Both the position numbers and the translations under genes were made by a program. Under the pieces are notes generated by a model, which was given only the letters and a program-made list of their open reading frames with translations, did not search any database and was not told the DNA's origin. A stretch of DNA of 64,000 bases, taken from positions 1,426,001-1,490,000 of the forward strand of contig NZ_AP022593.1 in the NCBI RefSeq assembly GCF_010731815.2, read 5' to 3'. Origin of the DNA: Mycolicibacterium arabiense (lineage in GTDB: Bacteria > Actinomycetota > Actinomycetes > Mycobacteriales > Mycobacteriaceae). Position 1 is the stretch's first letter. Every line of letters starts with the position of its first letter. Below, piece after piece: positions 1 to 64,000 of this stretch.

Positions 1-513
1 GTTGCGCGGGGGCCGCGGCAGGACGACGCGCTGGGGCACCACCTGGGTGCGGGTACCGAAGCGGGCCAGGGCGACCCAGAAGGTCACTTCGACGACCGGC
101 AGCACCGCAGGCGGCGGATCGCCTGCGGGCCAAGTGATCTCGAGATCCACCCCGTCGGCATCCGCGGTCACCCGGAGGCGCAGCGGGCCGAGCAGCCGCT
201 TATGGACGGCGATGCGTTCGGCCGCCACGTGCAGGTTGGGGCTGCACATCGCCGCGAAGATCGGCGGGTCGAACACCTCCGGGCTGAGCGTGTCGGCGAC
301 CGTGATGGCCAGGTCCCGGCCGCCGACGAGTTGCTCTAGCGATTCGAACAGGGCGTAGTACTGCGCGGGTGACAGCACGGCCTCGTCTCGACTGAGTAGG
401 TCGCCGGGTAGCCCTGCTGCGTCGAGGAGGTCCGCCGGCCGCACGCCGAGGTCGGCGAGCAGGACCCGAACGAACGGCAGCGACAGCCGAAACGGCGCGA
501 GCAGACCGCTCAT
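1..513 (-). CDS. AraC-family transcriptional regulator, N-terminal part (cut by window start)
   Basis: The reading frame begins at ATG and stays open to the window edge, giving 171 residues. The visible part resembles the arabinose-binding-like sensor domain found at the N terminus of OruR/VirS-type AraC regulators: it runs LLADLGVRPADLLDAAGLPG, then a helical stretch with SPAQYYALFESLEQ. The C-terminal pair of helix-turn-helix motifs lies outside the window, so the class rests on the sensor domain alone. The ATG overlaps the TGA of the upstream SDR gene (ATGA), which indicates translational coupling and one transcript. By family habit such regulators control the oxidoreductase next to them; the ligand cannot be read from the sequence. 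Confidence 0.7.
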   Translation of the reverse strand, partial: MSGLLAPFRLSLPFVRVLLADLGVRPADLLDAAGLPGDLLSRDEAVLSPAQYYALFESLEQLVGGRDLAITVADTLSPEVFDPPIFAAMCSPNLHVAAERIAVHKRLLGPLRLRVTADADGVDLEITWPAGDPPPAVLPVVEVTFWVALARFGTRTQVVPQRVVLPRPPRN

Positions 514-1445
514 GTCCTCACGGCGGCGGACACGTCGACCCGAAGGCCGGTCTCGGACTCGGCGACGCGCCACAGCGTTTCAATCGCCCCGGCGCTGCCG
601 GGCCGCACCAGCGGCTTGCGCACCGGCGGACCGTTGGTGACGAACAGCGGTCCGTAGAACCCGCCACCGGGAGCCGCCGGGTCGACGGCCGCGCGCAACT
701 GACTGAGCGCGCCGCGGTCGGTCGACATGCCCGTCAGCTTGACCAGCTTCTCCGAGAGCGCGCCGAGCAGGCCCGCGCTGCCGTGAGCCTGCGTCGTGGT
801 CTGGAGGTCGGAGTTCGTCAGCCCCGGCTGGGCAGACAGCGCCTTCGCGTCGACGCCCGCCCGGTCGAACTGCGCCTGCAAGCCAACCGCGAGATGACGC
901 ATCGCCAGCTTGGTCTGGCCGTACATGCGCCATGCGTCGAAGCCGTCGCGCATGTGCGGATCGGCCGGATCGATCGGGCGGCCCGCGTGTTGGGCGGTAC
1001 TCGATAGCGTCACCACCCGCGCGCCGGGCGTCGCCACGACGACCGGCAGCAGGTGCGAGATCAGCGCCCAATGGCCCAAGACGTTCGTGCCCATCTGGGT
1101 GTCGAAGCCGTCGACCGTCGTTCCCGCCGGCAGCGCCATGACGCCGGCGTTGCACATCAGGATGTCGATGCGGTCATGGGCGGCTGCGATCTGCTTGGCA
1201 GCCGTGGCGACCGACGCCAGCGAGCCGAGGTCGAGCCGAACGATCTCGAGTGCCGCGCCGGGGTGAGCGGCCATGATCTCGACGTGCGCGTCTGCCGCCT
1301 TGGCCTCGTTGCGCACCGCCATCACGACGTGGGCCCCTCGGCCGGCGAGCGCCTTGGCGGACGCGAGTCCGAGTCCGCCGTTGGCTCCGGTGATCACGGC
1401 GACCTTGCCGTGCAGATCGGGGATGTCCTTCGTTGACCAGCTCAT
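510..1445 (-). CDS. Short-chain dehydrogenase/reductase
   Basis: This is a 311-aa NAD(P)-dependent oxidoreductase of the SDR superfamily. The Rossmann glycine motif TGANGGLG lies near residue 20, the structural NAG motif is in LMCNAGVM, and the catalytic Y-x-x-x-K is YGQTK. The C-terminal extension, about 60 residues beyond the minimal fold, is like retinol-dehydrogenase or protochlorophyllide-reductase type SDRs of actinomycetes. I chose the ATG with AAGGA eight bases upstream; in-frame codons further upstream lack a ribosome site. The gene is coupled by a 4-bp overlap to the AraC-type regulator downstream and is divergent from the photolyase. Substrate unknown. Confidence 0.85.
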   Translation of the reverse strand: MSWSTKDIPDLHGKVAVITGANGGLGLASAKALAGRGAHVVMAVRNEAKAADAHVEIMAAHPGAALEIVRLDLGSLASVATAAKQIAAAHDRIDILMCNAGVMALPAGTTVDGFDTQMGTNVLGHWALISHLLPVVVATPGARVVTLSSTAQHAGRPIDPADPHMRDGFDAWRMYGQTKLAMRHLAVGLQAQFDRAGVDAKALSAQPGLTNSDLQTTTQAHGSAGLLGALSEKLVKLTGMSTDRGALSQLRAAVDPAAPGGGFYGPLFVTNGPPVRKPLVRPGSAGAIETLWRVAESETGLRVDVSAAVRT

Positions 1446-1465
1446 GGGTGTCCTTCGGTAGTCGA

Positions 1466-1494
1466 TGGGTCGTCGATTGCTTTCGATTGACCCA
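1466..1494. promoter_or_regulatory. Candidate operator upstream of the SDR-AraC operon
   Basis: Two copies of TCGATTG lie exactly 10 bp apart, nested in a perfect 6-bp inverted repeat (TGGGTC and GACCCA, 17 bp apart). Direct repeats at one helical turn are typical of AraC-type binding sites, and the site is about 20 bp upstream of the SDR start. Function is inferred from position only. Confidence 0.3.
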
Positions 1495-1672
1495 AAGCTA
1501 CGACGACGTCCGCGACACCGCGCTCGCAATGCGCGCCACCTGACACGCAGATCGCGCCACCTGTCTCCTCAGATGGTGCGCACGGTCCCGCCGTCGACGA
1601 CGACGTCCGCTGCGGCCGCCCGCGATCCGTCCTCGTAGTTTCCGCGTCGGGGAAACCGGGCAGGAACAGGGC

Positions 1673-2971
1673 ATGCCCACGCTGCTGTGGTTCCGACGTG
1701 ACCTGCGCCTCCACGATCTGCCTGCCGCACTGGACGCCGCAGCAGGCGACGGCGAGGTGCTGGCCTGCTTCGTCCTCGATCCCCGCCTGCACGCATCGTC
1801 GGGCGCGCGCAGGCTGCGCTACCTCTACGACGCGTTGCGGGATCTTCGCGACGGTCTGGACGGCAAGCTCCTGGTGACCAGCGGACGCCCCGAGGAGCGA
1901 ATCCCCGCGTTGGTTAAGGCGGTCGGGGCCACCGCGGTGCACGTGTCGGAGGACTTCACGCCGTTCGGGACCCAACGCGACGCGAAGGTCCGCGCCGCGC
2001 TCGGCGACGTACCGCTGGAGGGGTCCGGTTCGCCGTATCTGGTCTCGCCCGGTCGCGTCACCAAGGACGACGGCACGCCGTACAAGGTCTTCAGCCCGTT
2101 TTTCACGGCGTGGAAGCAGCATGGCTGGCGCGGGCCGGCGAAGACCGGCCCGAAGACGGCGACGTGGATCGACCCGTCCGCCGTCGACGGCGTCGAGAAC
2201 GAGGACATCCCACGGGTCGACGTCGACATCGACATCGCGGCGGGTGAGACGGCGGCGCGCAAGGCGTGGAAGCACTTCGTCGCGCATCGGCTCGACGACT
2301 ACGCCGACGATCGCAACCGCCCCGACATCGACGGCATCAGCCGCATGTCGGCGCACCTGAAGTTCGGCGCAATCCATCCGCGCACTATGGTGACCGACCT
2401 CGGCAGCGGCAAGGGAGCGCAGGCGTACCTGCGCGAGCTCGCGTTCCGCGACTTCTACGCAGGGGTCCTCAACGAGTGGCCGCACAGCGTGTGGTGGAAC
2501 TGGAACAAGGCGTTCGACGGCATCGAAGTCGACGAGGGGCCGGAGGCGCAGGAGCGGTTCGAGGCCTGGAAGGCGGGACGCACCGGCTTCCCGATCGTCG
2601 ACGCGGGCATGCGGCAGCTCTCCGAGAGCGGCTTCATGCACAACCGGGTGCGGATGATCACCGCGTCGTTCCTGGTGAAGGACCTGCATCTGCCTTGGCA
2701 GTGGGGCGCCCGCTGGTTCCTCGACCAGCTCGTCGACGGCGACATGGCCAACAACCAGCACGGCTGGCAGTGGACGGCGGGCTGTGGCACCGACGCGGCA
2801 CCGTTCTTCCGGGTCTTCAACCCGACCACCCAGGGCGACAAGTTCGATCCCGACGGCGCGTACGTGCGCCAGTGGCTGCCCGAGGCGGGAACCGACGACT
2901 ACCCCGAACCGATCGTCGACCACAAGGTCGAGCGCCTCGAGGCGCTGCGCCGGTACGAGGGGATCCGCTGA
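1673..2971 (+). CDS. phrB: Deoxyribodipyrimidine photo-lyase
   Basis: This 432-aa protein repairs UV-induced cyclobutane pyrimidine dimers using blue light and FADH-. The N-terminal antenna domain starts with LLWFRRDLRLHDLPAAL. The C-terminal FAD-binding half contains the family block GTGFPIVDAGMRQL-type sequence (here RTGFPIVDAGMRQLSESGFMHN), then WGARWFLDQLVDGDMANNQ and GWQWTAGCGTDAAPFFRVFN, the region that wraps FAD and supplies the electron-transfer tryptophans. Full length for a class I photolyase. The ATG has AGGA eight bases upstream. It stands alone, divergent from the SDR. A cryptochrome is less likely because there is no C-terminal tail. Confidence 0.93.
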   Translation: MPTLLWFRRDLRLHDLPAALDAAAGDGEVLACFVLDPRLHASSGARRLRYLYDALRDLRDGLDGKLLVTSGRPEERIPALVKAVGATAVHVSEDFTPFGTQRDAKVRAALGDVPLEGSGSPYLVSPGRVTKDDGTPYKVFSPFFTAWKQHGWRGPAKTGPKTATWIDPSAVDGVENEDIPRVDVDIDIAAGETAARKAWKHFVAHRLDDYADDRNRPDIDGISRMSAHLKFGAIHPRTMVTDLGSGKGAQAYLRELAFRDFYAGVLNEWPHSVWWNWNKAFDGIEVDEGPEAQERFEAWKAGRTGFPIVDAGMRQLSESGFMHNRVRMITASFLVKDLHLPWQWGARWFLDQLVDGDMANNQHGWQWTAGCGTDAAPFFRVFNPTTQGDKFDPDGAYVRQWLPEAGTDDYPEPIVDHKVERLEALRRYEGIR

Positions 2972-3061
2972 GCGGCCCCGCCCAGCCTCTGTACGACGCC
3001 CCGTCGTAGGGCCGGGCCCGTATGTCAGAATGACCGACAACACCGACCGTGAGGAGCACCC

Positions 3062-3316
3062 GTGGCCAACACCGAGGTCGAGCGATACACCGGCGTCGAC
3101 GTCGAGGACGTGCCCTCGGCAGGCTGGGGATGGTCGCGCGAGAGTCCCCGCGTCATCCACGTCTTCGGGATCGTGATCGGCATCTTCCTGCTGACGATGC
3201 TGCGCGGCAACCACACCGGACGCGTCGAGGACATCTTCGTCATCCTGTTCGCCGTCGGCATCTTCTTCTTCGTCGGCCGCGACTGGTGGCTGCGCCGGCG
3301 CGGCTGGACCCGCTAG
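3062..3316 (+). CDS. DUF2631 small membrane protein
   Basis: This 84-aa protein has a conserved polar N terminus ([19 protein letters not shown], then GWGWS) followed by two hydrophobic segments at about residues 30-47 and 57-72 and a basic tail. It matches DUF2631, known in mycobacteria as the product of Rv2876, and is the first backbone gene of the syntenic stretch. The start is GTG with GAGGAG a few bases upstream. Function is unknown; it is probably a two-pass inner-membrane protein. Confidence 0.85.
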
Positions 3317-3337
3317 CCCCGTTCAAACGGCGACCGG

Positions 3338-4765
3338 TCAGACGGTCACCGGAGGAAGCACGTTCCCGACGGACGTCAGTTCCCCCGACAGTCCCGCGGC
3401 GATCCGCGTCTCGACGAACGCGCGGGTGATCGCGTCGGTGACCTCGTGCGGGTCGTCGGTCGTCAGGTCGTCGGTGAGCACCGAGACGTCGAGCTGGTCG
3501 ACGTAACTCCACACCGTGACGTTCATGCCGCTGCCCACCACCAGCGGGCCCACCGAGTAGATCTCGCTGATCGACGCGCCGTCGATGGAGCCGCGCTCCC
3601 GCGGCCCGCGGACGTTGGAGATGGTCAGGTTCATGACCGCGCTGGTGCCCATGCGCTTGGACTGCCAGCGGAACGCGGCGGGCGCGACCGACGGCGGCAG
3701 GTAGTTCATCCACGACGGCAGCAGGCTGGGCCCGAGCAGTTCGTGGTTCTCCTTGGCGATCCGCGTCGCCGTCCCGGTCAGGCGTACCCGCTCCACCGGG
3801 TCGGCGACGTGCACCGCCAGTGACGGCGTCATGTACGTGAACTCGTTGCCCACCAATCGATCCGGGTTGCCGTAGCTGACCGGCACGCCCGCGATCAGCG
3901 GCGCGTCGGCCGCGCCGTCGTACCGGATGAGCAACAAGCGCAGTGCGCCCGCGACGACCGCGAGCACGATGTCGTTGAGGGTGACCCCGAGCGCCTTGGC
4001 CGTCTCCTTGACGTCGCACAGCGCCAGCGGCGTGGTCGCGAAGCGCCTACCCGGCGACACCACGTGGTTGAGGAAGGTGTCCGGCGGCCTGAAGTTCGAC
4101 GCGAGCCCAGCCGTCGCACCCCGCTCCCTGGCCCTGCGCCGAACCCGCAGCACGCCGAGCCCGGTCTGGGCGAGCAGTCCGGGCAGGCGCTGGAACTGTC
4201 TGGCGTGGTCGCGGCCCGCCGCCAGGACCAGGCCGACCGTGGTGCGCTCGGCATCGGTGGTGCGCAATGCGGGGGTCGGCAACTCCGGCGGATGCGGCTG
4301 GATCGCCCATGCCATCTGGTTCGCCGAGGCGACACCGTCGGCCAGCACGTGGTGCACCTTGTGCACGATCGCTATCCGGTCGCCTGCGAGTCCGTCCGCG
4401 ACGTACATCTCCCACAGCGGCCTGCTGCGATCCAGTGGCGTACTGGCGATCTCGCCGATCACCTGGTCGAGTTCGCGCCTCCCGCCCGGCGTGGGTACCG
4501 ACACCCGCCGCAGGTGGTAGTCGAGGTCGATCTCGGCGTTCTCCACCCACATCGGGTGGTGCAGCTTGAACGGGATGTCGACCAGTTGGTAGCGCAGGGG
4601 TTTGAGCTGGTGCAGCCGTTCGCTTGCGATGCGGCGGAACAGTTCGTGGGTGAACCCGCCCGGCATCCCCGACACGTCGATCACGCCGATCTTCAGCGTG
4701 TGCATGTGCGTCTCGGGCGCCTCGCTGTACAGCAGCAGGGCATCCACACCGTTGAGCCGCCGCAC
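3338..4765 (-). CDS. WS/DGAT-type O-acyltransferase (wax ester/triacylglycerol synthase family)
   Basis: This 475-aa enzyme transfers an acyl group from acyl-CoA to a diacylglycerol or a long-chain alcohol. The catalytic HHxxxDG motif is HHVLADG at residues 138-144, preceded by PLWEMYVADGL, and the family NVRGP motif appears as NLTISNVRGPRE in the second half. Start: GTG (VRRLNGVD) with GGAGG seven bases upstream. The open frame runs on upstream, but those codons pass through a copy of the dispersed palindromic repeat and are not protein. It lies downstream of the LLM oxidoreductase on the same strand. In this setting it may store or esterify fatty acids arising from the catabolic island (inference). 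Confidence 0.88.
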   Translation of the reverse strand: MRRLNGVDALLLYSEAPETHMHTLKIGVIDVSGMPGGFTHELFRRIASERLHQLKPLRYQLVDIPFKLHHPMWVENAEIDLDYHLRRVSVPTPGGRRELDQVIGEIASTPLDRSRPLWEMYVADGLAGDRIAIVHKVHHVLADGVASANQMAWAIQPHPPELPTPALRTTDAERTTVGLVLAAGRDHARQFQRLPGLLAQTGLGVLRVRRRARERGATAGLASNFRPPDTFLNHVVSPGRRFATTPLALCDVKETAKALGVTLNDIVLAVVAGALRLLLIRYDGAADAPLIAGVPVSYGNPDRLVGNEFTYMTPSLAVHVADPVERVRLTGTATRIAKENHELLGPSLLPSWMNYLPPSVAPAAFRWQSKRMGTSAVMNLTISNVRGPRERGSIDGASISEIYSVGPLVVGSGMNVTVWSYVDQLDVSVLTDDLTTDDPHEVTDAITRAFVETRIAAGLSGELTSVGNVLPPVTV

Positions 4766-4810
4766 AGGGCCTCCAGCCGTCGTCGTCGCACCCTGTGTAC
4801 CCCATCCTCC

Positions 4811-4872
4811 CGCGAGCGTGCGTGTTTGCGGCAGACACGCCGGGTCAGAACCCGAGTTCGCGCACGCTCGCG
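4811..4872. repeat. Dispersed palindromic repeat, copy 1
   Basis: Outer arms CGCGAGCGTGCG and CGCACGCTCGCG pair perfectly. Inside are a second hairpin (CGTGT...ACACG) and a short GAAC...GTTC arm. This copy has T for C in the second arm (GTGTTTGC) and a longer GCAGACAC partner. It begins 24 bp past the stop of the LLM oxidoreductase gene. Confidence 0.85.
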
Positions 4873-4895
4873 GCGGGCGGGCTGGCGGCGAGCGA

Positions 4896-5816
4896 TCAGC
4901 CCGCTGCGATGACGAGCCGGCCGAACCGGTCGATCGCATCGGTGGCACTAGCGAGGCTGTCGCCGGGCACCCGAACCTGCACCCAGGTGACGCCCATGGC
5001 GGCGAGTTGGGCGGCGCCGTCGAGGAAGGCGTCGGCGTCGAAGTCGTCGTCACCGGGCGCGCCGCCCGCTGCGTTGGTGAACGTGACGTCGAGCGTCGCA
5101 GGGTCGCGCCCGATGGCGTCGCAGCGACGGTGCAGGTCGGCGATCCCCGCCCTCAGGTCCTCGAGGGTCTCCATCGGTGCGGTGCGCGCAGTCTGGGCGA
5201 GCAGGGCGGGCGCGGGGAACGGACACCAGCCCGCGCCGAACTCCGCGACGCGGCGCCGTGCGGCGCCGGTGTTGCCGCCGATCCAGATCGGCGGATGCGG
5301 ATCCGACGTGGGTCTGGGGTGCGCGGTGATCCCGCTCGCGGTGAAGTGCCTGCCCTCGAACGACACGTCGTCGCCCGTCCAGACGGCGCGGATCACCTCG
5401 AGCGCCTCCTCGACGAGACCGCCGCGCTCGTCGAAGTCGACACCGAGGGCGGCGAATTCGCGCCGCAGGTAGCCAACCCCGACGGCGAGTGTGAACCGGC
5501 CGCCGGACAGGACGTCGAGCGTTGCGCCTGCCTTGGCGACGACGAACGGATTGCGGTACGGCAGCACGACGACGTTGGGGATCAGGCGCAGCGTCGTGGT
5601 GTGGGCTGCCGCGAAGCCCATCGCCACGAACGGGTCGAGCGCGTCGTGACCACCTGCCTGAAGCCACTTCTGCGTGGGCGCAGGGTGATCGGTGAAGCCG
5701 AACCCCGAGAATCCGGCCCGTTCGGCGGCCACCGCCACCGCGGCGACGCCGGCCCCGGTGACCAGTTCCGAGTTGTAGGGGTGGCTGTGCATCGGGTGGG
5801 TGAACGTGTAGCGCAT
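4896..5816 (-). CDS. LLM-class F420-dependent oxidoreductase
   Basis: A 306-aa luciferase-like TIM-barrel protein. Typical blocks are GFTDHPAPTQKWL near the N terminus, VVVLPYRNPFVVAKAGATLD, GRFTLAVGVGYLRREF, and HPPIWIGGNTGAA, which in this family lines the F420/flavin phosphate site. Actinomycetes use F420 in these enzymes, so coenzyme F420 is the likely hydride carrier. The ATG overlaps the last base of the acyl-CoA dehydrogenase stop (TGATG), so the two are translated from one message. Role in the island: reduction or oxidation of an intermediate, substrate unknown. Confidence 0.88.
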   Translation of the reverse strand: MRYTFTHPMHSHPYNSELVTGAGVAAVAVAAERAGFSGFGFTDHPAPTQKWLQAGGHDALDPFVAMGFAAAHTTTLRLIPNVVVLPYRNPFVVAKAGATLDVLSGGRFTLAVGVGYLRREFAALGVDFDERGGLVEEALEVIRAVWTGDDVSFEGRHFTASGITAHPRPTSDPHPPIWIGGNTGAARRRVAEFGAGWCPFPAPALLAQTARTAPMETLEDLRAGIADLHRRCDAIGRDPATLDVTFTNAAGGAPGDDDFDADAFLDGAAQLAAMGVTWVQVRVPGDSLASATDAIDRFGRLVIAAG

Positions 5817-7015
5817 CAGGACGACCGGCCCGTCCCGGACGGCGCTGCATACGCGGGCCGCCCCAGACCGAGGGCGTGCTGGGCGATCATGTTCCGGAAC
5901 ACCTCCAGCGTGCCGCCGTAGACGCCCATCGGCGAGGCCAACCGGAAGAGGTACTCCGCACCGCCGTCGTCGGCGGCCCCGTCGGCTCCCCTGGTCAACC
6001 CTCCCGCGGCGCCGAGGACGTCCATCAGGTCCGGTGTGACCTCCCGCATGGCCTGCGCGATGGCGACCCGGCCGAACATGCCTGCGGTGCTGGCGGCGAC
6101 CTCGGTCCGCGCGATGCCCCGGCCGAGCCGGTAGGCGACGGCGTCGTCGTCTATCGCCCGCCTGCCGCGCTCGTCGGGACTTCCCGCCACGGCGGCGACC
6201 CGGTCGCACCCCTCGGCGAGCAGCAGCAGGTGCTCGGTCATGACGGCGAGCTTCTGTAGACCGTCGGCAACGGGAGCGACGGTGCCGTGTTCGGCGTCGA
6301 GCGCCCCGCGTAGGACCGCCCAGCCGCCGTCGACCTCGCCGATGCGGTACCGGTCGGGAATCCGGACGTCGGTGTAGTAGGTGATGTTGGTGCGGTCGCC
6401 GTCGACGGTGCGGATGCCCTGGATCTCGACCCCCGGCGTGTCGAGCGGCACCAGGAACATGGTCAGGTCGTGGTGTCTCGGCGCATCCGGGTTCGTGTTG
6501 GTGATCAGGAAGACGTACTGCGCGTTGTGGGCATTCGAGGTGAACATCTTGGAGCCGTTGACGATCCAGTGGTCACCGTCGCGCACCGCCTTCGTCTTGC
6601 AGGTGGCGACGTCCGAGCCGCCGTCGGGTTCGGTGTATCCGAGGCACAGCCGGAGCCGGCCCGCCAACACGCCGTCGAGCACCTCGTCGACGAGTTCGTC
6701 GGAGCCGAACCGTTCGACCGACTTGGCGACCATCGCCGTGGTGCCCCAGTGGAACCACGGCGTGTGGGCACGGCCGATCTCCAGCTCCCAGATCCGCCGC
6801 TGCACGCGGCTGAACCCACCGTCAGTCGCGTCACGGTAGTCGCGCTCGAGGTAGCGCTGCTCACCGAGCGCGAGATGGACTGCCTCGTCGAAGTTCTCGC
6901 CGGTTCTGCGATCGCGTTCGATGACCTCGTCGGTGACGACGGACGCCAGGAACTCGGCGAGCCGGGTCTGGAACTCCGCGTCCTCGTCGGAGAGTTCGAC
7001 CCGTGAGAAGTCCAT
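5816..7015 (-). CDS. Acyl-CoA dehydrogenase family protein (FadE-like)
   Basis: A 399-aa FAD-dependent dehydrogenase that introduces an alpha,beta double bond into an acyl-CoA. The family signature is YTEPDGGSDVATCKTKAV, followed by the middle beta-domain (WIVNGSKMFTSNAHNAQYVF) and a C-terminal helical domain. The length fits FadE proteins. The ATG lies 10 bases after the left half of an inverted-repeat operator/promoter, so the message is probably leaderless; no ribosome site is visible. It is the first gene of a two- or three-gene unit with the LLM oxidoreductase and possibly the WS/DGAT gene. In mycobacterial sterol and terpenoid pathways, FadE proteins of this type often act as heteromers; no partner is seen here. 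Confidence 0.9.
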   Translation of the reverse strand: MDFSRVELSDEDAEFQTRLAEFLASVVTDEVIERDRRTGENFDEAVHLALGEQRYLERDYRDATDGGFSRVQRRIWELEIGRAHTPWFHWGTTAMVAKSVERFGSDELVDEVLDGVLAGRLRLCLGYTEPDGGSDVATCKTKAVRDGDHWIVNGSKMFTSNAHNAQYVFLITNTNPDAPRHHDLTMFLVPLDTPGVEIQGIRTVDGDRTNITYYTDVRIPDRYRIGEVDGGWAVLRGALDAEHGTVAPVADGLQKLAVMTEHLLLLAEGCDRVAAVAGSPDERGRRAIDDDAVAYRLGRGIARTEVAASTAGMFGRVAIAQAMREVTPDLMDVLGAAGGLTRGADGAADDGGAEYLFRLASPMGVYGGTLEVFRNMIAQHALGLGRPAYAAPSGTGRSS

Positions 7016-7020
7016 TGGTC

Positions 7021-7054
7021 GTGCTTAACACCGGCGTGGATGTTTGTAAAGCAC
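7021..7054. promoter_or_regulatory. Inverted-repeat operator A (N14 family), overlapping the acyl-CoA dehydrogenase promoter
   Basis: Half-sites GTGCTTAACA and TGTAAAGCAC are separated by 14 bp and match as an inverted repeat at 9 of 10 positions. This is the most symmetric of five related sites. Read on the minus strand, TTTACA can be a -35 element and TAAGCA, 17 bp on, a -10, placing the start of transcription at the gene's ATG. Confidence 0.65.
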
Positions 7055-7067
7055 TCCGGTGCGGACG

Positions 7068-8198
7068 TCAGCGTGCCCGCTGCAGTGCGGACACGGTCTC
7101 CAGGTCCTCGATGGCCGCCACCGCGCGGGACAGCCCCTCCAGCGCGACGGCCTCGTCCTGCATTCCGCCGAGCCCCGCGGTGGTCAGCGGCGACACGAAG
7201 GCGTACGTGACGGCCTGGCGGTAGCGCAGCCACAGGTTCTCGCGGTCGAGCCTGGGCCCACCCGCGGCCTCGAGCCCGTCACGGTATACGTCGAGCAGAT
7301 CCCTTTCCGCGCAACGCCGTTGCTCGACCGGCAGGCCGAGTACGAGTGTGTAGGTCAGGTCGCGCGAGGGGTGACCGCGACGCACCACCTGCCAGTCCAG
7401 CAGTCCCGCACGCCCGTCCCGGACGTAGGTGTTGCCGGGGTGCGAATCCCCGTGCAGGACGGTGTGCGGGCCTTCGTCGACGACGTCGGTGGCGCGCTGA
7501 AAGTTCCGCCACAGCCATCGTCCGGCATCGATCGGCACGCCTGCGCGGTCGGCGAGTGTGCGCGCCGACGCCTTCATCAGCGCTGGCGTGAGCAGGTTGG
7601 CCGGATCGCTCGCGGGCGCGGTGATCCACCCCAACGGGCTTGCGCCGCCGGGTTTCTCGGGGAGCCTCCCCCAAAACGACCCGTGCAGCTTGGCGAGTAC
7701 TTCCATCAGCTGCGCCATCTGGTCGACCTCCAGCGGGTGCAGCGTATCCGCGAACCGGCACGGCGTGACGGTCATGTCCTCCAGGACGACGACGTAGCGC
7801 CCCGTCAGCGGGTCGAACGCCGCGCCGTACGAGCGCGGCACCCCGTCACCGAGTTCGTGCGCCAGGTCGCGGTAGAAGCGGGCCTCGGTCTCGCCGAGGC
7901 GGGCGAGTTCACCGAGCATGCGGGTGGCGGCGGTGGCGGCGGAGACCTTGACGAACACCGTGTCCGGCAGGTCCGGCCCGGTGAGCGCCAGTCGGGCACG
8001 CGAGGACGTGCCCGACTCCGCGTCGACGACCGAAGCCGACTCGACCGGTCGGCCGAGCACTCGCGACAGGACGTCCGGCGTGAGATCGGTGACGCGGCGC
8101 GGGAATCGCCGCCACCCGCCCAGTGCGGAGTCGAGCGCGATCCGACCCGCGCCGTGTGCCAGGTGTGCGCCCAGCCGGGCGGCGCGCATCGCCATCAT
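7068..8198 (-). CDS. Phosphotransferase-family protein (aminoglycoside phosphotransferase/ecdysteroid-kinase-like)
   Basis: A 376-aa protein with a protein-kinase-like fold. The catalytic loop is VLHGDSHPGNTYV and the metal-binding aspartate is in LLDWQVVRRG; VFVKVSAAT supplies the phosphate-loop lysine. Genes of this class occur in mycobacterial steroid, terpenoid and fatty-acid islands, where the substrate is unknown; true aminoglycoside resistance is unlikely. The start has GGAGA just upstream of tandem ATG codons (MMAM), and the second or third ATG is equally possible. It is divergent from the SRPBCC gene with operator B between them. Confidence 0.8.
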   Translation of the reverse strand: MMAMRAARLGAHLAHGAGRIALDSALGGWRRFPRRVTDLTPDVLSRVLGRPVESASVVDAESGTSSRARLALTGPDLPDTVFVKVSAATAATRMLGELARLGETEARFYRDLAHELGDGVPRSYGAAFDPLTGRYVVVLEDMTVTPCRFADTLHPLEVDQMAQLMEVLAKLHGSFWGRLPEKPGGASPLGWITAPASDPANLLTPALMKASARTLADRAGVPIDAGRWLWRNFQRATDVVDEGPHTVLHGDSHPGNTYVRDGRAGLLDWQVVRRGHPSRDLTYTLVLGLPVEQRRCAERDLLDVYRDGLEAAGGPRLDRENLWLRYRQAVTYAFVSPLTTAGLGGMQDEAVALEGLSRAVAAIEDLETVSALQRAR

Positions 8199-8218
8199 CG
8201 TCTCCAGTCGTCACGACA

Positions 8219-8252
8219 GAGCGTGACAATTCGCGCCCGATTTGTAAAGCTA
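8219..8252. promoter_or_regulatory. Inverted-repeat operator B between kinase-like and SRPBCC genes
   Basis: TGACA and TGTAA are separated by 14 bp; the 10-bp halves GAGCGTGACA and TGTAAAGCTA match at 7 of 10. On the plus strand GTGACA and TAAAGC (16 bp apart) form a promoter with a leader of about 40 bases before the SRPBCC gene. Confidence 0.6.
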
Positions 8253-8300
8253 CCCGTCGACTGTCGCCGACGGCGGCGGAACATCGGAGAGGCCAGACCA

Positions 8301-8783
8301 ATGGGAATCGTCACCACCAGCTCGGAAACCGCGTTCGCCCACTCCCCCGAGACGCTCTACGACTTCGTCACCAACCCGCAGAACTGGACCAAGACCTACC
8401 CCGGCAGCTCGCACGTCGGCAACGCCGACAACGACATGCCGCTGCGCGTGGGCGACACGTGGACCGAGGCGGGTCCGGACGGCGAGCGCATCTTCACCTG
8501 GCACCTCGCGATCGCGGTGCGCCCGACGATGTGGGTCTTCACCTCGGTCGGTCGGCTCGGTCACGATCGCGAAGGCAACGGCGGGATGGAGGGCCGCATC
8601 ACCGTGCAATACCACTTCACCCAACCCGGTCAGGACGTCACGTTGTTCACGCGGACCATGACCATCGAGGCGCCCAAGCACGCGCCACTGCCCGACGGCT
8701 TCTTCCGCATCGTCAACCCGGCGAACATCGACACCTATCACCGGGCCATCGCCCGCGAACTGGACTCGGCGACAACGGGTTAG
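8301..8783 (+). CDS. SRPBCC-family (polyketide cyclase/START-like) protein
   Basis: A 160-aa single-domain protein. The N terminus (SETAFAHSPETLYDFVTNPQNW) is the usual first strand and helix of the SRPBCC hydrophobic-ligand-binding fold. It may bind or shuttle a hydrophobic intermediate of the pathway; no catalytic residues can be assigned. GGAGAGG lies a few bases before the ATG. Its 3' end overlaps the convergent hydrolase gene by 4 bp. Confidence 0.8.
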   Translation: MGIVTTSSETAFAHSPETLYDFVTNPQNWTKTYPGSSHVGNADNDMPLRVGDTWTEAGPDGERIFTWHLAIAVRPTMWVFTSVGRLGHDREGNGGMEGRITVQYHFTQPGQDVTLFTRTMTIEAPKHAPLPDGFFRIVNPANIDTYHRAIARELDSATTG

Positions 8784-9712
8784 CCGGCCAACGCCCGGCG
8801 CAGCGCCTCGCCCTGCATCGCGAAGAGCGCCTGGGCGACCTCACACTCGGGCACCATCGAGTCGAAGCCGTGACACGTACCCGGAAAGACGTGCAGCTCG
8901 GTGGGTGCGCCTGCCCACATGAGTCGCAGTGCGTAGTCGACGGCCTCGTCGCGTAGGGGGTCGAGTTCCGAACAGGTGATCAACGCCGCAGCGACACCGG
9001 TCAGGTCGGCCAGCCGCGCCGGCACCGCCTCGCCCGGCAGCGGGGCGCCGCCGCCCAGATGGCGCCACATCCGTTCGCACGCCACGCCGTCGAAGCCCGG
9101 GGTGTCGTCGAACTCGTCCTTCGACGGCGTGGGCCGGTCGTCGAGGACGGGTTGGTGCAGGAGCTGGAAGACCACGGCGGGAGCGGTTCCCACGGCCGCG
9201 CACTGCGCGAGCGTCGCCGCCAAGGCGGCCCCTGCGCTGTTGCCCGCCACCGCGACCCGGTCGGCGTCGACCCCGAGCGAGTCCGCCTCTGCGACCACCC
9301 ATTCGAGGACCGTCAACGCATCCAGGAGGGCCGCAGGGAAGGGGTGTTCGGGCGCCAGCCGATAGTCGACCGACACCACGGTGCACCGGGCCCGGCGGGC
9401 CAGTTCGACGCACTGGCGGTGGTCGGTGTCGAGGTTGCCCAGCACGAACGCGCCGGAATGGCAGTAGACGACGACGGGTGCAGGCACCGGTCCGCCGCGA
9501 TAGATCCGGACCCGTACCGCGTGGCCCATCGCCTCAGGGGTGGTCGCGTCGACGACCTCGACGCCCCGCGTGTCGAACGCGCCGACACCTGCGCGGCGGC
9601 GGTCGTCGAGCGACGCCCGGACCGCGGGCAGGGCGTCGGCGCTCAGGTCGACGCGGAAGGTCGCGAGGTGGCGCAGCGCGGGTGCCAGCCTGCGCGCGTG
9701 GTCGACCGTCAC
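8780..9712 (-). CDS. Alpha/beta hydrolase (hormone-sensitive-lipase family esterase/lactonase)
   Basis: A 310-aa carboxylic-ester hydrolase. Oxyanion-hole motif: YCHSGAFVLG, a variant of HGGG. Nucleophile elbow: GNSAGAA. The acid is in CSELDPLRDE and the histidine in GTCHGFDSM. It is the last gene of a five-gene operon. Its GTG start overlaps the TGA of the Baeyer-Villiger monooxygenase gene (GTGA), so it is likely to hydrolyse the ester or lactone that this enzyme makes. No signal peptide, so cytoplasmic. Confidence 0.88.
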   Translation of the reverse strand: MTVDHARRLAPALRHLATFRVDLSADALPAVRASLDDRRRAGVGAFDTRGVEVVDATTPEAMGHAVRVRIYRGGPVPAPVVVYCHSGAFVLGNLDTDHRQCVELARRARCTVVSVDYRLAPEHPFPAALLDALTVLEWVVAEADSLGVDADRVAVAGNSAGAALAATLAQCAAVGTAPAVVFQLLHQPVLDDRPTPSKDEFDDTPGFDGVACERMWRHLGGGAPLPGEAVPARLADLTGVAAALITCSELDPLRDEAVDYALRLMWAGAPTELHVFPGTCHGFDSMVPECEVAQALFAMQGEALRRALAG

Positions 9713-11223
9713 GGCGCATCCTCGAGCACGGCGTGCGGGTCGACGTGGACGTCGGGCCGGTCGGTCGACGGTTCGAACCGGTAGTCCCGCGGCCGGAACC
9801 GCCGGGTCATCACCCAGAAGTCGCGGGCGCTGCGCGGCCACTGCGTGACGACGCGGCCATTGGCAGCGCGAAAGTAGCTGCTGCACCTCGTGGTCCACAC
9901 GGTGCCCTGCATCCAGCGATCGATCCGCTCGATGAACGCCCGCATGGTGTCGGGGCGCACCGCGACGTAGGACTTCCCGTGGCGGCGCAGGTACGTCAAG
10001 GCGCGCACCACGTAGTGCGCCTGGGCCTCGAGCATGAAGATTACGCTGTTGGAGCCGACGTTGGTGTTGGGGCCGTAGAGCATGAACATGTTCGGGAAAC
10101 CAGGCACCGCCATGCCGAGGTAGGCGTAGGCGCCGTCGCGCCAGGCGTCGTGCAGCGAGCGGCCGCCCTCGCCGGTCACCGCGATCTGGCCGAGATAGTC
10201 GGCCGCGGCGTAGCCGGTCGCGCACACCACCACGTCGACGTCGAGTTCGCGACCGTCCTCGGTGACCAGCGACTGCGCCCGCAGCGCTTCGGCTGGGCTG
10301 GACACCACCTCGACGTGCGGCTCGGTCAGTGCCGGGATGAAGTCCGACGAGAACACCAGACGCTTGCAGCCGAACGGTGTCTCGGGCGTGAGTCGTCGGC
10401 GCAGCTCGTCGTCCGGCACGGTTCGCTCGAGCATCGCGTCGGCCGCCGCGCGGAACTGGTGGGTCTTGTCACTGCCGTGCTCGATCACCGAGATGTTGGA
10501 CTCGCTGCGCAGCCACAGGCGGGTGCGGTAGAGCTTCTTGGCGAACGGCACGTGGGCGAAGAGCCACCGTTCCCGGTCGGTGTACTTCCGGTCCGGTTTG
10601 GGCAGCACCCAGGTCGGCGACCGCTGTATCGAGTACACGGCGCTCGCCACCTTGACGATCTCGGGTACCAGTTGCGCTGCGGTGGAGCCGGTTCCGAGGA
10701 CTGCGACGCGCTTGCCGGTCAGGTCCAGCGAGTGGTCCCATCGGGCGGTGTGGACGACGGTTCCGGTGAACGGCTCCTCCTCCCGGAGGTCGGGCATGGC
10801 CGGCTGGGTGAACAGTCCGACGGCCGACACGACGACGTCGAACACGTGCTCGGCGCCGGTCGACGTGACCAGATGCCACGTGCGGGTGGTGTCGTTCCAG
10901 CGCGCCGAGACCACTTCGGTGCGCAGCGCCAGGTGCGGCGCAAGCCGGTAGCGCTGCGCGCACCGTTCGAAGTAGGCGAGGATCTCGGCCTGCCCGGACC
11001 ACAGCCGCGACCACCCCGGATTGAGGTCGAACGAGTACGAGTACAGGTGCGACTTCACGTCGCAGGCCAGCCCGGGATAGGTGTTGATGCGCCACGTTCC
11101 GCCGACGCCGTCCTCGCGGTCGAAGATGGTGAAGTCGTCGAATCCCGCCTTGCGCAGAAAGATTCCGAGCGCGAGGCCGCCGGGCCCGGCGCCGATGATG
11201 CCCACTGAGATGTTCCGCGACAC
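9709..11223 (-). CDS. Baeyer-Villiger-type flavin monooxygenase
   Basis: A 504-aa FAD/NADPH-dependent monooxygenase that inserts oxygen next to a ketone to give an ester or lactone. The FAD fingerprint is GIIGAGPGGLALG at the N terminus, the NADPH fingerprint is VLGTGSTAAQL, and the class-defining FxGxxxHxxxWD appears as FTGTVVHTARWD between them. ATGY occurs near residue 350. These separate it from simple N-hydroxylating monooxygenases. Start GTG, seven bases after the SDR stop. It sits fourth in the operon, after P450, alcohol dehydrogenase and SDR and before the hydrolase. Confidence 0.9.
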   Translation of the reverse strand: MSRNISVGIIGAGPGGLALGIFLRKAGFDDFTIFDREDGVGGTWRINTYPGLACDVKSHLYSYSFDLNPGWSRLWSGQAEILAYFERCAQRYRLAPHLALRTEVVSARWNDTTRTWHLVTSTGAEHVFDVVVSAVGLFTQPAMPDLREEEPFTGTVVHTARWDHSLDLTGKRVAVLGTGSTAAQLVPEIVKVASAVYSIQRSPTWVLPKPDRKYTDRERWLFAHVPFAKKLYRTRLWLRSESNISVIEHGSDKTHQFRAAADAMLERTVPDDELRRRLTPETPFGCKRLVFSSDFIPALTEPHVEVVSSPAEALRAQSLVTEDGRELDVDVVVCATGYAAADYLGQIAVTGEGGRSLHDAWRDGAYAYLGMAVPGFPNMFMLYGPNTNVGSNSVIFMLEAQAHYVVRALTYLRRHGKSYVAVRPDTMRAFIERIDRWMQGTVWTTRCSSYFRAANGRVVTQWPRSARDFWVMTRRFRPRDYRFEPSTDRPDVHVDPHAVLEDAP

Positions 11224-11229
11224 GTCCGG

Positions 11230-11976
11230 TCATCCAATCCGTAGCGACTGGCCACCGTCGACGACGAGTTCGGTGCCGGTGATGAACGAGGCCGCATCCG
11301 AGACGAGGAACGCGACGGCGTCGGCCACCTCCATCGGCTTGCCGAGCCTGCCCCCGGTGGACGTCTCGACCAGTCGGCGCTGCGTGGTCTCGTCGAGCAT
11401 CGGGGTCTCGATCGGCCCGGGCAGCACGGCGTTGACCCGGATGCCGGTCGGCGCGAGCTCGGCGGCCGAGATCTGGGTGAGGCCCCGCAGCGCCCACTTC
11501 GACGATCCGTACGCGGCGTGGTTGGGGAACGGCCGCAACGCCCCGGTGCTGCACGTGTTGACGATCGACGCCCCTGCGCCGTCGGCCGCGGCGGTGCTCA
11601 GATGAGGGAGCGCGGTGCGGATGCCGAGGAACGGGCCGAGGCAGTTGACCCGCCAGCTGCCCTCGAACCCGGCGACGGTCTCGTCGCCGAGCCTCGCGCG
11701 GTGCAGGACACCGGCATTGTTGACCAGCGTGGTCAGCCCGCCGAACCGGGCGACCACGGTGCGCACGGCGGCCTCCCACATATCCTCGGACGTCACGTCG
11801 AGCGGCACGGTGACGACGTCGACGCCGGTTTCAGTGTTCTGCCGCAGCCCGTCGACGTCGCGGTCGCAGGCGGCGACGCGCATGCCGTCGGCCCGTAGCC
11901 GGGCCACGATCGCCGCGCCCTGCCCGCGCGCCGCTCCGGTCACCAGCGCAACCCGAGGCCCCTCGCGATGGCCCAT
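11230..11976 (-). CDS. SDR-family oxidoreductase
   Basis: A 248-aa classical SDR. Motifs: TGAARGQG (coenzyme), NNAGV, the active-site serine in NTCSTG, YGSSK (Tyr/Lys pair), then LPGPIETPM and the usual tail GTELVVDGGQSLRIG. It probably oxidises a secondary alcohol to the ketone used by the neighbouring monooxygenase (inference from order). Its ATG overlaps the stop of the zinc alcohol dehydrogenase gene (TGATG). Confidence 0.9.
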   Translation of the reverse strand: MGHREGPRVALVTGAARGQGAAIVARLRADGMRVAACDRDVDGLRQNTETGVDVVTVPLDVTSEDMWEAAVRTVVARFGGLTTLVNNAGVLHRARLGDETVAGFEGSWRVNCLGPFLGIRTALPHLSTAAADGAGASIVNTCSTGALRPFPNHAAYGSSKWALRGLTQISAAELAPTGIRVNAVLPGPIETPMLDETTQRRLVETSTGGRLGKPMEVADAVAFLVSDAASFITGTELVVDGGQSLRIG

Positions 11977-12941
11977 CACGCCACGATCGCGATCTTGACC
12001 CGGCCCGGGGTCGGTCGGCACGCCAGCTCGAACGCCGAGGGGACGTCGTCGACCGAGAACCGGTGGGTCAGATAGCTCGTCAGGAGCCCGGGATGCGCCG
12101 CTGCGAGCTCCGACGCGGCGGTCAGCATGCGCCGGCGTCCCAGCGTCACACCCGATTTCAGCGTGAGGTTGTTGCGCAGCATGGTCCGCATGCTGATCGG
12201 ATAGCTGTCGTCGTCGGGCACCCCGAAGTAGAACACCGTGCCGCCGAAGGCCGCGGCCTCGATGGCGTGCCCGAGGGTGGCCACCTGATGCCCAACGGCC
12301 TCGACGACGACGCCCGGCTTGTCGTCGGCGTCGAGATGCCGGATCCACCGGTCACTGGTCGCCCGGATCACGCGGTCGACCCCGAACGCAGGCCCGATCT
12401 CCGCCCGATCCACGGGGTCGACGCCCGTCACCAGACGAGCGCCGGCGGCCTTGGCCACGTACGAGAACAGCAACCCGATCGAGCCCTGCCCGATGACCGC
12501 GACGTGCTCATCGGCGAAGTCGAGGTGTTCGGCGGCGTAGAGCACGCAGGCCAGCGGTTGCAGACCGACCGCGAGTTCCGGTGTGAGCGCGGGGTCGTAG
12601 GCCGCCAGTCCCTCGCCGTCGGCGACCACCTGGCCGTTGAGGCCGTCGAACCCGGACGCCCACCCGACGACCCGGTCACCGGGTGCGTGACTCCGGTGAC
12701 GGCTCGCCTGTACCTCGCCGGCGATCTCGTGCACCGGGAAGCCGGGCATGCCCGACGCCTGGACGCCGGTGTCGCCGAGCAGCCTGCCCTGGCTGCCGCG
12801 GAAGCCCGGCAGGTCACTGCCGCAGATGCCTGCTGCGAGGAAGCGCAGCAGCACCTGACCGTCGCCGAGGTCGTCCGGTGACGGTTCCGGGCGTTCCGAG
12901 CGTTCGAAGGTGAACGGCGCGACGAGCCGATAGGACCACAC
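11976..12941 (-). CDS. Medium-chain (zinc-type) alcohol dehydrogenase
   Basis: A 321-aa MDR protein. Catalytic zinc ligands are visible in AAGICGSDLPG and GFPVHEIAGEV; the coenzyme motif is AVIGQGSIGLL. The four-cysteine structural-zinc lobe is absent, which makes it shorter than typical class-III-like enzymes. Start GTG, five bases beyond the P450 stop, with GAGGGGGAAC upstream inside the P450 3' end. It acts in the cytoplasm, probably on the P450 product. Confidence 0.85.
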   Translation of the reverse strand: MWSYRLVAPFTFERSERPEPSPDDLGDGQVLLRFLAAGICGSDLPGFRGSQGRLLGDTGVQASGMPGFPVHEIAGEVQASRHRSHAPGDRVVGWASGFDGLNGQVVADGEGLAAYDPALTPELAVGLQPLACVLYAAEHLDFADEHVAVIGQGSIGLLFSYVAKAAGARLVTGVDPVDRAEIGPAFGVDRVIRATSDRWIRHLDADDKPGVVVEAVGHQVATLGHAIEAAAFGGTVFYFGVPDDDSYPISMRTMLRNNLTLKSGVTLGRRRMLTAASELAAAHPGLLTSYLTHRFSVDDVPSAFELACRPTPGRVKIAIVA

Positions 12942-12945
12942 GTCT

Positions 12946-14199
12946 TCAGTTCCCCCTCGACGGCACCGAGGCCGAGACCGACACCGGAAGGCTGTTCCAG
13001 CCCCACTGGAAGCTCGACGGCGGCCGCCATGCGGCGCCGACGTCGACCTCGAAGTCCGCTACGCGTTTCAGCCACTCGGTGATCAGGATCGTGATCTCCA
13101 GACGCGCGAGGTGCACGCCGAGGCAGACGTGCTGCCCGCGACCGAACGCCAGTAGTCGCTCGATGGGCCGGTCCCACGCGAACTCGTCGGGGTCGGCGTA
13201 CTCGCGTTCGTCACGCGCTGCCGAGGCGAGCAGCGTGATGATCCGTTGGCCGGGCCGGATCGTGGTGCCGTGAACGGTGTAGGGCTTGCGCGCAGTGCGG
13301 GCGAACCACTGTGCGGGAGCACAGAATCGGATGATCTCCTCACGGGCGACGGGCACGTTGGCGTCGAGGTCGGCGCGCACGGCGGCGAGCTGGTCGGGCC
13401 GGCGTGACAACTCCCACAGGCCGTGCGCGACGATCTTGGGCACGGTCTCGGTGCCGCCGATGAAGACGCCCAGCATCTGGGTGGCCACCTCGACGTCGGA
13501 CAGCGCGGAGCCGTCGGGCAGTCGGTACCTCAGCAGTCCGTCGACGATCGGCTGCGTGCCGTCGGCGCCCTCCGCGCGCCTCGTCTCGACGAGCGGCACC
13601 AGGTACTCGAGGTAGCCGGGCCGGGCGGTCGCGGTGTTCACGCCGTCACCGGGTTTGGCGAGGCTGCCGGCGTTGACGGTGCCGAGCACGTCGGGTGCCA
13701 CGTCGTCGGGGAGGCCGAGCAGCCCGCAGACCATCGACGCGGCGACGATGCCGCCGTAGTCCTGCGTCAGGTCGAACGAGCCCCGCGCGAGTAGCTCGTC
13801 GAGCCGCTCGTTGGCCAGCCTGCGGATCCGGTCGGCGAGCCCGGCGACGTTGCGCGGCCGCAGCGGTTTGGAGTGCGACCCGCGCACTCCCCCGTAGATG
13901 GGATCGTCGAAGTTGGCGTGAAAGGGCATGGGGTGCAACGGCGGATCGTCGACGGGTCCGTCGTTGTGCCGCGCGAGCACCGTGGCCGCGGGCAGCGTGC
14001 CCTCCGACGCAACGAAGGTTCCGTCGTTGCGGCCCAGCACGTCCCATACGTCGGCGAAGCGCGACAGCGCGAAGGTGTCCCACTGCTCGACGTAGTACAC
14101 CGGATGGCGGTCGCGCAGCACCCGGTAGTACGGCAGCGGGTCGGCCATCACCGCCGGATCGAACGGGTCGTACGAGAAGTCCCGCACCGCGAGCGTCAC
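12946..14199 (-). CDS. Cytochrome P450
   Basis: A soluble bacterial P450 of about 417 residues. The haem-binding loop is FGRGQHVCLGVHLARLE with the cysteine ligand. The I-helix oxygen-activation motif is GGTETV (usually AGxDT), and the K-helix ExxR is in EEIIRF. It needs separate ferredoxin and reductase, and none is encoded in this island. I prefer the GTG that gives VTLAVRDFSYDPFDP; a start further upstream would lie inside operator C. First gene of the operon leading to the monooxygenase and hydrolase. The likely role is initial hydroxylation of the growth substrate. Confidence 0.88.
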   Translation of the reverse strand: MTLAVRDFSYDPFDPAVMADPLPYYRVLRDRHPVYYVEQWDTFALSRFADVWDVLGRNDGTFVASEGTLPAATVLARHNDGPVDDPPLHPMPFHANFDDPIYGGVRGSHSKPLRPRNVAGLADRIRRLANERLDELLARGSFDLTQDYGGIVAASMVCGLLGLPDDVAPDVLGTVNAGSLAKPGDGVNTATARPGYLEYLVPLVETRRAEGADGTQPIVDGLLRYRLPDGSALSDVEVATQMLGVFIGGTETVPKIVAHGLWELSRRPDQLAAVRADLDANVPVAREEIIRFCAPAQWFARTARKPYTVHGTTIRPGQRIITLLASAARDEREYADPDEFAWDRPIERLLAFGRGQHVCLGVHLARLEITILITEWLKRVADFEVDVGAAWRPPSSFQWGWNSLPVSVSASVPSRGN

Positions 14200-14242
14200 G
14201 ACCGTCCGGGCGTCAGGTCGGTGGTTGACAGTGACACCCAGC

Positions 14243-14276
14243 GAGCGTGACACTCAAGGCGTGTTTTGTAAAGTAG
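14243..14276. promoter_or_regulatory. Inverted-repeat operator C between P450 and SMP-30 genes
   Basis: TGACA-N14-TGTAA; the left half GAGCGTGACA is identical to that of operator B. On the plus strand GTGACA and TAAAGT are 16 bp apart, a fair mycobacterial promoter. It lies in the only intergenic gap of the divergent pair, so one site can serve both transcripts. Confidence 0.65.
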
Positions 14277-14304
14277 CGGCGCTGGCGCCCAGATTCGGCG
14301 CGTC

Positions 14305-15153
14305 GTGAACCCCACGCCACTGGCCAACGGGTTCTGCTTCGGCGAGGGTCCGCGGTGGTTCGAGGGCCTGCTGTGGTTCTCCGACATGCTCGGCGAGGCC
14401 GTGCACACCGTCGACCTCAACGGCGCGATGAGCACCCTTCCGCTACCGGGCCGCGCACCGTCGGGGCTCGGATTCCGGCCCGACGGAACGCTTCTCATCG
14501 TTTCCACCGAGGACCGTCAGGTACTCCGGTACGACGGGGACGACGTGACCCTGCTGGCCGATCTGTCCGACGTGGTCCCGGCGAACCTGGGTGACATGGT
14601 CATCGACGACGCCGGTCGCGCCTATGTCGGGTCGCAGGCGCGCGACGGCGGTGTGATCGTCCGCATCGATCCGCGAGACGGCGAAGACGACTCGGTGTCG
14701 GTCGTCGCCGAGGATCTCGAATTCCCCAACGGCATGGTGCTGACCCCCGATGGCGGCACGCTGGTGGTCGCCGAGTCGACGGGACGGCGGCTCACCGCGT
14801 TCACCGTCGACGGCCGGGGCGCACTGTCGCAGCGGCGGGTGTTCGCCGACGGCCTCTCCGGTCCGCCGGACGGCCTGGCACTCGACGCCGACGGCGGGGT
14901 GTGGGCGGCGATGACGCTCGCCCACCGCTTCGAACGCATCGTCGACGCCGGCGAGGGGCGACACGAGGTCACCCACGGCATCGACATGGCAGGGCGCACC
15001 GCGATCGCCTGCGCGCTGGGCGGTCCCGCGGGCCGCACCCTGTTCCTGCTGTCGAGCACCGACGCCTACCCCGAGCGGCTGATCGGCACGAAGGCCTCGC
15101 GTGTCGACGCGATCGTCGTCGACGTGCCCGCGCCGGGCGAGTTCGAGCACTGA
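14305..15153 (+). CDS. SMP-30/gluconolactonase-family hydrolase
   Basis: A 282-aa six-bladed propeller enzyme that opens lactone rings. The metal-binding glutamate is in GEGPRW at the N terminus, and the asparagine and aspartate ligands are in EFPNGMVLTPDG and GPPDGLALDADG. The GTG start follows operator C by about 30 bases; no strong ribosome site. In this island it is the natural candidate for hydrolysis of a lactone formed by the Baeyer-Villiger enzyme, in parallel with the alpha/beta hydrolase (inference). Confidence 0.85.
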   Translation: MNPTPLANGFCFGEGPRWFEGLLWFSDMLGEAVHTVDLNGAMSTLPLPGRAPSGLGFRPDGTLLIVSTEDRQVLRYDGDDVTLLADLSDVVPANLGDMVIDDAGRAYVGSQARDGGVIVRIDPRDGEDDSVSVVAEDLEFPNGMVLTPDGGTLVVAESTGRRLTAFTVDGRGALSQRRVFADGLSGPPDGLALDADGGVWAAMTLAHRFERIVDAGEGRHEVTHGIDMAGRTAIACALGGPAGRTLFLLSSTDAYPERLIGTKASRVDAIVVDVPAPGEFEH

Positions 15154-15183
15154 AGCATCGAGCACCGAAGCATCGAGCACTGA
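15144..15183 (+). repeat. 15-bp tandem repeat, 2.7 units
   Basis: Units CGAGCACTGAAGCAT, CGAGCACCGAAGCAT and a partial CGAGCACTGA lie head to tail over the SMP-30 stop codon. This is probably a local duplication that lengthened the spacer to the thioesterase gene; the third unit runs into its GGAGG ribosome site. Confidence 0.7.
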
Positions 15184-15195
15184 CGGAGGATCGCG

Positions 15196-16008
15196 ATGTC
15201 CGACTGCTACTACGAGATGATCGACGCCGACGACACCGGCGAGCGTTTCCGCGCAAGCGATCTGGTGCGCAGCACGTGGTCGGCGTCGATCCAGCACGGT
15301 GCGCCGGTGTCGGCGCTGCTGGTCCGCGGGCTCGAGCGGTGCGCGCCGCGCGCCGACACCAGGTTGAGCCGGGTGATGGTCGACCTGCTCGGCGGCGTGC
15401 CCGCCGACGGTGACCTGTGGGTCCAGAGCAGGGTGCTACGCCCCGGCAGGCAGATCGAACTGGTCGGCGCGGAGCTGCTGGCCGCGGGTCCCGACGGCTC
15501 GCCGCGGGCCGTGGCCCGCGCCAGCGGATGGCGGCTGGCGACGCTCGACACCTCGGTCGTGCAGCACGCGGCGGCAGCGCCCCTGCGCCCGCTGGCCGAG
15601 GCGGCGAGCCGCGACATGGCCAAGGACTGGGACCGCAACTACGTGCACAGCATCGACTGGCGTTGGCTCACCACGCCGTTGGCGGTAGGCCCCGGCGAGT
15701 CCTGGCTGCGGCCCACCGTCGACCTGGTGCAGGGCGAGACGCTGACACCACTGCAGCGGTTGTTCACCGTGGCCGACGACGCGAATGGCATCGGCACTCG
15801 ACTGGACATCCGCCAGTGGACGTTCATGAACACCGACCTGGTGGTGCACGTGCACCGCGTGCCCGATGGGGAGTGGATCGGCATCCGCGCCGAGACGAGC
15901 TACGGGCCGGACGGCATCGGGACGACGTTCGGCACGCTGTTCGACGCCCAAGGTGCGGTCGGCGGCATCCAGCAGTCAGTGCTGGTCCGTCCGATGCCGG
16001 GCCGGTAG
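15196..16008 (+). CDS. Acyl-CoA thioesterase-like protein (double hot-dog)
   Basis: A 270-aa protein resembling the TesB-like thioesterase families of mycobacteria. Blocks include HGAPVSALLVRGLERC, RLSRVMVDLLGGVP and VQSRVLRPGRQIELV in the first hot-dog half. It would hydrolyse acyl-CoA or act as a dehydratase-like hot-dog protein. GGAGG precedes the ATG. It is in line with the SMP-30 gene upstream and TetR-1 downstream (12 bp gap), so the three are probably co-transcribed from operator C. Confidence 0.75.
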   Translation: MSDCYYEMIDADDTGERFRASDLVRSTWSASIQHGAPVSALLVRGLERCAPRADTRLSRVMVDLLGGVPADGDLWVQSRVLRPGRQIELVGAELLAAGPDGSPRAVARASGWRLATLDTSVVQHAAAAPLRPLAEAASRDMAKDWDRNYVHSIDWRWLTTPLAVGPGESWLRPTVDLVQGETLTPLQRLFTVADDANGIGTRLDIRQWTFMNTDLVVHVHRVPDGEWIGIRAETSYGPDGIGTTFGTLFDAQGAVGGIQQSVLVRPMPGR

Positions 16009-16020
16009 GGCACCGCCACC

Positions 16021-16566
16021 GTGGACGACCTCACGGAGCCCGAGATCGACAACCCCACCCGGGAGCGAATTCTCAACGCCGCGGCCGAGGTGCTCGGACG
16101 CCGGGGCACCACCAAGCTGAGCCTGTCGGACGTCGCGCACCAGGCCGGCGTCTCCCGTCCCACGCTGTACCGGTGGTTCGGATCCAAGCGGGATCTGCTC
16201 GACGCCTTCGTCGTCTGGGAGCGGGAGTACTACGAGCGGGCGGTCGCCGAGGCGTCCGCGGGGCTGGCCCGCTACGACCGACTCGACGCGACGCTGCGCA
16301 CGATCGTCGCCTATCAGCAGTCCTACCCCGGGCTGCGCATGGTGGACATCGAGCCAGAACACGTCATCGCGCGACTGTCGGCGTTCATTCCGCTGATGCG
16401 TCAGCGCCTGGAGCGCCTCATCCCGGGTCCCGACGCCGCCACCGCGGCCGCGACGGTGGCGCGGGTGGCGATGGCGCACTACCTCGTTCGCAGTGACGAC
16501 GCCGACCAGTTCCTCGCGCAGTTGCGGCACGCGGCGGGCATCAAGCCGCCGCGCGCCGAGGGGTGA
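16021..16566 (+). CDS. TetR-family regulator 1
   Basis: A 181-aa repressor-type protein. The N-terminal helix-turn-helix reads LSLSDVAHQAGVSRPTLYRW; the C-terminal ligand domain ends in FLAQLRHAAGIK. It is clearly paralogous to the second TetR of this island: the recognition helix SRPTLYRWF is identical, and shared blocks continue (YQQSYPG, DIEPE, LAQLRHA). GTG start, directly after the thioesterase gene. It probably binds one or more of the N14 inverted repeats nearby; the inducer may be an acyl-CoA or substrate of the pathway (inference). Confidence 0.9.
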   Translation: MDDLTEPEIDNPTRERILNAAAEVLGRRGTTKLSLSDVAHQAGVSRPTLYRWFGSKRDLLDAFVVWEREYYERAVAEASAGLARYDRLDATLRTIVAYQQSYPGLRMVDIEPEHVIARLSAFIPLMRQRLERLIPGPDAATAAATVARVAMAHYLVRSDDADQFLAQLRHAAGIKPPRAEG

Positions 16567-16567
16567 C

Positions 16568-17746
16568 TCAGTCGCGACGGCGCCGCTCGGCCAATTCGGC
16601 GAGGATCTCCTCGGTGTGCTGCCCGAGCGTGGGTGCCGTCGACCTCGGCTCCCACGGCGTGCCGTGGAAGTCGGCGGGCGTGGCGATCATCGGCTGGGCG
16701 CCATCGGTGTCGGGCACGTACACGACGCCGCCCGCGGCGTGGAATTGGTCGTCGGCGAGCACGTCGTCGGGCGAGTTCACCGGTGACCAGAAGAAGTCCG
16801 GCTCGGCTGCGAACACCTCTGCCCACTCTTCGAGCGGGCGGGTGACGAAGATGGCGTCTAGTTCGCCGATGAGTTCCACGGCGTTGGCGGCCCTGGCCCG
16901 CGCGGTCGCGTACCGCTGGTCGTCGAGCCACCCGGTCCGGCCGACGGCGCGGCACAGCGCCGGCCAGTGCCGGTCGCCCTGCAGCCCGACGATCCAGAAC
17001 CGTCGCCCGTCGGCCGTGGCGTAGTTGTTCATGCACGGGTTGCCCATGGCCTCGCGCTGCCCGACGGCGATCTGCTGGCCGGTGAGCAGCACGGTGTTGA
17101 GGTCGAAGCTGACGGTGTAGGCGCCCTGGCGGTACAGCGACGTCGACACCAGCTGCCCCTCCCCGGTCCGCTGCCGCGCGACCAGCGCGGCGCACACCGC
17201 GGCGGCGAGCGTCATGCCCGCCGAGTGGTCGCCCATCCCGCCGCGCTGGAACGGCGGCACGTCGCCGGGACGGGTCAGCAGGTCGGCGATGCCCGAGCGG
17301 GCCCAGAACGCCGCGACGTCGTAGGCCGCGCGGTCGGCGTCGGGCCCGTCGGCGCCGTACCCGGTGATCAGCCCGTACACCAGCCGGGGGTTGCGCTCGG
17401 CGAGCGTGGCGAAGTCGAGGCCGAGGCGCGTCAGGGCGCCAGGGCGGACGTTGGTGACGAACACGTCGGCGTCGGCGAGCAGGTCGAGGGCCACGCCCCT
17501 GCCCTCGGCGGTGGTCAGGTCGGCGACGATGCTGCGCTTGGAGCGGTTGTCCATCTCGAACGGCGGGTTGACGCCGGACTCGATCTGCAGCATCCGGCCG
17601 AAGGTGCGTGCCGGATCGCCCTGCGGCGGTTCGATCTTGATCACGTCCGCGCCCCAGTCGGCGAGGATGCCGCCCGCCGCGGGCGCGGCGACCCACACGC
17701 CGAGTTCGACGACCCTGGTGCCTTCGAGCGGTCCGGCCACCGTCAT
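16568..17746 (-). CDS. CaiB/BaiF-family CoA-transferase
   Basis: A 392-aa class III CoA-transferase. The start block LEGTRVVELGVWVAAPAAGG is the family N terminus and GADVIKIEPPQGDP follows. The catalytic aspartate is in GGMGDHSAGMTLAAAV, and FFWSPVNSPDDVLADDQ is the conserved C-terminal block. It would activate a carboxylic acid of the pathway by moving CoA from a donor acyl-CoA. Convergent with TetR-1 (1 bp gap) and divergent from TetR-2 with operator E between. Confidence 0.92.
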   Translation of the reverse strand: MTVAGPLEGTRVVELGVWVAAPAAGGILADWGADVIKIEPPQGDPARTFGRMLQIESGVNPPFEMDNRSKRSIVADLTTAEGRGVALDLLADADVFVTNVRPGALTRLGLDFATLAERNPRLVYGLITGYGADGPDADRAAYDVAAFWARSGIADLLTRPGDVPPFQRGGMGDHSAGMTLAAAVCAALVARQRTGEGQLVSTSLYRQGAYTVSFDLNTVLLTGQQIAVGQREAMGNPCMNNYATADGRRFWIVGLQGDRHWPALCRAVGRTGWLDDQRYATARARAANAVELIGELDAIFVTRPLEEWAEVFAAEPDFFWSPVNSPDDVLADDQFHAAGGVVYVPDTDGAQPMIATPADFHGTPWEPRSTAPTLGQHTEEILAELAERRRRD

Positions 17747-17795
17747 CCTCCAGTCACTCCGGCGATCACGCCGTTGGCGCCCTCGCGGCCACCGC

Positions 17796-17829
17796 GTACC
17801 TTACGATCATCGGAGCATTCGTAACCGTC
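17796..17829. promoter_or_regulatory. Inverted-repeat operator E between CoA-transferase and TetR-2
   Basis: TTACG and CGTAA are perfect inverted half-sites 14 bp apart, the same spacing as the other four sites with one base changed in each half (A/G and T/C). On the minus strand GTTACG and TAAGGT are 16 bp apart, a good promoter for the CoA-transferase gene. Confidence 0.6.
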
Positions 17830-17887
17830 GGGGCAGGTTGACGCCCTGCGGGCAACGTGGAAGTTCCGAGCTGGAAGTGGTGAGCCG

Positions 17888-18439
17888 ATGAGCGCCGATC
17901 AGGCCCACCCTGACTTCGGCGACGACACCTCGACGCGCCGCCGGATCCTGTCGGCCACCACCGAGGTGCTGGCGCGCAGCGGCCAGTCCAAGCTCAGCCT
18001 CTCCGAGGTCGCGATGCAGGCCGGGGTGTCGCGCCCGACCCTCTACCGCTGGTTCGCCTCCAAGGAGGAACTGCTCCAGGCGTTCGGCGTGTACGAGCGC
18101 GAGATGTTCGACTCCGGCATCAGCAAGGCGACCGCGGGCCTGCGCGGCAACGAGAAGCTCGACGCCGCGCTGCAGTTCATCGTGTCCTACCAGCAGTCGT
18201 ACTCCGGTGTTCGGGTCATCGACATCGAGCCCGAGGTGGTCATCGCGCAGCTCGACCGGGTGATCCCGGTGATGCGGACCAGGCTCGAACGCCTGCTGCA
18301 GGGCCCGAACCGCACGGTCAAGGCGGCGACGGCCATTCGGGTTGCGATCTCGCACTACATCGTTCGCAGTGACGACGACGACCAGTTCCTGGCACAGCTG
18401 CGGCACGCGGTGGGCATCAAGGCACCCGCAGGCGACTGA
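17888..18439 (+). CDS. TetR-family regulator 2
   Basis: A 183-aa paralogue of TetR-1. Its helix-turn-helix is LSLSEVAMQAGVSRPTLYRW, with the same recognition helix, and the C-terminal half shares SYQQSYSGVRVIDIEPE and the end FLAQLRHAVGIKAP. The ATG follows AAGTGGTGAGCCG. It lies upstream of the aldehyde dehydrogenase gene and beside operators E and D, fitting autoregulation. Both TetR proteins could recognise the same sites, giving competition or two-ligand control (inference). Confidence 0.9.
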   Translation: MSADQAHPDFGDDTSTRRRILSATTEVLARSGQSKLSLSEVAMQAGVSRPTLYRWFASKEELLQAFGVYEREMFDSGISKATAGLRGNEKLDAALQFIVSYQQSYSGVRVIDIEPEVVIAQLDRVIPVMRTRLERLLQGPNRTVKAATAIRVAISHYIVRSDDDDQFLAQLRHAVGIKAPAGD

Positions 18440-18452
18440 TCGCCACCGCCAA

Positions 18453-18486
18453 ACGCCTGACACTTCGCCGATAGTTTGTAACGCTA
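18453..18486 (+). promoter_or_regulatory. Inverted-repeat operator D with leaderless promoter for aldehyde dehydrogenase
   Basis: TGACA-N14-TGTAA again. CTGACA (-35) and TAACGC (-10) are 16 bp apart, and the ATG follows the -10 by seven bases, so transcription should begin at or next to the start codon. The spacing TGTAA to ATG (10 bases) equals that at the acyl-CoA dehydrogenase gene. Confidence 0.65.
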
Positions 18487-18491
18487 TCCAC

Positions 18492-19976
18492 ATGACGACC
18501 GTAGAGACCGAATTCGGAGTTCTGGCCGGCGAGCAGCGCATGCTGATCGACGGGGAGCTGCAGCACACCAGCAGCGGCGCGACGTTCGACGTCATCCATC
18601 CCGCCAGCGAACAGGTCGCGGGCCAGGCCACCGACGGCACCGTCGAGGACATGTCGCGCGCCGTCGCGGCTGCCCGACGCGCGTTCGACGAGTCGGACTG
18701 GTCGCGCGACGTCGACTTCCGCTACCACTGCCTCCACCAGTTGCACGACGCGTTCGACCGCAACAAGGAGCGACTGCGCCGCATCCTCATCACCGAGGTC
18801 GGTTGCCCGGTGACCGTCACGGGGTCGCAGATCGAGAGCCCGATCGACGAGGTCAGGCACTGGGCCGAGCACGGCAAGGCCTTCGAGTACCTGGTCGACA
18901 CCGGCGTGCACCCCACGCAGATGGGCCCGGCGCGACGCAAGATCCACTACGAGCCGATCGGCGTGGTCGGGGCCATCACCCCGTGGAACGTGCCGTTCTA
19001 CCTCAACGTCGCCGAGACCGTGCCCGCGCTGATGGCGGGCAACACCGTGGTGCTCAAGCCCGCGCAGCTCACCCCGTGGTCGGGCAGCGAGTACGGCCGC
19101 ATCGTCGCCGAGGAGACCGACATTCCCGCCGGCGTGTTCAACGTCGTGGTGTCGAACGCCAACGAGGTCGGCGCTGCCCTGTCGGCCGATCCGCGAGTCG
19201 ACATGATCACCTTCACCGGGTCGACGGCCACCGGCCGGGCGATCCTGGCCGCGGGCGCACCGACGGTGAAGAAGACGCTGCTCGAACTCGGCGGCAAGTC
19301 CGCCCACATCGTGCTCGACGACGCCGACCTCAACTCGGCGCTGCCCATGGCGGCGATGATGGCGTGCGTGATGTCGGGCCAGTCCTGCATCCTCCCGAGC
19401 CGAATCCTGTTGCCGCGCAGCAGGTACGACGAGGGGGTCGAGATCCTGAAGAGCAGTATGGAGAACTTCCCGTACGGCGATCCGTGGGATCCGGGCAACA
19501 TGCAGGGCCCGCAGATCAGCGACGGCCAGCGCAAGAAGGTGCTCGGGCTGATCCGCTCCGGCATCGACTCCGGCGCCCGACTGGTCACCGGCGGCGGCAT
19601 CCCCGAGCACCTGCCGACCGGCTACTACACCCAGCCGACCCTGCTCGCCGACGTCGACCCGGACTCCCAGGTCGCGCAGGAGGAGATCTTCGGCCCGGTG
19701 CTGACGGTGACGCCGTACGACACCGACGACGACGCGATCGCGATCGCGAACAACTCGATCTACGGTCTGTCGGGCGAGGTGTCCGGCGGCGACGTCGACC
19801 GGGCGTTCGCCGTCGCCACCCGCATGCGCACCGGCAACGTCACCATCAACGGCAAGAGCCACTTCGGCATCACCAGCCCGTTCGGCGGAACCAAGCAGAG
19901 CGGCCTGGGCCGGCGCAACGGCGACGAGGGTTACCGGGAGTACCTGGAGGGCAAGACGATCGGCATGCCGGAGTGA
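18492..19976 (+). CDS. Aldehyde dehydrogenase (NAD(P)+)
   Basis: A 494-aa enzyme of the ALDH superfamily. Motifs: PWNVPFYL (coenzyme and substrate channel), KPAQLTPWS, FTGSTATGR (Rossmann), the general-base glutamate in LLELGGKSAHIV, the nucleophilic cysteine in MSGQSCILPSR, and EEIFGPVLTV. The block GxGRRNGDEGYREYLE near the C terminus fits aromatic or terpenoid-type ALDHs. Here it would oxidise the aldehyde released in the pathway to the acid used by the CoA-transferase. Convergent with rlmN, 15 bp apart. Confidence 0.93.
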   Translation: MTTVETEFGVLAGEQRMLIDGELQHTSSGATFDVIHPASEQVAGQATDGTVEDMSRAVAAARRAFDESDWSRDVDFRYHCLHQLHDAFDRNKERLRRILITEVGCPVTVTGSQIESPIDEVRHWAEHGKAFEYLVDTGVHPTQMGPARRKIHYEPIGVVGAITPWNVPFYLNVAETVPALMAGNTVVLKPAQLTPWSGSEYGRIVAEETDIPAGVFNVVVSNANEVGAALSADPRVDMITFTGSTATGRAILAAGAPTVKKTLLELGGKSAHIVLDDADLNSALPMAAMMACVMSGQSCILPSRILLPRSRYDEGVEILKSSMENFPYGDPWDPGNMQGPQISDGQRKKVLGLIRSGIDSGARLVTGGGIPEHLPTGYYTQPTLLADVDPDSQVAQEEIFGPVLTVTPYDTDDDAIAIANNSIYGLSGEVSGGDVDRAFAVATRMRTGNVTINGKSHFGITSPFGGTKQSGLGRRNGDEGYREYLEGKTIGMPE

Positions 19977-19991
19977 GTGCCGGGTAGCTCG

Positions 19992-21119
19992 TCAGCCTTC
20001 GGCGGCCAACTGGCCGCACGCCGCGGCGATCTCCTGCCCCCTGGTGTCGCGGACGGTGCAGGACACGCCGCGATCGCGGACACGCTGGACGAACTCCCGC
20101 TCGACCGGCTTGGGGCTGGCGTCCCACTTGCTGCCCGGCGTCGGGTTGAGCGGGATCAGGTTGACGTGCACGAGCGGGCCCAGCGCGGCGTGCAACTTCC
20201 TGCCGAGCATGTCGGCCCGCCACGGCTGATCGTTGACGTCGCGTATCAGTGCGTACTCGATCGACACTCGGCGCCCAGTCACGTCGGCGTAATACCGTGC
20301 GGCATCGAGTGCTTCGCCGACCTTCCACCGGTTGTTGACCGGCACCAGGGTGTCGCGCAGTTCGTCGTCGGGTGCGTGCAGGGACAGCGCGAGCGTGACC
20401 CCGAGCCGTTCGTCGGCGAGCTTGCGGATGGCGGGGGCGAGCCCGACCGTCGACACCGTCACCGAGCGGGCCGAGATGCCGAACCCGTGTGGCGCAGGCG
20501 CGATGATGCGCCGCACCACCGCGAGTACGCGGTTGTAGTTCGCCAGTGGCTCGCCCATGCCCATGAACACGACGTTCGACAGTCGGCCGCGCGACAACTT
20601 CCCCGAGTCGCTGCGCTCCTGCCCGCCGAACTCATCCCGCATCGTCGCCGAGGCGGCGCGCACCTGCTCCAGGATCTCCGCGGTGGACAGGTTGCGGGTC
20701 AGCCCGCCCTGGCCGGTGGCGCAGAACGGGCATGCCATGCCGCAGCCGGCCTGCGACGAGATGCACACGGTGCTGCGTTCGGGGTAGCGCATCAGCACGG
20801 ACTCGAAGGTGGTGCCATCGCCCGCGCGCCACAACGTCTTCCGCGTCTCCCCCGCATCGCACTGGATGGCCCGCACCACCGACAGCAGCTCGGGGAACAG
20901 TGCCTCGGCCACCTGGCCGCGGACGGCCGCGGGGAGGTCGGTCATCTGCTGGGGATCGGCGATGAGCCTGCCGAAGTACTGGTTGGCCAACTGCTTGGCC
21001 CGGAAGCCGGGCAGTCCGAGTTCCTTCACCGCCGCGGCCTGCGCGTCGTCGTCGAGGTCGGCGAAGTGCCGCGGCGGCAGGCCGCGACGCGGTGCTTCGA
21101 AGATCAGCTCTTGCTTCAT
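19992..21119 (-). CDS. rlmN: Dual-specificity 23S rRNA (A2503-C2)/tRNA (A37-C2) methyltransferase RlmN
   Basis: A 375-aa radical-SAM enzyme. The cluster-binding CxxxCxxC is [22 protein letters not shown] is the family SAM-binding block. The methyl-accepting cysteine is in [11 protein letters not shown] near the C terminus. Full length. Backbone gene, equivalent to Rv2880c. Start ATG ([10 protein letters not shown]). The LysR gene lies 13 bp upstream on the same strand, so some co-transcription is possible, but the usual partner is the cdsA-frr-pyrH side. Confidence 0.96.
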
Positions 21120-21132
21120 GTTTCGCCCCGTA

Positions 21133-21984
21133 TCAGATCTGTTGGGCCAGCACGTCGCGGACGGCGCGGTCCACGTCGGCCAGCACGTCGGCGTCGACGC
21201 CGGCACGGCCGCGCACGAACACCGAGGCGCGACTGGTGGGTGGAAGCCCCTCGGCAAGGCAGAGTCCGTCCGGCAGCCGACCGATCATCGGCAGCAGCGC
21301 CACCCCGAGACCCGAGCGCACGGCAGCGAAGAGCCCGGAGAGATCGGAACTCTCCGCGGCGATGCGGTACGGCACCGTCAAGCGGTCGAGCGCGGCGAAG
21401 GTCGGTTCGCGCAGCGTGCACGGCTCGGAGAACATCACCACCGGCAGCGGCTCGGTGGCGGGCACCGAGAAGTTGCGCCCCGAGATCCACTTCAGTGCCA
21501 CCATGCCCGACGCGTTGGCGGGATCGAGGCCGGAGCCGTCCAGCATGACCGCCAGGTCGACGACACCCTGCTCGATGGCGTCGGCGAGCATCACGTTGCG
21601 GTCGAGCCGGAACCGCAGCCGCCAGTCGGGTAGACGCCGACCCAGTGCCGCCGTGAGCCCGGGCAGCATGACGTCGGCGCCGTGTTCGGTGGCGCCGATC
21701 AGCAGCACCCGCTCCTCGGCCGCGCCGAGGTCGGCGAGTGCGGCGTCGTGCGCGGCGAGGATCGAGCGGGCGTGGGTCAGCACGCGATGGCCGAGTTCGG
21801 TGAATGCGACGCCGCGCCCGGACCTCTCGACGACCGGACCTCCGACGACCGCCTCGACCCGGCGCACGTGCTGGCTCACGGCCGACTGCGTGATGTGCAG
21901 CACCGCCGCGGCGCGGTGAAATCCGCCACAGTCGGCCACCGCTGCGACGCTGCGCAGCGGGGCGATGTCGAGCACCTGGGACAT
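21133..21984 (-). CDS. LysR-family transcriptional regulator (ArgP/LysG-like)
   Basis: A 283-aa LysR regulator. Winged helix at residues 5-60 with [20 protein letters not shown]. The C-terminal effector domain begins near residue 90. The layout, divergent from an exporter with a 155-bp gap, resembles LysG-LysE and ArgP-ArgO pairs that control amino-acid export, but the exporter here is of the EamA class, so the effector is not defined. Start ATG ([10 protein letters not shown]). Confidence 0.88.
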
Positions 21985-22139
21985 GGACCCAAAGTACTCC
22001 GATCAGTAGAAACGATCAAAGAAACGCGATCGGGCCGTGATCTGGCGCACGTCAGACATTCACCGATCACGGATCGCGATCAGTCATGATCGCCGATATT
22101 CGTTGGACCCGGACACACCATCGGGCGAACCATGGACGG
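21985..22139. promoter_or_regulatory. Divergent LysR/EamA control region
   Basis: This 155-bp gap has at least six GATC tetranucleotides, including GATCAGTAGAAACGATC next to the LysR start and GATCACGGATCGCGATC near the middle. LysR sites are loose inverted repeats of T-N11-A type, so the real site cannot be fixed by eye. Confidence 0.35.
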
Positions 22140-23099
22140 GTGACTCCCACTCGCATGCCGCTGCGCACTGCCGCGATCGTGACCGTCACCTACGCCCTGG
22201 GCTACCCCATCGGCAACATGGCCGTGCACGCGATGTCGCCGATGGCCGTGCTGGTGTTTCGGTTCGGCCTTGCCGGGCTGATCCTCGGGCTGTGGGCCGT
22301 CATCGCCCGGGTGCCGCTGCCGCGCGGCCGCAAGCTCGGCCACGTCCTGGTCACCGGACTCCTGATGCAGGCCGTGCAGTTCTGCGCGCTGTACTTCGCC
22401 ATCCAGAACGGTGCGCCGGCCGTGCTGTGCGCGGTGCTCATCGCGATGAACCCGGTCGCCACGGCGCTGCTCGCCGCGGCGTTCCTGCGCGACCGGCTGA
22501 CCCCGGGGCGCATCGTCGCACTGGTGCTGGGCGTGGCCGCGGTCCTGGCGGCGTGTGCGAGTCGGCTGATCGCCGAGGGTGGGTTCGACCCGGCCGTGCT
22601 GCTGCTGATGGTCGCACTGCTCGGGCTCGCTGCGGGCGGGGTCTACCAGCAGAAGTTCTGCGCCGACGTCGACTTCCGTGCCTCGACGGCCGTGCAGAAC
22701 GCGGTCGCGTTCGTGCCCGCCGGCATCCTCGCGCTGGTCACGCCGTTCGAGGTGCACGACGCCACCAAGGCGGCGTTTGCGGTGGCAGGCGTTGTCCTGC
22801 TGAACGCGGTGCTCGGGGTGTCGCTGTACGTGCGGGCCATCAACCTGCACGGCGCGTCCGCGGTCTCGATGCTGTTCTGCGTCATCCCCGCAGTCGCCGG
22901 CGTGCTGTCCTACTTCATGCTGGGCGAGCGCGTCGACCTGGGCATCGGCGTCGGATTGGCCCTCGGGGCGCTGGCGTGCTGGCTGAACGGCAGGTCGGCA
23001 GCCACGAAGTCAGGCGAGCAGCGTCAGGACGATCCAGGTCGCGACGGCCGACGGGAGGACGCTGTCGAGGCGGTCCATCAGCCCGCCGTGACCCGGTAG
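22140..23099 (+). CDS. EamA/DMT-superfamily transporter
   Basis: A 319-aa inner-membrane protein with about ten hydrophobic segments in two EamA repeats. YALGYPIGNMAV marks the first helix, FALYFAIQNGAPA-like sequence (CALYFAIQNGAPAVL) ends the first helix set, and GVYQQKF begins the second repeat. Exporter of a metabolite or amino acid is likely, controlled by the divergent LysR. I use GTG with GGACGG upstream; ATG 15 bases on (MPLRTAAI) is possible. The polar C-terminal tail of about 30 residues is encoded antisense to the 3' end of cdsA: the two convergent genes overlap by 90 bp. Confidence 0.85.
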   Translation: MTPTRMPLRTAAIVTVTYALGYPIGNMAVHAMSPMAVLVFRFGLAGLILGLWAVIARVPLPRGRKLGHVLVTGLLMQAVQFCALYFAIQNGAPAVLCAVLIAMNPVATALLAAAFLRDRLTPGRIVALVLGVAAVLAACASRLIAEGGFDPAVLLLMVALLGLAAGGVYQQKFCADVDFRASTAVQNAVAFVPAGILALVTPFEVHDATKAAFAVAGVVLLNAVLGVSLYVRAINLHGASAVSMLFCVIPAVAGVLSYFMLGERVDLGIGVGLALGALACWLNGRSAATKSGEQRQDDPGRDGRREDAVEAVHQPAVTR

Positions 23100-23870
23100 C
23101 AGCGTGCCCATGTCCTTGATGCCGAGATCGCGCTTGACCTGCGACTCGATCAGGTCGCCGAGCGTTCCGGTGATCACCAGCATGATGCCGAGCGGAATGC
23201 CGACCCACCACGGCTTCTCGAGCAGGAACTCGACCGCCAGCACGGACACCGCGATGCCGAACACCAGTGAGCCGGCTAGACCCTCCCAGGACTTCTTCGG
23301 GCTGATGGCCGGTGCCATGGGGTGCTTGCCGAACAGGACGCCCGCGGTGTAGCCGCCGATGTCGGAGAACACGACGCCGAGCATGAGGCAGAACACCCGG
23401 CCGGCCCCGTCGTCGGGATAGACCAGCAGCACGCCGAAGGCGCCGAAGAGCGGTATCCACGTCGCCAGGAAGACCGTCACCGCGACGTCGCGCAGGTAGT
23501 TGACCGGCGGCGTCTTCAGCCCGCCGCTCAGCAACCGCCAGATCAGGCAGGTGACGACGGTTCCGCCGAAGGCACCGAGCGCTCCGGCCGCGCCGTACGG
23601 CCACGTCAGCCAGATCATCGCCTGCCCGCCGACCAGCAGCGGGAGCAACGGTATGGAGTAGCCGCCCTCGGTGAGCCTGCGCGTCACCTCCAGCGTTGCG
23701 ACCACCATGGCCACCGCCACGACGGCGACCCACACGCGCGGCGCGAACAACAGGATCGCGATGACGCTGAACCCCAGGAACGCCCCCACCCCGATGGCGG
23801 CGGGGAGGTCGCGCCCGGCCCGCGAGGACTTCTTGGGCTCCCCGGCGGGAGCGGTGTCGGTATCGGCCAC
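23010..23870 (-). CDS. cdsA: Phosphatidate cytidylyltransferase
   Basis: A 286-aa integral membrane enzyme making CDP-diacylglycerol from phosphatidic acid and CTP, the entry to phosphatidylinositol, PIMs and cardiolipin. The family signature S-x-x-K-R-D-x-G-I-K-D is ESQVKRDLGIKDMG, followed by LLPGHGGLMDRLDS. About seven or eight membrane segments; the N terminus (to about residue 20) is polar. Downstream of frr (35-bp gap), as in M. tuberculosis Rv2881c-Rv2883c. Confidence 0.96.
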   Translation of the reverse strand: MADTDTAPAGEPKKSSRAGRDLPAAIGVGAFLGFSVIAILLFAPRVWVAVVAVAMVVATLEVTRRLTEGGYSIPLLPLLVGGQAMIWLTWPYGAAGALGAFGGTVVTCLIWRLLSGGLKTPPVNYLRDVAVTVFLATWIPLFGAFGVLLVYPDDGAGRVFCLMLGVVFSDIGGYTAGVLFGKHPMAPAISPKKSWEGLAGSLVFGIAVSVLAVEFLLEKPWWVGIPLGIMLVITGTLGDLIESQVKRDLGIKDMGTLLPGHGGLMDRLDSVLPSAVATWIVLTLLA

Positions 23871-23905
23871 CGTGCTGATCGCTGAGAGGTCGGGTCTGGT
23901 GCGAC

Positions 23906-24463
23906 CTAGACCTCCAGCAGCTCGCCTTCTTTGTGCTTGACCAGGTCGTCGATCTGACTCGTGTAGGTGGAGGTGCTCTTGTCGAGCTCCTTCTCGGCGC
24001 GGCTGACCTCGTCCTCGCCGGCTTCGCCGTCCTTCTTGATCCTGGCCAGCTCCTCCATCGCCTTGCGACGGACGTTGCGCACCGACACCTTCGCGTCCTC
24101 GCCCTTGGACTTGGCCTGCTTCACCAGGTCGCGCCTGCGCTCCTCGGTGAGCTGAGGGATCGAGATGCGGATGATGTTGCCGTCGTTGCTCGGGTTGACG
24201 CCCAGATCCGAGTTGCGGATGGCGTCCTCGATCTGACGGAGCATCGTCGCCTCGTAGGGCTTGATGACCACCATGCGCGCCTCGGGCACGTTGACGCTCG
24301 AGAGCTGCGTGATGGGTGTCATCGCACCGTAGTAGTCGATGTTGATGCGGTTGAACATGCCGGGATTGGCTCGGCCGGTGCGAATGGCTGCGAGGTCGTC
24401 GCGCGCCACCGACACCGCCTTCTCCATCTTCTCCTCGGCGTCGAAGAGCGTTTCGTCGATCAC
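23906..24463 (-). CDS. frr: Ribosome recycling factor
   Basis: A 185-aa protein that, with EF-G, splits the post-termination ribosome. The N terminus is [17 protein letters not shown]; the hinge block [19 protein letters not shown] is conserved, and the C-terminal helix ends [14 protein letters not shown]. Standard length. Between pyrH and cdsA in the usual gene order, probably one operon. Confidence 0.98.
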
Positions 24464-24531
24464 TGCATCTGCCTCATATCGCTTCTCATCTGCGCCGCCT
24501 CATCTCGAACCCGTACCGGTGCGGTGCCCGG

Positions 24532-25275
24532 TCAGGTGGTGACCAGTGTTCCGATCTTCTCACCTGCGACCGCGCGAGCGATATTTCCGTCGGTCAGGAG
24601 GTTGAACACGAGGATGGGCATGCGGTTGTCCATGCAGAGGCTGAACGCCGTGGAGTCGGCGACCTGGAGTCCACGGTCGATGACCTCGCGGTGCGTGATG
24701 GCGGTCAGGAGCGTCGCATCCGGGTCGGTGCGCGGGTCGGCGGTGAACACGCCGTCGACGGCCTTGGCCATCAGGACGACGTCGGCGCCGATCTCCAGCG
24801 CCCGTTGGGCCGCGGTGGTGTCGGTCGAGAAGTAGGGCAGGCCCATGCCCGCGCCGAAGATGACCACGCGGCCCTTCTCGAGGTGCCTGCGGGCGCGTCC
24901 GGGAATGTAGGGCTCGGCGACCTGGCCCATGGTGATCGCGGTCTGCACGCGGGTGTCGATGCCCTCCTTCTGCAGGAAGTCCTGCAGCGCAAGGCTGTTC
25001 ATCACCGTGCCGAGCATGCCCATGTAGTCCGACCGGCTGCGCTCCATCCCGCGCTGCTGCAACTGCGCGCCGCGGAAGAAGTTGCCGCCACCGATGACGA
25101 CGGCCACCTGCACGCCGGTGCGGACGACCTCGGCGATCTGGCGGGCGACCAGCGCGACGACGTCGGGGTCGAGACCCACCTGCCCGCCGCCGAACATCTC
25201 GCCGCCCAGCTTGAGCAGGACGCGCGAGTACCCGGACTGCTCGTCCGGGTCGGCTGCCAGGACCGTCTCCGCCAT
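24532..25275 (-). CDS. pyrH: Uridylate kinase
   Basis: A 247-aa amino-acid-kinase-fold enzyme phosphorylating UMP to UDP. Motifs: [12 protein letters not shown] (phosphate loop), [25 protein letters not shown], and the C-terminal [12 protein letters not shown]. The start ATG has AAGGAG six bases upstream. Followed 68 bp later by frr. The enzyme is a hexamer and UTP is the usual feedback inhibitor. Confidence 0.98.
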
Positions 25276-25390
25276 CTGACTCCTTCGGGTCCGCACCTCG
25301 TCGCCATCGGAGGAGATTCCCGCACGACAGCGCCCCCAATCCTGCCAAACGACAGGATCAGGGGCGCCAACGGGTCGATGCACTTTCCCC

Positions 25391-25450
25391 GTGAGCGTGC
25401 GTGTCTGCGGGCGACACGCCGGGTCCGAACCCGAGTTCGCGCACGCTCGT
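25391..25450. repeat. Dispersed palindromic repeat, copy 2
   Basis: Begins GTGAGCGTGCGTGTCTGCGG and ends GTTCGCGCACGCTCGT. The outermost pairs are changed on both sides (CG to GT, and CG lost to T), but the stem is kept. It begins 33 bp beyond the methyltransferase stop and sits upstream of pyrH. Confidence 0.85.
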
Positions 25451-25482
25451 CGGCGCCGGTCGGTTCCTCGCGAGAGCGCTCG

Positions 25483-26175
<693 letters not shown>

Positions 26176-26177
26176 TT

Positions 26178-26212
26178 ATCAACGTAGTTGATATGTGTCA
26201 ACATGGTTGACA
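26178..26212. promoter_or_regulatory. Tandem MarR-type palindromic operators with methyltransferase promoter
   Basis: Two perfect palindromes with 3-bp centres lie 3 bp apart: ATCAAC-GTA-GTTGAT and TGTCAAC-ATG-GTTGACA. Both share the half-site TCAAC. The minus-strand promoter has its -35 TTGACA inside the second palindrome and the first palindrome in its spacer, so bound repressor would block polymerase. Confidence 0.8.
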
Positions 26213-26628
26213 TGACAGTGGACGAGGGTCAGCCCTTGGGCTACCTGTTGACGAGGGTGGCGACGGCGCTGCGCACCGAGGTGACGGCAGCGGTGCTGGA
26301 CCCGATCGACCTGTCGTTCCCGCAGTACGTCTGCATGCGGATCCTGTCGCACTCGCCGGGTCGGTCGAACGCCGAACTGGCCCGTGACGTCAACGTCTCC
26401 CCGCAGGCGATGAACATCGTGGTCCGCAGCCTGCAGGAGCGCGGGCTCGTGGTCCGGCCCGCCAGCGTGTCGTCGGGACGCTCGCTGCCCGCCGAACTGT
26501 CCCGCGACGGCACCGCCCTGTTGGCGAGCATCGACGCGGGCGTGCGCGACGCGGAGGCCAAGGTGCTGGCCCCCCTCGACCAGAAGGACCAACACCACCT
26601 GCGCCGCCTGCTCGCCAACCTGGCCTGA
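26212..26628 (+). CDS. MarR-family transcriptional regulator
   Basis: A 138-aa winged-helix protein. The recognition region is SNAELARDVNVSPQAMNIVV with the wing at RPASVSSGRSLPAEL. Start ATG (MTVDEGQP), whose first base is the last base of the second palindrome; an ATG nine bases upstream is inside the operator. The gene probably represses itself and the divergent methyltransferase; the inducing ligand is unknown. Confidence 0.9.
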   Translation: MTVDEGQPLGYLLTRVATALRTEVTAAVLDPIDLSFPQYVCMRILSHSPGRSNAELARDVNVSPQAMNIVVRSLQERGLVVRPASVSSGRSLPAELSRDGTALLASIDAGVRDAEAKVLAPLDQKDQHHLRRLLANLA

Positions 26629-26637
26629 CCGTTCTCC

Positions 26638-26699
26638 CGCGAGCGTGCGTGTCTGCGGGCGACACGCCGCCACGGAACGCGAGTTCGCGCACGCTCGCG
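26638..26699. repeat. Dispersed palindromic repeat, copy 3
   Basis: Full 12-bp outer arms CGCGAGCGTGCG and CGCACGCTCGCG with the GTGTC...GACAC arm. The third arm is changed (GGAACGCGAGTTC). Between convergent genes, 10 bp after the MarR stop. Confidence 0.85.
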
Positions 26700-26772
26700 C
26701 CTGCCCCGATCATCCCGCACACCAACGTCGGCGACCGCGGGTTCGCGGTCGCCGACGTAGGGCCAACTGGTG

Positions 26773-28782
26773 TCAGGACTCCCGGGCGCGCTCCGCGACC
26801 GGCAGGCCCGCCGCGGCATGGCACGCCTTCGGCGGTGACGGCGGCAGGTCGAGCGCCGGGTTGCCGTCGAAGAACCCGACCGGCTTGAGGTGGAAACCCG
26901 TGTAGGCACAGGGCATCACGGGCCAGTCCTCGGGCCGCACCACGTGGTGTGCACCCAGGGTGTACCAGAGCACGACGTCGGTGTCCTCGAGCGGAGCGTC
27001 GTCGGCGATGAACTCCGGCAACCCTTGCGCGTCGTTCGACTGGTACATGTAGTCGCCCGCGGCGAACATCTCCGCGGGGTCGTACTTGGTGACCCAGAGG
27101 TTGTGCTGGACGAAGCGTGCCCGGTCGTAGATGTAGGAGCCCTCCTGCACCATTACCGGAACGATGTCCTTCGGCACCAGCTTGTATGCGACCGGCGCAC
27201 CGAGTTCGTTCTGCTTCGACGGGTTGGCGATCTTCCAGTAGCGGCCGGTCTTCCAGTCCCAGTCGCGCGCGCCCTCGGCCTCGGACGCCACCAGCGTGTC
27301 CTTGGTGATCCAGGCGTTGTGGTACGGGTTCAGCTCCGGATCCGGCTCGGGAACCGAATCCACCTCGTACACACTGTTGCTCGCACCGTCGACGCTCATG
27401 TCGAGCCGGAAGTTGAAGAAGTGCTGGTGATTCGGGCCGTAGATGCCCGGTGCCACCATCTTGCCCCAGCGCGGCACCTCACCCTCGGCGACGGCACCGG
27501 TGGTCAGCACGCCGGACAGCTTCACCTCGACCTCGATCGAGGCATCGTTGTACAGGTACCAGAAGAAGCCGTATTCGTAGTTGCCGACGGTGCAGATCAT
27601 CGAGATGACCAGCCTGCGCGACCGCCGCACCTCGACTTCCTCGGTGCGGAAGTCGGTGTGCTTCCAGGAGATTCCGAAGTCCTCCTCGTGCATGCAGATG
27701 GCGTTGGGGATCACCACCGCGTTGCCGCTCGAGTCGTTGACCGTGCCGTCGAAGTAGTGGATCTCGCCGAGGCAGTCGCAGCCCAGCGTCAGCGGGTTGG
27801 CCGAGAACCCCATGCCGACCTCGCCCATGTCGAACACGTTCTTGTTCCAGTGCGTGGGCGACGTGTCCCCGTACGGCACCACCATCTCCGACAGCGAACC
27901 GCGGTACATGATGGGCCGCACCTCGCCGCGGTCGGTGTAGGTGATCTCGTGCAGGGTGATGCCCTCGCGCGGGTTGAACCCGATGCGCAGGGACCATTTC
28001 TGCCACTGCACCTTCCACCCGTCGACGGTGAAGCTGGGGCCTTCGGGCTGGGTGATCTCGATCGGCTTGACGTCGGACCGGAACTCGGTGAACGCCGGCC
28101 GGTTGTTCGGGTCGAACATGAACTGCTCGGAGTAGTTGCCCGCCGTCGGGGGCAGCGGCACCACGCCGTGGTCCTCGATGTCGACGACCTTCATCTGGTC
28201 GAGGTCGAAGGTGACGATCAGACCCTCCACCGGACGGGCGTACCCGTGCTCAGACGGTGCGGAGCGCATGAACGTCAGCGGTCGGCACAGCAGCGGCGCG
28301 TTCTCGTAGTGGTCCTGGGCGCCGTAATAGCCTGCGGGCCAGGGGTCGATCATCGCGAGGCTGAAGTCGGTGACGCCACGCTTGCGCATCGCCTCCTGCC
28401 ACCGCGGGTCTTCGCGGACCTTCTCCTCCACGCCGGTCATGTGCTCGACCAGGTAGGAGGGGAAGCGCCCGGGCACCGCCTTCCACGACTCGATGACCCG
28501 CGCGCCGAGGTCGACGACCGCCTCGTAGATCATCTTCGCGGCCGCGTCGTACATGCTGGCGAAGGCGCACCGCGGCACGTCGAGCACGCCCTCGAACGTC
28601 AGCCCCGCGTTCTTCGACGGCTCCGCCAGCTGGATCATCACGAACTTCAGCGTGGCCGTGCCGTATTCGGAGGCCATGATGATCGACGCCGCGGCCTCGA
28701 TCTCCGCACCGTTCAGCGGGTCCAGCGGATACCGCGTCGTCGCCTCGCCGGCTGAAGTGGCAACCGTGTCTTCCATCGTCAT
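26773..28782 (-). CDS. Copper amine oxidase (primary-amine oxidase)
   Basis: A 669-aa oxidase converting primary amines to aldehydes with release of NH3 and H2O2. The topaquinone precursor tyrosine is in the VGNYEYGFFW motif near residue 400. Catalytic-base region: FDMGEVGMG, with LGCDCLGEI after it. Copper ligands: the HxH in NHQHFFNF and a third histidine in GAHHVVRPEDWPVMP. No signal peptide is seen, as in Arthrobacter-type enzymes. It starts 4 bases after the stop of the permease gene, so uptake and oxidation of an amine appear coupled. The product aldehyde and ammonium would feed central metabolism. Confidence 0.95.
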   Translation of the reverse strand: MTMEDTVATSAGEATTRYPLDPLNGAEIEAAASIIMASEYGTATLKFVMIQLAEPSKNAGLTFEGVLDVPRCAFASMYDAAAKMIYEAVVDLGARVIESWKAVPGRFPSYLVEHMTGVEEKVREDPRWQEAMRKRGVTDFSLAMIDPWPAGYYGAQDHYENAPLLCRPLTFMRSAPSEHGYARPVEGLIVTFDLDQMKVVDIEDHGVVPLPPTAGNYSEQFMFDPNNRPAFTEFRSDVKPIEITQPEGPSFTVDGWKVQWQKWSLRIGFNPREGITLHEITYTDRGEVRPIMYRGSLSEMVVPYGDTSPTHWNKNVFDMGEVGMGFSANPLTLGCDCLGEIHYFDGTVNDSSGNAVVIPNAICMHEEDFGISWKHTDFRTEEVEVRRSRRLVISMICTVGNYEYGFFWYLYNDASIEVEVKLSGVLTTGAVAEGEVPRWGKMVAPGIYGPNHQHFFNFRLDMSVDGASNSVYEVDSVPEPDPELNPYHNAWITKDTLVASEAEGARDWDWKTGRYWKIANPSKQNELGAPVAYKLVPKDIVPVMVQEGSYIYDRARFVQHNLWVTKYDPAEMFAAGDYMYQSNDAQGLPEFIADDAPLEDTDVVLWYTLGAHHVVRPEDWPVMPCAYTGFHLKPVGFFDGNPALDLPPSPPKACHAAAGLPVAERARES

Positions 28783-28785
28783 GCG

Positions 28786-30327
28786 TTACACCGCTTCCGT
28801 GTCGGACTTCGCGTCCTTGTTGAGGTCGAAGACCGCCAGGTGCGCCAGCGCGTCTTCTTGACTTACCTTGTGTGCCGACCGGCGGCCGAATACGTAGACC
28901 ACCAGGCCGAGGGCGAACATGCCCAGGCTGATTCCGCCGACCCACGTCATCCACGTGGATTGCGGCACGTCGATCCAGGGGGTGACGAACGAGTAGTAGA
29001 TGCCGCCGATGGTGCCGATCGATCCGACGATGACCACGGTCCAGACGCCGACCATGCCGCCGGGGATGCGCCAGAACTTCTCGGTGTCGTAGCGATCGGC
29101 GTACTTCTTGCGGGCGACGATCACCGGGATCAGGAAGAAGAACCCGGACAGCAGCCACACCGTGCTCAGGCCGCCCTGCAGGTAGATCGTCACGTTGGCC
29201 ATGCTGCTCTGCGAGTACAGGCCCACCAGGATCAGCGAGGAGATCACACCCTGAATCAGGATGGCCGACACCGGGTTACGGGTGCGCGGATTCAGGTGGG
29301 TGAAGATGCGCGGGAGGTGCCGCTCCAGGCCGGAGACGAAGATCAGTCGAGAGTAGGCGACCTGGTAGGTCATCAACGCCACGATGATGATGCCGGCGAG
29401 GATCACCGCCGAGACCTCCATGAGCCCGGGGAAGCCGGCTACGTCGAGCATGCCGATGATGCCGGTCACCGGGTCGATCTCGTCACCGGGTAGCGCCATC
29501 ATCGTGCCCAGCGTCGTCAGCAGGTAGATCGCCACCAGAGCGGTAGAGCCCCAGAGGATCATGCGCGGCCCACTCCTGCGCACCGACAGGAACTCCGCAC
29601 CCATGTTGTAGGGCGTCTCCACACCGAGCAGGTACAGCAGCACGGTGCCGTAGAGGAACCCGGCGACGGCGAAGTTCGGGATGGTCGCCTCGGCCCAGCT
29701 GAACGGCGTGGCCGACCCGTTCTCGACCGCGAACAGCAGCCCGCAGACGAAGATCGTCAGCGTCAGGACGCCGTAGACGACGAAGACGACGTTCATGATC
29801 TTCTGGTTCGCCGACAGCTTCGCCAGCGCCAGACCGATCACCGTCCACAGGATGACCAGCTGCAGGATGATGCTGGTGGTCAGACCGAGTTCGGTGTGGA
29901 AGGCCAGCAGCAGGAACTGCAGTACGACGGCAGGCGACGACGCGGCGTTGAGGATGACCGGCACCCAGGACAGGTAACCGCCGATGAACCCCCAGGTTTC
30001 ACCCATCGTCCGGTAGGCCCAGATGTAGACGCCGCCCTGGCCGGGCCAGAGGTTGCCCAGTTCGACGACGGCCATGCCTGCGGGGATGAGGAACGTGAGG
30101 ATGCCGAGCACCCACATGGGGATCGCGGTCCAGCCGCCCGCGGCCATGATCGACGACCCGGTGACCCAGCAGATGATGAACACGTAGGCGGCGGTGAGGC
30201 CGAACGTGCTCATGACCTTGGGCAGGATCTGCTCGGGGACGAGTTCGGTGGTCATGAGTTTGTCGCGCTCGGCGGACGAGCCGGGGCCGGGTGTGGAAGG
30301 CGGTGACGCCTCGATGTTCTGTGTCAT
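28786..30327 (-). CDS. APC-superfamily amino acid/amine permease
   Basis: A 513-aa membrane protein with about twelve hydrophobic segments. N-terminal block: LPKVMSTFGLTAAYVFIICW; the loop ELGNLWPGQGGVYIWAYRTMG carries the glycine-rich consensus of APC transporters. Polar N- and C-terminal tails of about 35 and 40 residues are cytoplasmic. ATG chosen with GAAAGAG upstream; an earlier TTG is possible. It sits between the ABC ATPase gene and the copper amine oxidase gene, so the substrate is probably a primary amine. Confidence 0.88.
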   Translation of the reverse strand: MTQNIEASPPSTPGPGSSAERDKLMTTELVPEQILPKVMSTFGLTAAYVFIICWVTGSSIMAAGGWTAIPMWVLGILTFLIPAGMAVVELGNLWPGQGGVYIWAYRTMGETWGFIGGYLSWVPVILNAASSPAVVLQFLLLAFHTELGLTTSIILQLVILWTVIGLALAKLSANQKIMNVVFVVYGVLTLTIFVCGLLFAVENGSATPFSWAEATIPNFAVAGFLYGTVLLYLLGVETPYNMGAEFLSVRRSGPRMILWGSTALVAIYLLTTLGTMMALPGDEIDPVTGIIGMLDVAGFPGLMEVSAVILAGIIIVALMTYQVAYSRLIFVSGLERHLPRIFTHLNPRTRNPVSAILIQGVISSLILVGLYSQSSMANVTIYLQGGLSTVWLLSGFFFLIPVIVARKKYADRYDTEKFWRIPGGMVGVWTVVIVGSIGTIGGIYYSFVTPWIDVPQSTWMTWVGGISLGMFALGLVVYVFGRRSAHKVSQEDALAHLAVFDLNKDAKSDTEAV

Positions 30328-30371
30328 GCGTTCTCTTTCAGAGGGATCCAACGGCTAGGGTGACGTGCTGG

Positions 30372-31121
30372 TCAGGTGACGATCTGTCCGTCTCTCATGC
30401 GGACGACACGGCTCGCTTCGTCGGCCACCGTGGGATCGTGGGTGCTGGCGACTACCGTGACGCCGAGCGTGGAGCACAGCTCGCGCAGCATGCGGACCAC
30501 CGTCTCGCCGGTCCGGTGATCGAGGTTGGCGGTCGGTTCGTCGGCCAGGACGAGCGTCGGGTTGCTGATCAGCGACCGCGCGATCGCGGTGCGCTGCTGC
30601 TCACCACCGGACATCTTGGTCGGCTGGTGGTTCACCCGGTGACCGAGGCCGACGAGTTCGAGCAACTCGGTCGCTCGCTTGCGCAGTGCCTTGCGGTCGA
30701 ATGGTTCGAACATCAGTGGCAGTTCCACGTTCTCGACCGCCGAGAGGAACGGGATCAGGTTGTAGCTCTGGAAGATGAACCCGATCGTGTCGTGGCGGAG
30801 CGCGGCGAACTGACTCTCCGACAGTTGCGCGGTGTCGCGGCCACCGACCTTCACCACGCCCTTGGTCGGACGGTCGAGGCCGCCGATGATGTTGAGCAGG
30901 GTGGACTTGCCGCTGCCGCTGGGACCCATCAGGCAGACGAATTCGCCTGGCATGACGGTCAGCTCGGCGGCGACGAGGGCCTTGACGACCTCGTCGCCCA
31001 ACTTGTGCAGCTTCCACACGTCGGAGACCTCGATGACGGGTGCCGCGCCAGGGTCCGCCACGAATGCCGGCGCCGGAGTGGCGACCTCGGTGATCTCGCC
31101 TGCGTCGTCGATGGTGGTCAT
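30372..31121 (-). CDS. ABC transporter ATP-binding protein (MacB/LolD type)
   Basis: A 249-aa ATPase with Walker [11 protein letters not shown]-loop [12 protein letters not shown], signature MSGGEQQR, Walker B LVLADEP and the H-loop STHDP. The N terminus has a 30-residue acidic/alanine-rich extension. Family habit: pairs with FtsX-type permeases that move or extract substrates from the membrane, not importers. It is separated by one base from the small FtsX gene. Follows both permease genes in the same operon. Confidence 0.92.
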
Positions 31122-31122
31122 G

Positions 31123-31689
31123 TCAGCCTCCCGTGGACAGTGAGCGGATGGGCGGCCGCGACGCTGCGGTCCAGGTGGGCAGGATGCTGGTGGCGATCGC
31201 GGCAGCGATGCTCACCACGACGGCGATGCCGGCGCCGGCCAACAGCCCCACCGTCGAGACTCCGGTGGCGACCAGACCGAGCGCGCCGAGCGCGAGACCG
31301 ATCACGGCAGCCAGCGCGGCACCGGCGACGGCGCCCAGCACCGCGGCGACCATCGGCTCCACGAGCAGCGCGGCGATCACCGGCTTGCGCGGAATTCCGT
31401 TGGCGCCCAACACACCGAGTTCCTTGGTGCGGTGAGCGACGGTGCGCGTGGTTGCGACCGCCACCTCGACGACGCCGACCAGCAGCACGGTGACCGCGAT
31501 CAGCATCACGGCGCGTCCGATCTCGTCGGCATGGCCGAGTGACGCCGACTGCGCCCTGATGCCGTCGGCCATGCCGAACACGATGACCACCAGGAACGCG
31601 CCCGTCGCGGTCGTGATCACCGGCAGCACCATCTCACCGATGCGGCGACGCGCGGACAGCCAGCCGTACGCCAGTCCCTTGCTCAGCAT
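31123..31689 (-). CDS. FtsX-like permease, short form
   Basis: A 188-aa protein with about four hydrophobic segments in the order of an FtsX C-terminal domain (VATTRTVAHRTKELGVLGANG is the cytoplasmic coupling loop). It lacks the large periplasmic domain of the neighbouring permease. It is probably the second half of a heteromeric transporter with the longer FtsX protein and the ATPase. Start ATG (MLSKGLAYGW). Confidence 0.8.
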   Translation of the reverse strand: MLSKGLAYGWLSARRRIGEMVLPVITTATGAFLVVIVFGMADGIRAQSASLGHADEIGRAVMLIAVTVLLVGVVEVAVATTRTVAHRTKELGVLGANGIPRKPVIAALLVEPMVAAVLGAVAGAALAAVIGLALGALGLVATGVSTVGLLAGAGIAVVVSIAAAIATSILPTWTAASRPPIRSLSTGG

Positions 31690-31707
31690 TTCTATCTATG
31701 TCCCATT

Positions 31708-31762
31708 CTCTTCGCGCGAGCGCTCATCGCCGGCCCGATCCTCTTCGCGCGAGCGCTCATCG
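31708..31762. repeat. Tandem 22-bp repeat, 33-bp period
   Basis: Two identical copies of CTCTTCGCGCGAGCGCTCAT followed by CG. The second copy overlaps the stop codon of the larger FtsX gene. A related element (CCTCGCGAGAGCGCTCGTC) lies just past the methyltransferase stop near 25,464, so this is a second dispersed family at gene ends. Confidence 0.7.
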
Positions 31763-32923
31763 GTCACCCAGGAGATCGACCGGCTTCTGTTGCAACAGCT
31801 TGTGCACCGGCACCAACGCTCCAACGATTGCCATCGCGGGCAGGAACGCCGCCACCATGCCCGCCGCCTGGGCCCAGGCCAACGGAGTGGCGATGCTCGG
31901 GATGACCAGTGCCACAGCGGCTCCCGCACCCAACACGCCGACCAGGTAGGCGACGACGAACACGATGGCCGACTCCACGAGGAAGAAGTAAAGGACCTCG
32001 TCGGCCAGACCGATGCTCGACATGATGCCGAACTCGCGCTTGCGCTCGGCGACGGCCGCGAGGAACGACGACAGTGCGATCACGAAGCCCAGCCCGAGGC
32101 CGATCATCGAGATGAGCCCGAGCGTCGAGCTGGTCACCTTGCCGGAGAACAGCGCCGAGAACTTCTGCTCGAACGTCAGCGGCCCGGAGCCGCCGACGGT
32201 GTCGTAGATCAGCCCGGCTCCCGACGGATCCGGTGTCACCGACGGGTCGGCGGTGGCGGGCAGATCGACCGCAGCACCGAATCGCTGCGCGAGGTCACGG
32301 CGCTGCTCCTCCTCTGGCGGCGCGAACACCGTCCACCAGCCGTTGGTGCCGACGACGCTCTGCGCCAGGGCCGACGCGACGGTGACGCTCTGCCCCTCCC
32401 CGGCGACCTGCGCTTCGAGCGGTTGGCCGCCGACGACGATGGAGTCACCGCGCGCCACGCCCAGCCGTTCGGCGAGGGGCGAGCCGAGAATCGCCTGGCC
32501 CGAGGGGATGTCGTCCCGCCCGCGCACGGACACCCGGGCGCCGTCGACGTCCGTCACTCCCGACAGGGTGCGCACCGCGCGCCAGCCGTCGGGCACGGTA
32601 ATCGCCGGTGTCTCTCCGCCCGCGATCAGCGCCTCGAACTCCGGGTCGTACTGCACTCCGGCCGCGGGCACCGCCCACAGTTGGGCGCCGTCGAGGACGT
32701 CGGTGACCGAATCCGCCCCAGTGATGGCGAAACTCGCCGAGATGGTCCGGACGATCGTCACGCACGCGATCGCCAGTGCGATGCCCAGCACCGACAGCAC
32801 GAACCGCTCGGGTCGACGACGGATGTTCGCCAGCGCGAATCGGACGAGGCACATGAACGTGCTTCCCGATGCCGAGGTGGCGATCTCCGGTGGTCGAGCG
32901 GTGGTGGTCGCAGATGTCTCCAC
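31757..32923 (-). CDS. FtsX-like permease (MacB-type, with extracytoplasmic domain)
   Basis: A 388-aa protein: a first membrane helix near residues 40-65 (FVLSVLGIALAIACVTIV), an extracytoplasmic domain of about 190 residues, then three helices near the C terminus, the standard MacB-like topology. Start GTG (METSATTTARPP); an internal ATG (MCLVRFALANIRRRPERF) is also plausible and would remove the polar leader. First gene of the five-gene amine module. In this layout the ABC part may export a product or protect the envelope during amine oxidation; this is inference. Confidence 0.85.
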   Translation of the reverse strand: METSATTTARPPEIATSASGSTFMCLVRFALANIRRRPERFVLSVLGIALAIACVTIVRTISASFAITGADSVTDVLDGAQLWAVPAAGVQYDPEFEALIAGGETPAITVPDGWRAVRTLSGVTDVDGARVSVRGRDDIPSGQAILGSPLAERLGVARGDSIVVGGQPLEAQVAGEGQSVTVASALAQSVVGTNGWWTVFAPPEEEQRRDLAQRFGAAVDLPATADPSVTPDPSGAGLIYDTVGGSGPLTFEQKFSALFSGKVTSSTLGLISMIGLGLGFVIALSSFLAAVAERKREFGIMSSIGLADEVLYFFLVESAIVFVVAYLVGVLGAGAAVALVIPSIATPLAWAQAAGMVAAFLPAMAIVGALVPVHKLLQQKPVDLLGDR

Positions 32924-33080
32924 ACGAGAGATGTTGGGAGCAACACGTTTCGCGGGTAGCTATTTACGGTGTCGTCAAGGTTAACGACCATGCCCCCGCG
33001 TTACCGAGGGATTTCGGTGCACCAACGAAATTCGTCGACCCCGCGGCGCCGTAACCCGAATCATGTTCTGGAGCTAGGAA

Positions 33081-34508
33081 TTAGCTCGAAGGAATCCGCA
33101 GCCGCGGCCACGGTGCCGCGGCCTCCAACTCGTAGGCCAGTTCGAGCAGCACGGCCTCACGCCCCGCCCGCGCGCTGAACATCATTCCGACCGGCAGGCC
33201 CGAGGCGGACTGCGCGAGCGGAAGCGAGATCGCCGGATCGCCGGTGACGTTCTGCAGTGGAGTGAACGCTACCCACTCGACCAGTCGCGAGATGATCTGG
33301 TCGTAGTCCGCGGTCGGGTCGAGGTGACCGATCCGCGGGGTCTCCTCGGCCAGCGTGGGCGTCAGCAGCACGTCATAGGCCGCGAGGTGGCGCTGCATGC
33401 GCCTGCGGATGGTGGAGAGCCGGGCGATGGTCAGCGGTAGCCGGTGCAGGTTGCGCCCGGCGTGCCGCTCCAGACCGAGCGTGAGGTTGTCGAGCTTCGT
33501 CCGATCGAACGACGGTCCGAACCGCTTGCGGCCACTGCGCACGAGGGCGAACGCGAGCAGCGACCAGTACAGCAGGAAGTCGTCGATGAACGACTCCGGC
33601 ACCGGCGGCACGTCCAGGTACTCGACGCGATGTCCGAGGCGCTCGAGCAGCGCCCCGGTGTCGAGCGTCCGATCACGGATCTCCGGGCCGGCCTCGCGGA
33701 GCACCGACTTGGTGTAGACCGCGACTCGCAGACGTCTGCTGCCGGGCCCGGTGACGTCACCGATGGGCGGCAACTTCGGGTTGCGCCAGACGGTCTCGAC
33801 GTTGCGGTAGAACGCCGCCGTGTCGCGCACCGACCGCGTCACGACGCCGTTGGCGACGATCCTGATCGGCATCTCGCGCATGTCGGCGTCCAGCGGCAGC
33901 CGACCGCGGGTCGGCTTGAGCCCCACCAAACCGTTGCACGCGGCCGGAATCCGGATCGAGCCACCACCGTCGTTCGCGTGCGCGATCGGGACCACGCCTG
34001 CGGCGACGAACGCGCCGGACCCCGACGACGAGGCGCCGGCGGTGCGCTCGGTGTCCCACGGATTGCGGACCGGCCCGATCCGCGGATGCTCGGCCGAGGC
34101 ACTGAACCCGAACTCCGACAGCTGGGTCTTGCCCAGCGGGATGAGGCCCGTGGAGAGGTAGGCCCGCGCGAAGTCGCCGTCGACCTTGGCCGGACGCGGA
34201 TCCCAGGCGTCCGTGCCGTCCATCGTCGGCATGCCTGCCACGTCGACGTTGTCCTTGACGAACGTCGGCACCCCGTCGAACGCGCCCCCGAAGCGATGCG
34301 GTGCCGCGGCGCGGGCTCGCGCACGGTCGAACGCCTCGTACGCCAGGCCGTTGAGCGCCGGATTCACCTTCTCCGTGCGCGCGATCGCCGCGTCGATCAC
34401 CTCGGCGCGCGACACCCGTCCCGCGGCGAGTGCTTCGACGACGCCCACGGCGTCGAGGTCACCGAGCGCGTCGTCGGCGAACGCGGAAACTGTCCTGGCG
34501 GTATCCAT
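33081..34508 (-). CDS. amiC: Amidase-signature hydrolase (AmiC type)
   Basis: A 475-aa amidase. The Ser-cisSer-Lys triad: lysine in VPTFVKDNVDVAG, cis-serine in TAGASSSGSGAFVAAG and nucleophile in NDGGGSIRIPAACNGLVG. Full length. By position between pyrH and tsf it corresponds to M. tuberculosis Rv2888c (AmiC). ATG start (MDTARTVSAF). Substrate not known; these enzymes act on diverse amides. Confidence 0.9.
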   Translation of the reverse strand: MDTARTVSAFADDALGDLDAVGVVEALAAGRVSRAEVIDAAIARTEKVNPALNGLAYEAFDRARARAAAPHRFGGAFDGVPTFVKDNVDVAGMPTMDGTDAWDPRPAKVDGDFARAYLSTGLIPLGKTQLSEFGFSASAEHPRIGPVRNPWDTERTAGASSSGSGAFVAAGVVPIAHANDGGGSIRIPAACNGLVGLKPTRGRLPLDADMREMPIRIVANGVVTRSVRDTAAFYRNVETVWRNPKLPPIGDVTGPGSRRLRVAVYTKSVLREAGPEIRDRTLDTGALLERLGHRVEYLDVPPVPESFIDDFLLYWSLLAFALVRSGRKRFGPSFDRTKLDNLTLGLERHAGRNLHRLPLTIARLSTIRRRMQRHLAAYDVLLTPTLAEETPRIGHLDPTADYDQIISRLVEWVAFTPLQNVTGDPAISLPLAQSASGLPVGMMFSARAGREAVLLELAYELEAAAPWPRLRIPSS

Positions 34509-34627
34509 GCGCTGACGGTACCAACCCGTACCGCGGTGCCGTCGAACTGGAGCGTCACGTCGCCCGGACGACCGACGGCGCGACGCTACGCTCCAGTTCG
34601 GCGCCAGGAGAACCCCGCGAACGAGAA

Positions 34628-34658
34628 GACCCCGCACCCCAGGTAGGGGTGCGGGGTC
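34628..34658 (-). terminator. Intrinsic terminator after tsf
   Basis: A perfect 13-bp stem, GACCCCGCACCCC and GGGGTGCGGGGTC, with a 5-base loop. On the minus strand it is 17 bases after the tsf stop and is followed by TTCTCGTT. It also lies upstream of the amidase start. Confidence 0.85.
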
Positions 34659-34674
34659 CTTCGTGCGTGTAGCG

Positions 34675-35490
34675 CTAGGCCTGGCCGACCTCGAAGCGGA
34701 CGAACCGCGTCACGGTCACGCCGGCGTCGTCGAGCAGCGCCTTGACGGACTTCTTGCTGTCGGACACCGACGGCTGGTCGAGCAGCACGACGTCCTTGAA
34801 GAAGCCGGTGAGGCGACCCTCGATGATCTTCTGCAGCGCCTGCTCGGGCTTGCCCTCGTTGCGGGCGGTCTCCTCGGCGATGCGGCGCTCGTTGGCCACC
34901 AGCTCCTCGGGCACCTCGTCACGCGTCAGGTACTTGGCCTTCAGCGCGGCGATCTGCAGAGCGACGGCGTGCGCCGCCTCCTTGGAGTCGCCCTGGTACT
35001 CGACCAGCACGCCCACCGCGGGCGGCAGGTCGGCCGAGCGCTTGTGCAGGTAGGTCTCGACCTGGCCGTCGAAGTACGCGGCACGGCGAAGCACGAGCTT
35101 CTCGCCGATCTTCGCACTCAGCTCGGCGATGACCTGCTCGACGGTCGAGTCGCCGACCTTGGCGGCCTGCAGCTCGGCAACGTCGGTGGCCTTGGCGGCC
35201 GCCGCAGCGGTGACGATCTGATCGGCGACGCCCTGGAATTCGGCGTTCTTCGCGACGAAGTCGGTCTCGGAGTTCAGCTCGATGAGCGCGCCGTCCTTGG
35301 CCGCAACCAGGCCCTCGGCGGTGGCACGCTCAGCGCGCTTGCCGACGTCCTTGGCGCCCTTGATGCGGAGCACCTCGACGGCCTTGTCGAAGTCACCGTC
35401 GGACTCGGCCAGCGCGTTCTTGCAGTCCATCATTCCAGCGCCGGTCAGCTCCCGAAGTCGCTTGACGTCGGCAGCGGTGTAGTTCGCCAT
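34675..35490 (-). CDS. tsf: Elongation factor Ts
   Basis: A 271-aa guanine-nucleotide exchange factor for EF-Tu. N-terminal UBA-like domain: [19 protein letters not shown]. The exchange motif is SETDFVAKN. Full length. It follows rpsB by 11 bp in the usual operon and has its own hairpin terminator. Confidence 0.98.
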
Positions 35491-35501
35491 TCTCGGCTCT
35501 C

Positions 35502-36344
35502 CTAGGAGGATTCAGTGGTCGTTTCGGTGGGCGCGGCGTCTCCGCCGGCCGCAGGTGCGGCGGGTGCAGACGCCGTGGCGCCAGCCAGCAGCTCCTGCTC
35601 CCACTCGGCGAGCGGCTCGACGGCACCTTCGGCACCGGCTTCGGTCTTGCCGGCACCGGCCCGGGCCTGCAGGCCCTCGGCGACCGCGGAGGCGATCACC
35701 TTGGTGAGCAGTGCGGCCGAGCGGATCGCGTCGTCGTTACCCGGGATCGGGTAGTCGACCAGGTCGGGATCGCAGTTGGTGTCCAGGATCGCGATGACCG
35801 GGATGTTCAGCTTGCGGGCCTCGGCAACGGCGAGGTGCTCCTTGTTCGTGTCGACGACCCAGATCGCCGACGGCACCTTGGCCATGTCGCGGATACCGCC
35901 GAGGCTGCGCTCCAGCTTGTTCTTCTCGCGGGTCAGCATCAAGATTTCCTTCTTGGTGCGACCCTCGAACCCACCGGTCTGCTCCATGGCCTCGAGTTCC
36001 TTCATCCGCTGAAGGCGCTTGTGCACGGTCTGGAAGTTGGTGAGCATGCCGCCCAGCCAGCGCTGGTTCACGTACGGCATGCCGACGCGGGTGGACTCTT
36101 CTGCGATCGACTCCTGCGCCTGCTTCTTGGTGCCGACGAACAGAACCGTGCCACCGTGGGCGACGGTCTCCTTGACGTACTCGTACGCCGAGTCGATGTA
36201 GGTCAGCGTCTGCTGCAGGTCGATGATGTAGATGCCGTTGCGGTCGGTGAAGATGAACCGCTTCATCTTGGGATTCCAACGACGGGTCTGGTGACCGAAG
36301 TGCGCGCCGCTGTCGAGCAGCTGCTTCATTGTTACGACAGGCAT
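35502..36344 (-). CDS. rpsB: 30S ribosomal protein S2
   Basis: A 280-aa S2 protein. Hallmarks: [31 protein letters not shown] and the AIxDTNCDPDxVDxPIPGND block. The Ala/Thr-rich C-terminal tail of about 40 residues is usual for actinomycetes. Start ATG (MPVVTMKQ); codons upstream in frame belong to the leader. First gene of the rpsB-tsf operon. Confidence 0.98.
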
Positions 36345-36556
36345 GAAAGCCTTTTCCTTACATGTTGACGGTTGCCGTCCGGCATCGGGTGACACCGGAC
36401 CCTGGCGTCTGTTGCGTGCCGGACCCGCCTCGTAGGAGGCGGGACCGCCCGGCATGCGTGTGCAGCCTTGGACCCTGTCGTGTGAACTCCGGGGTCGGAC
36501 TGCGGCACAGGCGCGCGAAGTCAGTCCGCCGAAGCGAACTGCGGGGATGAGTTTAC
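36345..36556 (-). promoter_or_regulatory. rpsB-tsf promoter and long structured 5' leader
   Basis: Minus-strand TAAACT (36,550-36,555) is a good -10, which gives a leader of about 200 bases. The leader contains the perfect hairpin CCCGCCTC-ctac-GAGGCGGG (36,424-36,443) and further GC-rich inverted repeats. Leaders of rpsB are regulatory in other bacteria by S2 feedback; whether this one is cannot be decided from the sequence. The remaining bases to the M23 gene (36,557-36,687) show no gene. Confidence 0.5.
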
Positions 36557-36687
36557 ACCGTTGACGTGCGTGCTTTCGCCACGCGCAACCGGTGGCCGTA
36601 GCCGCGGGCTCGTCACGGTGCCACGTTCATCCCCAGACGCGGCCGGCACCCCTTCCGTCGTGGCGCCGAATCGTCTGAGCTGGTCTT

Positions 36688-37179
36688 ATGCGGATTCTGA
36701 TGGCACTGCTGACGGTCGGGCTGGTCACCGCCCCTCCGGCAGCCGCCGACGACGGCCGGCTGGACTGGCCGCTGCGCCCACGTCCGGCGGTCGTGCGGGT
36801 GTTCGACGGGCCGAAACCCGACTGGAAGCCCGGCCACCGCGGCGTCGACCTAGCGGGCGTCGACGGTCAGACCGTGTATTCGGCCGCGCCGGGCACCGTG
36901 GTGTTCGCCGGCGAACTGGCCGGCCGGCCCGTGGTGTCGGTCGCACATCCGGGCGGGTTGCGGACGAGCTACGAACCCGTGCGGGCGACGGTCGGGCCGG
37001 GCGCGCTCGTCGGCGCGGGGACGCCGATCGGCCGACTGGCGGCGGGCCACTCCGGTTGCTCCGCGCCGGCATGCCTGCATTGGGGCGCGATGTGGGGTGC
37101 GGCGTCGCGGGCGGACTACGTCGACCCGCTCGGACTGCTGGTCACCACCCGGATCAGGCTCAAGCCGCTGCACCCGTGA
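36688..37179 (+). CDS. Secreted M23-family peptidase-like protein (LytM domain)
   Basis: A 163-aa protein with a signal peptide (ILMALLTVGLVTAPPAAADD) and one LytM/M23 domain. Zinc-site motifs: GHRGVDLAG (first His and Asp) and CLHWGAMWG (last His, HWG in place of HxH). The middle histidine is in GHSGCS. Two cysteines flank the last motif and may form a disulphide. Homologue of Rv2891 by position. Likely a cell-wall hydrolase or an inactive regulator of one. Confidence 0.88.
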   Translation: MRILMALLTVGLVTAPPAAADDGRLDWPLRPRPAVVRVFDGPKPDWKPGHRGVDLAGVDGQTVYSAAPGTVVFAGELAGRPVVSVAHPGGLRTSYEPVRATVGPGALVGAGTPIGRLAAGHSGCSAPACLHWGAMWGAASRADYVDPLGLLVTTRIRLKPLHP

Positions 37180-37248
37180 TTGAAGATCCCCGCGTTGCGG
37201 GAACACGTTCGCATGGTGATCGCAGCAGAGACACACCGCACCCGCCCC

Positions 37249-38181
37249 ATGAGGTTCGGGCTGACGACCGCACTTCCGCGTGGCCGCGAGTTCGCGGACT
37301 ACGCGGTGGCAGTCGAGAGCGTCGGGTTCGACGTCATGACGTTCGCGGACCACCTGGTCCCCACGATCTCGCCGTTCGTGGGCGCCACCACCGCCGCGAT
37401 CGCCACCACCCGGATGCACACCGGCACGCTGGTGCTCAACAACGACTTCCGGCACCCCGTCGAGGTCGCCAGGGAGACGGTGTCGCTGGCTGGGGTCTCG
37501 GGCGGGCGGTTCGAGCTGGGGATGGGCGCCGGCCACATGAAGCCCGAGTACGACGCGGCAGGACTGAAGTTCGACTGGAGCGGGACGCGGGTGGACCGGC
37601 TCGTCGAGTCGGTTGAAGTGGTCCGTGCGCTGCTGGCTGGGCATCCGGTCGACGTCTCCGGCGAGCACTACCAGGTGCACGCAGGCGCTGGGGAACTGGT
37701 GTCGCCGGCACCAAAGGACGTGCCATTGTTGATCGGCGGCAACGGAACTCGGGTGCTGCAGCTGGCCGGGGAGGTCGCCGACATCGCGGGCTTCGCGGGC
37801 ATCACGCACAGCCACGACGCGTCGCGGGTCACGCTGTCGCACTTCGACGATGCGGGCCTCGCCGAGCGCATCGCGGTGGTGCGCGAGGCGGCGGGCGACC
37901 GGTTCGAGGCGATCGAGCTGAACGCCCTGATCCAGTTCGTCGTTGCGACGTCCGACCGAGCGTCGGCGGCCTCGGAGCTCGCCGCGACGTTCAACGTCCC
38001 GTCCGGGCTCATCCTCGAATCGCCGTTCGTGCTGCTCGGCACCCACGACGAAATGGCCGAGACGCTCGTCGACCGGCAACGCCGATACGGGATCAGCTAC
38101 TGGACCGTGTTCGACGAAGTGCCGGGCCGCACGTCGGCGCTGCCCGACATGGCGAAGGTGATCGCGCTGCTGCGCGGCTAG
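37249..38181 (+). CDS. LLM-class F420-dependent oxidoreductase
   Basis: A 310-aa luciferase-like protein (start [12 protein letters not shown]). Blocks: [46 protein letters not shown] and [14 protein letters not shown]. It fits the Rv2893 group by position. Starts at 37,213 (ATG) or 37,180 (TTG, right after the M23 stop) are possible because none has a convincing ribosome site. Its 3' end overlaps the convergent xerC by 4 bp. Confidence 0.85.
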
Positions 38182-39092
38182 GCGCGGGGATGAGCTTGAT
38201 CGTGCACGGCACGCAGGCGGGCGACGGTGACGTGGGTGTAGAGCTGCGTGGTGGCCAGATTCGAGTGACCGAGGATCTCTTGAACGACGCGCAGGTCCGC
38301 ACCGCCTTCGAGCAGATGCGTCGCCGCGCTGTGCCGCAGACCGTGCGGCCCGATGTCGGGCGCGCCGTCGACGGCCGCCATCGTCTGGTGCACCACGGTG
38401 CGCGCCTGGCGCGGGTCGATGCGCCCGCCGCGCGCCCCGAGAAGCAGTGCAGCGCCGGAGGATTGGGTGGCCAGCGACGGCCTGCCGTCCGATAACCACG
38501 CCTGCGTTGCGCGCAGAGCGGGTTCGCCGAACGGTACGGTGCGCTGCTTGTCGCCCTTGCCGAGGACCCGAACCAGCCGACGCGAGGTGTCGACGTCGTC
38601 GACGTCGAGGCCGCACAGTTCGCTGACGCGGATGCCCGTCGCGTAGAGCATCTCGACGATCAGCCGGTCGCGCAGCGCCAGCGGATCACCCTGCTGCGCA
38701 CCGGAATCAAAGGCGTCCATGGCGTCGCGCGCCTGATCCTGTCGAAGCACCGCCGGCAGCGTGCGGTGTGCGCGCGGCACCTGCAGGCGAGTTGCCGGGT
38801 CGACGTCCATCAGCCCCCGCCGCGATGCCCATGCCGTGAACGTCTTGACAGCGGAGGTGCGGCGCGACAACGTGGTTCGCGCTGCCCCCGCCGCCGCCTG
38901 AGCCGACAGCCACGACCGCAGCAGCGGCAGCGTGAGGTCGGACGGCTTGGCATCGGGCCTGCGCTGCTCGACGAACCCGAACAGCGACCTCAGGTCACCC
39001 AGGTATGCGCGCCGGGTGTGCTCGGAGCGCCCGCACTGCAGCGCGAGGTACTCGTCGAACTCCTCGAGTACGGCGGTCACGTACGGCGTCAC
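38178..39092 (-). CDS. xerC: Tyrosine recombinase XerC
   Basis: A 304-aa recombinase resolving chromosome dimers at dif with XerD. The SAM-like N domain begins at [19 protein letters not shown]. Catalytic residues: Arg in [13 protein letters not shown], Lys in [35 protein letters not shown] and the nucleophile in LYTHV. Start GTG ([12 protein letters not shown]). The open frame upstream runs through the palindromic repeat and is not coding. Equivalent to Rv2894c. Confidence 0.95.
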
Positions 39093-39173
39093 GCGTCCAC
39101 CGTGGCAGAGTCGGGTCGCGCGGTCGTCCCGGCACTCGCGGGCGTGACGCTTTCGATACCTGCCATCTTTTCC

Positions 39174-39235
39174 CGCGAGCGTGCGTGTCTGCGGGCGACA
39201 CGCCGGTCGGGAACGGGAGTTCGCGCACGCTCGCG
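39174..39235. repeat. Dispersed palindromic repeat, copy 4
   Basis: Perfect 12-bp outer arms; inner GTGTC...GACAC and GAAC...GTTC arms kept. Its last base directly abuts the stop codon of the downstream-reading hydroxy-acid dehydrogenase gene, and it sits 80 bp upstream of xerC. Confidence 0.85.
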
Positions 39236-40396
39236 CTAGTGGACGGGCCGCAGCGACTCCGGGGTCAGGTCGGCGAGCGACGGATAGCCGTCGATGCCCA
39301 TGATCAGATCGGCCTCGGCGAGCAGCGATCGCAGCACGTGCACCACGCCGTCGGTGCCGCCGAGGGCCATGCCGTACGCGTACGGCCGCCCGACGCCCAC
39401 GGCCGTGGCGCCGAGCGCGAGCGCCTTCACGATGTCGGCGCCGCTGCGGATGCCCGAGTCGAACAGCACGGGCACGTCGCCGGACGCGTCGACCACTGCG
39501 GGCAAGCAGTCGATCGCGGGAAGCCCGCCATTGGCCTGCCTGCCACCGTGGTTGGAGCAGTAGATGCCGTCGACTCCCCCGTCGATCGCGCGCCGGGCAT
39601 CGTCGGGATGTTGGATCCCCTTGACCAGTAGCGGGAGCTTGGTCAGCGACCGCAGCCACGGCAGGTCGTCCCACGACAGCGAGTTGCCGAACGTCGAAAC
39701 CCACTGCAGGACAGCACCTTGCGGGTTGTCCTCCGGCGACTGCGCCAGGCGCGAACGGAACACCGGATCGCTGGTGTAGTTCGACAGGCAGTGTCCACGC
39801 AGCTGCGGGAAGTTCGAGGTGGACAGGTCGCGCGGCCGCCAGCCGGGCACCCAGGTGTCGAGGGTCACGATGACGCCCTTGTACCCAGCGGCCTCGGCGC
39901 GGTGCACCAGGCTCGCGGCCAGGTCGCGGTCCTTGGGCGTGTACAGCTGGAAGAACCCGGGTGTGTCGCCGAACTCGGCGGCCACGTCTTCGAGCGGGTC
40001 GGCCGTCAGCGTGGACACGACCAACGGCACCCCGGTGCGCGCTGCGGCCCGAGCGGCGGCCAGGTCGCCGTGCCCGTCCTGCGCGCAGATGCCGATGACC
40101 CCGATCGGTGCCATGAAAACCGGCGACGGGAGCTTCAGACCGAACAGGTCGACGGCGAGGTCGCGCTCGGTGGCGCCGACGAACATCCGCGGCATCAGGC
40201 CCCAGCGCTCGAACGCCGTGGCGTTGACCCGTTGCGTCCGTTCGTCTCCCGAGCCGCCCGCCACGTAGGACCAGACCGACGGCGGCATCGCGGCCTCGGC
40301 CTTCGCCTCCAGTTCCGCGAAGGACATCGGCAGCGACGGCACGATGCCGGACAGGCCCTGTAGGTAGATCTCGAGCTGATAGTCACCGAACGCCAT
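39236..40396 (-). CDS. FMN-dependent alpha-hydroxy-acid dehydrogenase (lactate-oxidase-like)
   Basis: A 386-aa FMN enzyme of the lactate/mandelate/glycolate oxidase family. The active-site block is [17 protein letters not shown], the N-terminal FMN region is [20 protein letters not shown], and [18 protein letters not shown] is the phosphate-binding strand. Oxidises a 2-hydroxy acid to the 2-oxo acid. Neither an M. tuberculosis equivalent at this position nor a membrane anchor is seen, so a cytosolic oxidase or dehydrogenase is likely. It is inserted between xerC and viuB. Confidence 0.9.
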
Positions 40397-40419
40397 GGCT
40401 TCAGCGTGCCAGCCCGGCG

Positions 40420-41271
40420 TCAGTCGCCGGCTTGCGCCTCCGCCTTGGCGAGTTCGGCCTTCCACTGCCGGAAGGTCTCCTCGGTGCGGCCGCGGCGCCA
40501 GTACCCCGAGATCGACGCCCACTTCGCGTCGACGCCGCGCTCCTTGCGGATGTATCCGCGCAGGTTGTGCATGACGGCCTGGGCCTCGCCGTGGATGAAC
40601 ACCTGCGGCTGGCCCGCCAACCACGGTGTCTCCTTGACGGCGGCGATGATCGGTGCGTGGTCGCCCGCGTGATCCTCGGGCACCAGATCGGCACGGCCAC
40701 CTCGGTAGACCCAGCGGACCTGCACCTTCTCGGGCGCGGTCAGTTCGATCTCGTCGTCCGGGCCGCTGACCTCGATGTAGGCGAAGCCGCAGGCGTCGGC
40801 GGGCATGGCCTCGAGCGCGGCGCTGATCGCAGGCAAGCCGGCCTCGTCGCCGGCGAGCAGGTGCCAGTCGGCGGCCGGGTCGGGAGCGTATGCGCCGCTC
40901 GGACCCATGAGGTACGCGGGCTGGCCCGGCTGAGCCGCCGCGGCCCACGGTCCGGCCACCCCGAGTTCGCCGTGGACGACGAAGTCGATGGCGATCTCGC
41001 GACGCTCCGGATCCGTGCGGCGCACGGTGTAGGTGCGCACGACCGGACGGTGTTCCTCGGGCAAATCGTTGAAGCTGTCGAGCGTGAGGGGTTTCGGTAG
41101 CGCGCTGACGTCGACGTCGTTGCGCGGGATCACGAGCTTGACGTACGAGTCGGTGTATTCGTTCGGCGTGAAGGTGTCGAAACCGGGGCCGCCGAGCACC
41201 AGCCGGATCATGTGGGGCGTCAGCTGCTCGCTGCGCACCACCTCGAACGTGTGGATCGGGCGCCCTGCCAC
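40420..41271 (-). CDS. viuB: Siderophore-interacting protein (ferric-siderophore reductase, ViuB family)
   Basis: A 283-aa FAD/NADPH-type flavoprotein releasing iron from ferric siderophores. FAD domain: [10 protein letters not shown], then [16 protein letters not shown] and [10 protein letters not shown]-terminal SIP domain: [17 protein letters not shown] and [17 protein letters not shown] chose the GTG with GGGAGG six bases upstream, giving the usual family length. Corresponds to Rv2895c. Not preceded by an obvious IdeR box. Confidence 0.92.
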
Positions 41272-41355
41272 TCGTACCTCCCTGTCACGAAGCCGCTTGC
41301 CAGCCGCGATGTCGTCTGTCCCGACTATACGAGCGCACACGAGCGCTCCGGTGGG

Positions 41356-42513
41356 CTACCGCACGTCGGCCCCCGTGCGCCGAGCCAACTGCCACCGGCC
41401 CTGGTGGCGCGTCACCAGGCCGGCGAGTTCGAGGGTCGCCAGCGGGCCAAGGAGCTGCGTGGCGGGAACACCGGCGGCTTCGGCGAGCTGGTCGACGGTC
41501 CTGGCGGCGCGCGCGGGAAACGCCTCGTAGGCCCGCCGCTCGGCGTCGCTCAACACGTCGAGCGGTGTCGTCGGATGCTCCGGTTCGGACTCGAATTCGC
41601 CCATTCGACCGACGTATTCGACGAGGTCGGCTGCACGGGTCACGAGGTTGGCGCCGTCGCGCAGCAGTACGTGGCAGCCGGCCGACGCAGCCGACGTCAC
41701 CGGACCGGGCACCGCGCAGACGGGCCGCCCCAGTGCCTTGGCCCACGCCGCCGTGCTCGCGGCACCGCTGCGCAGCCCGGCCTCCACGACGACCGTTGCG
41801 CCGCTGCACGCGGCGACCAGGCGGTTGCGCGCAAGGAATCGGTGGCGCGCCGGTCGTACGCCGGGTGGGTACTCGGTCAGCAGGAGACCCTGCTCACCGA
41901 TCCGACGCAGCATCGTCTCGTGACCCTTCGGATAGAACACGTCGATGCCTCCGGCCAGCACCGCGGCCGTGAGCCCCTCACACGCCAGAGTGGTGCGGTG
42001 TGCGACGCCGTCGATGCCGTAGGCGCCGCCCGACACGACGGCGACGTCCCGCTCGACGAGCCCTGCGGCGAAGTCGGAGGCGACGTGTTCGCCGTACGCG
42101 CTGGCGGCACGGGTGCCGACGACTGCGCAGGCCCGTTCGGTCACGTCGACGAGCCGTTCGGGACCGATCGCCCACAGCACCATCGGTGGCTGGGTCTGCG
42201 CCCGTGGACGTCCCGTCGCGCCGTGGAAGGCCCCGAAAGCGAGGTGCGGCCACTCCGCGCACCCCGGTGTCAGCAACCGTCCACCGCATCGTGCGAGCAA
42301 GTCCAAATCCTCGTCGGCGCAGTCCATCTCGCGACGCGCCGCGGTGAGTGACAGCAGGCCGTCCTCGACGTCACCCCGTCGGACCAGATCTGCCGCCTCG
42401 ATCGGACCGACGTCGGCCACTAGATCGGCCAAGTCGGCGCACGGCGGCTCGGCAACGCGTGACAGGTACGCCCAGGCCCGCGCTTCCTCCTGGATCAGTT
42501 CGCCGCCGGTCAT
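41356..42513 (-). CDS. dprA: DNA-processing protein A
   Basis: A 385-aa protein that loads RecA on incoming single-stranded DNA during natural transformation. The Rossmann (SMF) domain holds CAVVGTRAASAYGEHVASD, GGAYGIDGVAH and ARNRLVAACSGATVVVEAGL. A C-terminal winged-helix domain follows (residues about 320-380). The ATG overlaps the TGA of the separated yifB 3' part (ATGA), as in intact mycobacterial yraN-yifB-dprA operons. Because the element lies upstream, dprA is now cut off from the yifB promoter. Confidence 0.93.
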   Translation of the reverse strand: MTGGELIQEEARAWAYLSRVAEPPCADLADLVADVGPIEAADLVRRGDVEDGLLSLTAARREMDCADEDLDLLARCGGRLLTPGCAEWPHLAFGAFHGATGRPRAQTQPPMVLWAIGPERLVDVTERACAVVGTRAASAYGEHVASDFAAGLVERDVAVVSGGAYGIDGVAHRTTLACEGLTAAVLAGGIDVFYPKGHETMLRRIGEQGLLLTEYPPGVRPARHRFLARNRLVAACSGATVVVEAGLRSGAASTAAWAKALGRPVCAVPGPVTSAASAGCHVLLRDGANLVTRAADLVEYVGRMGEFESEPEHPTTPLDVLSDAERRAYEAFPARAARTVDQLAEAAGVPATQLLGPLATLELAGLVTRHQGRWQLARRTGADVR

Positions 42514-42605
42514 CGCGTCGACCCCGCGCCGCGGAAGCTGAGCGCCGTGGTGACCTCGTCCAGCCCCGGCGAGGTCAGACCGCCCAGGTCGGCCAGCGTC
42601 CACGC
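42510..42605 (-). pseudogene. yifB: yifB/comM 3' fragment (last 30 codons) beyond attR
   Basis: Reading from the GCGTG core, the frame gives WTLADLGGLTSPGLDEV then TTALSFRGAGSTR and a stop. This is the conserved C terminus of the magnesium-chelatase-like ATPase YifB. Joined to the 474-codon 5' part beyond the other element end it makes one 504-aa protein in frame. The stop overlaps the dprA start. Confidence 0.92.
42601..42605 (-). other. attR core of the satellite
   Basis: Minus-strand context GTACGCGGTGGCGTGGACG. To the right of the core (in gene sense) is yifB; to the left is element DNA, the left arm of attP. Confidence 0.75.
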
Positions 42606-42632
42606 CACCGCGTACACGCGCTGATCGCAGAG

Positions 42633-43433
42633 CTAGGGCACTCCAATGTGGCGCGGCAAACGTCGCGCCGACGACCTTAGGCTCAGGTTGTGCGGGACAA
42701 CGATGCAATTGACTCCGAACTGAGGTTGGTCGCGGCGGTACGCCGAACCTGCGCGGAGATGGGCGGCGGCATGCCGTCGACCGCCGTGCTCGACGGACTG
42801 CTGGACGAGCGCAACGCCGGCAGCCGCGTCATTGTGAGCGCCGGGATCGACGGCCGGCCAGCCGCCGGCGAACACTGAACACCACACGCCGCGCCTGAGC
42901 CGGTAGAGCTTGAATCCACGCAAGACCAGCGGCCCAGCGCCAGCCTCAAACTCGCGGACAAGCGGCCGGCCTTCAGTGACGATCCGAGTAAGGGTGCGCC
43001 GCTCATCATCGATCGACGTCGGAGCCGGATTTCTTAGCAACTGTAGAAACGTGTACATCTTGAACTCGGCGGCTGTCAGAGCTGCGGCCATCTCGAAGTC
43101 AGGGATGACCATCTGAGCGGCTTTCAGGGACCGATCGAGTCGCCCCGTCGCGGCGCTAACGCGATCGCTTGCTGCTGGCCCGATGGCGGACTGATCGACT
43201 CGGCCGTCGAGATAGCCGGCGATGTTGTCGAGGAACATGTTGACCTCGGTCAGCCACGTCACCGTCTGCTCGTTTAGGTCGATGACGGCCGACTGCCGGA
43301 GTTGTCGGCGACCGGCGCGGGTGCTCGACCGAGCGACCCACAAAGTCACCCCCACGGCTACGAAGGCGGCGATCGTCGGCCAGTCCCACTCATGAACGGC
43401 CTGCACTGCGAAGTTCCACAGATGATCGAGCAT
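42633..43433 (-). CDS. Membrane-anchored cargo protein A (unknown function)
   Basis: Up to 266 residues. One N-terminal hydrophobic helix (TIAAFVAVGVTLWVARSS) is followed by a basic stop-transfer and a mostly helical cytoplasmic part (WLTEVNMFLDNIAGYLDGRV, then LRNPAPTSIDDERRTL). I do not recognise the family. The last 75 or so residues look unlike protein and lie opposite the plus-strand small gene, so the true 3' end may be altered. It shares its architecture (one helix, then an alpha-helical domain with repeated acidic/basic segments) with the next gene. It is the gene nearest attR, the usual place for cargo. Confidence 0.55.
   Translation of the reverse strand: MLDHLWNFAVQAVHEWDWPTIAAFVAVGVTLWVARSSTRAGRRQLRQSAVIDLNEQTVTWLTEVNMFLDNIAGYLDGRVDQSAIGPAASDRVSAATGRLDRSLKAAQMVIPDFEMAAALTAAEFKMYTFLQLLRNPAPTSIDDERRTLTRIVTEGRPLVREFEAGAGPLVLRGFKLYRLRRGVWCSVFAGGWPAVDPGAHNDAAAGVALVQQSVEHGGRRHAAAHLRAGSAYRRDQPQFGVNCIVVPHNLSLRSSARRLPRHIGVP
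42690..42878 (+). CDS. Small protein beside attR, probably leaderless (unknown)
   Basis: A 62-aa frame starting GTG: RDNDAIDSELRLVAAVRRTC then a short helix (STAVLDGLLDERNAG). Composition is that of a soluble helical protein, unlike the antisense frame. TAGGCT, a good -10, ends six bases before the GTG, so the transcript would begin at the start codon. It is the only plus-strand gene of the element. Function unknown; a regulator or antitoxin-sized partner of cargo protein A are both possible. Confidence 0.5.
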   Translation: MRDNDAIDSELRLVAAVRRTCAEMGGGMPSTAVLDGLLDERNAGSRVIVSAGIDGRPAAGEH

Positions 43434-43503
43434 GATGCGATTGAACAGCAGCGGATTCGGCCATGGCGCTCAACGTCGCCGCGACCATGCTGTGGCGAAG
43501 TTT

Positions 43504-44142
43504 CTAGGTGTTTGGCTCGGCCGGCGGTTTCGGGTTCCGCGTGCGGAGTTGGTCAGCTAGCTGTCTCTGCGCTGCCTGCCGGCGTCGCTTATTCCGACGC
43601 GTCTCGGCAGGGGTTATCCGATCGTTCGCCGTCCGCACAAGCGCGGTCATCGCGACGCGTAGCTGTCCGGCTTGTGCTTCGAGTTCCGCATTCAATTCCT
43701 CGATCCTGTCGATGCTGGAAGCGACCGTTTCGTCGTTGAGTAAGGCGTAGAACTGCTCGAACTCGGCCGCGGCGGCAACCATGGCTTGCCAGCACTGCGC
43801 GTCGACAACGGTGAGACTGCCAACCTCTAGAGCGCCGCGCAGGTTCAGCATTGCGACAGCGTGCGCGCGTTCCACTTCGCGGATCTCGGCGTGCATCGCT
43901 TGCAGGGTTTCGGCATTTTGTTGCCGTGTCGCCTCAAGGAGTTCTGCCAGCGCGCGGCGCCAGTTGAATCCGCGCAGCTGAAGCTCGTGGCCGGCGGCGA
44001 TGATTTCGCCGATCGCGTGCCGTTGGGGGGCTCGGTAAGCGTCAACGACTCGACGTTGCTCGCGCGCCCAGTTCAGACCGAAAGTCACGATGCCGCCGAG
44101 CGCGCCGCTTCCGACGTACGGCAGAACCTGTGTCCATGCCAT
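43504..44142 (-). CDS. Membrane-anchored cargo protein B (unknown function)
   Basis: A 212-aa protein: hydrophobic helix near the N terminus (VLPYVGSGALGGIVTFGLNW), then a long predicted helical/coiled region with many heptad-like Leu/Ala positions (LLEATRQQNAETLQAMHAEI) and a very basic C-terminal end. Family not recognised. The ATG overlaps the stop of the upstream 78-aa gene (TGATG). Same layout as cargo protein A, suggesting a pair that forms an envelope-anchored complex (inference). Confidence 0.7.
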   Translation of the reverse strand: MAWTQVLPYVGSGALGGIVTFGLNWAREQRRVVDAYRAPQRHAIGEIIAAGHELQLRGFNWRRALAELLEATRQQNAETLQAMHAEIREVERAHAVAMLNLRGALEVGSLTVVDAQCWQAMVAAAAEFEQFYALLNDETVASSIDRIEELNAELEAQAGQLRVAMTALVRTANDRITPAETRRNKRRRQAAQRQLADQLRTRNPKPPAEPNT

Positions 44143-44378
44143 CAGCGTTCTTGTCGGTAGCGCTGCATCGCAGGCCCGGTGTCGATCCGAACGCGCAGCA
44201 TCCGCTCGTACCCGCGCATCCACAACATTGCCAGGGTCAGCGATCGGCCGGCATAGGGGTTGGGGTCACCTGGTTCGGCCAGTGATCCCTCGTAGAGCGC
44301 GTAGGTGTACTCCGCCCGCCTGGACACCAGCCAAGCATGCAGGGGCGCGCAGGCGAATCGTCGGACCCACGCCGACAA
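44142..44378 (-). CDS. Hypothetical protein downstream of terminase
   Basis: 78 aa, TTG start 10 bases beyond the terminase stop. Contains WMRGYERMLRVRID and a Tyr-rich middle (AEYTYALYEGSLAEPGDP). No motif known to me. Coupled to membrane protein B by an overlapping stop/start, so it belongs to the same cargo unit or is a small packaging accessory. Confidence 0.55.
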   Translation of the reverse strand: MSAWVRRFACAPLHAWLVSRRAEYTYALYEGSLAEPGDPNPYAGRSLTLAMLWMRGYERMLRVRIDTGPAMQRYRQER

Positions 44379-44388
44379 CGGGCGGCGA

Positions 44389-45795
44389 TTACAAGAGGAT
44401 CACCTCGCGTGTCCCCGACCCGCCACCCAGTGGCCGGGCTGGCCTGACACAGTCGACACCCCACAGCGCCAGCGACGCCGCGATCAGCACCGAGGATCCT
44501 GGGGCCTTGCGATCCCATCCGAAGGCTTGGCTGCTGAGCATCGGGCGCTGCTTGGCGCCTAGCACAGCCCGAGTCAACTCAACCTGACCGCGGTGGACCA
44601 TGGTGCCGTCGGTGACCGCATCAGAGAAGATGCCGGCGGCGATCGCGACCTCCCGGTGACCGACCAACGTCGGCCGGACCCGCGCCGCCCGCCAGTCAAG
44701 TTCGCTCAATGCGCCCCGCTCATCCACTACGACAGCGCGCACCTTCGCCCCGAGATGCGCCGCCACCCAGCCGGGCATCCACGTCACACCGGGCTGGGTC
44801 ACGTACCACTCGACGTGTAGCCGGCCATCAGCACGCCGGCCCGCGACGCACACCGTGGCAGTGTCCCTCGACGGTGCGGCGTCCACCCCGATCGCCACGT
44901 CGGTCACCGGCACCGACGCCGGATCCTTCAGCGTCTCCCACGCGACCGCATCGAAGACCTGGTCGCCGCCACCATGCGGAACCCACATCGACAACCGCTC
45001 GGCCCGGAAGGTGTCCGGCGGCAGGACCGCGCGGTCATCGACGATCGCCTGGATCGGGACGCGGCCCGTGGCGACCGCAGGGTTCACCCTCACCCAAACG
45101 TGGCGATCGTCGATGTCGTCGCCATACTCAGCCGACCACTCAGCCCAGCCGAGACGCGGGTTCAACCCGTTGTGCGCGGACTTTCGAAGCGTCACGAAAA
45201 CCTCGGAGTCGTGCCACGGGCCCGGCGCCGTCCCGAAGAACAACGACTGGCTGCGCGGGCGTGAGAACACCGTTGGCTGAAGCGCGGCGACCTCCGCGGC
45301 CGGCAAGTCCTCTGCCTCGTCGATCACCAACCGGTCGATCGCCAGGCTGCGGCCGGTCGACGCCGAGCGGGTCGAGAACGCGATCCGGGCGCCGGTGTCG
45401 AGTTCCACGTACTCGGCGCCGATCATCTGCGAGTGCCGGCGCACCCGGCGTACGAGATCCTGGTCGGACTGAATCACCGACCACAACCGGCGGAACGCAT
45501 CCGAGGACGCCTTCACGTTGTGCGCGGTGTGCAAGATCTGCTCGCCGAGCTCGAAGAGCCCGAACAGCTCCAGCGCGAGCAGGATCTCACCCTTTCCGTT
45601 CTGGCGACCGACGACCAAACCGGCCTGCGAACACACCCACCCTCCACCAGACTCCCGGAGGATGGCGCGCACGATGCCCTGCTGCCAATGGTCCAAGGTG
45701 ACGCCGTACCCGGCAGCAAGGTCGACGCAGTCTTGCCCCGTCGCCTCGTCGCCATCGGGCCACGTCTCGAAGGTTGGCGACGTCGTGCTCGTCAC
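44389..45795 (-). CDS. Phage terminase large subunit
   Basis: A 468-aa packaging motor. ATPase half: Walker A-like VGRQNGKGE, Walker B LVIDEAEDL and the coupling motif LFFGTAPGP. Nuclease half of RNase H type: IGVDAAPSRDTATVCVAG gives the first catalytic aspartate; later acidic positions are in AVVVDERGAL and AIAAGIFSDAVTDG. Length and both halves are complete, so it may be active. GTG start overlapping the small subunit stop (GTGA). A complete large terminase without portal or capsid genes is the most unusual part of this element. Confidence 0.9.
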   Translation of the reverse strand: MTSTTSPTFETWPDGDEATGQDCVDLAAGYGVTLDHWQQGIVRAILRESGGGWVCSQAGLVVGRQNGKGEILLALELFGLFELGEQILHTAHNVKASSDAFRRLWSVIQSDQDLVRRVRRHSQMIGAEYVELDTGARIAFSTRSASTGRSLAIDRLVIDEAEDLPAAEVAALQPTVFSRPRSQSLFFGTAPGPWHDSEVFVTLRKSAHNGLNPRLGWAEWSAEYGDDIDDRHVWVRVNPAVATGRVPIQAIVDDRAVLPPDTFRAERLSMWVPHGGGDQVFDAVAWETLKDPASVPVTDVAIGVDAAPSRDTATVCVAGRRADGRLHVEWYVTQPGVTWMPGWVAAHLGAKVRAVVVDERGALSELDWRAARVRPTLVGHREVAIAAGIFSDAVTDGTMVHRGQVELTRAVLGAKQRPMLSSQAFGWDRKAPGSSVLIAASLALWGVDCVRPARPLGGGSGTREVILL

Positions 45796-46067
45796 GCGCC
45801 GCGCTTTCGGCGACGAGCAGCAATCTCGTCCAGCGTGGACGCCGTACCGGATTTCGGTGCGCCGGCCTTCGGTGCCGGCGCTGTCTTGGCCAGCTCAGCC
45901 ACTACGATCCGGTACTCGCGGGACGCCGCGACGACGTCACGCGGCGTCGTCTTGGGATCGTTCACGATCGCCTCCAGGCGGGTGCGCAGCAGCTCCAGGC
46001 GGCCCCGATCGGTGCTCGGCCGGCGCCTCCTGGTGGGCTTAGCCGGCGCCTTCTTTGCTGGGGTCAC
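45792..46067 (-). CDS. Putative terminase small subunit
   Basis: A 91-aa very basic protein: a Lys/Pro/Ala-rich start (AKKAPAKPTRRRRPS), then a helical segment RLELLRTRLEAIVNDPKTTP and DVVAASREYRIVVAELAK. Size, charge, position before and overlap with the large subunit fit a DNA-recognising small terminase of actinophage type. GGAGG seven bases before the GTG start. No stronger motif is visible. Confidence 0.75.
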   Translation of the reverse strand: MTPAKKAPAKPTRRRRPSTDRGRLELLRTRLEAIVNDPKTTPRDVVAASREYRIVVAELAKTAPAPKAGAPKSGTASTLDEIAARRRKRGA

Positions 46068-46164
46068 AAGGGGCCTCCAGATATATCCCTATGCCGGAGG
46101 GGGTCGCGTGGCAGGGCGTCGAGGGGCGACCCCCCGTGGTCCTGTTGGTGCTGGTGGGGGTGGG

Positions 46165-46452
46165 TCATCCGAGTGTCCCGCTGTTGCGACCGACTGTGCC
46201 GTCGGGTTGGTTGCCGCGGCGTTCGTTGCACTGTTTGTGTGCTGGCCTGAGCTGGTTGTCGCCGTGGTCGTGGCCGCCGTGGCTGGTGGGGGTGTGGTGG
46301 TCGACGACGAAGGACCAGGGGTCGGGCCATGGCACGGTGAGGTCGACGGGCGCGGCGCAGAAGCAGCATGGCTCACCGGCTCGGACGCGTTGGGCGACGC
46401 GTCGTCGCGCTTGGTCGCGTATCGCTTTAGTCGCGAACGGGATTGGGATCAC
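46165..46452 (-). CDS. HNH endonuclease
   Basis: A 95-aa nuclease. Zinc cysteines: PCCFCAAPV and HKQCNERRGN. The HNH core is VVDHHTPTSHGG then DNQLRPAHKQCN. GTG start. HNH genes next to terminases are common in HK97-like phages, where the nuclease works with the terminase in cos cleavage, which supports cos-type packaging here. Confidence 0.9.
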   Translation of the reverse strand: MIPIPFATKAIRDQARRRVAQRVRAGEPCCFCAAPVDLTVPWPDPWSFVVDHHTPTSHGGHDHGDNQLRPAHKQCNERRGNQPDGTVGRNSGTLG

Positions 46453-46492
46453 CCTGCCTTTCTTCGTTGGTAGGCGGCGCTGGGTGTGGGGG

Positions 46493-46750
46493 CTACCAAG
46501 TGCGGGTGGTGACGAAGGTGGTGCCGGCGGGTGGGTCGGCTTCGGCTACTGCCTCGGCCAGGTGGTGGGCGACGTGGGCCTGGGCGTCGCGGTGGGTGGC
46601 GTTGGCGATGAGCCCGCAGGTACAGCCCCATGCGCCGCGGCCGGGGACTGTGCCGTTGACGTGGCAGCGCTCGTCGAAGGCCGGGGCGTGCTCATGAAGC
46701 GCGGTGAGGATGCGCTGCTCGGTGACCGCGTCGTCGGGGGTGGTGTTCAC
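46493..46750 (-). CDS. Small Cys/His protein (unknown)
   Basis: 85 aa from GTG with GAGGA eight bases upstream. A Cys/His set (FDERCHVNG, WGCTCGLIANATHRDAQ, HVAHH) suggests a small zinc-binding fold. Composition is like minor actinophage proteins. Not assigned to a family. Confidence 0.6.
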   Translation of the reverse strand: MNTTPDDAVTEQRILTALHEHAPAFDERCHVNGTVPGRGAWGCTCGLIANATHRDAQAHVAHHLAEAVAEADPPAGTTFVTTRTW

Positions 46751-46835
46751 GTTGTGGGTCCTCGTCGTCAACTGGTGAGTGGTGGGGCCTGACGGCCGGC
46801 ACGCCAGGAAGGTGGCCCGCGCCGGCCGCCAGGGG

Positions 46836-47618
46836 CTACCAGGTGCGCGCAACGGCGTCGTCACGCCGAATCTTCTCGGCCTGTTCGGCGGCGAGCCGGT
46901 CAACCTCGAAGGTTGCCGTGCGCTCCCGGTACTCGACGAGGGTTGGCAGTTGCAGGGGAACACCGTGCTCCACCAGGATCTGGGGGCTGATTTCGGCGCC
47001 CGAGGTGCGGGCCGCCTCGGCCGCCAAGGCGAACTGTGCGGCCGGCGCTGCTGTGTAGACGAGGGCAAGGTGACCGGTTCGGGCGACGCGGGCGACCATC
47101 GCGAAAGCGTCGAAGCCCTGCACTGCCGCCATCCAGGCGCTGGTTGCGAGCTGCACGGCATGGGCGTGGTGCATCACTTCTCCGCCTTGGCGGATCACGT
47201 CGGCAGCGATCAAGTCCTGACCGGGGAACGCCTTAGTCGCGGCGACCAACGCCGCGGTGTGGGGTTCGAGAGCCTCGGCCCAATCTTCGAGGATGAGATC
47301 CGCGTAGTCGACAAGCAGGGCCCGAAGGTCGCTGTCCGCGCGGGCGCGCGCCGTCGACTCGATACCCGATGCCGCGATCTGCTGGCCCACGAGGTGGCGG
47401 AGGACCAGGGGGTCGGTGGTGTGGTCGCGGCCAGCGGAGATGGCGTCGAGGACGGCGTGGTGCAGCGCAACCGGCGTCGATCGGTAGATCGTGGCGACGA
47501 CGGCGGCGACCTCCTCGGCATGGGCAAGCGCGTCGAGATAGTCGGCCGGCAGTTCGACGTCGAGTTTCTTCGCGGATCGGGCGATCGTCAGCGCGGTAGA
47601 GGCGGCACTTATCTGCAT
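46836..47618 (-). CDS. Conserved-looking alpha-helical protein (unknown)
   Basis: A 260-aa, Ala-rich, almost wholly helical protein; AAGG-type ribosome site (AAGGA) eight bases before the ATG. N terminus: SAASTALTIARSAKKLDVEL. No enzymatic motif. In tailed phages proteins of this sort before the packaging genes may be scaffold or capsid-size modifiers; there is no capsid gene here, so a helper-capsid interacting role is only speculation. Confidence 0.65.
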   Translation of the reverse strand: MQISAASTALTIARSAKKLDVELPADYLDALAHAEEVAAVVATIYRSTPVALHHAVLDAISAGRDHTTDPLVLRHLVGQQIAASGIESTARARADSDLRALLVDYADLILEDWAEALEPHTAALVAATKAFPGQDLIAADVIRQGGEVMHHAHAVQLATSAWMAAVQGFDAFAMVARVARTGHLALVYTAAPAAQFALAAEAARTSGAEISPQILVEHGVPLQLPTLVEYRERTATFEVDRLAAEQAEKIRRDDAVARTW

Positions 47619-47633
47619 GTCTTGGTCCTTGTC

Positions 47634-47861
47634 TCAGTTGGTGGGTGGAGTGGTGCGGCCGATTGTGCGGCCGGCTTTCAGGCCCGCGAGCACGGCGTCG
47701 GCACCGTTGTCGGCGAACAGTTCTCGAGCCCAAGCACGTTCGGCGTCGGTGAATTCGGGGTCGGTGTCCGGCTCGTTGCGAGCGTCGGCGTCGGCGTCGG
47801 TGTCTTCGGGGTCGCTGAAGAGTCGCTTCGCGAACTTCTTTCCAGCGTCGTCGTTGGCCAT
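47634..47861 (-). CDS. Small acidic protein (unknown)
   Basis: 75 aa. A basic start (KKFAKRLFSD), an Asp/Glu-rich middle (DPEDTDADADARNEPDTDPE) and a C-terminal helix (AERAWARELFADNG). It lies 16 bp before the 260-aa gene and is probably co-transcribed. Highly charged, possibly disordered. Function unknown. Confidence 0.6.
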   Translation of the reverse strand: MANDDAGKKFAKRLFSDPEDTDADADARNEPDTDPEFTDAERAWARELFADNGADAVLAGLKAGRTIGRTTPPTN

Positions 47862-47873
47862 GAATGATCCGTT

Positions 47874-48170
47874 CTACTCGGGGAAGATCCAGCGTCCGCC
47901 GACAAGTTGTCCGCCGGCGGTCGCAGCTCTGTTTCTGACGGTCCTTGGCGTGCATTTCCATTCGGAGGCAAGCTGTTTGGTCGTCTTCCACCGTGCCAGA
48001 TCGACTGGTTCTGGCTTTCCCCATGCGGAAAGCTCCCTGTTCAGAACGTCGCGCAAATCGCGCAGAGAGGACGGGACGGGGACGCCGAATCGCTGGCGCC
48101 GAAGGATCTCCTCATGGGCCAGGCGGGCGGCTCGACCAATGTGTTCGCGGCTCAACCCGTGCCCGGTCAT
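47874..48170 (-). CDS. MerR-like/HTH_17 DNA-binding protein
   Basis: 98 aa. The C-terminal half has a winged helix-turn-helix of excisionase type: TTKQLASEWKCTPRTVRNRA followed by the wing GGQLVGGRWIFPE. The N-terminal half is a basic helix (IGRAARLAHEEILRRQRFG). ATG overlaps the whiB stop (ATGA). It may regulate the late (packaging) genes just downstream. Confidence 0.75.
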   Translation of the reverse strand: MTGHGLSREHIGRAARLAHEEILRRQRFGVPVPSSLRDLRDVLNRELSAWGKPEPVDLARWKTTKQLASEWKCTPRTVRNRAATAGGQLVGGRWIFPE

Positions 48171-48499
48171 AACGCCCCGGGCAAGCCGAGTGTGGCCGCT
48201 GTTGCGATCTTTGACGGCGCCCCGGCGGTTGTGAGCACCAGGCCCGCAACGACGCCTGTCGGTCGATGCGCCACCGGCAGGGCGTCGAGCCAAATTCTGC
48301 ACGGGCCGAGCGTCGGGCAGCGGCGGCAGAGCCGCAGGGCCTCACGGCGGGCGTCGTGGACTTCGGTCTTGCTGAGCCGGCCGGCCGCGTGCTGCCCGGC
48401 GTCAGTCCGATCGAAGAGATCCGATCGGCCACGGCACGCGGCGCCGTCGAGGTCGGGGATGGTTTCCAGCAGCGCGCTCATCGATTCCCAGTTGCTCAT
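48167..48499 (-). CDS. WhiB-family iron-sulfur regulator
   Basis: 110 aa. The four cluster cysteines are in the canonical order: first in DGAACRGR, then C-x2-C-x5-C in LRLCRRCPTLGPC. The following turn reads PTGVVAGL where host WhiBs have GVWGG, a departure seen in phage-borne members. WhiB proteins exist only in actinobacteria and their phages; phage WhiBs such as WhiBTM4 interfere with host WhiB2 and block superinfection. Overlaps both neighbours by ATGA. Confidence 0.92.
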   Translation of the reverse strand: MSNWESMSALLETIPDLDGAACRGRSDLFDRTDAGQHAAGRLSKTEVHDARREALRLCRRCPTLGPCRIWLDALPVAHRPTGVVAGLVLTTAGAPSKIATAATLGLPGAL

Positions 48500-48888
48500 C
48501 GCAGCCGCACTAGGTAGGCCCGAAGTTCTTGTGTGGCAGGGTCGGTCGTCACTTCGAAGAAACCGCTCGACCGGCCAAAGGCGTCGTCCCCCAGATTGGT
48601 CACCGACGAGTCCGGTTGCTCGGCGGCGGGGTCTGGATGCCAGACGTGGTGCGCGGTCCCGCTTCCTGCGGGGGCGATGTCGACTGTCGTTTCGACGAGG
48701 CGCCCATCGGAGTAATGCTCGTCGTCGAAGCGGCGTTCCCCGTCCCCGAGCTGCGCGGCCAGGTCGAGGATAAGGCGCTGCGCCTGGGTATCAAACTCAC
48801 TTGTGCCCGCTTTGAGCAGGGCGACGGCGTATTTCAGAGCGTCGTCGGCCCGAACGGGGGTCGCGTTGCTTCGATCTTGGTTCGGCAT
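48496..48888 (-). CDS. Hypothetical protein of the satellite early operon
   Basis: 130 aa with a helical N-terminal half (ALKYAVALLKAGTSEFDTQA) and a beta-rich C-terminal half (GRLVETTVDIAPAG, FFEVTTDPATQELRAYLVRL). Start overlaps the previous stop (TAATG) and its stop overlaps whiB. Family unknown. Confidence 0.65.
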   Translation of the reverse strand: MPNQDRSNATPVRADDALKYAVALLKAGTSEFDTQAQRLILDLAAQLGDGERRFDDEHYSDGRLVETTVDIAPAGSGTAHHVWHPDPAAEQPDSSVTNLGDDAFGRSSGFFEVTTDPATQELRAYLVRLR

Positions 48889-49109
48889 TAGGGCGACTCC
48901 TGGGCGTCAGTGGGTGGGTGGATCGGCTCGGTGAGGTCTCGAATGACGGGCGGTGTGGGCGGCACGCCATGGGTGCATCGCCGAGCCGGGTCGACCGGGG
49001 TGCCATCGGGTCCGTGTCGCCATCCGTTGGGATCGCATTGTCGGCACCGGCGGATCGCGGACGCGCGTTCCTCATGGGCGGCTTTCTCGATGGCGCGACG
49101 TCGGCTCAC
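48888..49109 (-). CDS. Small putative zinc-binding protein
   Basis: 73 aa; the motif CRQCDPNGW followed by ARRCTHG resembles the CRHCDPW...DCPHH end of the replication protein before it. Such C-x2-C-D-x-x-G-W modules are frequent in actinophage small proteins. GTG start overlapping the upstream stop (GTGA). Confidence 0.65.
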   Translation of the reverse strand: MSRRRAIEKAAHEERASAIRRCRQCDPNGWRHGPDGTPVDPARRCTHGVPPTPPVIRDLTEPIHPPTDAQESP

Positions 49110-49963
49110 GCGGATTGCCTCGTTCGGAAGTTCTCGTGGTGCGGGCAGTCAGTGAGGTCGTCGAGACGAGCCCACGGATCGCAGTGCCGGCATGAGTCGA
49201 TTGCGTCGCGGATCTGGCCGCGTCGTTCGGCCTCGCGTTCCTCGGCTGTCTGGGCGGATGCCTCGGCAGCTTCGCGGGCCTCCTTGCATCCGTAGCACCC
49301 CGGCGCGGTCTCGTCGTGAATGTGCTTGGCGCACCGGGGGTGATAGGTCGGTTTGCCGTTGGCTGGTAGCGAGGATGAGGGGGGCGGGACGGCGGCCTGG
49401 CGCGAGCCGGCCGCTTCTCCCCCTGTAGGAGTCCCTGTTGAAGTACCTGTAGGGGGTCGTTCGCGCAGGTCAGATGCCACAATCTCGGACGCTGGCGTCA
49501 GGGGTTTCGGACGCTGGCGTCCTGGGTTTCGGACGCTGGCGTCCTGGGTTTCTGCTAAACCCGTACCGCTAGCGTCGTGGGTTTCGGCAGTTATCCACAG
49601 GCCAGGATCGGCCAAACCCCCGACGGTACTGTCCGGGGTTTGGCGCGAAACCCCGGACGCTGGCGTCGGGGGTTTACGTAGATCGAAAGACCTTCGTGCG
49701 GTCACACCGCGACCACCGCCGGACCGTCCCGTCTCCGCTAGATAGCCAAGATTCACCAACCGTCCAAGGGCGTCAGTCAGCCGCCTGCGGGACAGGCCGC
49801 CAGGAAGCGCCGCTGAGAGCGCGTCAAGATCCACCGCCCACCCTGAGCCGTCGGAGCGGGTGTACGTGACGCCGATGACCACGGCGAGTCGAAGATCCTT
49901 ATCGGTCAGAGCAGCGTCGGAGTGAAGCGCCTTGAGCCACCCGAACTTGTCGAATCCGGTCAT
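49106..49963 (-). CDS. Replication-initiator-like HTH protein with internal repeats
   Basis: 285 aa. The N-terminal winged helix is typical of phage and prophage replication proteins: FGWLKALHSDAALTDKDLRL, then SAALPGGLSRRRLTDALGRL. A flexible middle (about residues 95-200) is encoded by the 22-bp DNA repeats, and a Cys/His C terminus (SCRHCDPW, DCPHHENF) may bind zinc. Layout (DNA-binding head, origin inside the gene, protein-binding tail) is that of lambda O-type initiators. ATG overlaps the stop of a 43-codon frame. Confidence 0.7.
   Translation of the reverse strand: MTGFDKFGWLKALHSDAALTDKDLRLAVVIGVTYTRSDGSGWAVDLDALSAALPGGLSRRRLTDALGRLVNLGYLAETGRSGGGRGVTARRSFDLRKPPTPASGVSRQTPDSTVGGLADPGLWITAETHDASGTGLAETQDASVRNPGRQRPKPLTPASEIVASDLRERPPTGTSTGTPTGGEAAGSRQAAVPPPSSSLPANGKPTYHPRCAKHIHDETAPGCYGCKEAREAAEASAQTAEEREAERRGQIRDAIDSCRHCDPWARLDDLTDCPHHENFRTRQSA
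49486..49667. other. Candidate replication origin: 22-bp iterons and DnaA box inside the replication gene
   Basis: CGGACGCTGGCGTC begins at 49,486, 49,508, 49,530 (exact 22-bp period) and again at 49,654; a degenerate CCGCTAGCGTC ends at 49,576. Each contains the small palindrome GACGC-TG-GCGTC and most are followed by GGGTTT. Between the last two lies TTATCCACA (49,591-49,599), a perfect DnaA box. Confidence 0.65.
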
Positions 49964-50091
49964 CGCTCACCTGCCCACGGACCGGACACATGATTGCCCC
50001 GATCGTCGGCGCTACTCCGCGGGAACGGTTCTCCGGACCGCGACTGACGGAGGAACGGCGCAGGGCTATATGTGGGGGCTGTCGTAGCCAT
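49960..50091 (-). CDS. Possible 43-aa leader peptide/small protein before the replication gene
   Basis: ATTAPTYSPAPFLRQSRSGE then a polar tail, ending in ATGA overlap with the replication gene start. Pro/Ser-rich. It could serve translational coupling alone. No ribosome site is clear, so it is a weak call. Confidence 0.35.
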   Translation of the reverse strand: MATTAPTYSPAPFLRQSRSGEPFPRSSADDRGNHVSGPWAGER

Positions 50092-50360
50092 TAGGGGATC
50101 ACTCCGCAGCGTTGATGGGTACCCCGAAGGGACCCCGCTGCCGGGATGGGCTGGGCCTGCCTGGACGTCCGGGCTTACTGTCCGCGATGCGGATGGCCGG
50201 ACGCCACTCCCTGGCTTCCCACCGCAAGCGCCAAGGGGCGCCGCGGGTGATTCGTTTCTACCACCGACTGCCGACAGCGGGTGATGCCACGCGGTTCGAC
50301 ACCGGACGATCACGACCGTCGTGACAACGACCATCGCGACGATCGACCGAGCCCGTTCGC
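50092..50360. other. Intergenic region of the element (269 bp)
   Basis: No convincing gene in either strand. It holds an inverted repeat GGGTACCCC-gaa-GGGACCCC near 50,120 and Asp-like GACGA/TCGTC clusters around 50,310-50,350. It is the only sizeable gap between the integrase-Xis unit and the replication unit, so an early promoter and operator probably lie here. Confidence 0.4.
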
Positions 50361-50576
50361 TCACTGGCCCGGAAGGGGTACGTCCTCGGCGACGCACTCA
50401 ATGATGGCGCGATATCTGCGCTGGCCGCGGCCGAGGCGATCGGTCACGACGATGGAGAGGACATCGCCTTCTGCGCTCACGGAGGCGCGAGAGTCCCAGC
50501 CGTCGGTCTGCTCAATGGGAAACGCTTCGCTCGCTCCCGCGAGGCGTGCCGCGATCTGGTGCGCTTCGGTGGTCAT
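50361..50576 (-). CDS. Small hypothetical protein (71 aa)
   Basis: TTEAHQIAARLAGASEAFPI followed by a beta-rich end (DVLSIVVTDRLGRGQRRYRA). Start overlaps the stop of the 48-aa gene (ATGA). Third in a chain of four coupled small genes behind the integrase. Function unknown. Confidence 0.6.
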   Translation of the reverse strand: MTTEAHQIAARLAGASEAFPIEQTDGWDSRASVSAEGDVLSIVVTDRLGRGQRRYRAIIECVAEDVPLPGQ

Positions 50577-50719
50577 GAGGCCGCGCCGCCGCTTCGAAGG
50601 ATCGCGGCGATTCGATCGCGGACCGCGTCGGTAAGCGGTGGCGCCTTTGCGACCACTTCGCGTACCGCGTCGGAGTACTCGGGCGGCACAGGGCACGGTG
50701 ATGACGTGGGCGCGGTCAT
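50573..50719 (-). CDS. Very small coupled gene (48 aa)
   Basis: Starts ATG and reads TAPTSSPCPVPPEYSDAV, REVVAKAPPLTDAVRDRIAA, ILRSGGAAS. Both ends overlap neighbours by ATGA: the Xis stop at its start and the 71-aa gene start at its end, which is strong support for translation. The helix PPLTDAVRDRIAAIL is a type often seen in mycobacterial prophage small proteins. Role unknown. Confidence 0.65.
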   Translation of the reverse strand: MTAPTSSPCPVPPEYSDAVREVVAKAPPLTDAVRDRIAAILRSGGAAS

Positions 50720-50931
50720 GGCGTAGCCGTGGGGACGATCAGCGCTTCGACGTCCGCGAGGTCGATCAGTAGGCGCCTAGGGCCGACGCGGTAGGCGGGT
50801 AGCCGGCCCTCAGCGATCCATCGGCGGACGGTGTTCGGGTGTACACGGAAGAACTTGGCAGCAGCGCTGGGAGTTACCCCGCGTTCTAGCGTGGGCGCCA
50901 GTTCGGATTGCGGCGACGCGGTGTCGTCCAT
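50716..50931 (-). CDS. Excisionase-like HTH protein (Xis)
   Basis: 71 aa. Winged helix of the MerR/Xis type: LERGVTPSAAAKFFRVHPNT, VRRWIAEGRLPAYRVGPRRL. By analogy to phiRv1 (Rv1584c) it would be the recombination directionality factor that turns the serine integrase to excision. Start ATG (MDDTASPQSE). The 165 bp before it shows no gene and may hold its promoter. Confidence 0.8.
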   Translation of the reverse strand: MDDTASPQSELAPTLERGVTPSAAAKFFRVHPNTVRRWIAEGRLPAYRVGPRRLLIDLADVEALIVPTATP

Positions 50932-51096
50932 TGCAGAGGCTCTCTCGGAAGTAGGTGGGCGTGAGTCATCACGCCTCTCGTTCCGAGGCCCAGCCGGGTG
51001 ATCGCCATCCGGTTCTGCTGCAACACACGTTAACACCACGTCGCACCGGAGCGCACGCAACTCACACGGGGCGGGCGTCAGCGCTTCGCCCACAAC

Positions 51097-51519
51097 CTAC
51101 CGGTGGTTGCCGTTCATTCCGGCGAGCGATATACCCGAAATACCCTGTGCAACAATGCCATTGAGGCGGTCTCGGAGTTTAGCTTCGCCGTGCCACGGCG
51201 CTTTGAGGCCGCACTCTCGGCAGCGCAGCTCGTACCGCCGGCCCACCGGTGTCGAACGCTCTAGCGCCTCGGCCTGCCGACCCAAGTCCAGCCCCCACAG
51301 GGGGATTACCGACCCGTCGGCGGCCAGGTGTTGCTCAGACTTGCGATGCGCAGCCATCGGAAACCACTGCCACACTGCGGCGTCATCGCGGGTGAACTCG
51401 CCCAGCACCACGACGTCGTCCGGAAGATGGTCTGCGGCATCCGGGTCCACCACCAACGGCCCGAACGGCGTGCTGTGCGATTCCGCGTCGCAGTACACGA
51501 CCAACACCACGTCGGTCAT
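51097..51519 (-). CDS. Hypothetical protein next to integrase
   Basis: 140 aa. Beta-rich N-terminal half (TDVVLVVYCDAESHSTPFGP), acidic middle, and a possible zinc ribbon end (ELRCRECGLKAPWHGEAKL). The ATG overlaps the integrase stop (ATGA). Same position as the hypothetical between integrase and Xis in phiRv1. Function unknown. Confidence 0.7.
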   Translation of the reverse strand: MTDVVLVVYCDAESHSTPFGPLVVDPDAADHLPDDVVVLGEFTRDDAAVWQWFPMAAHRKSEQHLAADGSVIPLWGLDLGRQAEALERSTPVGRRYELRCRECGLKAPWHGEAKLRDRLNGIVAQGISGISLAGMNGNHR

Positions 51520-52943
51520 GCGCAGATATTCCCGTCGCGGTCCGCCGCCGCGTCGTTCCAGCGAATCTCGACGGTTTCGGGCCGGAAGGTTCGCGTCCCG
51601 CGGCCCGGAAGGTGAAGCACTGGTGTCATCAGCGCCGCGATGATCCCGCGGCGCTGAGCCGTCGACAGGGTCGCCCAGACCGTCTCGACGTCGTCGGCCG
51701 CCACGATCGCGAGGGGCGACGTCGAACCGGCCGCGGCGATCCGCGCCTGGACGTCGCCAAGTCGCGCCGTCACGCGGTCATTCATCGTGCGCCAGCGGAT
51801 CCGGTCGATGAGCCCGTCGGTGCGGTCCTGATCGATGCCGTCGAGTTCGTGCCGAAGGTCGTCGGCCTCGGCCATCAGCGCCGCGGCATCGGGCAGCTCG
51901 GCAGTCCACAGCTTGCCGGCGTCCGGTCGTGTCAGGCGCGCAATCACCACCTCGGAGACGTACTGGTCCACCGGCTCGGACTTGCGCGCCACGTGGGCGC
52001 CTCCGCTGCACCGGTACGTCGGCACGCCGGCGTGCGCTCCACCGCCGCGATGCACGGTCTGCTCGCACACTCCGCAGATCGCCAGCCCCGTCAGCAGCCC
52101 CTTACCGCCGTAGGCCGGCTTGTAGCGCCCCGGGTCGCACAGCACGCGAACCGCGGCGCGCCACGTCGACTCGTCCACGATTGCCGGCCACTCCGCAGCG
52201 CCAGTGATGCCCAGCTCGGGGTTCTTTCTGATCGACGCCCGGTCTTCAGCGGCACGATGGCGCCGAAGACCCGCATACCGTGGATTGGTCAGCACGTCCT
52301 TCACGGCGTGGCGACGCCACTCGGTCCCCTGCGTCGTGATCGAGCCGGTCGCGGCCCACCGACGGGCCACCTCGCTGATGTTCTCGCCCGCCAGCACATC
52401 GGCGTAACCCTGCTTGACGAGAACCGCTTCGCCTTCGCGCACGGTGACTCCGTCGGCCTCGTACCCGAACGCCCGCCGGCCACCGACCCACCGTCCCTGC
52501 TTTGCGGCCTGAAGCACCGCGGACCGCTGGCGCGCGCTCTTTCGTTCGACTTCACCCTGCGCCACCGACGAGAGAATGCGAGCCACTAGACGCCCGCCGT
52601 CGCTTGACGTGTCCACGCCATCGGCTGCGGTCACGATCGCGGCACCGGCCTTCTGGCAGCGTTCGAGCACGGACTCAAGCTCGGCGAGCCGCCGCAGCAG
52701 CCGGTCTATGTGACGGGCCGCGATGACGTCGAACTCCCCCGCGTCAACTCGGCTCATCATCTCCGCGAACGCCGGCCGGGGCTTGCGACTGAGAGCCGAC
52801 ACGTCATTGTCGACAAACTCCGCTGCGACCGTCCAGCCTTGCGCCGCAACAAGTTTCATCGTGTCTTCGCGTTGGCGGTCGATGCCGTAGCCGGTGCCGT
52901 CACGGTCCTGTGACTGGCGGAGATAGATGGCGACTCGCTTCAT
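51516..52943 (-). CDS. int: Large serine recombinase (integrase)
   Basis: 475 aa from MKRVAIYLRQSQD. The catalytic serine is in YLRQSQDRDG; resolvase domain to about residue 150 with ARHIDRLLRR and LVARILSSVAQGEVERKSAR. Recombinase domain: RAFGYEADGVTVREGEA, then VLTNPRYAGLRRHR. Zinc ribbon: CGVCEQTVHRGGG...TYRCSGG. Coiled-coil motif around residue 370-400. No ribosome site precedes the ATG. TAGCAT lies seven bases upstream, a good leaderless -10. The frame is open through the att site into yifB, so a 962-residue YifB-integrase fusion can also be made. Confidence 0.94.
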   Translation of the reverse strand: MKRVAIYLRQSQDRDGTGYGIDRQREDTMKLVAAQGWTVAAEFVDNDVSALSRKPRPAFAEMMSRVDAGEFDVIAARHIDRLLRRLAELESVLERCQKAGAAIVTAADGVDTSSDGGRLVARILSSVAQGEVERKSARQRSAVLQAAKQGRWVGGRRAFGYEADGVTVREGEAVLVKQGYADVLAGENISEVARRWAATGSITTQGTEWRRHAVKDVLTNPRYAGLRRHRAAEDRASIRKNPELGITGAAEWPAIVDESTWRAAVRVLCDPGRYKPAYGGKGLLTGLAICGVCEQTVHRGGGAHAGVPTYRCSGGAHVARKSEPVDQYVSEVVIARLTRPDAGKLWTAELPDAAALMAEADDLRHELDGIDQDRTDGLIDRIRWRTMNDRVTARLGDVQARIAAAGSTSPLAIVAADDVETVWATLSTAQRRGIIAALMTPVLHLPGRGTRTFRPETVEIRWNDAAADRDGNICA

Positions 52944-52980
52944 GGGATCGATGCTAGGCGACATCTGCCAATTTGGTACG

Positions 52981-52985
52981 CACGC
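52981..52985 (-). other. attL core of the satellite
   Basis: Minus-strand context AGGGTCGCGTGCGTACC. Host yifB sequence is to the left in gene sense, element DNA to the right. Confidence 0.75.
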
Positions 52986-54404
52986 GACCCTCAGTGTTCT
53001 GTCGAGGCCTCGCACGCTCAACGCGCCGCGATCGAGCGCGCTGCTCAACGGCGCCATCGCCGCCCGCGACGGTCGATATCGCCGCCGCAGCAGGGACCCG
53101 CCCACCTCGGCATTGGTGTGGAAGCCGTGCTCGGCCCACCGTTCGGCCGCGGCGGCTCGCGCGGCCGCCACCCTGGCGCGCACCTTCAGCGTCGACTCCC
53201 CCGTCGCCTCCGCGGCGATGGCACCGGACTTGATCGGGTGCATCTCGACGCGCAGGTCGACGCGATCGAGCAGCGGGCCCGAGAGCTTGCCCAAGTACCG
53301 GCGTTTGATCGCACCCGGGCACACGCAGTCCTGCGGGTCGGCGGGCGCGCACGGGCAGAGGTTGGCCGCCATCACCAGTTGGAAGCGCGCCGGATAACGG
53401 GCGACGCCGTCGCGGCGCGCCAGCCGGATCTCGCCGTCCTCGAGCGGGGTGCGCAGCGCTTCGAGCACGCTGGTTCCGATCTCCGCGCACTCGTCGAGGA
53501 ACAGCACGCCGCGGTGGGCTCGGCTGACCGCTCCCGGGCGGGCCATCCCCGATCCGCCGCCGACCATCGCCGCGACCGACGAGGTGTGGTGCGGCGCGAC
53601 GAACGGCGGGCGGGTGATCAGCGGCGCGTCACCCGAGAGCAGACCCGCCACCGAGTGGATCGCCGTCACCTCCAGCGATTCATCGGGCGACAGCTCGGGC
53701 AGCAGCCCCGGAAGTCGTTGCGCCAGCATGGTCTTCCCGATCCCGGGCGGACCGGTGAGCAGCAGGTGATGAGCGCCGGCGGCGGCCAGTTCCACGGCGA
53801 AACGGGCGGTGGTCTGACCGACCACCTCGGCCAGATCGGCCACCACGTCGGGCGCATAGGGCGGGGCCTCGATGCGTCCCTCCAGATCGCTCTTGCCCTC
53901 CACCCACTCCTGCAGATGGCGCAACGTGCGCGCCCCGAACACCTCGATCCCCTCGACGAGACTGGCCTCGGCCAGGTTGTCGAACGGGACCACCACTGCA
54001 GGCACGCCCTCGCGCTTGGCCGCCAGCACCGCGGGCAGCACCCCGTGCACCGGACGCACCCGCCCGTCGAGCGCCAACTCGCCCAACAGCACCGTCTTCT
54101 CCAGCCGCGGCCACGACGCCTTTCCCGCCGCCGAGAGCACCGCCAAAGCCAACGCGATGTCATAAAGCGACCCCGTCTTGGGCAACGTCGCCGGCGACAG
54201 CGCCAACGTCAGACGCGCCATCGGCCAGGTGTTGCCGCAATTGGTCACCGCCGCACGGACTCTGTCGCGCGACTCCTGCAGCGCCGCATCCCCCAACCCG
54301 ACCAGGTGCACCCCCGGCAGACCCGAGGTGATGTCGGCCTCGATCTCGACCAGATGCCCCTCGAGCCCGCGCACGGCCACCGAGAACGCCCGACCCAGCG
54401 CCAT
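52983..54404 (-). pseudogene. yifB: yifB/comM 5' part (474 codons), interrupted by the satellite
   Basis: YifB is an MCM/Mg-chelatase-like AAA+ ATPase; its ComM relatives drive branch migration in natural transformation. Present here: N-terminal lon-like domain (ALGRAFSVAVRGLEGHLVEI), Walker A TGPPGIGKTML, Walker B GVLFLDECAEIG, the Cys-rich insert NLCPCAPADPQDCVCPG and the C-terminal helices up to GLDRTLRVA. Only the last 30 residues are displaced. The catalytic ATPase remains intact but is fused to element sequence. ATG overlaps the yraN stop (TGATG). Confidence 0.93.
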
Positions 54405-54775
54405 CACCCCACCCCACGCAGATGAGTGATCTCCGGAACGCCGCCCGGCGCGATCCGCACGCCGATTACGTCGATGCGGATCTGCGACCAACTCCCGCTC
54501 TGCGCGGCCAGCCACAGCCCCGCCAACCGGCGCAGGCGCCGCACCTTGGTCGGGGTCACCGCCTGAGCGACGCCACCGAACCCGTCACCGGAGCGGGTCT
54601 TGACCTCGACGAACACCACCGCACGCTCGACCGGATCGGCAGCGATCACGTCCAATTCGCCCCAGCGGCACCGCCAATTGCGGGTCAGCACCCGCCAACC
54701 CAACGACTCCACGTGGTCTACCGCCAGTTGCTCGCCGAGCGCCCCGAGCTGAGCGCGGGTCAAAGGATGCGTCAT
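54404..54775 (-). CDS. yraN: YraN/UPF0102 family protein
   Basis: 123 aa with the Holliday-junction-resolvase-like nuclease core: LGEQLAVDHVESLGWRVL, GELDVIA, then VVFVEVKTRSG. The acidic/lysine residues of a PD-(D/E)xK nuclease are present. Upstream partner of yifB in all mycobacteria (Rv2898c-Rv2896c order). Confidence 0.93.
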   Translation of the reverse strand: MTHPLTRAQLGALGEQLAVDHVESLGWRVLTRNWRCRWGELDVIAADPVERAVVFVEVKTRSGDGFGGVAQAVTPTKVRRLRRLAGLWLAAQSGSWSQIRIDVIGVRIAPGGVPEITHLRGVG

Positions 54776-54867
54776 GGCGACCACGCTGCTCACCAACGAC
54801 GACACTCGACCGCAGCCCACGGCCATTCATCCACAGACGCGACTTCATCCACAGGGCCCGCGCCCAC

Positions 54868-54928
54868 CGCGAGCGTGCGCAAACTCGGGTTGTCCAACGG
54901 CGTGTCGCCCGCAGACACGCACGCTCGC
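54868..54928. repeat. Dispersed palindromic repeat, copy 5 (inverted orientation)
   Basis: Reverse orientation to the other four. Outer arms CGCGAGCGTGCG and CGCACGCTCGC. The third arm has become AAACTCGGGTT with a TT insertion. It lies beyond the terminator of the haem-binding protein gene. Confidence 0.85.
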
Positions 54929-54972
54929 CGAAGAACCCCACCACCGCAGAACCAGGGACCCCCACAAACACG

Positions 54973-55005
54973 ACCGCCGCCGCAGCTCGGGGCTGCGGCG
55001 GCGGT
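54973..55005 (-). terminator. Intrinsic terminator after the haem-binding protein gene
   Basis: A perfect 14-bp stem, ACCGCCGCCGCAGC and GCTGCGGCGGCGGT, with a 5-base loop, 16 bp after the stop on the minus strand and followed by CGTGTTTGTG. Confidence 0.8.
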
Positions 55006-55020
55006 GCGATCTGCTGCTGG

Positions 55021-55404
55021 TTACAGCTCGTCGATGAGCATCTGCAGCTGGGCCGGCGACACGGAGACGCCGCACTGGTTGCGCAGGTCCTTCAGCGGCG
55101 CGACGATGCGCTGCAGGTCGAAGTACTCGTTCGTGTTGGCCGTGAAGTAGGCCCGCACCGAGGACTCGGCCTCACCGGCGGGCTGCGTGGCCGCACGGGT
55201 CAGCACGTCGTTGGCACCGGGGTGCGCGTCGAGGTACCGACCCGCTTCGCCCAGCACGCCGCTGGCGGTGTTGGCGTAGCCGCTGGCGTTGCACGGGGCT
55301 GCGCTGGCGGCGGGCATCGCGACGGTTCCGCCGACGACGCCGAGGGCACAGGTGGCGACGACGCCGGCGATTCCCCGGCGCACGGTCGTATTCATCGATT
55401 TCAT
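55021..55404 (-). CDS. Secreted haem-binding protein (mycobacterial haemophore-like)
   Basis: 127 aa. Signal peptide with hydrophobic core (ATCALGVVGGTVAM) cleaved after PAASA, then a mature domain of about 95 residues with two cysteines (APCNASGYANTASG and RNQCGVS) that fit the disulphide of the haemophore domain family (Rv0203-like). AAGGAA lies eight bases before the ATG. Expected in the periplasm or secreted; binds haem or a related ligand. Its terminator is strong. Confidence 0.8.
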   Translation of the reverse strand: MKSMNTTVRRGIAGVVATCALGVVGGTVAMPAASAAPCNASGYANTASGVLGEAGRYLDAHPGANDVLTRAATQPAGEAESSVRAYFTANTNEYFDLQRIVAPLKDLRNQCGVSVSPAQLQMLIDEL

Positions 55405-55771
55405 CAGTCGATTCCTTGCTTCGATTCGTGGGGCAGATCCCCCTACCCACGAGCCAACGTACCGACGCTCGACACCTCGAAATCGGGCTCACGAGCCCGC
55501 GAATAACGCATTTCAAGAGCGTTACATCGCACGGCGTGACATTCGCCGCAATATCGTTGATTTCTCTAAAGCAGCGCTAAGGCCTCGCCGCCGAAATTAA
55601 GGATTCGGCGACACGCGGCGCTGCAATCGTGACCGTTCCGTGATGCGCCGGTCGATGATCATCGATCAACGGCCACAGACGTTTTCGCCCTCAGCGTACA
55701 GCTCCGGACTTGTCGGACCCCAGCGCTACCTTCACCTCATCACCGCCCGCGCGCACCCCTGGAGGCACTCG
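55405..55771. other. Intergenic control region (367 bp)
   Basis: No gene is seen. A perfect 14-bp palindrome TCGATGATCATCGA lies at 55,652-55,665 and an AACGC...GCGTT inverted repeat at about 55,504-55,522. The region is visibly richer in A/T than its surroundings (ATTTCTCTAAAG, CGAAATTAAGG), which fits promoters for the two divergent genes. Confidence 0.5.
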
Positions 55772-56110
55772 ATGCACAACCCCATCCGCCACGGCGAAGT
55801 CATGCTGCTGCCCGTCCGGTCCGCGCCTGCCGGCACCCGCGAGCAGGTCACCACCTGCATCGTCGGGCACAGCGAGTCCGGCCATCACCACGTGCTCGAC
55901 AGCGACCGGGAATTCGCGAAGATCGTCGCCGCCAACGGCGACGTCTTCGTCGATCTCGACGAACCCACCCGGCTCGTCCACCTCAAGGACCACGACCGGC
56001 ACCGCGAACTCGAGGTGCCTGCGGGCGTGTGGCGGGTGCTGCGCAAGACGGAGTTCGACATCGGCGCCACGGTGGACCGGAACCCCCGCACGCGGTACGT
56101 CCAGGACTAA
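55772..56110 (+). CDS. Uncharacterised protein with GHHHVL motif
   Basis: 112 aa. Starts MHNPIRHGEVMLLPVRSAPA; central histidine cluster VGHSESGHHHVLDSD, then EVPAGVWRVLRKTEF. The pattern (short beta strands, His cluster, conserved V-P-A-G-V/E-W) suggests a small cupin-like or metal-binding fold, but I do not know its function. GGAGG seven bases before the ATG. It is 9 bp from the larger partner gene, so the two form an operon. Confidence 0.75.
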   Translation: MHNPIRHGEVMLLPVRSAPAGTREQVTTCIVGHSESGHHHVLDSDREFAKIVAANGDVFVDLDEPTRLVHLKDHDRHRELEVPAGVWRVLRKTEFDIGATVDRNPRTRYVQD

Positions 56111-56119
56111 CCCGGGCCG

Positions 56120-57067
56120 ATGCCGTTCGACGGTCCCGTCGTGCTCGACGCGGTCGCGCGGTTCTGCGACACCCGCGGCCTGACACCGACCAAGCTCAGC
56201 GTCGTCGCCAGGCTGAGCCGAGCGCTGACGATCGCATCGCACCACGGGACCGACCCGCGCTGGCGGACCGCGCCGTACTGGGCGGCCGACGACGACCCCG
56301 GTCAGACGCTGTTCGGGCACCTGCTTCCGCAGGACCTCGACGGCCCGACGCCCAACCGCGACGACCCTACTCGCACCACCGCTGACCGCGTCCTCGCCGC
56401 CGAACTCAGGCGCCGCCGCGAGCCGACGGCACGCTGGACCGAGCACAACGCGGTCGTCGCCGCCGACCGGTGGGCACGGTTCTCGCGGTCGATGACCACC
56501 GCCCGCTGCGCCGGACTGGGCTGGCTGGTCCCGGTGCGCGGCGAGCTGCTGGCCGTCCCCCTGCCTGCGATCCGCACGGCAGAGGGGCGGCCCGACGTCC
56601 TGCACGACGACACCGGCAGGCCCGCCGTCGAATGGCACGACGGCACCGGGACCTACTTCCTGCACGGCGCCGAATTCGACGAACGGCACTATCGCAAGGT
56701 CATCGCCAGCGAATTGCTGATCCAGGACATCGCCCAGCTGCCGAATGCCGATCAGCGGTCCGTTGCCCTGACCTATCTGTCCTTCGAACGCCTGGTGGTG
56801 GATTCGGACGCCGAATTACTCGACGTCGGCGTGCGCGGTACCAAGCTCTATCGATTGCCGTTGCCATTCCGCATTCGCCGCGACCGCGTCGTGGGCTACG
56901 GCCTGTACGACTACTTCATCCACATGCGCGACGCGAGCCATCCCGAGCGCGAGTTCGTCGAGTGGGTGGACCCGGCGATCGGCGTCCAGCGCAACGCCGA
57001 GCTGTGTCAGGCCCATGCATTCGGCGTCACCCTGGAGCAGTGGCTGGCGATAGACGCGGAGGGCTGA
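56120..57067 (+). CDS. DUF6745-like protein (unknown function)
   Basis: 315 aa. The conserved C-terminal block contains LPNADQRSVALTYLSFERLV, ELLDVGVRGTKLYRLPLP, then ASHPEREFVEWVDP and AFGVTLEQWLAID, as in the DUF6745 proteins of actinomycetes that often accompany the small GHHHVL protein. Leu-rich, no catalytic motif obvious to me. Paired with the upstream gene. Confidence 0.7.
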   Translation: MPFDGPVVLDAVARFCDTRGLTPTKLSVVARLSRALTIASHHGTDPRWRTAPYWAADDDPGQTLFGHLLPQDLDGPTPNRDDPTRTTADRVLAAELRRRREPTARWTEHNAVVAADRWARFSRSMTTARCAGLGWLVPVRGELLAVPLPAIRTAEGRPDVLHDDTGRPAVEWHDGTGTYFLHGAEFDERHYRKVIASELLIQDIAQLPNADQRSVALTYLSFERLVVDSDAELLDVGVRGTKLYRLPLPFRIRRDRVVGYGLYDYFIHMRDASHPEREFVEWVDPAIGVQRNAELCQAHAFGVTLEQWLAIDAEG

Positions 57068-57111
57068 GCACGCGTCACCGAAGCGCAACCGAATGGGCCA
57101 GGCCCGGAGGG

Positions 57112-57138
57112 TATGTTCGTTAGGCAATCCTCACCTTG
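57112..57138 (+). promoter_or_regulatory. Promoter with IdeR-like iron box
   Basis: TATGTT (57,112-57,117) is a -10 element. TTAGGCAATCCTCACCTTG overlaps the predicted start site and matches the 19-bp IdeR/DtxR consensus at about 12 positions, best in the outer arms. It lies 15 bases before the iron-transport lipoprotein gene. Confidence 0.6.
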
Positions 57139-57153
57139 CAGAAAGGCCGGTCG

Positions 57154-58179
57154 ATGTCTGCCCGTCGTAGTCGTTGGAGTCGCATCACCGCACTGGGCGC
57201 CGCCGTCGCGCTGGCAGCGGGCCTGACCGCCTGCTCGTCGTCGGAGGAAGAAGACGGCCTGCTGGTCTACAACGCGCAGCACGAGTCGCTGACCAAGGAG
57301 TGGATCGAGGCCTTCACCAAGGAGACCGGGATCAAGGTCACCTACCGCCAGGGCGGCGACACCGAACTGGGCAACCAGCTGATCGCCGAGGGCGACTCCT
57401 CGCCTGCCGACGTGTTCCTCACCGAGAACTCGCCCGCCATGGCCGCCGTCGAGAAGGACGGCCTGTTCACCGACGTCGACCAGGCCACCATCTCCCAGGT
57501 CCCGCCGCAGTTCCGCCCCGCCACCAACAAGTGGACCGGCGTCGCCGCTCGCACGACGGTGTTCGCCTACGACAAGACCAAGCTCACCGAGGCCCAGCTG
57601 CCGCGGTCGATCATGGATCTCGAGAAGCCGGAGTGGAAGGGCCGCTGGGGCGCCCCACCGGTCAAGCCGGACTTCCAGGCGATCGTCGCGGCCATGCTCG
57701 AACTCACCGGCGAGCAGGCCACCAGCCAGTGGCTGGCAGGCATGAAGTCAGGTGCCGAGATCTACTCCGACAACATCGCCACGCTGCGGGCCGTCAACGA
57801 CGGCCAGGTCGAGGGCGGCATCATCTACCACTACTACTGGTTCCGCGATCAGTCGCAGACCAAGGAGATCTCGGGCAACACCGCGCTGCACTACTTCCGC
57901 AACCAGGATCCCGGCGCCTTCGTCTCGATCTCCGGTGGCGGCATCCTGAACTCCAGCAAGAAGAAGGAAGACGCCCAGAAGTTCCTCACCTTCATCACCA
58001 GCAAGGCCGGCCAAGAAGTGCTGGAGAAGGGCACCTCGTTCGAGTACCCCGTGGCCAGCGGCGTGCCTGCCAACCCCGCGCTGGTACCGCTCGTCGACCT
58101 GCAGGCACCCGCCGTGAACCCGTCGAACCTCGACGCGCAGAAGGTCACCGACCTGATGACGAAGGCGGGCCTGCTCTAG
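57154..58179 (+). CDS. Iron(III) ABC transporter substrate-binding lipoprotein (FbpA/FutA type)
   Basis: 341 aa. Signal peptide with lipobox AAGLTAC, then a type-2 periplasmic binding domain: GLLVYNAQHESLTKEWIEAF and the iron-binding tyrosine block GIIYHYYWFRDQ of FbpA-class proteins. AAAGG eight bases before ATG. First gene of an importer operon controlled by an IdeR-like box. Binds free ferric iron or iron complex outside the membrane. Confidence 0.93.
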   Translation: MSARRSRWSRITALGAAVALAAGLTACSSSEEEDGLLVYNAQHESLTKEWIEAFTKETGIKVTYRQGGDTELGNQLIAEGDSSPADVFLTENSPAMAAVEKDGLFTDVDQATISQVPPQFRPATNKWTGVAARTTVFAYDKTKLTEAQLPRSIMDLEKPEWKGRWGAPPVKPDFQAIVAAMLELTGEQATSQWLAGMKSGAEIYSDNIATLRAVNDGQVEGGIIYHYYWFRDQSQTKEISGNTALHYFRNQDPGAFVSISGGGILNSSKKKEDAQKFLTFITSKAGQEVLEKGTSFEYPVASGVPANPALVPLVDLQAPAVNPSNLDAQKVTDLMTKAGLL

Positions 58180-58183
58180 ATGG

Positions 58184-59794
58184 GTGGCTGACGTGGTCAC
58201 CCCCACCGCGACGGCCATCGACGCGGCGCTGATCGACGCCGCGGCGCCGTCGGAGACGCCCGGCCGGGCCGCCGCCGCGCGGCCGGGGCCGGTGCTCACC
58301 GCCGGCGTGGTGCTGCTGGTCATCGCGACGTTCGTGCCGATCGGGTACGTCGCCTGGTCGGTCGTGTCGCTGGGGCCCGCGCGGGTGTGGGAACTGCTCG
58401 CACGGCCACGCGTGCTCGAACTGTTCGTCAACACCGTCGGCCTCGTGGTCGTCACGGTCCCGATCTGCATCGTGCTCGGCGTGGGCGCGGCATGGCTGGT
58501 GGAACGCTCCGACGTCCCCGGCCGGGCGATCTGGCGGCCGCTGTTCGTCGCTCCGCTCGCCGTGCCCGCGTTCATCAACAGCTACGCCTGGGTCAGCGTC
58601 GTCCCCACCCTGCACGGCTTCTGGGCGGGCATCCTCGTCGCCTCGCTGTCGTACTTCCCGTTCGTCTACGTGCCCGCCGCCGCCACGCTCCGTCGCCTCG
58701 ACCCGGCAATCGAGGAATCCGCTCGCACCCTCGGCTCCAGCCCGGCGGCGGTGTTCCGGCGCGTGGTGCTGCCCCAGCTGCGGCTCGCCGTCCTGGGCGG
58801 CGGACTGCTCATCGGCGTGCATCTACTGGCCGAGTACGGCGCGTTCGCAATGCTGCGCTTCTCGACGTTCACCACCGCGATCTTCGAGCAGTTCCAGGCC
58901 ACGTTCAACGGCGCGGCGGGCAGCACGCTCGCCGGCGTCCTGATGCTGCTGTGCCTCGTGCTCCTCGTCGGCGAGGCGGGGGTCCGCGGCAACGCCCGCT
59001 ACGCCCGGCTCGGTTCCGGCGCCCAGCGCACGTCGTCATCCCACGACCTGGGCGGCATGACGCTGCCCGCCCTGGCGGCGCTGGCCGCACTCGCCGTGCT
59101 GTCGCTCGGGGTTCCGGTGTGGACGATCCTGCGGTGGCTGTGGATCGGTGGCGCCGACGTGTGGGCACTCGGCGAGATCGTGCCGTCCACGGTGCAGACC
59201 GTGGCGCTGGCCGCCGGGGCAGCGGCGCTGACGACGGTGCTGGCCTTCCCCTTCGCCTGGATCGCGGTGCGGCACCGCGGGTTCTTCGCCCGCTTCGTCG
59301 AGGGCTCGAACTTCGTGACGAGTTCGATGCCGGGCATCGTGACCGCGCTCGCGCTCGTCACCGTGGCGATCCGCTTCGCACCGCCGCTGTACCAGACGGC
59401 GACGCTGGTGCTCGCCGCCTACGTGCTGATGTTCATGCCCCGCGCGATGGTGAACCTGCGGTCGGGTCTGGCCCAGGTGCCGCCGACACTCGAGGAGGCG
59501 TCGCGCTCGCTCGGCGTATCGCCCACCCGCACGCTGCTGCGAGTCACGTTGCGGCTCACCGCACCTGCCGCCGCCGCAGGCGCCTCGCTGGTGTTCGTCG
59601 CCGTGGCGACCGAGCTGACCGCGACCCTGCTGCTAGCGCCGACGGGCACCAACACCCTCGCCATGCGGTTCTGGTCGCTGTCGAGCGAGTTGGCCTACGC
59701 CGGCGCCGCCCCGTACGCGCTGCTGCTCGTCGTGCTCGCGGTCCCGGTCACCGTCGTGCTGTTCCAGCAGTCGAGCAGGGCGGCCGCGCTATGA
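58184..59794 (+). CDS. Iron ABC transporter permease (FbpB type, two domains)
   Basis: 536 aa, about twelve hydrophobic segments in two fused permease domains. Each has an EAA-like loop: IEESARTLGSSPAAVFRRVV and LEEASRSLGVSPTRTLLRVT. Start GTG, four bases after the binding-protein gene. The stop overlaps the ATPase start (ATGA). Confidence 0.93.
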   Translation: MADVVTPTATAIDAALIDAAAPSETPGRAAAARPGPVLTAGVVLLVIATFVPIGYVAWSVVSLGPARVWELLARPRVLELFVNTVGLVVVTVPICIVLGVGAAWLVERSDVPGRAIWRPLFVAPLAVPAFINSYAWVSVVPTLHGFWAGILVASLSYFPFVYVPAAATLRRLDPAIEESARTLGSSPAAVFRRVVLPQLRLAVLGGGLLIGVHLLAEYGAFAMLRFSTFTTAIFEQFQATFNGAAGSTLAGVLMLLCLVLLVGEAGVRGNARYARLGSGAQRTSSSHDLGGMTLPALAALAALAVLSLGVPVWTILRWLWIGGADVWALGEIVPSTVQTVALAAGAAALTTVLAFPFAWIAVRHRGFFARFVEGSNFVTSSMPGIVTALALVTVAIRFAPPLYQTATLVLAAYVLMFMPRAMVNLRSGLAQVPPTLEEASRSLGVSPTRTLLRVTLRLTAPAAAAGASLVFVAVATELTATLLLAPTGTNTLAMRFWSLSSELAYAGAAPYALLLVVLAVPVTVVLFQQSSRAAAL

Positions 59795-60855
59795 CGAACG
59801 CGCTCGACGTCAGCGGCCTGGTCAAGTCCTTCGGCAGCCACACCGTGCTGCACGGCATCGACCTCGCCGTGACCGCGGGCACCATCACCGCCGTCGTCGG
59901 CGCCTCGGGTTGCGGCAAGACCACGCTGCTCCGCCTCGTCGCCGGCTTCGAGAACCCGGACGGCGGAACGATTTCCATCGCCGGACGCCAGGTGGCAGCC
60001 GCGGGACACAGCACCCCCGCGCACCGCCGCGACGTGGGGTACGTCGCGCAGGACGGCGCGCTGTTCCCGCACCTGACCGTGGGGCAGAACATCGCCTACG
60101 GACTGTCCGGCCGCAAGCGCTCGGCCGAGCCGCGGGTCGCCGAACTCCTCGCCACCGTCGCCCTCGACGAGTCCTACGCCGCGCGCCGCCCGCACGAACT
60201 CTCCGGCGGGCAGCAGCAGCGCGTCGCCCTCGCCCGGGCGCTGGCCCGCCAACCCGCGCTCATGCTGCTCGACGAACCGTTCAGCGCGCTGGACACCGGG
60301 TTGCGGGCGTCGACCCGCAAGGCCGTCGCCGCACTGCTCTCCGATGCCGGTGTCACCACGCTGATCGTCACCCACGACCAGGAAGAGGCGCTGTCGATCG
60401 CCGACCAGGTCGCGGTCATGCGCGACGGCCGGTTCACCAAAGTCGGTACGCCGCAAGCGGTCTACCGCGAACCCAACGACCGCTTCACCGCCGAGTTCCT
60501 CGGCGACTGCGTGCTCCTGCCGTGCACGGTGAGCGACGGGGTCACCACCTCCGCGCTGGGTCGCCTGCCGGTCCGCGGCTCCGTCCCCAACGGCGGCGGC
60601 ACGCTGATGCTCCGCCCCGAGCAACTGGAGGCGACGGCCGTCGCCGACGACGACCTCGGCGACGGCATGGCGACCGTCCTGGCGTCGGAGTTCCGCGGCC
60701 ACGACGTCATGCTCACCGTGGACCTCGGCGGCGACGCCGCGCCGATCACCGTCCGCCAGCACAGCGTCGCGCCGCCCGCCGTCGACGCCAAGGTCCGCAT
60801 CCACGTCACCGGCGACGCCGTGGTGTTCGGTGACCGCCCACGCGACGGCGGCTGA
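59791..60855 (+). CDS. Iron ABC transporter ATP-binding protein (FbpC type)
   Basis: 354 aa. Walker A GASGCGKTT, Q-loop YVAQDGALFPHLTV, signature LSGGQQQR, Walker B LMLLDEPFSAL, H-loop VTHDQEEAL. The C-terminal part (residues about 240-350) is a TOBE regulatory domain. Powers the FbpA-FbpB importer. Confidence 0.95.
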   Translation: MTNALDVSGLVKSFGSHTVLHGIDLAVTAGTITAVVGASGCGKTTLLRLVAGFENPDGGTISIAGRQVAAAGHSTPAHRRDVGYVAQDGALFPHLTVGQNIAYGLSGRKRSAEPRVAELLATVALDESYAARRPHELSGGQQQRVALARALARQPALMLLDEPFSALDTGLRASTRKAVAALLSDAGVTTLIVTHDQEEALSIADQVAVMRDGRFTKVGTPQAVYREPNDRFTAEFLGDCVLLPCTVSDGVTTSALGRLPVRGSVPNGGGTLMLRPEQLEATAVADDDLGDGMATVLASEFRGHDVMLTVDLGGDAAPITVRQHSVAPPAVDAKVRIHVTGDAVVFGDRPRDGG

Positions 60856-60862
60856 CGGCGCC

Positions 60863-63358
60863 ATGATGTTCGAACGGCTCGTCGACCACCTCGCCTGCCA
60901 CGGCGACGACGTCGCGGTGATCACGGCCGAGGAGACCGTCAGCTATGCCGAACTCGCGACCCGGGTCGCGGCCAGGGCTGCCGAACTGGGCACGCGGCGC
61001 AAGCTCGTCCTCCTCGAGACGCGCAACGACCTCCCCACGCTGGTGACCTACCTCGGCGCGCTCGCAGGCCACCACGTCGTGCTGCCCGTCCCTGCGGGCG
61101 GCGACCACCGGTCGGTCGTCGAGACCTACCACCCGGACGTCATCGTCGCCGACGGCGTCATCGCCGAGGGACCACGCCACCGTCCCGCCCCCGAACTCCA
61201 CCCGGACCTGGCCCTGCTGCTCTCGACGTCCGGCAGCACCGGCTCTCCCAAGCTGGTGCGGTTGTCCCGGTTCAACCTCGCCGCCAACGCCGAGTCCATC
61301 GCCACCTACCTCGACATCACCCGAACCGACAGGGCCGCAACGACTCTGCCGATGTCGTACTGCTACGGGCTGTCGGTGATCCACAGTCATCTCCTGCGCG
61401 GGGCCGCACTCGTGCTTACCGAACTGTCCGTGGTCGACGACGACTTCTGGGAGTCGTTCCGTATCAGCGGCGCAACGTCGTTCGCGGGCGTACCGCACAC
61501 CTTCGAACTGCTCGACCGGATCGGCTTCGAGGCGATGTCGCTGCCGAACCTGCGCTACGTCACCCAGGCCGGCGGACGGCTCGACCCGGACCGCGTGCGG
61601 CGGCTCGCCGATCTCGGCGCACGCTCGGGGTGGCGATTCTTCGTCATGTACGGCGCCACCGAGGCCACCGCGCGCATGGCCTACCTGCCGCCGGAACTCG
61701 CCCACGATCATCCCGAGTCGATCGGCGTCCCGATCCCCGGCGGCTCGTTCCGCATCGAACCGGTCGACGGCATGCCCGACGGCACGGGCGAACTCTGCTA
61801 CCGCGGTCCGAACGTGATGATGGGCTATGCCCGCACCGCCGCCGACCTCGCCTCCGATGCCGGGGTCGAAGAACTGCGCACCGGCGACGTCGCCCGCCGA
61901 CGCCCCGACGGCCTCTACGAGGTGGTGGGCCGCAGCGACCGGTTCGTGAAGCTGTACGGGCTGCGCATCGACCTGCAACGCGTCGAGTCGGCCCTGCACG
62001 CAGACGGCGTCACCGCGATCTGCACCGACGGCGACGGCCTCTTGATCGTTGGTGCCGCCGCACGTCCCCAGGACTACGACGTCGCGGCGTCGGCGGCCGA
62101 CGCGTCAGGGCTCCCCCGTGCGGCGATCCGGGTGGTCGACGTCGACGAGATCCCGCGGCTGTCCACCGGCAAGCCGGACTACCGCTCCCTGCGGGAGCGC
62201 GCTGCCGAGCGGGCCACCGACGACGCCCGCCTTGACCTGCGTGGCCTGTTCGCCGACGTGCTGCAGATCGACGCGGCCGACATCGACCCCCACAGCAGCT
62301 TCGTCGACCTCGGCGGCAACTCGCTGTCCTACGTCGCCATGTCGGTGCGGCTCGAACGCGCACTCGGGCACCTGCCCGCGGACTGGCAGCGACTGCCGTT
62401 GAGCGAGCTGGAATCCGCTCGCAGGACCCGCCGGTGGTGGGGAACGACGCTCGAGACCAGCGTGGCACTGCGTGCGGCGGCGATCGTCCTGGTCGCCGGA
62501 TCGCACGCCGAGCTGTGGGTGCTGTGGGGCGGCGCGCACATCCTGCTGGGCGTGGCCGGTTACAACTTCGGCCGCTTCTGCCTCACGCCCCTGCCACGCG
62601 CCACCCGGGTGCGCCACCTGGTGAGCACCATCGCGTGGATCGCCGTGCCCGCGATCGCGTGGGTGGCGTTCGCGCTGGTGGTCACCGACGACTACGCGGC
62701 GTCGAATCTGTTGCTGGCCAACAAGTTCCTCGGTCCCGACGACAGCATGACCGCAGGGCGGCTGTGGTTCGTCGAAGTCCTGGTGTGGACCCTGGCCGGG
62801 CTGGCGCTGCTGTGCGCAACGCGGTGGGGCGACCGCGCCGAACGGCGGTGGCCGTTCGGCGTCGCCGCGGCATTCCTCGCCCTCGGCATGGCGCTGCGGT
62901 GGGACGTCTTCGGCATCGGGCTGGGCAAGGCCGCGTGGTTCACCATGCTGGCGTTCTGGTTCTTCGCGATCGGCTGGGCCGCCTCGAAGTCGTCGACGGT
63001 GTGGCAGCGGCTCGCCGTGACCGCGGTCCTCGCCGTCGGCATCGTCGGGTACTTCGGCCAGCCCAACCGCGAGGCGCTGGTGTTCGTCGGTCTGGCGCTG
63101 CTGATCTGGCTGCCTGCCATCCGGTGCCCGTCGGCGTTCACGGTCACTGCCGGTGTGATCGCCGAGGCGTCGCTGTTCATCTACCTGACGCACTACCAGG
63201 TGTATCCGCTGTTCGGCGAACACAGGCTCGTCGGCGTGCTGGCTGCGATCGTCGTCGGCATCGTGGCGACCCGTCTGGTGACGGTGACGCGCAGGTGGGT
63301 CCGGGGGCGTACGCCCAGCGGGCTCAGTCGGCGGCAGGCTGCTCCCGCTCGGCGATGA
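60863..63358 (+). CDS. Adenylation/acyl-carrier/membrane-acyltransferase fusion protein
   Basis: About 831 aa. (1) ANL adenylation domain: LLSTSGSTGSPKLVRLS, VMYGATEATARMAYL, TGDVARRRPDG and GRSDRFVKLYGLRIDLQRVE. (2) Carrier domain with phosphopantetheine serine in DLGGNSLSYV near residue 495. (3) Membrane part with about nine hydrophobic helices beginning SVALRAAAIVLVAGSHAELW, like acyltransferase-3 proteins. It would activate an acyl group, load it on its own carrier and pass it across or into the membrane. Starts 7 bases after the ABC gene; a GTG at 60,830 would overlap it. Its 3' end overlaps the convergent thioesterase by 35 bp. Confidence 0.85.
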   Translation: MMFERLVDHLACHGDDVAVITAEETVSYAELATRVAARAAELGTRRKLVLLETRNDLPTLVTYLGALAGHHVVLPVPAGGDHRSVVETYHPDVIVADGVIAEGPRHRPAPELHPDLALLLSTSGSTGSPKLVRLSRFNLAANAESIATYLDITRTDRAATTLPMSYCYGLSVIHSHLLRGAALVLTELSVVDDDFWESFRISGATSFAGVPHTFELLDRIGFEAMSLPNLRYVTQAGGRLDPDRVRRLADLGARSGWRFFVMYGATEATARMAYLPPELAHDHPESIGVPIPGGSFRIEPVDGMPDGTGELCYRGPNVMMGYARTAADLASDAGVEELRTGDVARRRPDGLYEVVGRSDRFVKLYGLRIDLQRVESALHADGVTAICTDGDGLLIVGAAARPQDYDVAASAADASGLPRAAIRVVDVDEIPRLSTGKPDYRSLRERAAERATDDARLDLRGLFADVLQIDAADIDPHSSFVDLGGNSLSYVAMSVRLERALGHLPADWQRLPLSELESARRTRRWWGTTLETSVALRAAAIVLVAGSHAELWVLWGGAHILLGVAGYNFGRFCLTPLPRATRVRHLVSTIAWIAVPAIAWVAFALVVTDDYAASNLLLANKFLGPDDSMTAGRLWFVEVLVWTLAGLALLCATRWGDRAERRWPFGVAAAFLALGMALRWDVFGIGLGKAAWFTMLAFWFFAIGWAASKSSTVWQRLAVTAVLAVGIVGYFGQPNREALVFVGLALLIWLPAIRCPSAFTVTAGVIAEASLFIYLTHYQVYPLFGEHRLVGVLAAIVVGIVATRLVTVTRRWVRGRTPSGLSRRQAAPARR

Positions 63359-64000
63359 GCCCCTCCTGGGCGAGCGTGGCCGTGATGACCCCGTCGGACC
63401 CGATGAGGCTGCCGGTGATGACGCCGCGACCGCGCGCCGCCGCCGGCGAGCGGGTCTCCAGCAGGTTCCAGCGGTCGGCGTGCACCCGACGGTGGAACCA
63501 GATCGACGAGTCGGTCGTGCCGCTTCGGTGCGTGCGCGCCACCATCGAGTGACCGTGCACGGCCAGCGCCGGGTCGATCATGTAGACGTCGCAGACGTAC
63601 GCCGCGATCACCGTGTGCAGCAGTGCGTCGTCGGGCACCGGGACGGTCACACGCCACCACAGCCGCCGCACGAACTCGCCCGTGGACCGGTCGTCGTCGA
63701 GTCGGATGTCGATCTCGTCGAGCGGCATCGACGGCGCGGGGCCGGCAGGACCGGTGCGCGGCAGCGCCTCGGGGTCACCGGGCATCACGTCGCGACGCCC
63801 GTGCTCGGGACCGGCCATCGGCGCGGCGAACGACACGGTGGCGGTGGTCAGCAGGCGGCCGGCCTGGGTGGCGTCGACGCGTCGCGCGGCAGCGGTGCGG
63901 CCGTCGAACACATCGGTGACGGCGTAGTCGACGGCGTCACCCGCCTCACCGCCCCGCAGGAACTGCAGGTGCATGCTGGTGGGCTGCTTCTGCGGCGCGA
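63324..64000 (-). CDS. Acyl-CoA thioesterase II (TesB family), 5' end outside the window
   Basis: About 225 visible residues, open to the edge. APQKQPTSMHLQFLRGG near the window end is the TesB first-domain block. The second hot-dog domain has the catalytic aspartate in AYVCDVYMIDPAL, then TTDSSIWFHRRVHADRW and the tail GVITGSLIGSDGVITATLAQ. Hydrolyses acyl-CoA. The missing part should be about 60 residues. Confidence 0.88.
   Translation of the reverse strand, partial: APQKQPTSMHLQFLRGGEAGDAVDYAVTDVFDGRTAAARRVDATQAGRLLTTATVSFAAPMAGPEHGRRDVMPGDPEALPRTGPAGPAPSMPLDEIDIRLDDDRSTGEFVRRLWWRVTVPVPDDALLHTVIAAYVCDVYMIDPALAVHGHSMVARTHRSGTTDSSIWFHRRVHADRWNLLETRSPAAARGRGVITGSLIGSDGVITATLAQEGLIAEREQPAAD

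What the first reader, a model, noticed from the sequence alone, without database searches (positions are those of the whole stretch)
42601..52985. A capsid-less satellite that carries its own HNH, small and large terminase
Seen: integrase, Xis-like protein, replication protein, WhiB, HTH, HNH, TerS-like and a complete TerL in one 10.4-kb unit with sharp att ends, and no portal, protease, capsid or tail gene. Known: phiRv1-type elements have a similar early half but end with protease and capsid genes; PICIs usually bring only a small terminase, cf-PICIs bring capsids. Inference: this is a satellite that packages with its own motor into a helper's procapsid through the helper's portal, a strategy I have not seen described.
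Basis: partly seen in the sequence, partly recalled or inferred. Interest (0 to 1): 0.88.

Follow-up and report, generated by a model that had tools for sequence, protein, structure and literature searches.

The report
Capsid-less satellite with its own motor
A 10.4-kb mobile DNA parasite of phages in a mycobacterium, one of a family seen in several related bacteria, carries its own DNA-packing machine and packing site but no shell, so it probably loads its DNA into shells made by a helper phage.

Summary
A 10,385-bp element sits in comM between two copies of a 5-bp core. It carries a serine integrase, Xis-like HTH, replication protein with origin-like repeats, HNH, TerS and an open TerL; no portal, protease, capsid or tail gene was found. 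It does not look like a deletion remnant: 13 distinct elements (window included) share this TerL clade (relatives 55-80% identical) and none has a portal after TerL, whereas 11 of 11 scanned neighbours with more distant TerLs do. One relative is a closed 15,189-bp circle. TerL is under purifying selection. New evidence for the motor reading: (1) a conserved site between hnh and terS resembles the cohesive end of phage TM4, in the same gene order; (2) in four relatives TerL is a chimera of satellite ATPase domain and phage-type C domain; (3) among 20 portal-bearing TerLs, portal similarity follows the C domain more than the ATPase domain, with exceptions; (4) six relatives carry one tail gene. 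Best reading: a satellite that cuts its own DNA at its own cos and pumps it through a helper's portal. Packaging itself is inferred; the helper is unknown, and how a 10-kb genome fills a head is open.

The parts
52981..52985 (-). att core GCGTG at the comM N-side junction
   Evidence: uninterrupted comM in 10 of 12 loci compared
42601..42605 (-). att core GCGTG at the comM C-side junction
52981..54404 (-). comM (Mg-chelatase-like) N-terminal part, host gene, fused in frame to the integrase
   Evidence: PF01078 E 4e-82; start from gene
42510..42605 (-). comM C-terminal remnant, host
   Evidence: translation
51516..52943 (-). large serine integrase (475 aa)
   Evidence: phrog_95 E 2e-96; PF00239, PF07508
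51097..51519 (-). orf140, unknown
   Evidence: no Pfam or PHROG hit
50716..51093 (-). Xis-like HTH protein (start may be at 50931)
   Evidence: HTH_17 E 3e-11; phrog_66 E 5e-8; gene
50361..50696 (-). orf111, relative in L004
   Evidence: 40%
49106..49963 (-). replication initiation protein
   Evidence: phrog_3171 E 4.9e-8; 54% to L005
49481..49675 (.). six ~27-nt repeats inside the rep gene, candidate origin
   Evidence: like repeats with similar spacing in the L005 rep gene
48888..49109 (-). orf73
   Evidence: phrog_2447 E 1e-7; relatives in L005, L041
48496..48888 (-). orf130
   Evidence: phrog_21001 E 1e-20; relative in L041
48167..48499 (-). WhiB-like protein (weak)
   Evidence: PF02467 below cut-off; phrog_472 E 1.3e-4; relatives in 8 loci
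47874..48302 (-). HTH-like orf142 (start may be at about 48170)
   Evidence: relative in L041; no family hit
47634..47861 (-). orf75
   Evidence: relatives in L003, L041
46836..47618 (-). orf260, all-helical protein upstream of hnh
   Evidence: relatives in L003, L004, L005, L041; model pLDDT 87; no clear fold match
46493..46750 (-). orf85, unknown
   Evidence: gene; no PHROG hit
46165..46452 (-). HNH endonuclease
   Evidence: phrog_338 E 2e-20; PF01844 above cut-off
46077..46095 (-). candidate cos GGCATAGGGATATATCTGG; the 3' part also serves as the terS ribosome-binding site
45792..46067 (-). TerS
   Evidence: phrog_1459 E 6.6e-6
44389..45795 (-). TerL (468 aa, ATPase and nuclease-fold domains)
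   Evidence: phrog_9 E 3e-51; model pLDDT 87 with best PDB match HK97 terminase 6z6d
44142..44378 (-). ribosome-modulation-factor-like protein
   Evidence: PF04957 E 8e-9; also after TerL in L003, L004, L005, L041
43504..44142 (-). orf212, accessory
   Evidence: gene; no hit for the longer 239-aa form
42633..43433 (-). orf266, accessory
   Evidence: phrog_31065 E 1e-14; 30% relative in L011

Best explanation
The element is a phage satellite. Shown by sequence: it sits in comM as a bounded insert with a serine integrase, it has a replication protein with repeats, and it carries a complete cos-type packaging front (hnh, cos-like site, terS, terL) with no portal or capsid gene. Inferred: after helper entry it excises and replicates; HNH, TerS and TerL cut its concatemers at its own cos; its TerL ring docks on the portal of a helper's procapsid and pumps in satellite DNA; the helper supplies head and tail, and some relatives replace one tail part with their own tape measure or minor tail protein. 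In the four-member branch the TerL C domain has been exchanged for a phage-type one, which I read as a refit to a helper portal.
For: Capsid-less architecture in 13 distinct elements and no portal after TerL in any; portal after TerL in 11 of 11 scanned neighbours with 25-40% TerLs. Purifying selection. Free circle G198 with an exact 127-nt end overlap. Cos-like site in the same place in 13 of 13. Chimeric TerL: ATPase domain 73-76% to the window, C domain 28-32% to the window but 50-65% to phage TerLs, with trees placing the two domains in different clades. Portal similarity follows the C domain more than the ATPase domain over 190 pairs (Spearman 0.58 against 0.29). In lambda the TerL C-terminus contacts the portal (PMC4856287, passages). 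Tail genes in 6 of 12 relatives.
Against: No particle, induction or reads data. No named helper: the window's TerL C domain is at most about 36% identical to any listed phage hit. Some phages share similar C domains but have portals that do not align (4 of the 14 most C-biased pairs). The third nuclease acid is not seen in this clade, though it is also missing in some portal-bearing TerLs. Only 5 of 13 cos-like sites are the best match in their locus to the TM4 end, and the window's is not one of them; part of the motif is a ribosome-binding site. A 10-kb genome does not fit a 40-60 kb head without small heads or tandem copies.
Confidence: 0.74

Rival explanations
1. Interference: TerS, TerL and HNH are made to jam or divert the helper's packaging, while the element itself is moved by the helper's own terminase.
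For: Satellites that target helper packaging are known in outline (recalled). A cos-like site resembling TM4's could be cut by a helper's terminase.
Against: TerL has both domains open and under purifying selection along its length; hnh, cos-like site, terS and terL stay together in 13 of 13 (with hnh split in L068).
Confidence: 0.1
2. Two-satellite system: the capsid comes from another satellite such as the island at G000:C2:818254-827302, which has its own TerL, portal, scaffold and capsid, rather than from a phage.
For: That island lies in the same genome.
Against: Its TerL is 25% identical, so its portal is not an evident match; one genome only; no test of the same pairing in the other carriers.
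Confidence: 0.06
3. Deletion remnant of a prophage that lost portal, capsid and tail.
For: The genes are phage packaging genes, and one relative (L068) is decaying, with hnh and tape measure split by insertion elements.
Against: Same architecture in 13 elements, including a closed circle, with at least two integrase classes; purifying selection; none of 1,810 phage records matched has a TerL at or above 60%.
Confidence: 0.04
4. An integrative element whose terminase genes serve no packaging, for instance plasmid-like spread by other means.
For: No packaging data; one nuclease residue not visible.
Against: Conserved cos-like site, tail genes in six relatives and phage-type C-domain exchange make sense only with virions.
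Confidence: 0.06

Closest known systems
Capsid-forming PICIs (cf-PICI)
   Same: Integrated satellite with HNH, TerS and TerL (definition from passages of PMC10690885)
   Different: cf-PICIs also encode major capsid, protease, portal and connectors; none found here
Canonical PICIs / SaPIs
   Same: Small integrated satellite with integrase, regulators and replication gene; needs helper heads and tails
   Different: Per PMC10690885 passages, some bring TerS only or use helper terminase at their own cos; here TerL and HNH are also encoded
PLE of Vibrio cholerae
   Same: Some relatives here carry their own tape measure gene; PLEs build chimeric tails with their own tape measure protein (PMC12987554, passages)
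   Different: PLEs were not compared by sequence here; the window itself has no tail gene found
Cluster K mycobacteriophages (TM4, Cheetobro)
   Same: Order hnh - cos - terS - terL at the joined ends (TM4), cohesive end with GGCATAGG, and a TerL C domain like that of four relatives
   Different: Full phages with portal and capsid; window TerL about 29-31% identical in both domains
Candidate Mycobacterium PICIs of the 2023 prophage survey
   Same: Integrated elements in mycobacteria, some with terminase genes (PMC10654092, passages)
   Different: That survey defined candidates by integrase plus major capsid gene, so a capsid-less element would not be counted

Membership tests
cf-PICI | own HNH, TerS and TerL | tested here: met
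cf-PICI | own capsid, protease, portal and connectors | tested here: not met
   none among the ORFs scanned
canonical PICI with TerS only | uses the helper's TerL, encodes none | tested here: not met
   complete TerL
phage satellite (general) | integrated element with integrase and replication gene, without a full virion gene set | tested here: met
phage satellite (general) | mobilised in a helper's particles | not testable with these tools
   needs an induction or infection experiment
defective prophage | close relatives carry portal and capsid at this spot | tested here: not met
   0 of 12 relatives; 36 of their larger proteins scanned, not every gene
cos-type packaging module as in cluster K | hnh - cos - terS - terL order with a matching cohesive end | tested here: inconclusive
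   order met; motif present in 13 of 13 with variants, best TM4-end match of the locus in 5 of 13
P4-like or PLE | family-specific genes | not tested
   no comparison was made

The most novel reading that the evidence does not exclude
A satellite class with a modular packaging motor: it keeps its own ATPase, TerS, HNH and cos, owns no shell and no portal, and changes helper by exchanging the TerL C domain that fits the helper's portal, adding one tail gene at need.
Probability: 0.5. Interest if true: 0.88.

Novelty: new variant of a known kind. Interest (0 to 1): 0.76.

Why it matters
Known satellites either borrow the helper's TerL or bring motor plus capsid and portal. A satellite that brings the motor alone would separate DNA choice and pumping from the shell, and would make terminase-portal specificity testable with natural chimeras. 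Surveys that look for capsid genes would miss this class. In my ten literature searches (open-licence PubMed Central only, no bioRxiv), of which eight were on satellites, I saw no description of it; I read passages of eight papers, not whole texts, and the cf-PICI and satellite-survey originals were not held.

Full report
1. What is there. The element spans 42601-52985, 10,385 bp with both copies of a 5-bp core. comM is read from 54404 down to the core and runs in frame into a serine integrase; the last part of comM lies on the other side. In 10 of 12 same-genus loci compared, comM is uninterrupted across the same point. Gene order on the minus strand: integrase, orf140, Xis-like HTH, orf111, replication protein, orf73, orf130, WhiB-like, HTH-like, orf75, orf260, orf85, HNH, TerS, TerL, RMF-like, two accessory genes. 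Pfam and PHROGs give packaging families for TerL, TerS and HNH, and no portal, protease, capsid or tail family for any ORF scanned. The rep gene holds six ~27-nt repeats; a like set with similar spacing lies in the rep gene of L005, so they are a candidate origin.

2. It is a family. The TerL search listed 120 of 284 proteins, 65-100% identical and 437-501 aa long; their contexts were not seen. Where DNA could be read, 13 distinct elements with complete TerL were found: the window, L003-L009, L041, L042, L067, L068 and the IMG/VR record G198. In the genus sample 6 of 198 genomes hold a complete clade member (own included), 5 of 397 in the order sample (own included), 2 of 394 in the class sample (own and one of the same genus). 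None of the 1,810 matching phage records or 9 plasmid records reaches 60%. None of the 13 has a portal after TerL by gene order, and 36 larger proteins of the 12 relatives gave no portal, capsid or protease; the only other head-type hit was a weak one (phrog_2810, E 5.6e-4) on a tape measure protein. As a control, the gene next to TerL, often after one small ORF, is a portal in 11 of 11 scanned regions with 25-40% TerLs. Two TerLs at 35-36% (L043, L044) also lack a portal that I could see.

3. It is alive as a family. dN/dS of TerL against the six nearest relatives is 0.16-0.21, and 0.26-0.32 against the rest. ATPase motifs are intact; the model has both terminase domains, and its best PDB match is the HK97 large terminase. 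G198 has an exact 127-nt end overlap, so it is read as a closed 15,189-bp molecule; a tandem array would look alike. Integrases differ between elements: serine in several, tyrosine in L004, L005 and L006. One relative, L068, is decaying.

4. A cos-like site. Between hnh and terS all 13 align over a motif centred on GGCATA (11 of 13; L008 GGCTTA, L009 GTCATA), followed by TCTGG or CCTGG, which overlaps the terS ribosome-binding site. In the window it is at 46077-46095; the full pattern is expected 0 times by shuffling, but the octamer GGCATAGG alone occurs once more in the window. The TM4 record begins CTCGCGGCATAGG and ends with CTCGCGGCAT; five other cluster K records looked at begin at AGGC. 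Cluster K genomes have 10- or 11-base 3' extensions (PMC3203893, passages). TM4 has its HNH gene last and terS, terL near the left end. L007 and L067 match the TM4 end in 12 of 13 bases. In 5 of 13 loci this is the best match to that 13-mer, in 8 it is not.

5. A chimeric motor. In L007, L008, L009 and L042 the ATPase domain is 73-76% identical to the window's, while the C domain is 28-32%; against nine viral TerLs, for the two examined as references (L007, L009), the values are 25-37% and 50-65%. Against TM4 the four C domains score 55-63%, the ATPase domains 28-30%. Trees place the ATPase domains of all 13 together (98/100) and the C domains of the four among phages (100/98), apart from the other nine (100/99); the four C domains are not firmly one group (69/5), so more than one exchange is possible, and some branches are long. 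Over 190 pairs of 20 portal-bearing TerLs, portal similarity correlates with the C domain (0.58) more than the ATPase domain (0.29). All 14 pairs most alike in ATPase relative to C have portals that do not align. Of the 14 pairs most alike in C relative to ATPase, 10 have alignable portals (two only over short parts) and 4 do not. So the C domain is linked to the portal, not strictly. In lambda the TerL C-terminus is stated to contact the portal (PMC4856287, passages).

6. Tail genes. L007, L008 and L042 carry a ~590-aa minor tail protein, about 59-60% identical to Cheetobro gp24 over its length. G198, L067 and L068 carry a tape measure protein, in L068 split by an insertion. None was found in the window or the other six. 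PLEs use their own tape measure protein to build chimeric tails, and putative ones are reported in cf-PICIs (PMC12987554, passages), so this part is known in kind.

7. Mechanism. Shown: the parts and their conservation. Inferred: excision, replication, cutting at the element's own cos, docking on a helper's portal, filling, helper tail. Open: the helper, the head size, the role of orf260 (all-helical, no clear fold match), and whether TerL's nuclease is complete.

8. Comparison. It works like the packaging half of a cf-PICI but fails that family's capsid half; it differs from TerS-only PICIs by its TerL. I file it as a phage satellite of a new packaging type, not as a member of either.

Noticed in passing
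G000:C2:818254-827302 (L051, L052), same genome, outside the window: A second ~9-kb island with tyrosine integrase, TerL, portal, scaffold, HK97-type capsid and connector, which looks like a capsid-forming satellite.
   Followed up: partly
window 44142-44378: A ribosome-modulation-factor-like gene right after TerL, also near TerL in L003, L004, L005 and L041.
   Followed up: no
L003:11661-12518: A TIR-domain (CAP12/Pycsar-effector type) protein as accessory gene after TerL (PF10137 E 5.5e-36), a likely defence cargo.
   Followed up: no
P0001-P0120: 10 of the 120 listed TerL proteins have a longest contig of 9.8-10.9 kb, near the size of the window's element; these may be complete circles.
   Followed up: no
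G198 (L011, L056): The circular contig opens about 165 bases before its cos-like site, possibly by chance.
   Followed up: no
L010, L012, L025: C-terminal TerL fragments (about 80-100 aa, 64-73% identical) without the rest of the gene.
   Followed up: no
L068: Both hnh and the tape measure gene are split by transposase genes.
   Followed up: partly
TerL alignment: The third expected acidic residue of the nuclease domain is not seen in any of the 13 clade members, and is also missing in some portal-bearing TerLs.
   Followed up: partly
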